Below are positions 1 through 40,929 of a stretch of 40,929 nt of DNA, piece after piece (the first letter of the stretch is position 1; every line of letters begins with the position of its first letter). Under the pieces are notes generated by a model, which was not told the origin of the DNA, made no database searches, and saw only the letters and a program-made list of their open reading frames with translations. Made by a program: the position numbers and the translations under genes. Location of the stretch: positions 1 through 40,929 of the forward strand of contig JAHIPI010000078.1 of NCBI GenBank assembly GCA_018894435.1. Reading direction: 5' to 3'. The stretch comes from Candidatus Omnitrophota bacterium. GTDB taxonomy: Bacteria > Omnitrophota > Gorgyraeia > JAHIPI01.

Positions 1-117
1 GCCGGGCTTTATAAAATAGATATCGCTTATAGAAAAGATCATGATAAGAAGTATGACAAAGCCAACCAAAATAAATATACCGACCTTTACCTCAAATGAC
101 ATCTCTTTAGTATTCAT
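1..117 (-). CDS. mlaD: MlaD-like MCE-domain protein, N-terminal part (runs off window)
   Basis: Hand translation of the minus strand gives a 39-residue N-terminus that runs off the window. It has a short cytoplasmic segment (MNTKEMSFEVKVGIF), a single transmembrane helix at about residues 11-30, and then the start of an MCE domain (IYFIKPG). This is the standard layout of MlaD, the periplasmic substrate-binding partner of the MlaFE ABC transporter that moves phospholipids between the outer and inner membranes. A good ribosome site (AAAGGAG) precedes the ATG. The gene lies 12 bases downstream of mlaF in the same direction, which supports the call. Only the first part is visible, so the MCE fold itself cannot be checked. 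Confidence 0.85.
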   Translation of the reverse strand, partial: MNTKEMSFEVKVGIFILVGFVILLIMIFSISDIYFIKPG

Positions 118-129
118 TTATAACTCCTT

Positions 130-897
130 TTATAATTGTGTCTTGACCGGCTCTTTTTCTGTTATGGGCCCGACCGCCGCACCGGTTATAAATTGTTTTA
201 CTACCGGGTTTTTTGTGTTCTTTATCTCGTCGGGAGTGCCGATTTCTATGATCTTGCCTTCATAAAGCATGGCTATCCTGTCCGCTATCTTATAAGCGCT
301 TACCATATCGTGCGTAACGGCGATAGAAGTTATCTTTAATTTGTCGTGCAAAGTAACTATCAGGTCATTCACGGCATCGCCCATTATTGGGTCGACCCCC
401 GTAGTCGGCTCGTCATACATGATTATTTCGGGATTTACGCATATTGCCCGGGCAAGGCCCACTCTTTTTCTCATGCCGCCCGAAAGTTCTGCGGGCTTCA
501 GATTCTCTATGCCGCCTAAATCTACATGCCCAAGGCATTCCGCCACCCTCTTTTCTATTTGTGAACTGCTGAGGGCCGAATGCTCATACAATGCAAATCC
601 GACATTCTCCCCTACCGTCAATGAGTCAAAAAGCGCCGCCCCCTGAAAGAGCATGCCGAATTTCATCCTGAATTCATTCAGTTCCTTTTCGCTCAAACGC
701 GTGATATCCACGCCGTCTATTATTACCTGCCCGGAATCCGGCTTCATTATGCCTATTATATGTTTAAGAAGGACGCTTTTGCCGGTACCGGAACGGCCGA
801 TGATGACCATCGTCTCGCCTTTTTCGATATTAAGGTTAGTATTATCTAAGACGACGTGGTCTCCGAATGCCTTGCATAAATTTATAATTTCAATCAT
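130..897 (-). CDS. mlaF: MlaF phospholipid-transport ABC ATPase
   Basis: A 255-residue ABC ATPase. Walker A GRSGTGKS is at residues 34-41, the signature LSGGM at 138-142, and Walker B IIMYDEP followed by TTGVDP at 158-170. The TTGVDP form and the MRKRVGLARA segment are typical of MlaF/Ttg2A. It would power the MlaE permease at the inner membrane. An in-frame start seven codons upstream exists, but this ATG is preferred: AAGGTGTG sits at a suitable distance, translation then begins at MIEIINL as in homologues, and it clears the mlaE stop. Gene order clpC-mlaE-mlaF-mlaD suggests co-transcription. Confidence 0.93.
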   Translation of the reverse strand: MIEIINLCKAFGDHVVLDNTNLNIEKGETMVIIGRSGTGKSVLLKHIIGIMKPDSGQVIIDGVDITRLSEKELNEFRMKFGMLFQGAALFDSLTVGENVGFALYEHSALSSSQIEKRVAECLGHVDLGGIENLKPAELSGGMRKRVGLARAICVNPEIIMYDEPTTGVDPIMGDAVNDLIVTLHDKLKITSIAVTHDMVSAYKIADRIAMLYEGKIIEIGTPDEIKNTKNPVVKQFITGAAVGPITEKEPVKTQL

Positions 898-901
898 ATC
901 T

Positions 902-1726
902 TCACACCTTAAACGCAAAATAAAACATGGCCGTGATAAAGCAATCGGCCGCTATTATCATTATGAAACTTATTACTACGGCCTGAGTCGTCGATTTTCC
1001 GACACCTTCGGCGCCGCCTTCGGTCCTCATGCCCTGAAAACATGCCACGATGGCTATTATTATACCAAAGACAACCGATTTTATTAGTCCTGTGAATACA
1101 TCCTTAAAGATAAGCGGCTGATATGTCATCCGCATATACATCCTTGGAGTTATATTAAGCTTAAAAACACCTATTATGTAACCGCCAAATATGCCGATCA
1201 TATCGGCGTATATTGTCAAAAGAGGCAGCATTATAAAAAGCGCCAAGAACCTCGGCACTACAAGATACTTTATGGGATTGGTAGCGAGTGTCTCGAGCGC
1301 ATCTATCTGCTCGGTCACTTTCATGGTTCCCAGTTCCGCCGTAATAGCCGCGCCTACCCTTCCGGCAACGACCAGCGCGGTCAATACGGGCCCCAACTCC
1401 CTGACTATTGAAAGAGAGACCAATGATGCTATATACATTTCGGAGGACATCTTTTGCATCTGGTAAGCGCTTTGGAGAGCAAGTACCATCCCCGTAAAAA
1501 GGCTTGTAAGAAGGACTATCGGCAGGCTATTGACCCCTATCTTATTCATCTGATCTATTACCTGTCTTTTCTTAAGCGGCGGGACAAAAATCCAGTATAT
1601 CGTCTGGGCAAAGAGTATAAACGAGCCTCCGATATAGCCCATTATATCCACAAAGTTTGAGCCCAAAGAATAAGCCCTGCTTTCAATATTGCTCCACGAT
1701 ACCTTCTTATTCAAAGTCGAACCCAT
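902..1726 (-). CDS. mlaE: MlaE ABC permease
   Basis: A 274-residue multi-spanning membrane protein of the MlaE (DUF140) family. Recognisable family segments are LPIVLLTSLFTGMVLALQS near residue 50, RELGPVLTALVVAGRVGAA near 110, and EQIDALETLATNP near 140, followed by several hydrophobic helices. It is the permease of the MlaFEDB lipid transporter in the inner membrane. The ATG overlaps the end of clpC by 20 bases, so the two are translationally linked. Its stop lies five bases before the mlaF start. Length and motifs fit the family with nothing odd. Confidence 0.94.
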   Translation of the reverse strand: MGSTLNKKVSWSNIESRAYSLGSNFVDIMGYIGGSFILFAQTIYWIFVPPLKKRQVIDQMNKIGVNSLPIVLLTSLFTGMVLALQSAYQMQKMSSEMYIASLVSLSIVRELGPVLTALVVAGRVGAAITAELGTMKVTEQIDALETLATNPIKYLVVPRFLALFIMLPLLTIYADMIGIFGGYIIGVFKLNITPRMYMRMTYQPLIFKDVFTGLIKSVVFGIIIAIVACFQGMRTEGGAEGVGKSTTQAVVISFIMIIAADCFITAMFYFAFKV

Positions 1727-4151
1727 CTCCTTTTCTTATGACCTTAATCGCGCTCCCGGATTTAAACTTGCCCGCAATGATATTTTCGGCAAGCGGATCT
1801 TCCAGTAACTTCTGTATTGTCCTTTTAAGCGGCCTTGCTCCGAAGATAGGATCAAAACCTTTCTCTACAAGCAGCACCTTTGCTTCTTCGTTTAAAGTGA
1901 TATCTATATTCTGCTCTTCAAGCCGCTTTTTGACATCCTCGATCTCTATGTCTATTATCTTATGCAGGTCTTCTTTTGTAAGTGAGTGAAATACGACGAT
2001 ATCATCCACCCTGTTCAGGAACTCGGGCTTGAACGTCCTTTTGATTTCATCAAGCAGTTTTCTTTTCATATCTTCGTAACTTGCCTTCTCCGCGCTTTCG
2101 GTTATGAAGCCTACTGATGTCTGTTTTTTTAAGAGCTCCGCGCCTATATTTGAAGTCATGATTATTATTGTATTTTTAAAATCGACGCGCCTGCCGAAAG
2201 AATCGGTCATGCGCCCGTCCTCAAGTACCTGAAGTAGGATATTAAATACATCCGGATGCGCCTTTTCTATTTCGTCAAGAAGCACGACGGCATAGGGCCG
2301 TCTTCTTACCCTTTCCGTCAACTGCCCGCCCTCTTCGTAGCCCACATAACCGGGCGGAGCTCCGACGAGACGGGATACATTAAACTTCTCCATATACTCC
2401 GACATGTCAAGCTGTATTATGGCGTTTTCGTCGCCGAACATATATTCCGCAAGAGCGCGCGCCAAAAGCGTTTTTCCAACACCCGTAGGCCCCATGAATA
2501 CGAAAGAGCCTATCGGCCTCTTTGGGTCTTTTATACCCGCGCGCGATCGCCTTACCGCATGGGCTATTGCCGAAATCGCTTCGGTCTGGCCTACAACGCG
2601 TTTTCTCAGGCCGTCTTCCATCTTCAGAAATTTTTCTGTCTCTTTCTCTTCCAGCCTCACGAGAGGTATGCCTGTCCATTTTGAAACTATAAGAGCGATA
2701 TCTTCTTCGGTGACCTTCGTCTCCGTTTCGGATTTTTTCTGGCTCCAATCCTTCTTTATAGTGACGAGCTTGTCCTTTTCCTTCCTCTCAAGGTCTCTGA
2801 ATTCCGCGGCTTTTTCAAAATCCTGCCTGTCAACGGCTGCTTCTTTTTCCTTTTTAAGGTTATCTATTGCTCCTTCCAGCTCTTTCATGTCCGGCGGAAC
2901 TGTCATTACCGCAAGACGCGCTCTTGAGCCGGCCTCGTCCATCACGTCTATGGCCTTATCCGGCAGGAACCTGCCGCTTATATATCGGTCGGAAAGTCTA
3001 GCAGCCGCTTCCAGCGCATCATCGGTAAATTTTACCCTGTGGTGCGCTTCGTATTTATCGCGCAGCCCCTTCAGTATTTCTATTGTCTCAGCTACGTTCG
3101 GCGGATCCACCATAATCACCTGGAATCTGCGCTCAAGCGCGGCATCTTTCTCAATATATTTTCTGTATTCGTCAAGCGTGGTGGCGCCTATGCATTGTAT
3201 CTCCCCTCTCGAAAGCGCCGGTTTCAAGATATTGGATGCGTCTATGGCCCCTTCCGCGCCGCCGGCGCCGACAAGAGTATGAAGTTCGTCAATAAATATT
3301 ATAAGGTCTTCCGCGCGTTTTATTTCGTCCATAACGGCTTTTATTCTCTCTTCAAATTGGCCGCGATATTTTGTGCCGGCAACCATAAGGGCAAGGTCCA
3401 GTATAAGGATGCGTTTATTTCTCAGCGTCTCGGGCACATCACTGGAAATGATGCTCTGCGCCAATCCTTCCACTATCGCCGTCTTTCCTACACCGGCTTC
3501 TCCCAAAAGGACGGGATTATTCTTTGTACGCCTGCTCAAAATCTGCACAACCCTTTCTATCTCGTTCTTCCTGCCTATTACGGGGTCAAGCTTGTTCTGT
3601 TTGGCAAGTTCGGTAAGGTCGCGCGCAAAGGCATCCAGCGCCGGCGATTTTCTTACGCCTCCGCGGCCCATTGCCAGCTTGTTGGGAGCTATTCCAAAAT
3701 CCGGAGTCGCTGAACCAAGCAATCTCATCACTTCATTACGTACTTTATTGAGGTCGAGCCCCAAATTTATCAGGACTTGCGAAGCAACGCCTTCCCCCTC
3801 CCTCAATAACCCAAGGAGAAGATGCTCTGTCCCCACATAATTATGTCCGAGGGAAACGGCTTCGTCCATAGCGAGTTCCATTACCTTCTTCGCCTTAGGA
3901 GTAAAAGGAATATCGCCGGATATAACGGTACTCGGGCCGGTCTGGACAAGCTTCTCTACTTCTATTCTTATCTTCTCCGAACTGAGGCCTAAATTCTCCA
4001 ACACTGCCGCGGCAACGCCTTCGCCCTCTCTTACCAGCCCCAAAAGTATATGCTCTGTGCCTATATAATCATGATTAAACCTTTTGGCTTCTTCTTTAGC
4101 CAAAAGGATCACCTTTCTTGCCCTTTCCGTGAATCTATTGAACATCGCCAT
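1707..4151 (-). CDS. clpC: ClpC AAA+ protease chaperone
   Basis: An 814-residue ClpC. It has two Clp-N repeats (about 1-150), a first AAA+ domain with Walker A GEAGVGKT at 217-224 and Walker B IIFIDELH at 284-291, and a UVR/coiled middle segment at about 425-470. The second AAA+ domain has GPTGVGKT at 554-561 and VVLLDEIE near 623. It unfolds substrates for ClpP, and in Firmicutes it captures proteins marked with phosphoarginine by McsB. A strong site (GGAGGT) sits nine bases before the first of two close ATGs. It follows mcsA-mcsB directly, as in Gram-positives. No clpP and no ctsR lie in this window. Confidence 0.96.
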
Positions 4152-4172
4152 TTTTTAACTACCTCCGCAACG

Positions 4173-5225
4173 TTACGTAACCTTGAGTTTCTCTCTTATT
4201 AAATCCGCCCTCTTCATATCCCTCTCTGAGGAAGAAAGTTTCTTGCCTTCCAATTTCTGAAGGTGCGCCGGCTGTGTAAATATAAAAAGTTCATTAAGTA
4301 TCTTTCTGTCTATATCGGTTATTATGCTGATATCTACCCCGAGCCTTATAAGCGAAAGCAGCCTTATGGTCTCGTCGCTGGTAATAATCCTCGCGCTCTT
4401 CAATGTCCCGTAGGCCCTCCATATCCTATCGTATACCGATGCCCTGCTATTAGTCAGAAGGTAGTCTCTTGCGCTTTTTTCTCTCCCTATTACCTGATTG
4501 ATCAATTTTTCTATATTATCTATTATATCTTCTTCCGAGCGACCCAGAGTAACCTGGTTTGATATTTGAAAGAAATTACCGCTGGCCTCACTGCCTTCAC
4601 CGTAAAGGCCTCTTGCGGTAATACCGAGTTTTATTACTGCCTGCAGCACCTTGCCTATCTGATTGGTTATCACCAGGGCCGGAAGATGCATCATAACCGA
4701 ACTCCTCATGCCCGTTCCTATATTTGTAGGGCAGGCGGTGAGATACCCCCACCTTTCCGTATAACAGTAATCGAGTTTGGTTGCCAGATCATTGTCAAAA
4801 GCGTCAATTATGCGCCATGTATCCGCCACATTAAATCCTGATTGTATGGCCTGAGCCCTTATATGGTCTTCCTCATTTATCATAACCGAGATTATTTCTC
4901 TCTCATCTACCGCGAGCGCTTTGGATTCGTCGGCTAGTGCGTGTTCCCTGCTCATAAGATGCCTTTCGATAAGAAATAATCTGTCAACCTCGTCCAAATC
5001 TGTTATCCTGACAAACAAAGCGTTTTTCATATCTTTAGAATTAGTTATAGCGTCCTTTGCTTGCGAAAGGATTTCCATCCTTTCTTTTTTTCCCGACCAT
5101 TGGCAGAAGGGATGGTCCTTGATATTCCTGGCTATGCGGACTCTGCTTGATATTACTATATCGGCATTAGGCCCTGTGCCTTTCAGCCATTCACCCGGTT
5201 TATTGACCAGATCATTTATATTCAT
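4173..5225 (-). CDS. mcsB: McsB protein-arginine kinase
   Basis: A 350-residue ATP:guanido phosphotransferase of the McsB type. It shows the phosphagen-kinase signature SSRVRIARN near residue 26, an acidic NEED motif near 117-120, CPTNIGTGMRSS with Cys165, and the GEGSEASGNFFQISNQ loop near 209-224. The catalytic core is intact. McsB phosphorylates arginines on proteins, marking them for ClpC. The ATG overlaps the mcsA stop (ATGA). Activity normally requires McsA, which is encoded immediately upstream. The C-terminal domain continues through to about residue 350, so this is a full-length protein. Confidence 0.95.
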   Translation of the reverse strand: MNINDLVNKPGEWLKGTGPNADIVISSRVRIARNIKDHPFCQWSGKKERMEILSQAKDAITNSKDMKNALFVRITDLDEVDRLFLIERHLMSREHALADESKALAVDEREIISVMINEEDHIRAQAIQSGFNVADTWRIIDAFDNDLATKLDYCYTERWGYLTACPTNIGTGMRSSVMMHLPALVITNQIGKVLQAVIKLGITARGLYGEGSEASGNFFQISNQVTLGRSEEDIIDNIEKLINQVIGREKSARDYLLTNSRASVYDRIWRAYGTLKSARIITSDETIRLLSLIRLGVDISIITDIDRKILNELFIFTQPAHLQKLEGKKLSSSERDMKRADLIREKLKVT

Positions 5226-5725
5226 TTTTTACCTTCTTCGCGTTCGTACTTTTTGATCTCGTCCCTCAGCTGTGCGGCTTCCTCAAACTCCTCAAGTTCT
5301 ATTGCGCGTTTTAAACGCCGCTTTAATTGCTCAACATCGACCTTTCTGCTTTTCGTAAGTTTGCCTTTCTTGCCGGGGGCCTTCCCCAGATGGATCTCCG
5401 AGCCGTGGATCCTCTTTAATAAAGGCGCCAAATATGTCTTGAATGTTTCATAGCATTGGCCGCAGCCTAATCTTCCTATCTTTTTAAAATCAGTGTAGGT
5501 CATACCGCAGGAAGAACATTTGACTTTTTTATCTTTCATCGTCTCTACGGGAGTGTCTAAATTGGCGAGGCCCGCCAATAGATCGGCAAGGCCGAAATGT
5601 TCCTCCATCTCCGCGCCTTTCTTTTTGGCGCATTCCTCGCAAAGATGAAGTTTAGTCATCTGTTCATTTATAATCTCTGTAAGATGGACTGTCGCTTCAT
5701 TCTTGCCGCAGATATCACAAAGCAT
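5222..5725 (-). CDS. mcsA: McsA zinc-binding activator of McsB, with UVR domain
   Basis: A 167-residue protein with four CxxC pairs (C3/C6, C29/C32, C70/C73, C88/C91), forming two zinc-binding modules, and a C-terminal UVR motif (about 133-165, rich in Glu/Leu/Arg). This is the standard McsA plan. It activates McsB and links it to ClpC. It overlaps mcsB by four bases and lies 20 bases downstream of a HAMP membrane protein gene. In Firmicutes the repressor gene ctsR precedes mcsA; here it does not. Confidence 0.94.
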   Translation of the reverse strand: MLCDICGKNEATVHLTEIINEQMTKLHLCEECAKKKGAEMEEHFGLADLLAGLANLDTPVETMKDKKVKCSSCGMTYTDFKKIGRLGCGQCYETFKTYLAPLLKRIHGSEIHLGKAPGKKGKLTKSRKVDVEQLKRRLKRAIELEEFEEAAQLRDEIKKYEREEGKK

Positions 5726-5745
5726 TATATATCTTCTCCTCTAGG

Positions 5746-6345
5746 TTACTCTTCCTGTTTTCTATTCTTCATCTCAATCGCTAACTTGTCTATCTCTTTG
5801 ACCTGTTCGGAAAGCTTATCTATATCTACGCTCTCACCTTTAAGGCCGGTATGCAGCTGCGCTATCTTCATTCTAACCTGGTCTATGAGGCGCATATCCT
5901 GATACATCCTGTCTTTTAGCGCGTGGACCATATGATTAAAGGCATCCGCCAGTCCGCGCAATTGGTCTCTTTTTCTTATCTGAACCGTATCTATATGGTT
6001 TTCCACTCCTATTAAATTCATGTTTTTGGCTATGCGGTACATCGGACCCGCCACTTTGTGAGAGCTGTAAATGCCCAGGCCAAAAAGTAAAAGCGACACT
6101 AGGACTATAGTTATGGGAATGCCTATCAAAAACTGGTTCTGTATTGAGTCTATATAGGCCTTCGGCAGCGCATCTTCGCCTACTATCTGATGAAATAGGT
6201 CCAGGTGCACTTTGTTTATGTACCACAAGGATAATCCGAAAACCAATATTACCAAACCTACGCAAACAATAAGCAGCCAGCTGTAAGAAAGCTGTATTTC
6301 CTTATTGATAAGATACTTCCGGCGCGCGTGGATCTTTGGCTTCAT
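5746..6345 (-). CDS. Two-TM HAMP-domain membrane protein without an output domain
   Basis: A 199-residue protein with a basic N-terminus, transmembrane helices at about residues 22-45 and 72-95, a short extracytoplasmic loop, then a HAMP-like segment starting SSHKVAGPMYRI and a C-terminal coiled coil. There is no methyl-accepting, kinase or phosphatase domain. The segment after helix 2 resembles the second HAMP protein at 11248-11745 (SHRIAGPLYKI), so the two are paralogues. It sits just upstream of mcsA with a good ribosome site (AGGAGGG). A role in signalling envelope state to the McsAB-ClpC genes is only a guess from position. Confidence 0.8.
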   Translation of the reverse strand: MKPKIHARRKYLINKEIQLSYSWLLIVCVGLVILVFGLSLWYINKVHLDLFHQIVGEDALPKAYIDSIQNQFLIGIPITIVLVSLLLFGLGIYSSHKVAGPMYRIAKNMNLIGVENHIDTVQIRKRDQLRGLADAFNHMVHALKDRMYQDMRLIDQVRMKIAQLHTGLKGESVDIDKLSEQVKEIDKLAIEMKNRKQEE

Positions 6346-6381
6346 TTTGCGTCCCTCCTTTTAAGGTTTATGCTGCTACTT

Positions 6382-7254
6382 TCAATATTTCGTTCCGTCT
6401 TTTTTGGTCAGCTTACGAAATTCGTCCATAAGTTTTGCCGTCACCTTGCCCGGCGCTCCGCTGCCGATGACCCTATTGTCGATCTTGATGACGGGTATTA
6501 TTTCGGCTGCGGTCCCGGTAAGGAAGCATTCTTCGGCATTAAATAAACTGTGCCTTGTCATCACCTTTTCGGAGAACCTCATCGACTTTGCCTGCGCTAT
6601 ACCTATGACAGCATCTCTGGTTACTCCTTCCAGCGCGCCCAGATAAGTCGGAGGCGTGAGAAGCTCTCCGTTTTTTACTATGAAGATATTGTCACCTGTG
6701 CATTCCAAAACATACCCATCCGAGTTCAGCATGATCGCCTCTTCAAAACCCGCATTGGCCGCCTCTATCTTTGCGAGGATGTTATTCAGGTAATTGAGAG
6801 ACTTGACCTTTGGATTGAGAGCCTCCGGTATATTCCGCCTCGTCGGTACGGTTATTATCTCGAGCCCGTTTTTGTAATATTTATCAGGGTAGAGAACTAT
6901 ATTATCCGTAATAACGACGACAGTCGGCCTTTTACATTTTCTCGGGTCGAGCCCAAGGTCGCCTGGGCCACGGGTTACGATAAGCCTTATATATGCGTTA
7001 TCCATATGATTCTTTTTCAGCGTGGCTATAACCGCATCCTGCATTTCCTTCTTCGAAAGCGGGATATCAAGCATAATGGTCTTGGCTGAGGCGTATAATC
7101 TGTTTATGTGTTCATCCAGTTTAAATACTCGGCGATTATACGATCTTATCCCCTCAAAGACGCCGTCCCCGTAAAGAAGCCCGTGGTCAAAGACCGATAT
7201 CTTAGCATCTTCTTTTTCATAAAATTTTCCGTCTATGTAGACTTTAAGGCCCAT
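6382..7254 (-). CDS. ilvE: Class IV aminotransferase, probably branched-chain (IlvE)
   Basis: A 290-residue fold-type IV PLP enzyme. Family features are FDHGLLYGDGVFEGIRSY near residue 22, the PLP lysine in KSLNYLNN, ECTGDNIF, and GVTRDAVI, all typical of short IlvE proteins. It would transfer amino groups between glutamate and branched-chain 2-oxo acids. The D-alanine aminotransferase and aminodeoxychorismate lyase branches share parts of this pattern but usually lack EGIR. The start is set at the ATG with AGGAGGG seven bases upstream. An open extension of 26 codons upstream would overlap lolD and is not supported. Confidence 0.85.
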   Translation of the reverse strand: MGLKVYIDGKFYEKEDAKISVFDHGLLYGDGVFEGIRSYNRRVFKLDEHINRLYASAKTIMLDIPLSKKEMQDAVIATLKKNHMDNAYIRLIVTRGPGDLGLDPRKCKRPTVVVITDNIVLYPDKYYKNGLEIITVPTRRNIPEALNPKVKSLNYLNNILAKIEAANAGFEEAIMLNSDGYVLECTGDNIFIVKNGELLTPPTYLGALEGVTRDAVIGIAQAKSMRFSEKVMTRHSLFNAEECFLTGTAAEIIPVIKIDNRVIGSGAPGKVTAKLMDEFRKLTKKDGTKY

Positions 7255-7298
7255 CGTGCCCTCCTGGAGGTTTATTAGTGAAATATTATACCATATTT

Positions 7299-7976
7299 TC
7301 AGACCAACAGCCCATCTTTTATTCCAAGGCACCTGTCCGCGCTGGCGGCAAAGCCTGCCTCGTGCGTAACCACAGCCAATGTCAGGCCGTTCTCTTTGCT
7401 TATGCCGAATAAGAGCTCATATATAGCCCGGCTATTTTTTGAATCGAGATTCCCCGTGGGCTCATCGCAAAATAAGACCTTCGGCGAATTTATAAGCGAG
7501 CGCGCTATCGCCACGCGCTGCTGCTCTCCGCCCGACATCTCTCCGGGCCTGTGATTAAGCCGCATGGAAAGGCCTACCTTGGCCAAAAGTTCCTCTGCCT
7601 TTTTCTTTGCGGCCACTCTCACGCACTTCGGGTGCATCAATGCCGGCAGCATTACATTTTCGGCCGCTGTAAATTCCGGAAGTAAATGGTAAAACTGAAA
7701 AATAAAACCTATTTTCTCATTACGTATGACAGCGCGTTTTTTATCGGACAATCTATATATATTTTCTCCGCCTAATATGACCTCGCCCTTATCCGGTTTT
7801 TCAAAACCGGCGAGGATATTGAGAAGCGTGGACTTGCCGGTGCCCGAAGGGCCTGTTATAAAAAGGCTTTCGCCGTTTTTTATAAATATATCTGCGCCTT
7901 TTACGGCATCTATCCTGTTTTTGCCGTTATAAAAGCTCTTCCGCAGGTCTTTGGCGCGAACCATAAGGTCATTCAT
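7299..7976 (-). CDS. lolD: LolD lipoprotein-release ABC ATPase
   Basis: A 225-residue ABC ATPase of the LolD/MacB class. It has Walker A GPSGTGKS, the Q-loop stretch FIFQFYHLLPEFTAAENV, signature MSGGEQQRVAIARSL, and Walker B VLFCDEPTGNLD. With LolC it extracts outer-membrane lipoproteins from the inner membrane. The chosen ATG overlaps the end of lolC by eight bases; eight more in-frame codons upstream lie inside lolC. The FQFYHLLPEF string is characteristic of LolD and separates it from FtsE. Confidence 0.92.
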   Translation of the reverse strand: MNDLMVRAKDLRKSFYNGKNRIDAVKGADIFIKNGESLFITGPSGTGKSTLLNILAGFEKPDKGEVILGGENIYRLSDKKRAVIRNEKIGFIFQFYHLLPEFTAAENVMLPALMHPKCVRVAAKKKAEELLAKVGLSMRLNHRPGEMSGGEQQRVAIARSLINSPKVLFCDEPTGNLDSKNSRAIYELLFGISKENGLTLAVVTHEAGFAASADRCLGIKDGLLV

Positions 7977-9153
7977 ACCTAAGCGCCTCAACCACCTCAA
8001 GCCGCGCGGCCTGCAATGACGGATAAACCGTCGCGGCGAGGCTTAAAAGAATCGCGGCTACGGCTATCATCGCCGGCTCATGCCAATTTATGCTCACGGG
8101 AAGCGCATCTATATAATAAACATCGCTAGGCAGTTTTATCAGCTTGTATGCTTTTTGAAGCCAGACTATTAAAAGCCCTGCCGCCGAGCCTAAAATAGTA
8201 CCTATCAATCCCACCAGAAAACCTTCTATCCTGAATACCGACATGACATCAGCGTTTGAGGCGCCTATCGCTTTTAGTATGCCGATGTCTTTTGTTTTTT
8301 CCATCACCCTCATAATCAGCATGCTTGCGATATTGAAGCAAGCCACCAAAACTATAAGGGCAAGGAGCGCAAACATGACTATCTTTTCCAAGAGAAGGGC
8401 GCCGAATAAATTTTTGTTCAGATCCATCCAATTGCGCACGAAATAGGGATAACGCAGCTTTGACGCGATCTCTTTTTTTACCGCATCCGCCTTAAGCACA
8501 TCTTTTATTCTGACGGTCACAGCGGTCACCGCGCTTTTTGTATCGAATAATTTTTGAGCGGCGGCCAGATTTACAAAGGCATTATTCACATCAAAACTAT
8601 ATAAACCCGTATTAAAAATACCGGCGACTTCAAAAGACTGCGGCTTGCCTGATACAGCGGATACCAAAGAGACTTCGTCGCCCGGCTTAAGCCCCATTTC
8701 TCTTGCGAGTTCATTTCCTATCAAAATGCCGCCCGCGCCTAAGACCGGAGCAGGGCCTTCTACGTATTTTTTTATATTTGTAACGCGCTGTTCGGTATCT
8801 TCATCAATACCGTTCAATATGGCGCCTGTAAAGTTATCGCCGTATTTTAAAAGGACCTGGCCTGCGACAAAAGCGGATGAACCTGTCACTTCTTTAGTTT
8901 CGGAGAGGACCTTTTTAACCGCCGGATCCGAAGGATTTATACCACCTTCCTTTTCGATAAATATGTGCGGTGTCGTTCCTATGATCCTCTCTTTAAGTTC
9001 ACTATTAAACCCGCTCATTACAGCTATAACGATTATGAGCGCAGCCACGCCGACTGCCACCCCTAAAACAGATATAAGGCTTATCACCGAGATAAAACTC
9101 TCTCTGCTGCGCGTATTAAAATATCTTAGCGCGACGAAAAAGTGCCAGTTCAT
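7969..9153 (-). CDS. lolC: LolC/LolE lipoprotein-release ABC permease
   Basis: A 394-residue FtsX-like permease. It begins NWHFFVALRYFNTRSRESFIS, with a first transmembrane helix at about 20-48 and a long periplasmic domain to about residue 255. Three more helices follow near 260-290, 315-340 and 365-385. This matches LolC/LolE/LolF proteins. There is only one permease gene here, so the complex may be a homodimer, as in lineages with a single LolF/LolCE-type subunit. The start has AGGAAGGAG upstream and overlaps the lysS stop by four bases (ATGA). Confidence 0.92.
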   Translation of the reverse strand: MNWHFFVALRYFNTRSRESFISVISLISVLGVAVGVAALIIVIAVMSGFNSELKERIIGTTPHIFIEKEGGINPSDPAVKKVLSETKEVTGSSAFVAGQVLLKYGDNFTGAILNGIDEDTEQRVTNIKKYVEGPAPVLGAGGILIGNELAREMGLKPGDEVSLVSAVSGKPQSFEVAGIFNTGLYSFDVNNAFVNLAAAQKLFDTKSAVTAVTVRIKDVLKADAVKKEIASKLRYPYFVRNWMDLNKNLFGALLLEKIVMFALLALIVLVACFNIASMLIMRVMEKTKDIGILKAIGASNADVMSVFRIEGFLVGLIGTILGSAAGLLIVWLQKAYKLIKLPSDVYYIDALPVSINWHEPAMIAVAAILLSLAATVYPSLQAARLEVVEALRYE

Positions 9154-10565
9154 GTCTCCTTCCTAAGCTGCGGAAATAGTATCACATCCCTGATCGAAGG
9201 GGAATCCGTAAGCAGCATGACAAGCCGGTCTATCCCTATGCCAAGTCCGCCGGCCGGAGGCATGCCGTACTCCAGCGCCCTTATGAAATCCTCGTCTATC
9301 TCGCCATCTTCCCGCTGCTCTACAAAACGCTCCTTCTGCTCTATCGGGTTATTCAATTCCGAATAAGCGTTAGCGATTTCCATACCGCCCATAAAAAGTT
9401 CGAACCTGTCGGTAAGAAGCGGGCTGTCTTTTTTCACTTTGGCGAGCGGGCAGAGGTCTTTAAACATATCCACTACGAATACCGGATGATCCGCCTTGGG
9501 TGTAAGAAGGTCGGCGATGATATTAGCGACCTGCGTCCTTCCGATATTTTTGCCTTCTATCTCTATGCCTTTTGCCTTCAGTTTCTTTATCCAAAGTTTC
9601 TCGTCATCGTCAGGATTTATGTCGTAGGACGTCTTCATTATCTCGGAAAAAGAGACCTTCTCCCATTTAGTAAGGTCTATCGTCTTGCCTTGATATTCTA
9701 TTTTATCTTTTCCTAAAACTTTTTTTGCCGTCTCGGTTACGAGCTCCCTGGTCAATTCCATAGTCCCCTCGCAATCGCTATACGCGGTATAGACCTCGAG
9801 CATCGTAAATTCGGGATTGTGCCTTATGGATATGCCCTCATTTCTGAAACTCTTGTTTATTTCGTAGACCTTTTCAAAGCCGCCTACGAGAAGCCTTTTA
9901 AGGTAAAGCTCCGGCGCTATCCTGAGGTAAAGATCCATATCAAGCGCCTCGTGATGCGTCTTAAAGGGTTTACCGCTCGCCCCTCCCGCCATAGGCTGCA
10001 TCATGGGCGTCTCGACCTCCAGATAACCTTTTAAATCCAGGATAGAACGTATGCTCTTTATTATCTCCGAGCGCGTACTAAATATCTTCCTTACGCCGGG
10101 ATTGGCTATGAGATCAAGGTACCTCTGCCTATATCTTGTTTCTACGTCCTTAAGGCCGTGCCACTTCTCCGGAAGAGGCCTCAGGCTCTTTGAAAGGACC
10201 GTAAAATCCTCGACCTTTATGGTTGGTTCGTTCGTCCTGGTCTTAAATAGCTCCCCTCTAGCGCCGATTATATCTCCGATATCAAGCATAGAATCTATAA
10301 TATCGAATTTGTCAATACCGAGCGTATCACTGTTAAAATATAGCTGTATCTTATCTGTCTCGTCTCGAATATCGCAAAATATGCTCTTGCCGTGTTTGCG
10401 CTTAGCCATGAGCCTGCCGGCGATGGTAGCCTTTTCGCCTATTTTAAAATCGGCTAAAATACCTTTTACGCGCGAAGAAGCGCTGAATTTTCCGCCAAAA
10501 GGGTCTATCCCCCTTGCAATCAATGAGTCCAGTTTCGCATACCTATCTTTAATGATACCAGACAT
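9150..10565 (-). CDS. lysS: Lysyl-tRNA synthetase, class II
   Basis: A 471-residue class II LysRS. The N-terminal OB-fold anticodon-binding domain spans about 40-140. Motif 1 lies around RSEIIKSIRSILDLKGYLEVETP, and motif 2 is the FRNEGISIRHNPEFTMLE segment. Motif 3 is GGLGIGIDRLVMLL near the end. It charges tRNA-Lys; a tRNA-Lys(CTT) gene lies about 17 kb away. A GAGGG site precedes the ATG, and a sigma70-like promoter lies 38 to 66 bases upstream. It is the first gene of the long minus-strand cluster running to mlaD. Confidence 0.96.
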   Translation of the reverse strand: MSGIIKDRYAKLDSLIARGIDPFGGKFSASSRVKGILADFKIGEKATIAGRLMAKRKHGKSIFCDIRDETDKIQLYFNSDTLGIDKFDIIDSMLDIGDIIGARGELFKTRTNEPTIKVEDFTVLSKSLRPLPEKWHGLKDVETRYRQRYLDLIANPGVRKIFSTRSEIIKSIRSILDLKGYLEVETPMMQPMAGGASGKPFKTHHEALDMDLYLRIAPELYLKRLLVGGFEKVYEINKSFRNEGISIRHNPEFTMLEVYTAYSDCEGTMELTRELVTETAKKVLGKDKIEYQGKTIDLTKWEKVSFSEIMKTSYDINPDDDEKLWIKKLKAKGIEIEGKNIGRTQVANIIADLLTPKADHPVFVVDMFKDLCPLAKVKKDSPLLTDRFELFMGGMEIANAYSELNNPIEQKERFVEQREDGEIDEDFIRALEYGMPPAGGLGIGIDRLVMLLTDSPSIRDVILFPQLRKET

Positions 10566-10602
10566 TTCCGTTTCCCTCGCTTAATTAGTGTTATTAGCAC
10601 AT

Positions 10603-10631
10603 AGTATATATTACACAGCTAATTATGTCAA
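10603..10631 (-). promoter_or_regulatory. sigma70-like promoter of the lysS cluster
   Basis: On the minus strand, TTGACA (10626-10631) and TATACT (10603-10608) are separated by exactly 17 bases. It points at lysS, whose ATG is about 38 bases further on. It is the only strong promoter seen ahead of the lysS-to-mlaD series. Internal promoters cannot be excluded. Confidence 0.75.
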
Positions 10632-10673
10632 TGGCTTAGCCGCCATATTGACATTTCGCGGCTTAGAATAATA

Positions 10674-11246
10674 TTAATCCCGTAAGTGCAGCTCTACATA
10701 GCAGGCGAGAAGTTCGCGGATCTTGGCGGGCGGGAGTACGTTGAAGTAGTTGTCAATAACGGCGTGGCCTATTTCATGGGAAAGTATAGATTCGGAGAGA
10801 TCATCCATCGAAATATATATCGTATTGAATTTATAGATATAAAATGCCTTATGGTCTGCTTCTTCTTCAAAAATGCCCTTATAAGCATCCTTCAAGTCCT
10901 CTGCGTTCTTATATATCCTTATATTGACCTTGAAACCCTGCGGATACATATCCAAAACTTTTCGGACCTTCCTTGTCAATATATCTATTTTGTTAGCCAG
11001 TTGCTCGCCAGTGGATATGCCCTTCTTGAGCATTATCTCTTTTTCTACCGGATCATATCTGGCAAAGTCTACGTCTATCTTGCGTACGACACTCTTCAGG
11101 TCCACATCGCCCGCAACATATATAGTTGCGTACGAAGCGCTGATGACAGCGCCGTCTTCTCCGGCGGTAATCTCTTCGGAAAACGCAAGGCCGGAAACAG
11201 CCAGAATAATCAGAAACGTAAAATATATTGCGGGTATTCTTTTCAT
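10674..11246 (-). CDS. Small secreted HExxH protein, putative metallopeptidase
   Basis: A 190-residue protein with a classic signal peptide (basic start, hydrophobic core, cleavage likely after GLAFS, about residue 23). Near the C-terminus is HEIGHAVID, a zincin-type HExxH motif, preceded by a predicted beta-rich and helical stretch. The signature suggests a periplasmic or outer-membrane zinc peptidase. The region after the motif is only about 30 residues long, and I cannot identify the third zinc ligand with confidence. It starts one base after the stop of the HAMP protein gene, so the two are probably co-expressed. Family not recognised. Confidence 0.75.
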   Translation of the reverse strand: MKRIPAIYFTFLIILAVSGLAFSEEITAGEDGAVISASYATIYVAGDVDLKSVVRKIDVDFARYDPVEKEIMLKKGISTGEQLANKIDILTRKVRKVLDMYPQGFKVNIRIYKNAEDLKDAYKGIFEEEADHKAFYIYKFNTIYISMDDLSESILSHEIGHAVIDNYFNVLPPAKIRELLACYVELHLRD

Positions 11247-11247
11247 T

Positions 11248-11745
11248 CTAGCCCAATTTAAACTTTTCTATTCTTTCCGTAACGTCGCGGCCTTCTTTCA
11301 GGTCCTTTTTTATGCCGCTGATCATGTTGTTTAAGCGCCGGCGCGCCCTATTGAAGACCTCGGAAAGTATCTTCGTCTCATCATTTTTCCTGAAGGATAT
11401 ATCAAAGCTTAAATCGCCGTCTCCCATCTTCTCCAGTGAACTCTCAATTTTATAAAGAGGGCCCGCTATGCGATGCGAGATAAAAAGCACTATGATGATG
11501 GTAGTCACTCCTACCAGCGCTATAGATACAAGGCCGCTTAGAATAAGCCCGGGCATTATAAATTCCGTGCTCGGTTTTATTACAATCCTCGAATTTTCAA
11601 AAACGGTGATCACGCTCTGACTTAAAAATAGATATATCACCGAAGCCGATATCAAAGCAGTAAGCGCTACCAATGCGCAGAACTTCAGGATAAATTTCGC
11701 CTGGAATTCCTTCTTTATAAAATAATTTTTGCGTCTATTTTCCAT
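11248..11745 (-). CDS. Two-TM HAMP-domain protein without an output domain (second copy)
   Basis: A 165-residue protein. Residues 1-15 are basic, helices lie at about 17-40 and 63-88, and then come SHRIAGPLYKIESSLEKMGD and a short coiled coil. HAMP is the only recognisable domain. It resembles the HAMP protein at 5746-6345 in plan and in the conserved AGP turn. The start is the ATG with GGAGGT upstream. A longer open frame would begin inside the palindrome at 11778-11807 and is rejected. The gene sits between a parvulin-like lipoprotein and the HExxH protein, which suggests an envelope-stress operon, though this is inference. Confidence 0.78.
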   Translation of the reverse strand: MENRRKNYFIKKEFQAKFILKFCALVALTALISASVIYLFLSQSVITVFENSRIVIKPSTEFIMPGLILSGLVSIALVGVTTIIIVLFISHRIAGPLYKIESSLEKMGDGDLSFDISFRKNDETKILSEVFNRARRRLNNMISGIKKDLKEGRDVTERIEKFKLG

Positions 11746-11757
11746 GTCAGCACCTCC

Positions 11758-11807
11758 GATTTTTGCGTGCAAAAATCGTCCTGACCCCGCCATGGCGGGG
11801 GAAGGAC
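11758..11807. repeat. Two adjacent palindromes between the lipoprotein and HAMP genes
   Basis: 11758-11777 is a perfect inverted repeat (GATTTTTGC, two-base loop, GCAAAAATC). 11778-11807 holds CCCCGCCATGGCGGGG flanked by GTCCT and AGGAC arms. The two hairpins are back to back in a 73-base gap between co-directional genes. Neither has a long T tract. They could be an mRNA-processing or transcription-attenuation structure, or a small interspersed repeat. Confidence 0.7.
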
Positions 11808-11818
11808 TTCTACTTAAG

Positions 11819-12637
11819 TTAGTTTAATGTATCGAACACCTTCTCATCTATTTTTATTCGCGATTTTGAGCGCAGCGAATCTATCCATCCCTCCATCGCC
11901 TCTCCCTCTTTCACCGTGCGTATATTTTTTATTATTTCGTCTTTAAGAGGGGCAAGAGGCCCTGTCTCATTCGGTGTAATCTCATCTATAATGACTAAGG
12001 CCCACTTTCCGCTTAACTTTGTTACACCTTTTCCTTTTTTGGCATCTATGTCAAATACGGCATATTCTACTGAGGTCTTATCTTCGCCCAAAATATACCA
12101 GCTCGAAGGAATCACAGCATCAATAGAGTGTTTCTGCGGCTCATTCTTCCACGCCAAAAGAGCGGCTTCATTTTGCCCCAGCGCTTTCCGCGCCGACCTC
12201 TCGTCGGAAAATACTATGACCCTCGCTTTTATTTTATTCTGCATACTATCGTAGTAGCGCTTTATATCATCTTCGTATACAACGGTCTTCTGAGTTATTT
12301 CGTCGCTTTTATTGACCAAAAGATTTTTAAGAAGCGCCTGCTCCCAATAGAGCTCTATCGTCTTCATAAAGGCCTTCTCCTTATCAAGGCCCTTTTTGAC
12401 TGCTTCCTGTATAAGAACTTCTTTCGTAATGAGCGCGTCCAGCATCTCTTTTTTTGTAATAGGTATCTCGCCGGTCATCCTGCCCATCCTTAAGACTTCA
12501 CTTGATTCGTAATTAAAATCTTCGACGCTCATTTCGTAATCGTTTATGCGCGCAAGCACTCTTTCTTCGCCTTTTTTGACCGCGCAGCCGCTTATAAAAA
12601 ATATCGCCAGAATAAGTAGACATATACGCAATTTCAT
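11819..12637 (-). CDS. SurA/PrsA-like lipoprotein (parvulin-type chaperone)
   Basis: A 272-residue protein with a lipoprotein signal (hydrophobic stretch ending FFISGC, Cys18). The mature part matches the SurA N-terminal/PrsA plan: RINDYEMSVEDF, then helices with KKEMLDALITKEVLIQEAVKKGLD, then a central domain of about 110 residues and a closing helix. The central region (about 130-225) is weakly parvulin-like, and the peptidyl-prolyl isomerase active residues are not obvious. It may therefore be a chaperone only. Acts at the envelope. It lies in the CHASE2-PP2C operon. Confidence 0.75.
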   Translation of the reverse strand: MKLRICLLILAIFFISGCAVKKGEERVLARINDYEMSVEDFNYESSEVLRMGRMTGEIPITKKEMLDALITKEVLIQEAVKKGLDKEKAFMKTIELYWEQALLKNLLVNKSDEITQKTVVYEDDIKRYYDSMQNKIKARVIVFSDERSARKALGQNEAALLAWKNEPQKHSIDAVIPSSWYILGEDKTSVEYAVFDIDAKKGKGVTKLSGKWALVIIDEITPNETGPLAPLKDEIIKNIRTVKEGEAMEGWIDSLRSKSRIKIDEKVFDTLN

Positions 12638-12688
12638 GTGTAGCCTCCGAATTTTCCCGCTATTTAATGTTTAAAAATTCATCCCGAG

Positions 12689-12733
12689 CAAGCGAACTCG
12701 CACTTCGTATATACGAGCGCGTCGAGGGACTAC
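12689..12733. repeat. Interspersed palindromic repeat (CGAGCAAGCG... family)
   Basis: Between the CHASE2-PP2C gene and the lipoprotein gene lies a GC-rich imperfect palindrome. It contains CCCGAGCAAGCG and CGCGTCGAGGGAC with an inner CTCGCACTTCG/CGTATATACGAG pairing. The GCTTGCTC and GTCGA elements recur in the larger repeats at 30724-30807 and 32813-32911, so it probably belongs to the same repeat population. Confidence 0.5.
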
Positions 12734-12743
12734 CTTTAAAATC

Positions 12744-14780
12744 CTATACTGCCTTAATAACTATAACCGTTATATCATCATGCTGGGGCGCGCCCTTTGA
12801 AAATATTTCTATCGCAGTCAGCACTTTTGACATTATATCTAAGGCGCCCAATCCGTAATTGGCCAACAGGATATCTTTAACGCGATTCAGTCCGAACTCT
12901 TTTCGGTTCTTATCCATCGCCTCCGAAACACCGTCCGAGTACAAAAAGAGTATATCGCCCTTCTCCATAGGCACTTGTTTATTATAGAAGTCTATGCCTT
13001 CCATCACACCTATAGGCATTCCGCCTTCTGTATCTATCTCTTCTATTTTGCGGCTGTTATTAATAAAATGAATAATTGTATTATGCCCAGCGTTTGAAAA
13101 CAGAAATTCTTTCGACTTAAGATCTATAGTGACATATTGCATGGTGATGAAGGATTTTTCCATGCCTTCCTTGGAAACGGCGTCGTTCAAAATCCGTAAT
13201 GTTTCGGCCGGATCTTTATCGAAATGCGCTGTGGTCCTAAATTCGCTTATTGTACGCGCCATGTACAGCGCTGCCGGCACACCCTTTCCGGACACGTCGC
13301 CTATAACGACTCCGATCTTACCGTTTTCAAGCGTTATAAAATCATAAAGGTCCCCGCCTATATGCTTTGCCGGCAAACATCTGGCGGCGAATTCCAAAAA
13401 TTGCACCTGGGGATAATTTTTAGGCAAAAAACTCTGTTGTATCGCCCTTGCTATAAGAAGCTCGTTTTCCAGCACCCTCTTTTCATACCTAATGGCGCTG
13501 TATTGGTTTGCCGTCAGGCCTACATATATAAATATTATGGCAACGAGCGGAGCAAAGCTATTTATCCAGAAATCTAAATAAGCAAACAGTACAAAAGCGG
13601 ACACTGCATACGCAAAAAATACGGCCAGCATAATACCAAAATTCGTAAGTGCTTTCCTGCCTTTTCTTAATAACGCGCTTAACATACCGCCCAATAACAA
13701 AATAGTTAACATATTGGTTGATACGCCCGCGCGGCGCATAAAATTTCTTTTCAGAATATTACTTAAAGCGCTGGCGTGCACTCCTACCGCCGGATAGGCA
13801 TTGGAAAATGGCATTATTCTTGAATCTATGGTCCCGGTCGCCGTATGTCCTATGAAGATTATTTTCCCTTTTAATTTATTTAAAATGACGGGCTCTTCGC
13901 CGTTTATCAGCCTGTTATAGTCCTGAATAACCTGCACGTAGGAATATCTTTCAAAGGTATTGATCGGGCCGCAGTAATTAATGACCATACTTGCCTTGGA
14001 GTCGACGGGTATGCGGATGGGATTGCCTACGACGGGCAATACAATAGAATTGGGCTCTACCTTAATATCTTTCGTATCTACGCCCAGATAATCGGAGGCA
14101 ATCTGAAGGCTCAGGGCCGGATAAAGTTTTTCTCCAAACTCTATAAGTAGCGGAAGGTGGCGAGTTGCCCCATCAGGGTCGGAAGGCACATTCACTATGG
14201 AAATCCTTTTTGCCGAGTCAGCCAGTTCCGCAACCGGCAAAGTCACTGAAGACGCCTTTAAATATCTGTTTTTATCTTTAACCTTGCCGCCCACCGAGGG
14301 CATGCGTTTCAATACTAAATCTTCGGAAAGAGGCGCGGGAGGGGCATATTTTTCCAGGGAAAAATATGCGGCCAGATATACATTGCCTGTCTTTTCGGCA
14401 ACCGCCGCAAATGTTCCGTCGTTTTCCGGGTCGGCTTCGGGAAAGAGTATATCAAAGATTACAACTGCCGGGCGTGCTTCGTCCAGAATATCCAGAAAGC
14501 TCGCGTGATGGCTCCTTGGCCAGGGCCACCTGCCGAGTATTTCCAGGCTATGATCTTCTATTTCGATGATAATTATCTTATCGGAGGGCGCCTCAAAACC
14601 GCGGATCCTAAACATCTCGTCAAGAGCTAAGAGTTCGTACTTTTCGAAAGAGCCTGCGAAGGACAGGCCGGCAATAATCAAGGCCATTATTATACCTAAT
14701 CTGAAATCGCTGATCGCCCCTGAAGCCTTGCCGCCGGACTTTCTTTTAAAAGCGCTCTTTATCTTTTCTAAAATCCGCAT
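12744..14780 (-). CDS. CHASE2-sensor PP2C (SpoIIE/RsbU-type) phosphatase
   Basis: A 678-residue membrane signalling protein. A first helix lies near residues 25-45, followed by a CHASE2 extracytoplasmic sensor (IIIIEIEDHSLEILGRWPWPR near 73, FIGHTATGTIDSR near 305). Three clustered helices (about 350-425) follow, then a short linker (IARAIQQSFLPK). The PP2C domain has the metal-binding motifs GGDLYDF, IGDVSGKG, YSDGVSEA and QHDDITVIV. It would dephosphorylate a phosphoserine partner such as an anti-sigma antagonist in response to an envelope signal; no such partner is seen here. The start is an ATG behind AGGGAG; a 24-codon upstream extension would begin before the likely transcription start. 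Confidence 0.9.
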   Translation of the reverse strand: MRILEKIKSAFKRKSGGKASGAISDFRLGIIMALIIAGLSFAGSFEKYELLALDEMFRIRGFEAPSDKIIIIEIEDHSLEILGRWPWPRSHHASFLDILDEARPAVVIFDILFPEADPENDGTFAAVAEKTGNVYLAAYFSLEKYAPPAPLSEDLVLKRMPSVGGKVKDKNRYLKASSVTLPVAELADSAKRISIVNVPSDPDGATRHLPLLIEFGEKLYPALSLQIASDYLGVDTKDIKVEPNSIVLPVVGNPIRIPVDSKASMVINYCGPINTFERYSYVQVIQDYNRLINGEEPVILNKLKGKIIFIGHTATGTIDSRIMPFSNAYPAVGVHASALSNILKRNFMRRAGVSTNMLTILLLGGMLSALLRKGRKALTNFGIMLAVFFAYAVSAFVLFAYLDFWINSFAPLVAIIFIYVGLTANQYSAIRYEKRVLENELLIARAIQQSFLPKNYPQVQFLEFAARCLPAKHIGGDLYDFITLENGKIGVVIGDVSGKGVPAALYMARTISEFRTTAHFDKDPAETLRILNDAVSKEGMEKSFITMQYVTIDLKSKEFLFSNAGHNTIIHFINNSRKIEEIDTEGGMPIGVMEGIDFYNKQVPMEKGDILFLYSDGVSEAMDKNRKEFGLNRVKDILLANYGLGALDIMSKVLTAIEIFSKGAPQHDDITVIVIKAV

Positions 14781-14805
14781 ATACTCCCTGAAAGTTACTG
14801 ACTTA

Positions 14806-14834
14806 AGTATATCATAACAGCTTCCTGAAAGCAA
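14806..14834 (-). promoter_or_regulatory. Promoter of the CHASE2-PP2C operon
   Basis: Minus strand TTGCTT (14829-14834), 17 bases, TATACT (14806-14811). Transcription would begin about 20 bases before the ATG at 14780. Its -35 box lies only 11 bases from the -35 of the divergent comF promoter. Confidence 0.6.
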
Positions 14835-14845
14835 CCGCGAGCTGA

Positions 14846-14874
14846 TTGACAATGAAAATATTAAGTGGTATTAT
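14846..14874 (+). promoter_or_regulatory. Promoter of comF-lptF-lptG, giving a leaderless comF mRNA
   Basis: Plus strand TTGACA (14846-14851), 17 bases, TATTAT (14869-14874); an alternative TATAAT is at 14872-14877. The expected start point, about seven bases after the -10 box, falls at or next to the comF ATG at 14883. Confidence 0.7.
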
Positions 14875-14882
14875 AATACACT

Positions 14883-15578
14883 ATGTTAAGCGCTATATGC
14901 GCATTACCTAAGGCTGTATTCAACACTGCGCTGGAGCTCGTATATCCCCGGTCCTGCTGCGTGTGTGCGCGTAGTATCGGGTCGTCCGAAAGCGTTTCTT
15001 TATGCGAAACATGCCATAAAAAGATAAGATATAATAAGCCTCTTTTTACGGCAAGCACAAGAAGGGCCGGCTATTATTTCGACCGGGTACATTCTGTGGC
15101 CGCTTATGAAGGCGTAATGCGCGAATGCATACATAAGTTCAAGTATAACGGTATGCTTTCTGTGGAGGGGCTCTTTGCGGAACTAATGACAGATTACGCC
15201 GGAAAATACATAGATAAAAATCTTTTTGATTTCATTATTCCCGTCCCGCTTTACAGGACAAAACTGCGGGAAAGATCTTTTAATCAGGCGGCTATATTGG
15301 CGTCTTCGGTCTCCCGTAAACTGAAAATACCCTGCATCAACAATAACCTTATAAGAATAAGGGCGGGAAAGCCGCAGATAGATCTGCCAAAAAGAGAACG
15401 CCTGAAAAACATTAAAGGCGCATTCAAACTGAAAAGGCCGGTTTTATTGAACGACAAATCCGTTTTACTTATAGATGATGTCTTTACCACCGGCGCCACC
15501 TTGAACGAATGTTCAAGAGTCCTTAAGCTTGCGGGTACAGGATATATAGAGGCATTTACGCTGGCTCAGGGCATGTAA
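14883..15578 (+). CDS. comF: ComF-family phosphoribosyltransferase-like protein
   Basis: A 231-residue ComF/GntX-type protein. The N-terminal zinc ribbon has paired cysteines (CCVC near residue 25, CETC near 42). The PRTase domain carries a PRPP-binding loop VLLIDDVFTTGAT near 197-209 and FIIPVPLYRTKLRERSFNQA near 118-137. ComF proteins are linked to DNA uptake and single-strand DNA handling, though their reaction is unclear. No ribosome site is visible, and the promoter places the transcript start at the ATG, so a leaderless mRNA is likely. It lies 25 bases before lptF. Confidence 0.88.
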   Translation: MLSAICALPKAVFNTALELVYPRSCCVCARSIGSSESVSLCETCHKKIRYNKPLFTASTRRAGYYFDRVHSVAAYEGVMRECIHKFKYNGMLSVEGLFAELMTDYAGKYIDKNLFDFIIPVPLYRTKLRERSFNQAAILASSVSRKLKIPCINNNLIRIRAGKPQIDLPKRERLKNIKGAFKLKRPVLLNDKSVLLIDDVFTTGATLNECSRVLKLAGTGYIEAFTLAQGM

Positions 15579-15603
15579 TGATCACGATAGGCAGGCAGGT
15601 TTT

Positions 15604-16707
15604 ATGAGAATACTAAGAAACTATATACTGGTGGAAATGCTTCCATGGATGGCCATAGCCATTGTTATCATTACCTTTGCATTCCTGGTAGGCAATCTTG
15701 TAAAACTGGCCGATTTCGTCATCAATAAAGGCGTCGATCTAAGCTATGTGGGCCAGATATTCTTATTTTTGATACCCAAAGTTCTGAGCTTTAGCATTCC
15801 TATGGCCCTTTTGACAGCGACTATGCTTGCCTTTGGCAGATTATCCAGCGACAATGAGATCATCGCCATGCGCTCAACCGGCATAAACCTCTATAAGATC
15901 GCTTTGCCCGCGATAATGCTGGGGCTAATATTCAGCCTTCTTTCCGTGCCGCTTAACGACAAAATAGTACCGCGCACGCATTATAAGACGAGGATGCTCA
16001 TAAAAGAACTTGGTATGCGCTCACCCGCGGCATACCTGGAAGCCGGCACTTTCATACGGGGATTTAAAGACTACATTCTATTCATATACGAGATCAAATA
16101 CGCTAAAGACAGGACAATATTTAACAATGTCCGGATATATCAGCCGCAGAAAAATGCGCCCACAAGGACTATAATTGCTGCGGGCGGCGAGTTGATTCCC
16201 TTGCCCGAAAAGAATGCGGTTAAGTTAAAATTGACTAACGGCACTATAGAAGAGCCCAACCCCACAAACCCTAAAAACCTCTATAAGCTGAATTTCAAAA
16301 CATATTATCTCACGCTTTTTGTGGATGACTCTACCATGCAGGAGAGCGGCAAAAAGACAAAAGAGATGACCTTTGCGGAACTCAAACGGAACGCCGCCGA
16401 ACTTAAAAAATCCGGCATAGACGCGACGCCGGTTGAACGGCGCATACATAAAAGGATAGCCGATTCTTTCGCGCCTCTCGCCTTTGTCCTGATAGGCATA
16501 CCTCTCGCCATAACTACGCGCAGGAGCGAAAAATCCATAGGATTCGGCATAAGCCTGGCGCTCATAGTAATTTATTGGCTGCTTGCGGCCGTCGGCCAGG
16601 TCTTTGTCACCAAGGACATACTTCCCGTATGGCTCGCTACGTGGTTCGGTAATATCGTTATCATGTCAATAGGGATTGCGATGCTTTATGTAACCGTAAG
16701 GAAATAG
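15604..16707 (+). CDS. lptF: LptF-like LPS-export permease (YjgP/YjgQ)
   Basis: A 367-residue YjgP/YjgQ-family permease. Helices near residues 12-35, 55-80 and 98-118 are followed by a periplasmic beta-rich domain (about 125-265) and three C-terminal helices. The segment SSDNEIIAMRSTGINLYKI is a family hallmark. With LptG and LptB it extracts lipopolysaccharide from the inner membrane. AGGCAGG precedes the ATG. Together with the following gene it argues strongly for an LPS-bearing outer membrane. Confidence 0.92.
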   Translation: MRILRNYILVEMLPWMAIAIVIITFAFLVGNLVKLADFVINKGVDLSYVGQIFLFLIPKVLSFSIPMALLTATMLAFGRLSSDNEIIAMRSTGINLYKIALPAIMLGLIFSLLSVPLNDKIVPRTHYKTRMLIKELGMRSPAAYLEAGTFIRGFKDYILFIYEIKYAKDRTIFNNVRIYQPQKNAPTRTIIAAGGELIPLPEKNAVKLKLTNGTIEEPNPTNPKNLYKLNFKTYYLTLFVDDSTMQESGKKTKEMTFAELKRNAAELKKSGIDATPVERRIHKRIADSFAPLAFVLIGIPLAITTRRSEKSIGFGISLALIVIYWLLAAVGQVFVTKDILPVWLATWFGNIVIMSIGIAMLYVTVRK

Positions 16708-16708
16708 C

Positions 16709-17815
16709 GTGAAAATACTGCACAGGTATCTTTTAAATCATTTCATAGGGCCTTTTATTTTCTGCCTTCTGAGTTTTATATTCGTCTATATCGCCATAGA
16801 CCTTTTTAATAACCTCAATGAAATGGTGGAGAGTCGCCTTGATATCATCACGGTATTTTATTATTACCTGAACCTTATCCCTTTCATATTTGTCCAGACA
16901 GCGCCCATTGCCGTTTTAGTCGCGATAATGTATTCTCTTGGAATATTCAACAGAAATAACGAGATACTCGCCATGCGTTCCAGCGGCATAAGCCTCCTTG
17001 ATATACTTACCCCGCTCATTATGATGGGGCTTTTGATAAGCGTAGCGGCATTTCTGGTAAATGACAGGGTCGTTCCGACATCCAGCATGACCTCCGCCAG
17101 GATAAAAGACGAAAAAATGGAGAAAGTAAAGAACACAAAGAAACTTAAGAAAAAAGTAGAGATAGAACTGGAGAATATAGCGTTTCACGGAAAGAAAAAC
17201 AGGATAATATACGCAAGGCGCTATTTTGTATTTCAGAAAAAGATAGTAGGACTTATAATATTCAACCAGGATAAAGAACAAAGTGTAACATCAAAGATAA
17301 CCGCGTCGGAAGCAAGCTGGCAGAACGACAAATGGTACGGAAGAACAGTGGTATCTTTCAATCTTGACAAAACGGGTAGAATCGTAGGCGATCCGGATTT
17401 TTACGAAGAGGCGTATATAGACATAGAGGAGGATCCCGCCGACTTCAGGCAGCGTCAGAATCAGACTGAGTTTATGAGTTCGGCGGAACTTAAGAAATGT
17501 ATAGGGTACCTTTCTTTCGTGGGGGGCACAACCGTAAGAAACCTAAAAGTGGATTTACACCAAAAATTCGCGCTTCCTTTCGCGAACCTGATTGTAATAC
17601 TTGTCGCCTCTCCCTTCGCCTTCAGGACAAACAGAAGAGGCGGCGTAATAATGGGGATATGCATAAGCATAGCTATGGTGCTCGGTTATTATGTGATAAT
17701 GTCTGTGAGCCTTGCTTTCGGAAAAGCCGGATTTATTCCGCCTTTTCTCTCCGCATGGTGCCCCAATATAATCTTTGCCGCAGCAGGCCTTATTCTCATA
17801 CTCAGAGACAAATAA
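16709..17815 (+). CDS. lptG: LptG-like LPS-export permease (YjgP/YjgQ)
   Basis: A 368-residue second YjgP/YjgQ permease with the same six-helix plan, including RNNEILAMRSSGISLLDI near residue 86. The periplasmic domain spans about 125-270. Translation begins at a GTG one base after the lptF stop, with AAGGA upstream, so the two are tightly coupled. Assignment as G rather than F rests on order and is not certain. Its stop lies three bases from the convergent aldolase stop, with no visible terminator between them. Confidence 0.9.
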   Translation: MKILHRYLLNHFIGPFIFCLLSFIFVYIAIDLFNNLNEMVESRLDIITVFYYYLNLIPFIFVQTAPIAVLVAIMYSLGIFNRNNEILAMRSSGISLLDILTPLIMMGLLISVAAFLVNDRVVPTSSMTSARIKDEKMEKVKNTKKLKKKVEIELENIAFHGKKNRIIYARRYFVFQKKIVGLIIFNQDKEQSVTSKITASEASWQNDKWYGRTVVSFNLDKTGRIVGDPDFYEEAYIDIEEDPADFRQRQNQTEFMSSAELKKCIGYLSFVGGTTVRNLKVDLHQKFALPFANLIVILVASPFAFRTNRRGGVIMGICISIAMVLGYYVIMSVSLAFGKAGFIPPFLSAWCPNIIFAAAGLILILRDK

Positions 17816-17818
17816 TTA

Positions 17819-18895
17819 TTACTTGCTCAGCGCATCTACTGCCATCGCCGCGGTACCCTTGCCCCTGAAAGCTAGTATGTATTCCCTTGCCCTAAGGTAC
17901 GCTTCGTCTTCGGTCGCCTTCTTATACTTATCCGGTATATTATCTATTTTTTCTTTAAAGGGCTTTGTCGCCATCTTTATATCTTTGTTGTTTTCCTCGC
18001 ACCATTTTTCCATTTCGAGAAAGAGGTCTTTGGGTAGATTGTGATGTGCGACGTTCTGCCATTCGGTCCCTACGTTTCCTTTTCTTATGCCATAATCGGC
18101 AAACTGGCCCACTGTCTCTAAGGGCGTGCCCGTGATACCGTGCTGCGCTATGCAAACGCCGTATTTTTTCATGGCATCAAATATCTCTCCCGTACGTTTA
18201 AGGTCTATGTGAACCTCTTCTCCGGGGGCATAATTTCCGTGTTTTGAACCGTTGTTTATCGCAAGAAGATCCGGAATAACGCCGTTATCTTTTAAACCGC
18301 CGATAAACTCAAGCGATTCTTCTACGGTAGAAAGGGCTCCTCCTTCTTTGACGAGTTTTATCTCCCCTATTTCAGCTTCGAGGCCGAGGCCCGCTCCCTG
18401 TATGAGCTTTCCCAGTTTTGCCGTTATATTGATATTGTCCGAGATTTCGTTATGGGAAGCGTCTATGGCAACCGATGTGTAACCGGCTTCTATAGCCGCT
18501 TTTATTATCTCCTCCGCTATTTGAAACTCCTCCATCGAAGTATCCCTTACCGCGGTGTGATCCGCATGGATAAAAAAAGGCTTTTTGTGACCGAGTTGAT
18601 TTGCATAGTCCACTATCGTATCGAAAAATGTATAAGGAGTAAAACCCGTATAGCCGCCTTTAAGATTGCCTTCCGAGCGCGCCAGCTCAAAGCCGACTAT
18701 AGCGTCGAGCTCGTCCGCGGCGCGCATGATGCCGGGGACGGCGTGCTTTATCCTTATGTTGCAGGCCATAAGTATCACCTTCTTATCCCTAAGTACATCA
18801 AATATGCTATGGCTGCTTAAAAGTAAGAGTTTATTATCGCCCAATTTTTTTGCCGTGTTTTTCGGCCTTGCTTCCAGTACTTTTTTAATATCCAC
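17819..18895 (-). CDS. fba: Class II fructose-bisphosphate aldolase family protein
   Basis: A 358-residue class II (zinc) aldolase-family enzyme. Candidate metal and active-site segments are FFIHADHT near 109, AIDASHNE near 144, EAEIGEI near 174, NNGSKHGNY near 217 and QHGITGTP near 251. Expected role: cleavage of fructose-1,6-bisphosphate, consistent with pfkA just upstream. Some motifs (IHADH, NNGSKHG) deviate from the common HLDHG and NVHG forms, so another sugar-bisphosphate substrate, such as tagatose-1,6-bisphosphate, is possible. The start is GTG with GGAGGGCGG upstream. Confidence 0.8.
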   Translation of the reverse strand: MDIKKVLEARPKNTAKKLGDNKLLLLSSHSIFDVLRDKKVILMACNIRIKHAVPGIMRAADELDAIVGFELARSEGNLKGGYTGFTPYTFFDTIVDYANQLGHKKPFFIHADHTAVRDTSMEEFQIAEEIIKAAIEAGYTSVAIDASHNEISDNINITAKLGKLIQGAGLGLEAEIGEIKLVKEGGALSTVEESLEFIGGLKDNGVIPDLLAINNGSKHGNYAPGEEVHIDLKRTGEIFDAMKKYGVCIAQHGITGTPLETVGQFADYGIRKGNVGTEWQNVAHHNLPKDLFLEMEKWCEENNKDIKMATKPFKEKIDNIPDKYKKATEDEAYLRAREYILAFRGKGTAAMAVDALSK

Positions 18896-18915
18896 TTTAC
18901 CGCCCTCCGCATTTT

Positions 18916-18972
18916 AGGGTCAGACCCTGATTATGTTAACTAGCGTAGTTTACATAACGAGGGTCTGACCCC
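18916..18972. repeat. Large hairpin repeat with GGGTCAGACCC ends
   Basis: Two 27-base arms (18916-18942 and 18946-18972) pair with only four mismatches around a three-base loop. Each arm carries GGGTCAGACCC or its complement, itself a near palindrome, plus a TTATGT/ACATAA block. It fills most of the pfkA-fba gap. It looks like an intact pair of REP-type palindromes (a REPIN or MITE). It has no T tract typical of a terminator, although it could still attenuate transcription. Confidence 0.8.
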
Positions 18973-18979
18973 ATAATTA

Positions 18980-19954
18980 TTACATCGACAATGCACGCGT
19001 CAATCTATAGAGCTCCCTATCAAGTCCAAGTTTTCGCGGAGACCTCTTGCAGGCCTCCTCCAGATTTGTAAGGACTATTTCGTCGTTAACAGCCCCTGCC
19101 ATTTTATCACTTTCGCCTTTTTGAATCGCTTTTACCGCCGCCTCTCCCAGCCGCAAACCTAGAATCCTGTCCGCTGCCGTAGGAGAGCCGCCCCTTTGCA
19201 CATGCCCAAGCGTGATATGCCTTACCTCAAGCCCTGTATTTTCATTAATAAGATCCGCTACATCTTTTGCGGATCCAACGCCTTCAGAGACTACCAATAT
19301 CCAGCTTATCTTACCTTTTTTGTGGCCTTCGCGTATATCGTCGCACATGTCTTCTATATTATATTCACTATGAGGGACTAATACGTCTTCCGCCCCTCCC
19401 GCAAGCCCTACTCTTATTGCGATAAACGCGTCGTCCCTTCCCATGACTTCCACGACAAAGATGCGCTCCATACTGTCAACGGTATCTCTGATCTTATCTA
19501 TAGAGTTCAATGCCGTATTTACTGCGGTGTCGGCGCCTATCGTATAATCGGTCCCGGAGAGATCGTTATCTATTGTCCCGGGCACGCCTATAACCGGAAT
19601 ACCGCACTCTTTATAAAGCTTATGAGCGCCTTGAAACGAACCGTTGCCGCCTATTACTATCAAGCCCTCGATGCCGCGTTTTTTAAGCTGATCTGCCGCT
19701 TTCCTGCGGCCCTCGGGAGTCATAAACTCTTCACTTCTGGATGTCTTCAACATGGTTCCGCCCAGAGTTATGATATTACTGACGCTGCGGTGATTCATTT
19801 CCACAAAATCTCCACTTATGAGGCCTTCGTAACCTCTCATTACTCCGTAAACGCCCATCTTATTGTTCACGGCCGTTCTCACTACAGCGCGTATTGCAGC
19901 ATTCATTCCCGGCGCATCTCCCCCGCTTGTCAGCACCGCAATCTTTTTTATCAA
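18980..19954 (-). CDS. pfkA: 6-phosphofructokinase, ATP-type
   Basis: A 324-residue phosphofructokinase with [14 protein letters not shown] at the N-terminus, [41 protein letters not shown] and [15 protein letters not shown]. Gly in GGNGS and PGTIDND rather than PKTIDND point to ATP rather than pyrophosphate as phosphoryl donor. The start is proposed as TTG: GGGAG lies eight bases before it, it overlaps the ahcY stop as TTGA, and it gives the usual [12 protein letters not shown] beginning. The ATG five codons upstream abuts the ribosome site directly and is less likely. Confidence 0.92.
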
Positions 19955-21207
19955 GTCCCCATCTCCCAACTTTCAAGATACTTTTTCTGCTCCGGCGTCA
20001 GAATGTCGATCCTTACATTCATGCTTTTAAGCTTAAGCCGGGCAACTTCTTTATCTATATCTTCCGGGACTACGTAGACCTTTTTCCCCAGTTTTTCGTA
20101 ATTCTTCCTTACATATTCTGCGCAAAGAGACTGATCGGCAAAACTCATGTCCATTACGCTCGCCGGGTGGCCTTCCGCCGCGGCCAGGTTTATAAGCCGG
20201 CCTTCGCCCAGAAGATTTATTCGCCTGCCGTCCCTAAGGGTATATTCATTCACAAATTCGCGTACCTGTCTTTTTTTCTTGGATAGTTTTTTTAGGGCCG
20301 GGATATCCAGCTCCACATTAAAATGGCCCGAATTACATACAATAGCGCCATCTTTCATCACTTTGAAATGTTCCCCTCTTATCACATTTATATCTCCGGT
20401 CAGGGTGATGAATATATCGCCTATTTTGGCGACTTCTTTCATCGGCAGGACTTCATAGCCGTCCATCACCGCTTCGAGGGCCTTCAAAGGATCCACTTCG
20501 CATATATAAACTACCGCTCCCATGCCCCGGGCGCGCATTGCCACGCCCCTTCCGCACCATCCGTAACCGCACACTACGATTTTTGAACCCGCAAATAATA
20601 CATTCGTGGCTCTTATGATGCCGTCCACTGTGGATTGGCCTGTGCCGTATCTATTATCAAAAAGATGTTTTGTATCCGCATCGTTTACGGCTATCATGGG
20701 AAAAAGAAGCTTACCGCCGCGTTCCATGCTTCTTAATCTTATCACGCCGGTAGTCGTCTCTTCGCTGCCGCCCATCACCTTTCGGGCCAGATCTCTTCTT
20801 TTCATATGTATGCACGATACGAGGTCAGCCCCGTCATCCATTGTTATCTGGGGTTCTTTATCCAGAACGCTATTTATATGCTTGTAATACGTCTTTTCGC
20901 CCTCGCCTTTTATGGCAAAAGTAGAGATTCCGAAATCTTTGACAAGCGACGCCGCCACATCATCCTGAGTGCTCAAGGGGTTTGACGCGCAGAGTAAAAC
21001 ATCCGCCCCGCCGCCTTTAAGCGCAAGCATCAGATTGGCGGTTTCGGTGGTAACGTGGAGGCAGCAGGCTACCTTTGTCCCTTTAAGAGGCTTTTCCTTT
21101 TGGAAGCGTTTCGTTATTAATTTCAGAACGGGCATATATTCTGCCGCCCATTCTATGCGAAGCTTTCCTTTTTTTGCCAAATTTAAATTTTTAACGTCGT
21201 ATTTCAT
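19951..21207 (-). CDS. ahcY: S-adenosylhomocysteine hydrolase
   Basis: A 418-residue AdoHcy hydrolase. Recognisable parts are [20 protein letters not shown] near the N-terminus, [19 protein letters not shown], the NAD-binding [24 protein letters not shown], and [15 protein letters not shown] near the C-terminus. It converts S-adenosylhomocysteine to adenosine and homocysteine, clearing the product of methylation. Next to metK it completes part of the methyl cycle. The ATG at 21207 is chosen because AAAGG is well spaced; an in-frame GTG two codons earlier is too close to that site. Confidence 0.95.
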
Positions 21208-21218
21208 GCGCACCTTTC

Positions 21219-22397
21219 CTATTTTATGTGTTTCGCCAGGCTTCTCGCAATGTCAGTGTTTTCCCAGGTAAAACCTTCCTCTTCTCTTCCAAAGTGGCCG
21301 TAGCTTGCCGTTCGTCTATACCTGTTATTTGCCGACTCATGCAGCTTTAATTCTGCAATTATGCCGTGCGGGGTCAATTCAAAATTGTCTTTTATTATCT
21401 TTATGAGCTTATCTTCCGAAACCCTCGCCGTCCCGAAAGTATCTACCATTATGGAAACCGGGTCTGCCACGCCTATAGCGTAGGCAAGTTGTATCAGGAA
21501 GTGGTCCGCAAGGCCCGCTTTTACGACATTTTTCGCTATATAACGGCACATATAAGCGGCTGAGCGGTCTACTTTGGTCGGATCCTTTCCGGAAAAGGCA
21601 CCCCCGCCGTGGGAGATCATGCCGCCGTAAGTATCGACTATTATCTTTCTTCCGGTCATACCGGTATCGGATTGGGGGCCGCCTATCACAAATTTACCCG
21701 TCGCGTTCACAAAGAACTTTGTATTTTTATCCATATAATCTTTTAGAATCGGTTTCGCCACTTTGTCTATTACTTCTTGCCTTGCATCGCTCGACATCAT
21801 GTCTTTTTTCTTATCCAGGACATCCTCGGTGTGCTGGCAGGCAAGGATAACATCCGTAACGCGCTGGGGTTTTCCGTGGGCGTATTCCACCGTGACCTGA
21901 GATTTGCCATCGGGCCCAAGATATTTCAAAATGCCTTTCTTCCTTACTTCTGCCAGGCGCTTTGTCAGTTTATGCGCAAGCATAATAGGAAGCGGCATCA
22001 ACTCTTTCGTCTCGCGGCATGCGTAACCCATCATCATGCCTTGATCGCCCGCCCCGCCCTTGTCCACTCCTTTTGCTATATCAGGCGACTGGGTATGTAT
22101 GGCGTTCAGTATCGCGCAGGTGTGATAATCAAAGCCATATTTTGGGTGCGTATAACCTATGTCTTTTAAAAGATTTCTGCACAGGTTATGCATATCTACG
22201 TAAGCGCTTGTGGTTATTTCACCACCTACGATTATAAGGCCCATAGTTACGTAGGTCTCGCAGGCAACCCTCCCCACCTCGTCCTGGCTTAGCACACTAT
22301 CTAAAACAGCATCCGAAATCTGATCGCAAACTTTATCAGGGTGCCCCTCCGTCACACTTTCCGATGTGAACAAAAACTTGCTCTTTGACTGTATCAT
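21219..22397 (-). CDS. metK: S-adenosylmethionine synthase
   Basis: A 392-residue MetK. It contains [20 protein letters not shown] at the start, [13 protein letters not shown] in the middle, [18 protein letters not shown] and [19 protein letters not shown]. These are the ATP- and methionine-binding motifs, all intact. It makes SAM from methionine and ATP. The ATG overlaps the preceding stop (TAATG), with AGGGAGG upstream. No SAM riboswitch can sit here, since the gene is internal to the operon with no leader space. Confidence 0.97.
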
Positions 22398-23143
22398 TAT
22401 ATCTGCCTCCCTTTATAACTGTCCTTTATGCTCTCATAGGTATGCTTATCTCCTATGTCATACCATTCCTCGTTAAAAGTAAATCCATACACATTCTCTT
22501 TTTTGACCAGCCAGCTTATGTAATTACCGGGCGCATCGCTATGTTTTGACTGCTCCAGGTATTTAGATACCATGGATAATTTATTTTTGGGAAAATAATA
22601 GACGCATATTGCTACGAGCGTAGATTCGGGCTTTGCGGGTTTTTCTGTAAAGTGCAATATTTTATTATCATTGTCTATCGTAACTATCCCGAATTTCTTC
22701 GCTTCCTCAAGTGAGTTTATGTCGTGAAGAGCAACACTGCAGTTTGGCGAATATTTTCTGGAAAAATTTACGAAATCCAAAAGATTAAAAGCAAAAAGAT
22801 TATCTCCTGCCACTATCACAAGGTCATCATCTATTTTTGTTTCTTTAATGACAAGTTCTATATCGCCTATCGCCCCCAGCCTCTCTTCGTTGGTAAGGGT
22901 TTTGTCGTTTACAATGGTTATCTTCTTTTTACAGCCGTAATCGGACGCCCATGTCTTAAAATTCTTATAGAACCTGTGGTTCGTCACCACATAAATCTCG
23001 TCAAGTTCCGCCATCTTCTCTAATTGTTCCACCGTATAATTTATTATCGGCTTATCTTTTATGGGTAAGAGCGGCTTCGGCATGCCGATAGTCAAAGGAT
23101 AGAGTCTTGTCGCATAACCCGCAGCTAGTATAAGCGCTTTCAT
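22397..23143 (-). CDS. Sugar-1-phosphate nucleotidyltransferase (RmlA-like)
   Basis: A 248-residue NTP-transferase. It starts [17 protein letters not shown] with the nucleotide-binding motif, and has [14 protein letters not shown], a VAGDNLFAF metal motif near residue 114, and FTEKPAKP near 176. It is close to glucose-1-phosphate thymidylyl- or uridylyltransferases and would make a nucleotide sugar for envelope polysaccharide. The substrate cannot be told from sequence. AAAGGA precedes the ATG, and it overlaps metK by one base. It has no left-handed beta-helix acetyltransferase domain. Confidence 0.85.
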
Positions 23144-23155
23144 AATATTCCTTTT

Positions 23156-24919
23156 TTAATATTTGTCGTTATAGATTACCAGGTCCGGCAAGAGCTCCTT
23201 AAGTCTCTGTCTCGCGAAGTCTTCCACTTCCCTGCCGGTATTAAGCGTAAGCGCCTTTATCGCTATCTTTTTGGCGTCTGAAAATTTTACGCTCCTTATG
23301 ATCTTTTTTATCTCAGGTAGAAGTATGGGCGAAGTACTAAATTCGTCTAGCCCGAGGCCCACCAATATTATTGTCAGTGCCGGATCGCCGGCCATCTCCC
23401 CGCACATGCCGACCCATATGTTCTCTTTGTGGCCGTTATTTATAACATTTTTAATAAGGCGGAGTACTGCCGGATGCGCCGGCTCGTAGAGATACGCTAT
23501 CTTTTCATTTACCCTGTCTACGGCGAGGGCATATTGTATAAGGTCGTTCGTCCCTATGGAGAAAAATTTCACTTCTTTGGCCAAAATATCGCTTGTAAGC
23601 GCGGCGGAAGGTATCTCTATCATGGCGCCTACCTCGATATTTTTATTGAAGGGTGTCTTTTCTTTACGCAATTCATTCTTGGATTCATCAAGAAGAGCAT
23701 TGGCACCTCTCAATTCCTCAATACCCGATATCATAGGATACATTATCTTAAGATTGCCGCTTACCGATGCTCTAAGTATGGCCCGCAGCTGAACCTTGAA
23801 TATATCGGGCCTCGCAAGGCAAAATCTTATCGCCCTCCAACCCATAAAAGGATTCATCTCTCGGGGTATTTCAAGCTGCGACAGAAATTTGTCTCCGCCT
23901 AAATCCATGGTCCTTATTATAACGGGCTTGGGTGAAAGCTTTTTCGCTACTTCTCTGTACGCCTTATACTGTTCGTCTTCGGATGGAAGGTCGGGCCTGT
24001 TCATGTAGAAATATTCGCTTCTGTAAAGCCCTATTCCGTTGGCACCGTGTTTTATTACTGATTGCATCTCCTCCGGCAGTTCTATATTGGCCGAAAGCTC
24101 TATCCTGCGGCCGTCAAGCGTCTCGCATGGCAGGTTTTTTAAAGATGACAGTTCTTTTTCCAGCTGTCCATACTTCTTCTTTTCGGCATTATATCTATCC
24201 AGCGTCTTTTTCTGCGGATTCACTATTATAAGACCGCGGTGGCCGTCCACAATAACGACATCGCCGTTCTGCACTATTTTGGTTATCTTTTCAAGGCCTA
24301 CTACGGCGGGTATTTCCAGGGACTTTGCCATGATGGCTGTGTGTGAAGTACGGCCGCCGATATCTGTTACAAAACCTATGACGTTCTTTTTATGCATAAC
24401 GGCGGTATCTGAAGGCGAAAGATCATACGCCACTATCACAACCTCTTCTTTTAGGTCCGCCAACGATATCTGTTTGGCGCCCAGAAGGTTCCTCAATATC
24501 CTTTTACCGACATCACTGATATCGCTTATGCGCTCTTTAAGATATTCGTCGTCCATCTTGGAAAAAGTATTTATATATTTTCTGAGGACATCGAGAAAGA
24601 CATATTCTACACCGACCTTCTCCTTTTTCATCTTTGCTATTACTTCTTCTATAAGCATAGTATCTTCCAGGACCAAAAGATGCGCGCTGAATATTTCTCC
24701 GTGTTCGGCGCCCATGTCTTTAGATATCTTTTCTTTTATCTTGAGTATTTCGCCTCTGGTCTTTACAAGCGCGTCCTGAAGCCTGTTTATCTCATCCGGA
24801 AGATCGTCGTCTTTTATCCTCCTGCGTGAAACAGTAATATCCTCGCTGTCTACAAGATAGGCCTTGCCTACGATTATTCCAGGTGCTGCCGGTATGCCTT
24901 TTAGAATGGTCTCAGACAT
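23156..24919 (-). CDS. ptsI: PTS enzyme I
   Basis: A 587-residue enzyme I. The N-terminal domain carries the phosphorylated histidine in GGRTSHTAIMAKS (His193). The PEP-binding C-terminal domain includes the segments GANGIGLYRSEYFY, IIRTMDLGGDK, FFSIGTNDLIQYALAVDR and WVGMCGEMAGD. It passes phosphate from PEP to HPr. It overlaps the HPr gene by eight bases. No sugar-specific EIIBC is present in the window, so the chain may be regulatory, ending in PtsN. Confidence 0.96.
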   Translation of the reverse strand: MSETILKGIPAAPGIIVGKAYLVDSEDITVSRRRIKDDDLPDEINRLQDALVKTRGEILKIKEKISKDMGAEHGEIFSAHLLVLEDTMLIEEVIAKMKKEKVGVEYVFLDVLRKYINTFSKMDDEYLKERISDISDVGKRILRNLLGAKQISLADLKEEVVIVAYDLSPSDTAVMHKKNVIGFVTDIGGRTSHTAIMAKSLEIPAVVGLEKITKIVQNGDVVIVDGHRGLIIVNPQKKTLDRYNAEKKKYGQLEKELSSLKNLPCETLDGRRIELSANIELPEEMQSVIKHGANGIGLYRSEYFYMNRPDLPSEDEQYKAYREVAKKLSPKPVIIRTMDLGGDKFLSQLEIPREMNPFMGWRAIRFCLARPDIFKVQLRAILRASVSGNLKIMYPMISGIEELRGANALLDESKNELRKEKTPFNKNIEVGAMIEIPSAALTSDILAKEVKFFSIGTNDLIQYALAVDRVNEKIAYLYEPAHPAVLRLIKNVINNGHKENIWVGMCGEMAGDPALTIILVGLGLDEFSTSPILLPEIKKIIRSVKFSDAKKIAIKALTLNTGREVEDFARQRLKELLPDLVIYNDKY

Positions 24920-25271
24920 CTTTATCGCCTGTTTCCTCTGCTGATATCAGTTTGCCTTTTGATGAAACGTCCTTTTTTGTCTTTGGCATAATATCCCTGA
25001 AGAGAGTATCGTCGAGTTCGCCCGATAAAAACCTCTCCAGCTCATTGACAGCGGCCTCTGCGTCCAACCCTTCCGCTTTTATTAGTATTTTGCTTCCTCT
25101 GCCGGCCGCGAGCATAAGAATACCCATTATAGATTTACCGTTAACCTGCTGATTGCCGCGTTTGACTGATATTTCACAATCAAATTTATTAGCCATCTGC
25201 ACAAATATTGCGGCGGGCCTTGCGTGTAAGCCCATTTTATTTTTTATTACTATCTTTCTTTCTACAACCAT
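24912..25271 (-). CDS. ptsH: HPr phosphocarrier with C-terminal extension
   Basis: A 119-residue HPr. The active histidine is in GLHARPAA (His16), and a regulatory serine is in NGKSIMGIL (Ser47, the Ser46 equivalent). Typical HPr is about 85-90 residues. Here about 30 hydrophilic, Lys/Asp-rich residues follow (from about FRDIMPKTKK onward). The intact serine motif suggests control by an HPr kinase, which is not in this window. It overlaps yvcK by ten bases and has GGGAG upstream. Confidence 0.92.
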   Translation of the reverse strand: MVVERKIVIKNKMGLHARPAAIFVQMANKFDCEISVKRGNQQVNGKSIMGILMLAAGRGSKILIKAEGLDAEAAVNELERFLSGELDDTLFRDIMPKTKKDVSSKGKLISAEETGDKDV

Positions 25272-26512
25272 TTTTCTCCCGCACCCCTTCGCGTCCCCTC
25301 CCCCACAAGATTCATTATGAGGCGGGAAAGCTTGTCTGCATTGTGCCGCACATAATCTGTAGCGCTTATTATGTTGGCCCCTACGACTTGATAGCCCATC
25401 TTCTGTATCGTTTCTCTATCGGGCTCTACTATGCCGGCCCCTTCTTCCTTATATTTTTTTAGAAGGGCCTCGGGTACATTGCCCGTATTTATAATACAAG
25501 TGTTCACTATCCCCGGCGTAGAATGATTTATAAGGGCCTTCAGGTGATCGCTGGCTTTATAACCATCAGTCTCGCCCGGCTGCGTCATGACGTTGCATAT
25601 ATATACTTTCAGGACTTTACTCCTTGATACTTCCTGATATATGCCGCTTATAAGCAGATTTGGGATGATGCTGGTATACAAACTCCCCGGGCCCAATATT
25701 ATAACGTCTGCTTCTTTCACCGCAATAAGGGCTTCTTCCGTCGCCTCGCAGTTATCGGGCTCTAAAAATACCCGCTTTATAGGATTTTTCGTTTCGGATA
25801 TCTTGCTTTCTCCGGCCGTCAATTCGCCGTTTTTGTGTTCTGCCACAAGTTTTATTTTGGATAAAGTTGAAGGTATTACCTTGCCCCTTATGGCCAAGAC
25901 CTTGCTTGACTGCTTTATCGCCTCTTCGAAGTCGCCCGTCACCTTTGACATGGCTGTTATAAAAAGATTCCCGAAACTGTGGCCTTTAAGATAATCGCCT
26001 TCCTCAAAGCGAAATTGGAAGAGCTTCCTCATCAATGGTTCCGCGTCCGCAAGCGCGACTAGGCAGCTTCGTATATCACCGGGAGGCAGCATATTGAATT
26101 CCTGCCTCAATCTCCCGGAAGAACCGCCGTCATCGGCTACCGTAACTATGGCTGTAATATTACTTGAGTAACTCTTTAAGCCGTGCAGAAGGACCGAGAG
26201 CCCCGTCCCTCCGCCTATGGTCACTATGTTAGAGCCGCGCTCTAGATACCTTTTTTGATATACAATATCTACCAATTCCTCTTCGCGCTGGGGCAAAAAT
26301 ACCGTCACTACGGATTTTACGATATTTTTTATGGCTACTATAAGGCCTATTATCCCGAAAAGGATAACAACGCTTACAGCCGCCTTATTATTAGCGTCTC
26401 TATTTATAACCATTATGACCGTTCCCATAGATATTAAGACCACGCTCAATACCACAAGAGCGGCCCATCTTTTTACACCCATACCGGGTATAAGCCACTT
26501 TAGTATTTTCAT
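25262..26512 (-). CDS. yvcK: YvcK/CofD-like protein with N-terminal membrane anchor
   Basis: A 416-residue protein. Two transmembrane helices (about 15-35 and 42-62) precede a YvcK domain with IVTIGGGTGLSVLLHGLK, TVADDGGSSGRLR, LPPGDIRSCLVALAD and GPGSLYTSIIPNLL. In Gram-positives YvcK (GlmR) controls carbon flow to peptidoglycan precursors during gluconeogenic growth and binds UDP-GlcNAc. Its place between ptsN and HPr fits a carbon-status role. Soluble YvcK proteins lack the anchor; anchored forms exist in other bacteria. No strong ribosome site is seen. Confidence 0.9.
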   Translation of the reverse strand: MKILKWLIPGMGVKRWAALVVLSVVLISMGTVIMVINRDANNKAAVSVVILFGIIGLIVAIKNIVKSVVTVFLPQREEELVDIVYQKRYLERGSNIVTIGGGTGLSVLLHGLKSYSSNITAIVTVADDGGSSGRLRQEFNMLPPGDIRSCLVALADAEPLMRKLFQFRFEEGDYLKGHSFGNLFITAMSKVTGDFEEAIKQSSKVLAIRGKVIPSTLSKIKLVAEHKNGELTAGESKISETKNPIKRVFLEPDNCEATEEALIAVKEADVIILGPGSLYTSIIPNLLISGIYQEVSRSKVLKVYICNVMTQPGETDGYKASDHLKALINHSTPGIVNTCIINTGNVPEALLKKYKEEGAGIVEPDRETIQKMGYQVVGANIISATDYVRHNADKLSRLIMNLVGEGTRRGAGEKWL

Positions 26513-26521
26513 ATGCGGATA

Positions 26522-26989
26522 TTATTGTTTCTTAAGGTCTTCGTCGGTGATGACCTTGATGATATCTTTTTCTGTTTCTGCCTGTCGCAGCATGTCCCTC
26601 ACGTATTTATCCTTTAAAAGACGCGATATCCTGGCCAGCGCTTTAAGATGCGGACCGGCGGACTCTTCGGGGGCCAATAACAGGAAAAACATATAAGCAG
26701 GTTCTCCGTCCAAAGATTCAAAATCTATGCCTTTTTTGGATAAACCGAAGGTTGCTACAAGAGATTTAACGTTTGCTGTCTTGCCGTGCGGTATTCCTAT
26801 GCCCTGGCCTATGCCCGTAGATCCCAGCGCCTCTCTGGCCATCAGGATCTTTACTATCTCGTCTTTTCTGCCTGCTACGCCGTCGGCTTTGACCAGGAGA
26901 TCTACAAGCTCTTTTATCACGCCTTCCTTGTCAGTTGCTTTGAGGTTGGCGCTGATAGCCTTTTTGTTGAGAAAATCCATTATCTTCAT
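26522..26989 (-). CDS. ptsN: PTS EIIA, nitrogen/fructose type (PtsN)
   Basis: A 155-residue EIIA of the PtsN family. The phosphorylated histidine lies in GIGIPHGKT (His68); the fold hallmark LLAPEESAGPHLKALARISRLL follows near residue 105. It would accept phosphate from HPr and act on regulatory targets or kinases. It is the first gene of the ptsN-yvcK-ptsH-ptsI series. The leader between the tRNA-Gly gene and the ATG contains a 7-bp hairpin (AACACCT/AGGTGTT) near 27055-27088 and an AAGGAGT ribosome-site region. Confidence 0.92.
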   Translation of the reverse strand: MKIMDFLNKKAISANLKATDKEGVIKELVDLLVKADGVAGRKDEIVKILMAREALGSTGIGQGIGIPHGKTANVKSLVATFGLSKKGIDFESLDGEPAYMFFLLLAPEESAGPHLKALARISRLLKDKYVRDMLRQAETEKDIIKVITDEDLKKQ

Positions 26990-27130
26990 TTTGACCTATA
27001 CTCCTTCCTTTCATAAGCTACGTTCCAAGTTTGAAACTGCGCTAAATAGACTGAACACCTTTCCTCCCCATTACGTAGGTGTTTTTATAATTTTGGTTCT
27101 TCTTCGCCGTAAGCAAACTTAATACATGGT

Positions 27131-27192
27131 ACGGCTTCGAAGGAACCCATTCCTACGAAGCTCTAACGTGAAAACATTCGAGCGAAGTAGAA
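27131..27192. repeat. Palindromic repeat abutting the tRNA-Gly 3' end
   Basis: A short imperfect palindrome block (CTTCGAAGGAACCCATTCCTACGAAG, then a second half ending TTCGAGCGAAGTAGAA). It ends exactly at the plus-strand TGG that encodes the tRNA-Gly CCA. It is related in style (TACGAAGCTCTAACG) to the hairpins at 31264-31307 and 37685-37710. Confidence 0.5.
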
Positions 27193-27267
27193 TGGAGCGA
27201 GGGACGGGGGTCGAACCCGCGACATCTTGCTTGGCAAGCAAGCATTCTACCACTGAATTACCCTCGC
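27193..27267 (-). tRNA. tRNA-Gly (GCC)
   Basis: A 75-base tRNA including an encoded CCA. Acceptor GCGAGGG pairs with CCCTCGC, the anticodon stem is CTTGC/GCAAG with loop TTGCCAA, giving anticodon GCC, and the T arm contains TTCGACC. Discriminator U, as expected for bacterial tRNA-Gly. Its first ten bases overlap the end of the upstream open reading frame, whose TAA stop lies in the tRNA D arm. Confidence 0.95.
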
Positions 27268-27776
27268 ATATAATCCGATATGTTTTTTATCCAGGTTTCC
27301 ATTCTAAGGCAATAATCTTTGCCATTTAAATATAGACAGCAAATTCCGTGGGATAATTTGTTTTTAGTCAATACGGCTCTACTTGGAAGTATTTGAGTTT
27401 TTATAAACTGATCTAAAGGTACTCTTAGTCGGGCAGACCAAAACGATTTAGTGCTTAACTCATCAATATCTTGGTAAATATATAAAGCCATTCTGAGATT
27501 TAATTCGATATCCCCAAAATATTTGCGCAAAAAATTACAATATACTTCCAGTAACTCGGGATTGGAATTTGTAAGCGCTAATTGATACTTTCGATTGGTA
27601 CTGCTTTTAGAAATACGGGTTCCTTCTGCCCAATATAACATTACTCCTGCAACAAATAGCGGGTCATCTTTATATTTTTCAAATAATAGCTCCGCTTGAT
27701 TTCTAACCTCGGTATCGCGGTCAGCTCTATGCCTTGCGCGCGCTTCATTCATAACAGCAATCTTATCTATCATCAT
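27258..27776 (-). CDS. Uncharacterised protein with YWAEG motif, possibly LAGLIDADG-like
   Basis: A 172-residue protein. After a charged helical N-terminus comes VAGVMLYWAEGTR, then LALTNSNPELLEVYCNFLRKYFG. This pattern occurs in small bacterial proteins with GLYWAEGxK and FSNSDPE motifs, often preceded by a DNA-binding helix-turn-helix, and loosely resembles LAGLIDADG endonucleases. Here the usual N-terminal DNA-binding part is missing. The stop codon lies inside the tRNA-Gly gene. The gene begins 65 bases after the tRNA-Lys 3' end and just downstream of a recombinase, so it may have arrived with the mobile element. The function call is tentative. Confidence 0.6.
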   Translation of the reverse strand: MMIDKIAVMNEARARHRADRDTEVRNQAELLFEKYKDDPLFVAGVMLYWAEGTRISKSSTNRKYQLALTNSNPELLEVYCNFLRKYFGDIELNLRMALYIYQDIDELSTKSFWSARLRVPLDQFIKTQILPSRAVLTKNKLSHGICCLYLNGKDYCLRMETWIKNISDYMRG

Positions 27777-27794
27777 CTTTCCTATCAGTACTTG

Positions 27795-28514
27795 TTACCC
27801 GCTGGGCACCCTCACCTCTTCTTTTGAAAGAGGAACATTAGTGGTACCCGCACAAGGATTCGAACCTTGGACCTTGACATTAAGAGTGTCCTGCTCTACC
27901 AACTGAGCTATGCGGGCATTAATTCTATCTTCTGCATTATCAAAGACTTGTGAACTCGGTAATTCTTCTGCCTCTTCAGCCATGGGCTCTGGTGTCCAAA
28001 TAGTGTCCATTTGCTTGCTTAAAACATCAACTGCCCGCTTCTTATGGTCTGGCGATAGGTGGCTATACCTTAACGTCATTTCAAGGCTCTTATGCCCTAA
28101 TAATTCCCTAACAGTGTTTAAATCTATACCAGCCATCACAAGCTGTGATGCGAATGTGTGCCTTAAATCATGAAAGTGAAAGCCGATTATACCAGAATTC
28201 TTCATAGCGGTCAAGAAAGATTTCTTTATATCACCATAAGGTTTACCGTCTTTATTGCAGAATACATATGGGGAATCGCCATGTATGGTAATTTCAGTTA
28301 ATGCTCTCTTCGCCACACTATTAACCGGCACTTCCCTCTTTTCGCCGTTCTTAGTGTCTAATAAATGAATTGTATCATGCCTAAGGTCAATATTAACCCA
28401 TTTAAGTCCTAAAATCTCACCTTTTCGCATCCCTGTATTAAGAGCTAATATTACTATTGGCTTAAGATGTGGGGAACAATTATTCACCAATTTCGGTATT
28501 TCCTCCTTTTCCAA
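27795..28514 (-). CDS. Tyrosine recombinase (XerC/phage-integrase type), N-terminally truncated, reading through tRNA-Lys
   Basis: The catalytic domain is complete: Arg in LNTGMRKGEIL, Lys in TKNGEKREVP, HDLRHTFAS, LGHKSL and Tyr in TLRYSHLS. The N-terminal core-binding domain is missing; a TGA stop lies in frame about 13 codons upstream of the first ATG. Residues after about 195 (INARIAQLVEQDTL and on) are translated tRNA-Lys sequence, so the natural C-terminus was probably altered on integration. It sits at one end of the element bounded by 39-bp repeats and is the likely integrase, perhaps inactive. Confidence 0.8.
   Translation of the reverse strand: MEKEEIPKLVNNCSPHLKPIVILALNTGMRKGEILGLKWVNIDLRHDTIHLLDTKNGEKREVPVNSVAKRALTEITIHGDSPYVFCNKDGKPYGDIKKSFLTAMKNSGIIGFHFHDLRHTFASQLVMAGIDLNTVRELLGHKSLEMTLRYSHLSPDHKKRAVDVLSKQMDTIWTPEPMAEEAEELPSSQVFDNAEDRINARIAQLVEQDTLNVKVQGSNPCAGTTNVPLSKEEVRVPSG
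27842..27917 (-). tRNA. tRNA-Lys (CTT)
   Basis: A 76-base tRNA with encoded CCA. Acceptor GCCCGCA pairs with TGCGGGT (one G-U), D arm GCTC/GAGC, anticodon loop CTCTTAA giving CTT, T arm CAAGG-TTCGAAT-CCTTG. The anticodon stem GGACA/TGTCA has one mismatch at its outer pair. Its first 39 bases are repeated perfectly at 30616-30654, so its 5' half was probably supplied by an integrated element. It lies entirely inside the recombinase open frame. Confidence 0.93.
27879..27917. repeat. Attachment-site repeat, copy 1 (5' half of intact tRNA-Lys)
   Basis: A perfect 39-bp direct repeat with 30616-30654. It covers tRNA positions 1-39, from the mature 5' end through the anticodon loop. The two copies bound about 2.7 kb containing recombinase genes, as expected for attL/attR of an element integrated at the anticodon loop. 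Confidence 0.85.
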
Positions 28515-28657
28515 GAAACGGAGCCTTACAAAACGGTGTCAAGATATCAGCTTTGCTTTTCATTATACCGAGACTATTTTTCTAAAGAGCATATATAGGA
28601 TATCGGAAACCGCGGGGAAAAGCTCTTCTTGAGGGGTAAACATAAATCCATATCAGA

Positions 28658-28870
28658 CTATTGCTCAACTCGTTCTGACGTAAGGAAAGTACTTCCGCGA
28701 CACAAAAAGACGTATCTACCAGAGGGTACTAAACAGAGGGCTTCGGTTAGTTTTTCTTCGCTGTAAGGTTGAAAGATGTTGATAGTTTTTTGTATGAGTT
28801 CTTTGGAGCGTATTAGGCTATCGACCTCCTGCGCCAAGAGGCCATAACTCTTTCTTAAGAATTGGTACAA
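28658..28870 (-). pseudogene. Unrecognised short open frame inside the mobile-element end, copy A
   Basis: A 70-residue open frame (MYQFLRKSYGLLAQEVDS at the start, ending TSERVEQ). The frame stays open upstream to the very end of the repeated sequence (28886). Its first part overlaps the sequence shared with 40870-40929, where the corresponding frame is broken by TAG. I do not recognise the product. It may be part of a degenerate insertion sequence or an incidental frame. Confidence 0.3.
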
Positions 28871-28886
28871 CTTCCAGGGCAGGTCA
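28827..28886 (-). mobile_element. Mobile-element end, copy A (IS3-like terminus)
   Basis: Starting at 28886 on the minus strand: TGACCTGCCCTGGAAGTTGT and on. About 60 bases match copy C (40870-40929) closely, and the first 40 match copy B (37841-37880). TGxxCTGCCCC...AAGTTGxAC resembles the terminal inverted repeats of IS3-family elements, as I recall them. A coding-looking frame from the other side stops at this boundary. Confidence 0.55.
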
Positions 28887-29073
28887 GTGTATCTGGATAA
28901 GCTAAAAAATTTTTCTTTGCTTCATCAGTCATATACGATACGTCCCCGCCGTGCCGTGAAAACGATAAATCTGTGAACCTGTTTATTACAGGCAGGTGCC
29001 CTTCCGGATACTTTACGCTTTCCCAATTCTGCACAGCAGGGACATGCGCGCCGCATCCGGAGTCAGGCTCCCT
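28887..29073 (-). pseudogene. Gene fragment truncated by mobile-element end A
   Basis: An open frame without a start codon reads EPDSGCGAHVPAVQNW, then VINRFTDLSFSRHGG, then TDEAKKNFLAYPD, and runs into the repeat at 28886. The composition looks like real coding sequence of a secreted or pilin-like protein, but I cannot name the family. It is closed upstream by TAA at 29074-29076. It probably represents the tail of a gene disrupted by the insertion. Confidence 0.35.
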
Positions 29074-29136
29074 TTATTAATTTGTCAGTTTAGATTTTTC
29101 GTTGACTCTCACGCACAAAGCAAGGAACTCAACGCA

Positions 29137-29164
29137 AGTATACCATATTAAAACTCTATTTCAA
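29137..29164 (-). promoter_or_regulatory. Promoter-like sequence downstream of the prepilin gene
   Basis: Minus strand TTGAAA (29159-29164), 16 bases, TATACT (29137-29142). It points toward the gene debris at 28.9-29.07 kb. There is no intact gene behind it, so it may be a relic of the disrupted unit. Confidence 0.4.
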
Positions 29165-29178
29165 TATGAGGCTCATCT

Positions 29179-29817
29179 TTACTGCAGAGTCGCTTCTATG
29201 GCAAGCTGCTCTGCCCCTGCTTCGCTCATATTCTGGCTTTGTTTCGGCGGATTTCTCTTAAACCAGCGTACAGATCCATCCGGCAAAACAACATTCAACC
29301 CCCCCGGATGGTTGCATCCTTTTACGAAGCCCGAACCAGATGCATTTTCACTGTAATCCATAATAAAAATTTTGTTGCTGATCTTTGCCAAGATGGGCGG
29401 TGGTATTGTTAAAAATGCGTTGCCATAACGGTAGTCCGCGCGAGTGAGTACGCCGGATACTCCAAAATTTGACATTGACCATGGTGAGAATTTATAACTT
29501 GGGTTGGCGGAAGGGCAATAAAAAATTGCCAGGTCATCCACATACGAAGGATAAAGAACCCCCATGCCGTTATTTGCGCTTCCGTCCCATATGATGTCGT
29601 AACTCCAAAAATTCGGAAGCACTGCCGGGATCAGGCCGTTATGGTCATCGGCATACATATAATTCGCCATGCCGAGTTGGCGAAGATTATTTGCGCATTG
29701 CGCCCTTCGCGCACCCTCTCTTGCCGCGCCCATTACGGGCGACAAAAAAGCTATCAACAGCCCTATAATAACTATGACGACGAGAAGTTCAATTAGGGTA
29801 AACGCTCTTTTATCCAT
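29179..29817 (-). CDS. Type II secretion/type IV-like prepilin with H-X9-DG tail
   Basis: A 212-residue prepilin. The N-terminal class III signal is [19 protein letters not shown], with Glu at mature position 5, followed by [20 protein letters not shown]-like sequence and [19 protein letters not shown] (the H-X9-DG motif) at the C-terminus. Such proteins are abundant in Planctomycetes and related PVC lineages and are exported pseudopilin-like structures of unknown role. It is carried inside the tRNA-Lys-bounded element. A weak AAGAGA site precedes the ATG. Confidence 0.88.
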
Positions 29818-29826
29818 TTATGTCTC

Positions 29827-30105
29827 TTATATTAACAGTCGATAATTCTCTACTCCTAATGTATTATACCTCATTTCGCTATAGATATAAAGACATAAAA
29901 TATCCTTATATATACGTTCAAAACGGCATTTCTCTTTCAAAAAATTTTCATTTTTTTCGAAATTGAGGGCTTCCAGCTTCTTCACGTCTTCCTTCATAAA
30001 CTCCGTCGGCACGTGGGCGTATTTCATAGTGTCGCCTATGTCGGAGTGGCCGAGAAGCTCTTTGACCTTGTAAATGTCAACACCATGCTTAACAATGCTT
30101 AACAA
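29827..30105 (-). pseudogene. C-terminal remnant of a second tyrosine recombinase
   Basis: The first 40 residues (HGVDIYKVKELLGHSD, MKYAHVPTEFMKEDVKKLE) match the last catalytic segment of XerC/D-type recombinases, with LGH and the nucleophile Tyr in MKYAH. Reading upstream in frame gives a degraded stretch (SIAASLFLLSIVKHG) and then a TAA in place of the expected HDLRH box. The arginines and lysine of the active site are absent. This is a dead fragment, not a functional enzyme. Confidence 0.75.
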
Positions 30106-30273
30106 GAAAAGTGACGCGGCTATGCTTTAGCTAACAACAGAAAAGGCTCCGAAAGTGTCAACTATACTTACGGATGTGTCTCCTTGTGGCTTAGCAGTAC
30201 TTCCTTTACACGTGAACACACAAAGTAACATAGAACTATGTCTGGAGGCCCCTAACCCAAGGGAGAGTCTCTG

Positions 30274-30323
30274 GTAACACAAGAAAGACTGTAACACATG
30301 AACGTCTGTAACGTTTGTAACAC
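30274..30323. repeat. Iteron-like GTAACAC repeats
   Basis: GTAACAC starts at 30274, 30291 and 30317, with GTAACG at 30308; the first three units are spaced exactly 17 bases. A further GTAACA lies at 30225. Such spacing (about 1.6 helical turns) is seen in protein-binding arrays such as replication iterons or recombination-factor arm sites. It lies within the tRNA-Lys element. Confidence 0.5.
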
Positions 30324-30442
30324 TAAAATCAAGTAGACTGGATGGTGTATGGTTTCTCCTCTCGGCTCAAATGCTTGCCTTCTTAATCAATAAAAAGACA
30401 TTCATCTTGCTCTCTTTCTAAGAGTTTAAAGTAAGTAGACAT

Positions 30443-30471
30443 AAAAAATCCCCGTTGACCTTTTAATCAAC
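30443..30471 (-). terminator. Possible intrinsic terminator
   Basis: On the minus strand, GTTGATT-AAAA-GGTCAAC (30454-30471) forms a 7-bp stem with two G-U pairs, followed by GGGGA and TTTTTT (30443-30448). It could end transcripts begun at the old tRNA-Lys promoter beyond 30654. It also directly precedes a 19-codon open frame, so a regulatory reading is possible. Confidence 0.35.
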
Positions 30472-30615
30472 AGGTATACAGTCTTCTTGTGACCAAAACG
30501 TGCCTAAACGCAGCCCGAGACGGGCTGTGATAGCGGAGGGTGATACAAATAACTTAGAACGATACCCCGTCGGAAATTGCACGTTTAAAGCAGCGCTACG
30601 AGTAGCCCGGGTCGA

Positions 30616-30654
30616 ATTAAGAGTGTCCTGCTCTACCAACTGAGCTATGCGGGC
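30616..30654 (-). pseudogene. tRNA-Lys 5'-half remnant; attachment-site repeat, copy 2
   Basis: 39 bases identical to tRNA-Lys positions 1-39. After the anticodon loop the sequence diverges (TCGACCCGGGCT), so no 3' half exists. It marks the far boundary of the integrated element and presumably keeps the original chromosomal tRNA promoter upstream. A CAGCCCG-AGA-CGGGCTG hairpin lies at 30511-30527, on its downstream side. Confidence 0.88.
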
Positions 30655-30723
30655 GCTATAGTGTAAATATATAAGAAATTAGCGTATTATTATATCACAG
30701 GAGTCGATAATGGCAAGCGAAAA

Positions 30724-30807
30724 ATGGCCCTTCGCCGCGCTCGCTCTACTCGCTTGCTCAGGGCCATAGTGAGCAAGGCCGCCTGTGGCGGCCGCGTCGA
30801 ACCATGG
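30724..30807. repeat. Three-stem palindromic repeat abutting tRNA-Leu
   Basis: Outer arms are CCTTCGCCGCG and CGCGTCGAA. Two inner hairpins are GCTCA/TGAGC and GGCCGCC-TGT-GGCGGCC, giving a three-way junction. The right edge overlaps the plus-strand TGG of the tRNA-Leu CCA. It has the same architecture as 32813-32911. Confidence 0.65.
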
Positions 30808-30889
30808 TGCGGGCGGAGGGACTTGAACCCCCAAGGATTTCTCCACATGGTCCTAAGCCATGCGCGTGTGCCAATTTCGCCACGCCCGC
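30805..30889 (-). tRNA. tRNA-Leu (TAG)
   Basis: An 85-base class II tRNA with encoded CCA. Acceptor GCGGGCG/CGCCCGC, anticodon stem CATGG/CCATG with loop CTTAGGA giving TAG, a long variable arm (TGGAGAAATCC), and T arm GGGGG-TTCAAGT-CCCTC. Reads CTA and related leucine codons. Confidence 0.95.
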
Positions 30890-30993
30890 ATTAATGATGG
30901 CCCCTCCGTACCTGCAATGCTCCTATTCGTCGCATTGCTTTACGGCACTGCCCCTGGCGGGACTCCCTTCGGTCGCGGGATCAATCCCGCCTT

Positions 30994-31014
30994 TGGCGCG
31001 CCCGGCAGGAGTTG
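30994..31014. repeat. Partial duplicate of the tRNA-Arg(TCG) 3' end
   Basis: 21 bases identical to 31154-31174 (the CCA and 3' acceptor/T-stem side of tRNA-Arg), exactly 160 bases away in direct orientation. The GC-rich sequence between (about 31015-31153) holds no gene that I can support. It may be the scar of an excised element or a partial duplication. Confidence 0.7.
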
Positions 31015-31153
31015 CCGCCTCCGCCGTCGCGGAGCTCCGGCTCCGGTCGGGCACTCGGCCGCTTACGGCCGGTCTTCGACTTACGGCCTTTTCCTCCCGT
31101 TGGTCGGCGCGGCCTCACTTCAACTCCACGTTGCGCGCTTACTTACAAATAGA

Positions 31154-31230
31154 TGGCGCGCCCGGCAGGAGTTGAACCTGCGACCTACTGGTTCGAAGCC
31201 AGTCGCTCTATCCAGTTGAGCTACGGGCGC
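31154..31230 (-). tRNA. tRNA-Arg (TCG)
   Basis: A 77-base tRNA with encoded CCA. Acceptor GCGCCCG/CGGGCGC, anticodon stem ACTGG/CCAGT with loop CTTCGAA giving TCG, T arm GCAGG-TTCAACT-CCTGC. Its 3' end is duplicated at 30994-31014, and its first eight bases recur at 31304-31311, just after pgi. Confidence 0.95.
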
Positions 31231-31263
31231 TCTTCTACGAATCTCTTCTACGAAAAGCCCAGT

Positions 31264-31307
31264 CCCTCCGAAGCCACACGCGAAAGCAATGTGGCGAAGG
31301 AGGACGG
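31264..31307. repeat. Hairpin repeat between pgi and tRNA-Arg
   Basis: CCTCCGAAGCCACA and TGTGGCGAAGGAGG pair around a GC-rich loop, with a three-base internal mismatch. It resembles the CCTCCGAAGCTTTAGCG type hairpin at 37685-37710. It lies just after the pgi stop, but the absence of a T tract argues against a simple terminator. Confidence 0.6.
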
Positions 31308-31310
31308 GCG

Positions 31311-32783
31311 CTAAATAATATATTTCGATTTCTTGACAAGCGGATATTTCTTTATCTCGGCCGCTATTTGCGAAGATAGTCCGGGTTTTCGCAATTTGTA
31401 ATACATGTAATTTTTATAGCTTTCCACGCCCGGCTGATCAAACGCATTTATATTAAGAAGCTCTCCTTCGAACGCTGTCGCCATCTGAAAAAAGAATATC
31501 AGCTCGCCCCAATAATAAGGCGTAATGGCCGGCATTATAATCGTGCAATTAGGCCGCGCTTCTTTGACAAGCGCCCATTCAGTAGCTTCTTCCGCTGTCG
31601 TTATTAACTGCGAATACCTTTTCCCTGAAAGAAAATCTCCTGTTTCTGAAATCTTTATATCTTTTCTGAATCTCTCCACCCTGATAAACGTTATAACTTT
31701 GTCATTCTCGCCTTCTATATTATTTTGTTGTATGGAATGGAGGTCCGATGTACCGCGCGACGGTACAGGCGTGCGGCCAACGTGCACTATGGAGCCTCTG
31801 TCGCTCTCCCATTTCTCTTTGCCGCCTTCTATCTTTATCTTTCTTGCATATTTTTTGCCGGTGCTCTCCGCCAAAAGTTGCACATACCAATCGGCGGTAG
31901 ACTTAAGCCCCTCCGAAAATGGCATAAGTACGGTTATGGGTTTTCCTTTCTTTTGATAAAGAATTGTATGCAGTACAGCGTACATATAAGCCGGATTTTC
32001 GAATACGGATGAATAACTGCACCTCTTTGCCATTTGGGCCGCGCCGCCTAAAACCTCTTTTAAATTAATTCCCAAAATAGCCAAATGTAAAAGGCCCATA
32101 TTCAGTTCGGAAAATCTCCCGCCCACACCCTTTAAAAGCGGCAGGCTCCTGAAACTTAAAGGATCACGGGTACTCTCCGCATTTACTTTTTTACGCAAAG
32201 TTCCGGAACCCGGATCGGTAATAGCTATAATCTGGCGGCCATAATGCCTGCCGCAGCTTTTTTTGAGCCAATGCTCGACAATGTCGAAAGCTGCCTTTGT
32301 TTCGGTTGTCTCGCCGGATTTTGAAATAACGATAATTGCCGTTTCACGCGGATTCAGATTTTCAAGAAGTGTCCCGAGAGTATCGGGATCAAGATTATTG
32401 CCTTCGAAATAGATCCTCGGCCTGCCAAATCTTACCGAAGGAAATTCATTATAATAAGCGCCTGCCAGGGCATCCTGCGCTGCTTTCAGCCCAAGGTATG
32501 AACCGCCTATTCCCAGAGAAATTACGTTATCGTATTTCGCGGCTATCTCTTTGCCGAGTTTCTGAATAAAAGCCAGCGCTGCCTTGTCCTGAAACGGTAA
32601 ATTGGCCCATTCAAGATTTAAACTGACTCTTTTACGGCTATCGGAAAGAATATTCTTGAGGTGCCGGTCTGCCTTATCTACGGCATTTCCCATTGCATGG
32701 ATATCGGCCTCACTTACGCCGTCCTTTTTCCCGACGGCAGAACTGAACATATTATTGAAATCGAATTTGATGCCTCTCATCAT
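31311..32783 (-). CDS. pgi: Glucose-6-phosphate isomerase
   Basis: A 490-residue phosphoglucose isomerase with SLGIGGSYLGLKAAQDAL near residue 92, VISKSGETTETKAAF near 155, GVGGRFSELNMGLL near 225, TSDLHSIQQNN near 345 and FDQPGVESYK near 448. The catalytic Glu, His and Lys segments are all present. It interconverts glucose- and fructose-6-phosphate. GGAGGT precedes the ATG. It stands alone between tRNA genes, away from pfkA and fba, and may be transcribed with the tRNAs. Confidence 0.94.
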   Translation of the reverse strand: MMRGIKFDFNNMFSSAVGKKDGVSEADIHAMGNAVDKADRHLKNILSDSRKRVSLNLEWANLPFQDKAALAFIQKLGKEIAAKYDNVISLGIGGSYLGLKAAQDALAGAYYNEFPSVRFGRPRIYFEGNNLDPDTLGTLLENLNPRETAIIVISKSGETTETKAAFDIVEHWLKKSCGRHYGRQIIAITDPGSGTLRKKVNAESTRDPLSFRSLPLLKGVGGRFSELNMGLLHLAILGINLKEVLGGAAQMAKRCSYSSVFENPAYMYAVLHTILYQKKGKPITVLMPFSEGLKSTADWYVQLLAESTGKKYARKIKIEGGKEKWESDRGSIVHVGRTPVPSRGTSDLHSIQQNNIEGENDKVITFIRVERFRKDIKISETGDFLSGKRYSQLITTAEEATEWALVKEARPNCTIIMPAITPYYWGELIFFFQMATAFEGELLNINAFDQPGVESYKNYMYYKLRKPGLSSQIAAEIKKYPLVKKSKYII

Positions 32784-32812
32784 AGAGTTACCTCCGGTAA
32801 AATCTCACTAGA

Positions 32813-32987
<175 letters not shown>

Positions 32988-32994
32988 TAAAATT

Positions 32995-33071
32995 TGGCGT
33001 GCCTGGCAGGATTCGAACCTGCGACCCTCGGCTTAGAAGGCAGATGCTCTATCCAACTGAGCTACAGGCAC
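32995..33071 (-). tRNA. tRNA-Arg (TCT)
   Basis: A 77-base tRNA with encoded CCA. Acceptor GTGCCTG/CAGGCAC, anticodon loop CTTCTAA giving TCT, T arm GCAGG-TTCGAAT-CCTGC. The anticodon stem TCTGC/GCCGA contains one mismatch. It lies just downstream of cbiO. Confidence 0.94.
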
Positions 33072-33116
33072 ATTTATATACGGTGATATTACCATAAGAA
33101 CCAGGGCGAGACAAGG

Positions 33117-33926
33117 CTATTCCCCATGGTGCTCAATATGCAGATGCGGATGTATATGTACCCCGTCTTTATGCTTATGGGAATGAATATGGACAAGATT
33201 ATTTTCTTTCAAAAAAATGCTATCCGATAGTATATCATGCGGCGTTCCGGAGCGGATAATATTTTTTGCCTCACTCAAAACATGCACGATATCGGAAACC
33301 TCCTCCACTATATGCAGGTCGTGCGTGGCGGTAACGATGGTCTTGCCTTTTTCGTGCTCTTTCAGAATCAGGTCGATAATATTTCTTGTCGTCTGCGGGT
33401 CGAGGCCTGCGGTCGGTTCATCCAACAAAAATATTTCAGGTTCAATAGCTATAATAGAAGCAACGGCAACTTTTTTCTTTTCGCCTATGCTCAGCTGATA
33501 AGGCGGCCTATCAAGCAATTCTCCAAGGTGAAAATCGTGCGCGATTTTATCGAGGCGCTTTTTGACCTCGGACTCACGCACCCCCAACTGAAGAGGCCCG
33601 AAGACAATATCTTCCCGCACCGTGGGGCAAAAAAGCTGCACATCCGGATTTTGAAATACAAATCCTACCCGCCGGCGGAAAGACGCCGTAAATTCGCTGT
33701 CCCGGAAAAGGCCTTCGTTAAGCTCCGCGCCAAACGCCTTAATGTCCCCTTTGTCCGGGAAAACCAGCGCATCGAGCATCGCGAGTAAGGTAGATTTACC
33801 GGTGCCGTTTGCGCCTATTACGGAAACCTTGCTTCCTTTTTCTATATCAAGGTTCACGCCGCATAAAGCGGGAATCTTCCCGAGATATGAAAAATGAGCA
33901 TCTTTTAATTCAAATACTTTTTCCAT
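33117..33926 (-). CDS. cbiO: CbiO/NikO ECF-transporter ATPase with histidine-rich tail
   Basis: A 269-residue ABC ATPase. Walker A GANGTGKS is at 38-45, FVFQNPDVQLF is the Q-loop typical of ECF ATPases, LSIGEKKKV is the signature, and FLLDEPTAGLDP is Walker B. The final 24 residues hold ten histidines (HIHSHKHKDG, HIHPHLHIEHH), a probable nickel/cobalt-binding tail. It energises uptake through CbiM/CbiQ. The true start is MEKVFELKD; a 39-codon upstream extension lies inside cbiQ. It overlaps cbiQ by 17 bases. Confidence 0.9.
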   Translation of the reverse strand: MEKVFELKDAHFSYLGKIPALCGVNLDIEKGSKVSVIGANGTGKSTLLAMLDALVFPDKGDIKAFGAELNEGLFRDSEFTASFRRRVGFVFQNPDVQLFCPTVREDIVFGPLQLGVRESEVKKRLDKIAHDFHLGELLDRPPYQLSIGEKKKVAVASIIAIEPEIFLLDEPTAGLDPQTTRNIIDLILKEHEKGKTIVTATHDLHIVEEVSDIVHVLSEAKNIIRSGTPHDILSDSIFLKENNLVHIHSHKHKDGVHIHPHLHIEHHGE

Positions 33927-34683
33927 TTTCGTCCAAAACGCGTACATCGGCGTTATATCCGCGCGAAAGCATCGCGCTGTATACGTCATTCTGCAATTTA
34001 TATGAGCGCTGCCATAAGTTTGCCATATTCCAACCCACGACACCGCGGCTTTTACGGGAAGACGAAATAAACCCTACCCTGCTTTTTATCGCAGTATGGG
34101 TATTGTAAAATATATCCAAAAGAAGATAAATATACCTGTAACACATACCGAGTGTCATTACAAATATTTGCGGTATACCGAAACTCCTTAGCGCTTTTAA
34201 TAATACAAAATGCCTTGTCGTCAATGCCAAAAGCACTGTCCAGGATACTGATGTTAAAACGCGCATAAAAAATATAGCGGCGGCGCCCGCGCCCTGCCTT
34301 GTGATAACAAATGCGGCGTTGAATATTTTAAAAGTAACTAACGGCTCTCCGGGTGAGAATGCGGAAAAAAGCGCCGGCACTGCGATAATAAGCGCAAACA
34401 TCGGTATAAAAATCCACGTCCGTTTTAGAAAAAATCCGAGGCTTATTGAAGAGGCCTTGGCGACTATAAGGCAGAGAATATATAATCCTAATAAGAAAAG
34501 TACGCTTTTTGTAAATAATACGGCGAGTAAAATGAGCGCTATTGTCAATATCTTGGCGCGCGTCGCCCGCGAGCGTAAAAAACCATTTCTCGAGGCATAT
34601 TCCTCCGCAAATATGGAATTTTTTAAAAATAAAACTGCCTCCGCCAGTGAGCGCTCTATGAAATCGCCGCTTTTTTTTCGCAC
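33910..34683 (-). CDS. cbiQ: CbiQ/NikQ ECF-transporter transmembrane subunit
   Basis: A 257-residue membrane protein with about five helices. The CbiQ coupling motif region is SRKSRGVVGWNMANLWQRSY followed by YSAMLSRGYN, the conserved AMxxRGY box. It is the T component linking CbiM to the ATPase. A GTG start is chosen, just after the stop of the small subunit gene, with AAGGA upstream. Extending to an earlier ATG would overlap that gene by 124 bases. Confidence 0.88.
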   Translation of the reverse strand: MRKKSGDFIERSLAEAVLFLKNSIFAEEYASRNGFLRSRATRAKILTIALILLAVLFTKSVLFLLGLYILCLIVAKASSISLGFFLKRTWIFIPMFALIIAVPALFSAFSPGEPLVTFKIFNAAFVITRQGAGAAAIFFMRVLTSVSWTVLLALTTRHFVLLKALRSFGIPQIFVMTLGMCYRYIYLLLDIFYNTHTAIKSRVGFISSSRKSRGVVGWNMANLWQRSYKLQNDVYSAMLSRGYNADVRVLDENGKSI

Positions 34684-34685
34684 CT

Positions 34686-35021
34686 TTATTTTTCCTTTTT
34701 TACTAAGAGTCTCCCTATGAACATTATCGCAAAAACCGCAACCGATATACCTACGGTTGCCGATATTATATACGCAACACTCAAATAGCAAAAACCTTTT
34801 TCCTCCCATCCCCTAAACGTATAATCGGGGATCGGCGCATTCCAAAGGCCCGCCAATTTTGCCAATCCTTCGGGCATATAACCGACAATTTCCCTGATTT
34901 CCTCTAAACCCCATTCGCCCCATGCCGCTCCGGCCTTAAAATGCTCCGGTAAAAACAATCCCAGAGGAGAAAGAATAATTAAAATACCTATCCCTATCCA
35001 TAATTTGGTAGTCAGCTTCAT
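34686..35021 (-). CDS. PDGLE-domain/CbiN-like small subunit of the Co/Ni transporter
   Basis: A 111-residue protein with a helix at each end (about 7-24 and 80-102) and a periplasmic loop containing WGEWGLEEIREIVGYMPEG and APIPDYTFRG. This resembles the PDGLE/CbiN-type accessory subunits of nickel or cobalt ECF transporters. It sits between cbiM and cbiQ, the usual place for CbiN/NikN. Whether it serves nickel or cobalt cannot be read from the sequence. Confidence 0.78.
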   Translation of the reverse strand: MKLTTKLWIGIGILIILSPLGLFLPEHFKAGAAWGEWGLEEIREIVGYMPEGLAKLAGLWNAPIPDYTFRGWEEKGFCYLSVAYIISATVGISVAVFAIMFIGRLLVKKEK

Positions 35022-35029
35022 CCGCGCTC

Positions 35030-35698
35030 CTAACTAATCGGGATTTCCTTATGTTTTTGCAGATACTTAACCGCCAAACCCGTAACGAGCGCTTCTATCC
35101 AACCGAAAATAAGAAGATGTTCCGACATCATAGCGATAAGCGCAACATTAAGTCCGTATGGGCAATATAGGGCTTGGCCGCCCGCTGTGTGGTGTAATAA
35201 CGGCTGAAGCCCGAATTCTACCGCGGTAAATAAGGCCGCAATATTTAAAGAAACATATCCCGCGATCGCCGCGGCGATGATTCTGATATTAGATTCTGGC
35301 GCGGACTTTCCGCTTATAAGTTTATAAATAAAATAGGCGGTGAAAGGCATAATAAATGCCATGTTAAAACAATTGGCGCCTATAGCTGTAATGCCGCCGT
35401 CGCCGAATAAAAGCGCTTGTATGACCAATGCTACTGTAACGGCAATGCACGCCGCCCACGGCCCTAAAATTATGGCTGCAAGCGCCGCGCCAACAGCATG
35501 CCCTGTAGTTCCGCCAGGTATGGGCACGTTAAACATCATGATTATAAAACTGAACGCGGCCCCTATAGCAAGTAGCGGCACCTGTGCAGCTTTAAGCGTC
35601 TTTTTTACGATATTGGATGCGGCTATCCACACAGGAATCATTACTACATAAAGAACCCCGCTTGTAGCGGGGCCTAAATAACCATCCGGTATATGCAT
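35030..35698 (-). CDS. cbiM: CbiM/NikM metal-binding membrane subunit
   Basis: A 222-residue protein beginning MHIPDGYLGP. In this family His2 and the free N-terminus help bind the metal, which fixes this ATG as the start rather than the in-frame GTG four codons earlier. Other family segments are NVPIPGGTTGHAVGAALAAI (His near 66) and ALLFGDGGITAIGANCFNMA. It has six or seven helices. It is the substrate-specific subunit for Ni2+ or Co2+ uptake. Confidence 0.92.
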   Translation of the reverse strand: MHIPDGYLGPATSGVLYVVMIPVWIAASNIVKKTLKAAQVPLLAIGAAFSFIIMMFNVPIPGGTTGHAVGAALAAIILGPWAACIAVTVALVIQALLFGDGGITAIGANCFNMAFIMPFTAYFIYKLISGKSAPESNIRIIAAAIAGYVSLNIAALFTAVEFGLQPLLHHTAGGQALYCPYGLNVALIAMMSEHLLIFGWIEALVTGLAVKYLQKHKEIPIS

Positions 35699-35727
35699 AT
35701 CATCTATCACTCCTCTTTACAGGAATC

Positions 35728-36072
35728 TCAATCGACTTCAAGAGTTGTGCGGTCGAGGTCTATGAGGCGTTCTACCATCGGATTATCCATGGGATCGCCG
35801 CTAAATTCTATTTCCACCCTATCCGACACCTGGACATCATCCAATGAAATCGTCTGCGCGCCGCCCTTCAGTATCGCGTTTTCAGGCACGTAAAGCTCCA
35901 TATTTAATAGCGCGTTGGCTTCGGCGTTACGGTAGCTGATAACAACTGTCGATGAAACCGGATTGACCTCTATCACGGTGCCGGATACCATCTGTGTCTC
36001 TTCCGCGCCGGCCATTGAGGCCGCCAATAAAATACATGCCGCCATAACAAAACATTGAATTTTCTTTTGCAT
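35728..36072 (-). CDS. Small secreted protein, OB-like, unknown function
   Basis: A 114-residue protein with a clear signal peptide (hydrophobic core CFVMAACILLAASMAGA, cleavage near residue 23). The mature part is beta-rich: VSGTVIEVNPVSSTVVISYR, then SLDDVQVSDRVEIEF. This resembles short periplasmic OB/DUF5666-type proteins. It lies between purC and cbiM, 29 bases from the latter, so a role with metal uptake is possible but unproven. I cannot assign a function. Confidence 0.75.
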   Translation of the reverse strand: MQKKIQCFVMAACILLAASMAGAEETQMVSGTVIEVNPVSSTVVISYRNAEANALLNMELYVPENAILKGGAQTISLDDVQVSDRVEIEFSGDPMDNPMVERLIDLDRTTLEVD

Positions 36073-36086
36073 CGTTCTCTCCTCTC

Positions 36087-36977
36087 TTAAATGGTTTTCC
36101 CGGTAAGTATAGAAAGGGCCCTGAAGTATTTTTTGCCCGTCTTTTTTATTATATCTTCGGGTAGTTCCGGAGCGGGCGGAGTCTTGTCCCAGTCAAGCGT
36201 CTCCAGGTAATCGCGCACGAATTGTTTATCAAAACTCGGCTGCGGCCCGCCAGGCTTGTATTCATCCTTCGGCCAGAAACGCGAGGAATCCGGCGTAAGG
36301 ATTTCATCGATAAGGATGGTTTTTCCGTCATGTGTGCCAAATTCAAATTTTGTATCCGCGATGATTATGCCTTTTGACTCTGCGTATTGGCTTGCCTTCG
36401 TATAAATAGCAATGCTCATCCTTCTCAGCTCTTCGGTAATGCCTCTCCCCAGCGACTTTTCTACATACGCTTCGGACACGTTTATATCATGCCCCTCTTC
36501 TTCCTTGGTTGATGGAGTAAAGATCGGCTCCGGCAGTTTATCGGATTCCCGAAGCCCTTTTGGCAGTTTGATTCCGCAGATAGATTGGGTCTTTTTGTAC
36601 TCTTTCCATCCGGAACCGGAAAGATATCCGCGTACGACACATTCTACGGGCATGGACTTTGCTTTTTTTACCAGCATGGAGCGGCCTTTCAAAATATCCT
36701 TATATTTTTGTAAAGGCTCGGGGAAATCTTCTACATTTGCCGAGATAAAATGGTTGGGGATGATATCCTTGGTGAACTCAAACCAAAATAAAGAAAGCCG
36801 GGTAAGTATTTCGCCCTTATGCGGTATGCACGTCGGCAGGATAACATCAAAACAGGATATCCTGTCGCTTGAGACAACCAGAAGCTTATCCTTTAAATCA
36901 TAGACATCGCGGACTTTGCCTCTTTTGAAGAGCTCTATATCCTTAAATTCTGTTATGCGTAATGTTTCGCTTATCAT
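36087..36977 (-). CDS. purC: SAICAR synthetase (PurC)
   Basis: A 296-residue SAICAR synthetase of the longer, ADE1-like type. It has [24 protein letters not shown] near the N-terminus, [18 protein letters not shown] near 105, [12 protein letters not shown] and [16 protein letters not shown] near 205-230. It acts in purine synthesis, joining CAIR and aspartate. No ribosome site is visible. The promoter predicts transcription starting only about six bases before the ATG, so the message may be nearly leaderless. An earlier in-frame ATG would overlap the promoter. Confidence 0.94.
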
Positions 36978-36989
36978 ATGTGGATATCT

Positions 36990-37017
36990 ATTATAACTCA
37001 ATCACGGCTGGAAACAA
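36990..37017 (-). promoter_or_regulatory. purC promoter
   Basis: Minus strand TTGTTT (37012-37017), 16 bases, TATAAT (36990-36995). A close copy of this whole region occurs at 37571-37617. It is divergent from the promoter at 37031-37059. Confidence 0.65.
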
Positions 37018-37030
37018 GGAAAATTTTGCC

Positions 37031-37059
37031 TTGACGCTTAGCGCTTTAAGAGGTATACT
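37031..37059 (+). promoter_or_regulatory. Promoter of the small-protein operon
   Basis: Plus strand TTGACG (37031-37036), 17 bases, TATACT (37054-37059). It leaves a leader of about 40 bases before the TTG start at 37107. Confidence 0.7.
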
Positions 37060-37106
37060 AGTGATACGGGGATTCTCCCGGGTTAAAAGCAGGCAGGGAA
37101 CGTATA

Positions 37107-37271
37107 TTGGCAAAAGATAACTATTCATATAAAAAGTACGCCAGAGAACTGGCGAAGAAAAAGAAGAAAGAAGCAAAAGAGCAGCGCAGGTTGGACAAAA
37201 AGAATGTACAACCTGATAACGAAGTAAAAAACCCTCCGATAGGCCCAGAGACTGAGCTTACCGGAGAATAG
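37107..37271 (+). CDS. Lysine-rich 54-residue protein with TTG start
   Basis: Translated by hand: MAKDNYSYKKYARELAKKKK, then a Glu/Lys/Arg-rich stretch, then an acidic tail ending ETELTGE. It is highly basic in the middle and probably helical. The start is TTG, with AGGGA about eight bases upstream. The gene lies 13 bases before the zinc-ribbon gene and shares its promoter and terminator. I recall similar MAKDN(Y/F)SYKK proteins in related uncultured bacteria, but know no function; nucleic-acid or ribosome binding would fit the charge. Confidence 0.7.
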   Translation: MAKDNYSYKKYARELAKKKKKEAKEQRRLDKKNVQPDNEVKNPPIGPETELTGE

Positions 37272-37284
37272 AAAGAGGAGTGAC

Positions 37285-37449
37285 ATGGGATATCAAGGTG
37301 GCGGTGGATTCGGCAGCGGTCCGAGAGAGATGCACAAGGCAATCTGCGCAGATTGTAAGAAAGAGTGTGAAGTACCTTTCAAGCCCAGGGAAGATCGTCC
37401 GGTATACTGCAAAGAATGTTTCTCGAAGCACAAAGATAGCAGCCGTTAA
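37285..37449 (+). CDS. Small zinc-ribbon protein (CxxC...VYCxEC)
   Basis: A 54-residue protein with a Gly-rich start (GYQGGGGFGSGPREMHKAI), then CADCKKEC, VPFKPREDRPVYCKEC and a basic tail. Four cysteines at 21, 24, 42 and 45 form a zinc ribbon of a widespread family whose members are often named only as zinc-ribbon or CxxC-x17-CxxC proteins. AGAGGAG precedes the ATG. It probably binds RNA or ribosomal components, but this is inference from size, charge and company. Confidence 0.85.
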   Translation: MGYQGGGGFGSGPREMHKAICADCKKECEVPFKPREDRPVYCKECFSKHKDSSR

Positions 37450-37461
37450 ATATCTGCTTTA

Positions 37462-37572
37462 CTAAAAACGAGAGCGTGTCACTATTTGACACGCTCTCGT
37501 TTTTTTTTCGACTAGGAACAAATCTGGGGTCCCAGTGGAGTGTCACCCAAGGGAACCTCTCGGTTTATATAG
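37462..37572 (-). ncRNA. Possible small RNA between the duplicated promoter and the terminator
   Basis: A transcript from the promoter at 37579-37606 to the terminator would be about 110 nt. It contains GGTTCCC...GGGACC arms enclosing TTGGGTGACACTCCACT, and then the terminator stem. I know of no family match; it may be noise from promoter duplication. Confidence 0.3.
37466..37508. terminator. Strong bidirectional intrinsic terminator
   Basis: A perfect 13-bp stem, CGAGAGCGTGTCA/TGACACGCTCTCG, around CTATT, with a T tract on the plus strand and an A tract on the other side. It ends the small-protein operon and could also stop minus-strand transcripts from the promoter at 37579-37606. Confidence 0.92.
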
Positions 37573-37617
37573 GTATCTATTATAGTCCGATTACGGACGG
37601 AAACAAGCAAATTTTGC
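37571..37617. repeat. Duplicate of the purC promoter region, with promoter at 37579-37606 (minus)
   Basis: TATCTATTATA and GGAAACAAG blocks align with 36982-37029 at matching spacing. The minus-strand TTGTTT (37601-37606), 16 bases, TATAAT (37579-37584) is preserved. Downstream of it, on the minus strand, lie about 110 bases and then the bidirectional terminator, with no open frame. Confidence 0.7.
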
Positions 37618-37684
37618 TATTTAGAGAGGTTTATTCCTCGGGAAAATGCCCGTCCTCTGTAGCTCAAGAGCGAAAGAGGGCCTG

Positions 37685-37710
37685 CCCTCCGAAGCTTTAG
37701 CGTAGGAGGG
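37685..37710. repeat. CCCTCCGAAGCTTTAGCGTAGGAGGG hairpin repeat region
   Basis: An interspersed hairpin with CCCTCC/GGAGGG arms around GAAGCTTTAGCGTA. A second hairpin (CCTCT/AGAGG) at 37654-37679 lies next to it. The type recurs at 31264-31307. Confidence 0.6.
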
Positions 37711-37772
37711 TCCTATTTGTCCGGTATTTTTTGGCTTTAATTTACGTAACTCTTTGATATATCAGGAGATAG

Positions 37773-37802
37773 GAATGTCCGCCTCTCTTTGTCCGGACAT
37801 TC
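37773..37802. repeat. Perfect 9-bp inverted repeat
   Basis: GAATGTCCG (37773-37781) and CGGACATTC (37794-37802) around a 12-base loop. It lies in the gene-poor stretch before mobile-element end copy B. Confidence 0.6.
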
Positions 37803-37840
37803 ATATTTTACTACCCCGACCACTGACCAAACCCCGGTTC

Positions 37841-37880
37841 CTCTCTCTTAAAAACTGGTACAACTTCTAGGGGCAGGTCA
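37841..37880 (-). mobile_element. Mobile-element end, copy B
   Basis: On the minus strand from 37880: TGACCTGCCCCTAGAAGTTG and on, about 40 bases shared with copies A and C. The P-type ATPase remnant ends exactly here. Beyond 40 bases the match to the other copies is lost, so this is a degenerate or solo end. Confidence 0.55.
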
Positions 37881-37968
37881 CCTCCTCCTCAGTAAGGCCC
37901 GTAGCCCTTGTCTGAAGGTATGAAAAAACCTCTACTATTGACTGCTGATACCATTCTAATCTTTTCAT
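37881..37968 (-). pseudogene. P-type cation ATPase, N-terminal remnant
   Basis: From the ATG at 37968: MKRLEWYQQSIVEVFSYLQT followed by RATGLTEEE, then the mobile-element end. The pattern W(Y/H)xxSxxEV...L.T...GLTEEE is the cytoplasmic N-terminus of calcium/cation-pumping P-type ATPases. Only about 29 residues survive. A GGTAGGTAG stretch upstream could be its ribosome site. The rest of the gene is absent downstream. Confidence 0.6.
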
Positions 37969-37997
37969 TTTTCTACCTACCGCCTTACTAAATTGAA

Positions 37998-38096
37998 CTA
38001 AAAGCTTATAAAACTAATTTCCCCGCGCGCTATCATGATGCCGCCGACTTCTGGCGATGCAGGACCAAGCGTACAGATTATCTTAGTTTTAACCAT
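37998..38096 (-). pseudogene. pyk: Pyruvate kinase remnant with internal deletion
   Basis: A 32-codon frame: MVKTKIICTLGPASPEV, then GGIMIARGEI, then SFISF and a stop. The first part is the pyruvate kinase N-terminus (TKIxCTLGPAS). The second resembles its much later DGIMVARGDLG active-site motif. The roughly 200 residues normally between them are missing, and the reading ends soon after. AAGGGA precedes the ATG. It lies just downstream of the glucan phosphorylase gene. Confidence 0.65.
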
Positions 38097-38123
38097 AGAA
38101 TCCCTTCATAGCACCTGGCTTAC

Positions 38124-39818
38124 TCATAAATAAGCATTTAACACATATTCCTGAACCATTCTCTGAGTATTAAAAAATGAGGCGTTCAACGCTATCGCAT
38201 GGCGCATAACTTCAAGCCATTTATCTTTGTCTTTGTAAAACATCGGGATGATTATATTTTCTAATTTCTGATATAAATCACGGGCATCTTGAGCGCTGTC
38301 CGTATTCTGCTTTTGTGATGAGCCGATTGCCCAGCCGGTGACATTCTCAATACATCCCTCTATCCACCAGCCGTCCAAAATACTTAAATTCGGCACACCG
38401 TTAAGGCAAGCTTTCATTCCGCTTGTACCGGATGCCTCTTGCGGCGGAAGCGGGGTATTTAGCCAGAGGTCAACACCAGCAGTAATCAATTTCCCTTGTG
38501 TCATATTGTAATTTTCAAGATAGGCAATTTTGATTTTTGGATTGAGCTCTTTCATTTTTGAAAATATCTTCTTTATCAGTTCCTTGCCGCCCCCATCCTT
38601 AGGATGAGCCTTTCCCGCATAAATGATTTGCATCCTGCCTGCCTTGTCATTAATCTCAACTAACCGGTTTATATCGCTTAATAAAAGGTCTGCTCTTTTA
38701 TAGGCTGTGGCGCGCCGGGCAAAACCTATAGTAAAGGTATCGCAGTCCATATCAATACCTGTGCGGGCATTTACATAATCAATAAGCTCTTTTTTTGCCT
38801 CAAGGTGCGCCTGAAATATTTCCTCTTTAGAGATACTCAAGGCGTAACGCAAGGAAAAATAGTCTGATTGCCAGCCGGGAATATATTTATCGTAAAGCTT
38901 TTTGAATACAGGAGACACCCAAGTCAGCAAATGAATACCGTTGGTAATAGAATCTATGGAATAACCAGGAAACATCTCCCGCGTCACTTCGCCGTGTTTT
39001 TTAGCTACCCCGTTGACGTATTTACTCAGATTTAAAGCAATTAAAGTCATATTCATTTCGTTACCCCGGATAAATATATCGGGCATTTTAAAAGGTAAAT
39101 CGCTGCGCAGAGCCCTTTTTACAAAGTCAAGGGGAAACCGGTCATGTCCGGCGGCTACAGGCGTATGAGTGGTGAATATACATTTATTTCTTACGGATTC
39201 AAGGTCATATTTTTTATAAATATCCGTCTCAATGTCTTTTTTTGTCCTCTCCAGTAATTCCATTGCCAAAAGACTGGCATGGCCTTCATTCATATGGTAT
39301 TTCTCGATATTTTTATAGCCGATAGCTTCGATTGCCCTCAACCCCCCTATACCAAGGATTATTTCCTGACAAAGGCGATACCACTGGTCGCCTCCGTAAA
39401 GAAAACTGGTTAAGGTACGGTCATATTCAGCGTTTTCAGCAAGGTTTGTGTCCAGAAAATAAACAGGCACAGTTGCTCCGGTAACCCCCTTTACAATATA
39501 TTCCCAAATCCGAAGCGTGATTTCTCTTGCCTCAATATTTACAGCTGCTTTTACCGGCAAAGGGGTTAAAAACTCCTCTTTTGACCAGTCTACAGGAAAC
39601 TCTGTCTGGCTACCTTGTGCATCCAGCTTTTGCGCAAAGTAGCCTTTTTCATTAAGTAAAGTTACGGCAATAAGCGGCACGCCTAAATCCGCGCAGGATT
39701 TTAGAGTATCTCCTGCCAGAACTCCCAATCCACCGCTATAAGTAGGCATCCTGGGGTCAAATCCCGCTTCCATTGTAAAATATGCGATCTTTCTTTTCTC
39801 TAGCTCTTGTTTATTCAT
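38124..39818 (-). CDS. glgP: Alpha-glucan (glycogen) phosphorylase, short form
   Basis: A 564-residue phosphorylase of the short bacterial/archaeal type. It starts near IAYFTMEAGFDPRMPTYSGGLGVLAGD, with HMNEGHASLLAMELL near 175, FTTHTPVAAGHDRF, SITNGIHLLTWV, GFARRATAYKRADLL, and the PLP-lysine motif EASGTSGMKACLNG near 463. It releases glucose-1-phosphate from glycogen or maltodextrin. It lacks the long N-terminal extension of muscle/GlgP-type enzymes, as expected for this subfamily. GAGGT precedes the ATG. It follows the serine hydrolase gene by 32 bases. Confidence 0.93.
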   Translation of the reverse strand: MNKQELEKRKIAYFTMEAGFDPRMPTYSGGLGVLAGDTLKSCADLGVPLIAVTLLNEKGYFAQKLDAQGSQTEFPVDWSKEEFLTPLPVKAAVNIEAREITLRIWEYIVKGVTGATVPVYFLDTNLAENAEYDRTLTSFLYGGDQWYRLCQEIILGIGGLRAIEAIGYKNIEKYHMNEGHASLLAMELLERTKKDIETDIYKKYDLESVRNKCIFTTHTPVAAGHDRFPLDFVKRALRSDLPFKMPDIFIRGNEMNMTLIALNLSKYVNGVAKKHGEVTREMFPGYSIDSITNGIHLLTWVSPVFKKLYDKYIPGWQSDYFSLRYALSISKEEIFQAHLEAKKELIDYVNARTGIDMDCDTFTIGFARRATAYKRADLLLSDINRLVEINDKAGRMQIIYAGKAHPKDGGGKELIKKIFSKMKELNPKIKIAYLENYNMTQGKLITAGVDLWLNTPLPPQEASGTSGMKACLNGVPNLSILDGWWIEGCIENVTGWAIGSSQKQNTDSAQDARDLYQKLENIIIPMFYKDKDKWLEVMRHAIALNASFFNTQRMVQEYVLNAYL

Positions 39819-39850
39819 CTTCTTCTACCTCAAATCAACATCAGTAGACA

Positions 39851-40774
39851 TTACAATTGCTCAAAATAGTTATAAACATGCAATGCAATCTTAGCGATAA
39901 ATTCCTTTGATGGAGCGCTTGTAGAATTCGCGTGTTTCGTTAATACCACAATAATAAAATCGCCTTTATGGGTAAATACTAATCCTACATCATGGCAGAT
40001 ACCGCGTTCTAGACCAGTCTTGTGAGCAAGCAGAGTTTCAACTGGTAGATATTTTGATAGACGATCATTAATCCGTTGCAACTTCAGAAGCTTTATACAT
40101 TTTTCAGAAATATCCTTATTTACCAGGACTCGTCTATATATATTCTCCAGTATCAGAGCCATATCTTCTGCTGTCGTATAATTCTCAAGCCCGGCATCCC
40201 TTGATTTATAATCGGCTATCTTTCGCGAAAGCTCGGTGTTTTTCAACCCAAATGCCTCAAATGAATTATTCAAATAATCAATACCAACCATATTGGTAAG
40301 TATATTGGTTGCGGTGTTATCGCTGTCATAAATCATAAGGCCGATGAGCCTCTCCACGCTGAAAGTGGTGCCTGCAGGCATATCCTTCAATACCCCTGAG
40401 CCGGTAAGTTTATCCGTAGATTTAAGCGCGACATTACGGTCAAGCTTAATTCTCCCTTGGTCAGCCGCCAAAAAACATGCCGCCATAAGAGGGATTTTGG
40501 CCAAGCTTGCCGAAGGAAACAGTTTATCCTTCTCGCAAGAAAGTCCCCACCCGGTTTCTAAATCCTTAATCACTATTCCGGTCTCGCCCTTAAAGTGGTC
40601 TATTTCACTCTTAATGCGTTGCTGGAGATCCTGCCATGCGGCTTTCCTTGCCTCATAGAGAAGCCGCTGTTGTTGAGTCTTTTGGAATCTAGCGTAATAC
40701 TGCCGGCCAAAATATGCTCCGACGCTCAATACAACAATAATTAAAATAAATAGAAATATGTTCTTTGCTTTCAT
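39851..40774 (-). CDS. Membrane-anchored class A beta-lactamase-like serine hydrolase
   Basis: A 307-residue protein with an N-terminal anchor helix (about 5-21), a coiled linker (25-60) and a serine beta-lactamase/PBP-type domain. Motifs: SxxK as SLAK (Ser90, Lys93), SDN at 151-153, and KTG at 252-254. The usual ExxLN omega-loop motif of class A beta-lactamases (Glu166) is not apparent; the region reads SRDAGLENYTTAEDM. It may be a peptidoglycan-related hydrolase or carboxypeptidase rather than an antibiotic-inactivating enzyme. The ATG overlaps the previous stop (ATGA). Confidence 0.85.
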   Translation of the reverse strand: MKAKNIFLFILIIVVLSVGAYFGRQYYARFQKTQQQRLLYEARKAAWQDLQQRIKSEIDHFKGETGIVIKDLETGWGLSCEKDKLFPSASLAKIPLMAACFLAADQGRIKLDRNVALKSTDKLTGSGVLKDMPAGTTFSVERLIGLMIYDSDNTATNILTNMVGIDYLNNSFEAFGLKNTELSRKIADYKSRDAGLENYTTAEDMALILENIYRRVLVNKDISEKCIKLLKLQRINDRLSKYLPVETLLAHKTGLERGICHDVGLVFTHKGDFIIVVLTKHANSTSAPSKEFIAKIALHVYNYFEQL

Positions 40775-40869
40775 TTTTCCTTAAGGGATATAAAATCCTC
40801 GCCCTCATTCCAGGCTATCAAATATTCGTTTTTTGAGGCGCATTCATTCTCAAAAACTCTCTCGTCAAT
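40771..40869 (-). CDS. C-terminal fragment of an unknown gene, cut at mobile-element end C
   Basis: Hand translation gives IDERVFENECASKNEYLIAW, then NEGEDFISLKEK and a TGA that overlaps the serine hydrolase ATG, a coupling typical of a real operon partner. Upstream, the frame stays open into the repeat and the window edge, but that part is repeat sequence. The gene seems to have lost its 5' part to the insertion. Family not recognised. Confidence 0.5.
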   Translation of the reverse strand: MDERVFENECASKNEYLIAWNEGEDFISLKEK

Positions 40870-40929
40870 TGACCTGCCCCTAGAAGTTGTACCAGTTCTT
40901 AAGAGAGAGCTATGGCCTCTGGCGCAGGA
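40870..40929 (+). mobile_element. Mobile-element end, copy C (runs off window)
   Basis: Plus strand from 40870: TGACCTGCCCCTAGAAGTTG, then sequence matching copy A through to the window end (GCTATGGCCTCTGGCGCAGG). It is in opposite orientation to copies A and B. The element body would lie beyond 40929. Confidence 0.6.

Follow-up and report, generated by a model that had tools for sequence, protein, structure and literature searches.

A 32-codon frame beside glgP in a Candidatus Omnitrophota genome, probably a deletion remnant of a pyruvate kinase gene

The window analysed here is a stretch of 40,929 nucleotides, positions 1 to 40,929 of contig JAHIPI010000078.1 in a Candidatus Omnitrophota bacterium (assembly GCA_018894435.1). 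On the minus strand, positions 38096-37998 encode MVKTKIICTLGPASPEVGGIMIARGEISFISF followed by a stop codon, a frame of 32 codons that begins 27 bp past the stop codon of glgP, the gene for an alpha-glucan family phosphorylase. A Shine-Dalgarno-like AAGGGA precedes its ATG (upstream sequence AAGGGATTCTATG). The preliminary description had read this frame, with its ribosome site, as the start of pyruvate kinase, the central sugar-burning enzyme, joined within a few codons to the GIMIARG motif; coordinates and frame were right, the strand is minus, and both segments match one pyruvate kinase gene (pyk). The 32-residue translation matches PF00224 at residues 3-18 only (E 0.011), and its score of 15.2 bits (cut-off 30) falls short of the PF00224/TIGR01064 definition of a pyruvate kinase, namely a complete barrel above the curated cut-off. 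Because the Pfam match is weak and covers the start piece only, the identity of the remnant as pyk rests on its syntenic relatives.

The remnant sits within a 2,989-bp block (37881-40869), the edges of which lie exactly at 40-bp inverted repeats, and all window sequence matching the glgP locus of the related genome G036 is found between these two ends. On one side of the remnant, glgP itself (38124..39818, minus strand; TIGR02094, 554.8 bits) is intact, in agreement with the preliminary description, and is adjoined by an intact beta-lactamase-like gene (PF13354; 39851..40774, minus strand); the OmpA-like gene that separates the two in G036 is absent here. Beyond them lies an internal 87-bp sliver (40783..40869, minus strand) of a 273-aa gene (G036 4924-5745), which is 87% identical and in frame, with about 1 kb missing between the sliver and the beta-lactamase-like gene. 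On the other side of the remnant, 37867..37968 (minus strand) is the stub of a P-type cation ATPase gene: read from 37968 to 37867 it gives MKRLEWYQQSIVEVFSYLQTRATGLTEEEVTCP and a stop, in which MKRLEWYQQSIVEVFSYLQTRATGLTEEE, the first 29 codons, is the start of the ATPase gene (904 aa when whole, in G036), and the last 4 codons and the stop are read from the insertion-sequence end. The remainder of the ATPase gene is absent from the rest of the genome.

The 40-bp sequence at one edge of the block (37841..37880; TGACCTGCCCCTAGAAGTTGTACCAGTTTTTAAGAGAGAG on the minus strand) resembles the end of an IS3-family element, and an inverted, 98% identical copy lies at the other edge (40870..40909, plus strand), 20 bp before the contig stops at 40929. 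At the same end in another genome, G344, the inner side codes for ETLLEAKVLVGRWKTEYNTIRPHSSLNYRPPAPEAI, the C-terminus of a transposase (rve_3, E 2.6e-9) with matches annotated as IS3 family transposase, and the window copy at 40870, read by eye, gives PAPEAIALS in the corresponding frame. Thus, with the block edges placed at the 40-bp ends and the inner side in G344 coding for a transposase C-terminus, the block appears to be bounded by ends of an IS3-family element, a feature that, like the ATPase stub, was absent from the preliminary description. The transposase C-terminus was found only in G344, and the outer parts of the window copies have decayed or are not on the contig. A third, decayed IS3-like 40-bp end (88%) occurs at 28848-28886, within an integrated region. 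There, a perfect 39-bp direct repeat (27879-27917 and 30616-30654) appears to be part of a tRNA gene and lies close to a phage-type integrase gene (27795-28514) and an integrase fragment (29827-30105); the two repeat copies look like the borders of a small integrated element.

The order glgP, pyk, P-type cation ATPase gene was identified in five distinct genomes, with all three genes intact over the available sequence. These are Candidatus Omnitrophota metagenome-assembled genomes (MAGs), namely G036 (L064), G315 (L060), G272 (L062) and G230, together with one MAG labelled Elusimicrobia (UBA6262; L061); G315 was equated with L060, and G272 with L062, through the identity of their pyk sequences. 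The pyk gene of these relatives has about 339 codons and encodes a barrel-only enzyme; in both of the sequences that were numbered, GIMIARG is at residue 234. In an alignment permitting long deletions, the window is collinear with the glgP-pyk-ATPase loci of the relatives, and both segments singled out in the preliminary description fall on a single pyruvate kinase at its own locus beside glgP.

Three slivers of pyk, all on the minus strand, were mapped in this way. Sliver A (38055..38126) takes in the spacer between glgP and pyk together with the ribosome site and codons 1-14 of pyk (VKTKIICTLGPAS). The start segment is 86% identical to G036 over 58 bp (E 5e-11) and 91% identical to G315 over 69 bp, and the coding part of the sliver differs from G036 at six positions and from L060 at six, all of them synonymous. 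Sliver B (about 38020..38048) holds the codons around GIMIARG, at residue 19 here as opposed to 234 in the relatives; GGCATCATGATAGCGCGCGGGGA, from 38042 to 38020, falls precisely on the GIMIARG codons of the G315/L060 pyk, with which it shares 22 of 23 bases. The weaker sliver C (37998..38020), AAATTAGTTTTATAAGC against AAATCAGTTTTATAACC in G036, resembles the last pyk codons and the original TAA stop, now out of frame. When 1000 shuffled sequences were scored, none scored as well as sliver A, sliver B or the ATPase stub; for sliver C against G036 none did as well either, but by the marginal difference of 28 against a shuffled maximum of 27, and the sliver has no match in L060. A candidate for a further sliver, GCCAGAAGTCGGC at 38055-38043, was rejected because 541 and 114 of 1000 shuffles were equally good. 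In total, about 14, 9 and probably 5 pyk codons are left here, compared with about 339 in the relatives.

The first junction, between slivers A and B, corresponds to a net loss of 215 codons (645 bp) that kept the frame, and the second to a loss of about 290 bp that shifted it. The internal deletion suggested in the preliminary description is borne out by the five relatives that carry the intact gene beside glgP, but one deletion is insufficient and at least two are needed. Nor is the remnant made of the two tips of the enzyme, as had been proposed: its second piece comes from inside the enzyme (a motif at residue 234 of about 339), and the real 3' end is probably the weaker sliver C. Two points count against the deletion reading: no source is assigned to some 7 bases lying between slivers A and B, and sliver C is short, with weak support.

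Elsewhere in the genome, a complete pyk of 342 aa, the only one, is present on contig C3 (126-1154; L001, G000:C3) and scores 438.2 bits against TIGR01064 (cut-off 306.4) and 369.6 bits against PF00224; the C-terminal PK_C domain was not found in it. In a phylogenetic tree this copy lies outside the clade of glgP-linked pyk genes (clade support 93/86, or 95/86 with the C3 copy added), and it adjoins a cluster of redox-regulator-like and hydrogenase-like genes, named by reading the sequences. A sequence at C4:1-84 that is 96% identical to the tail of pyk was rejected as a second pyk: the 3' end of the C3 gene and the start of C4 share 92 identical bases, and the two are taken to be one gene lying over a contig break. 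Most relatives' pyk, like the C3 copy, are barrel-only (about 340 aa, with no C-terminal PK domain), and forms of 470-500 aa occur in a few genomes of the class. Pyruvate phosphate dikinase (PpdK) is encoded on contig C80 (TIGR01828, 1138 bits). The genome search thus found both of the substitutes that the preliminary description had envisaged, another pyk and a pyruvate phosphate dikinase, and, given the complete C3 gene and the clear PpdK, the pyruvate kinase step is, as judged from gene content, not lost in this cell. A further 862-aa protein (L072 637-3225; G000:C84) has a PPDK_N-type domain after an N-terminal stretch that appears KaiC/RadA-like by eye; by the NCBIfam cut-offs it does not qualify as a standard PEP synthase.

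The overall explanation, which we consider very probable, is that the 32-codon frame is a deletion pseudogene of the glgP-linked pyk. An ancestral, complete, short barrel-only pyk would have stood between glgP and the cation ATPase gene, as it does in the relatives, and would have lost almost its whole length through at least two internal deletions (645 bp net, and about 290 bp). What is left, 14 codons of the start, a few at the active-site motif and, probably, the stop region, by chance forms an open frame of 32 codons. The ATPase gene would have been cut after about 29 codons at the insertion-sequence end. Loss of pyk would have been tolerated because of the second complete pyruvate kinase and pyruvate phosphate dikinase, and any 32-residue product is predicted to lack enzyme function. 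Since the coding differences in sliver A are all synonymous, most of the divergence probably accumulated while pyk was still under selection, and the loss would be late. We further infer that the block was carried or bounded by IS3-family copies and that its passenger genes decayed after arrival.

Could the remnant instead be a product of assembly? The missing parts of pyk and of the ATPase gene might exist in the cell, or the 3-kb block might have been misjoined at the 40-bp repeat from another community member. The block is flanked by two repeats at the end of the contig, its GC content is 0.416 compared with 0.452 for the rest of the window, GlgP and LysS have different closest relatives, and the source is a single metagenome-assembled genome; moreover, the same pyk junctions were found in no second genome among 384 of the class searched, and thus have no independent support against an assembly origin. 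However, none of the pyk junctions falls on a repeat, the block shows deletions at several distinct places, the slivers bear their own divergence from all relatives, and no other contig of this genome, rated 95% complete, carries the missing pyk or ATPase parts, nor was any other fragment of the glgP-linked pyk found elsewhere in it. We therefore regard an artefact as unlikely, and a misjoin would alter the ownership of the block, not the existence of the pyk relic.

The survival of the frame with its start codon and ribosome site would also be expected of a short frame that serves some purpose, for example as a small gene translated with glgP into a short regulatory peptide or leader, and the exclusively synonymous changes in the coding part of sliver A might be taken in the same sense. 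Selection on the full gene before its loss explains that pattern, however, and one third of random deletions keep the frame; the tail of the remnant is read in a frame not used by pyk, and the frame occurs in no other genome among the 384 searched, so that retention as a small gene appears very improbable. That an unrelated short frame merely carries two look-alike motifs would fit the Pfam result alone (15 bits, start piece only), but not the collinear DNA matches found where the relatives have pyk, after glgP and before the start of the ATPase gene, with scores reached by none of 1000 shuffles; synteny already refutes such a coincidence, the probability of which is negligible.

With respect to the origin of the block, GlgP is 83-88% identical to its counterparts in Candidatus Omnitrophota MAGs and UBA6262, with 87% identity to G036, a member of another family. 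LysS, encoded on the same contig, is 78% and 77% identical to G002 and G001, respectively, both of the same family, and only 61% to G036, whereas no GlgP counterpart was found in the three same-family genomes examined. The GC content of the G036 locus is 0.409, against the values for the block and the rest of the window given above. Because GlgP is 87% identical to that of another family, LysS is closest to the same family and the same-family genomes examined are devoid of this GlgP, the block (37881-40869) is probably foreign, derived from another Omnitrophota family. Horizontal acquisition appears to be the likeliest reading, although contigs misjoined at the 40-bp repeat would produce these signs too. 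As a marker of contig ancestry, purC (36087-37001) was dropped in favour of LysS, its patchy distribution making it uninformative: three same-family genomes contain only 31-35% matches and more distant genomes 70-74% matches, which suggests that two purC types have been exchanged. A 50-nt direct repeat (76%) lies over the purC start (36977-37026) and in the non-coding stretch before the block (37566-37615).

The dN/dS ratio of glgP relative to its relatives is approximately 0.09-0.11 (dN 0.071 and dS 0.81 against G036), values by which GlgP is under strong purifying selection. A fuller scenario, to which we give somewhat less than even chances, is that an IS3-bounded block moved glgP and its operon neighbours between Omnitrophota families, after which every passenger (pyk, the ATPase gene, the OmpA-like gene and the 273-aa gene) was lost or cut down, and selection preserved glgP and the beta-lactamase-like gene. 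If so, the locus would be a snapshot of selective pruning in a transferred operon.

To conclude, a redundant gene has decayed here in the ordinary way, and only the instance is new; literature searches found nothing on the present case. Annotation of this contig alone could suggest the loss of pyruvate kinase, which the lineage has not lost, and the locus offers a clear example of redundant passengers of a probably transferred operon pruned to slivers next to a useful glgP under purifying selection. Apart from the retention of pyruvate kinase and the pruning of the operon, it represents routine genome decay.

Among known systems, the element ends resemble IS3-family insertion sequences in the 40-bp terminal sequence, the rve_3-encoding inner side (in G344) and the inverted copies at the edges, but the window contains no complete element or transposase, one copy running off the contig and the other being an end only. 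The glgP-linked pyk of K_DeepCast_250m_m2_027 (L064 9543-10562) stands in the corresponding position, flanked by glgP and the P-type ATPase gene, and the start and GIMIARG codons of the Candidatus Omnitrophota glgP-linked pyk genes are collinear with the remnant and about 84-96% identical. Bacterial deletion pseudogenes likewise have recognisable flanks and both ends, with function lost and a functional copy elsewhere. Here, separate segments align in order with a single functional homologue at the corresponding position, essential parts are gone (215 codons at the first junction alone) and a functional substitute is encoded elsewhere. There is no fundamental difference from such pseudogenes, except that this remnant is still a short open frame.
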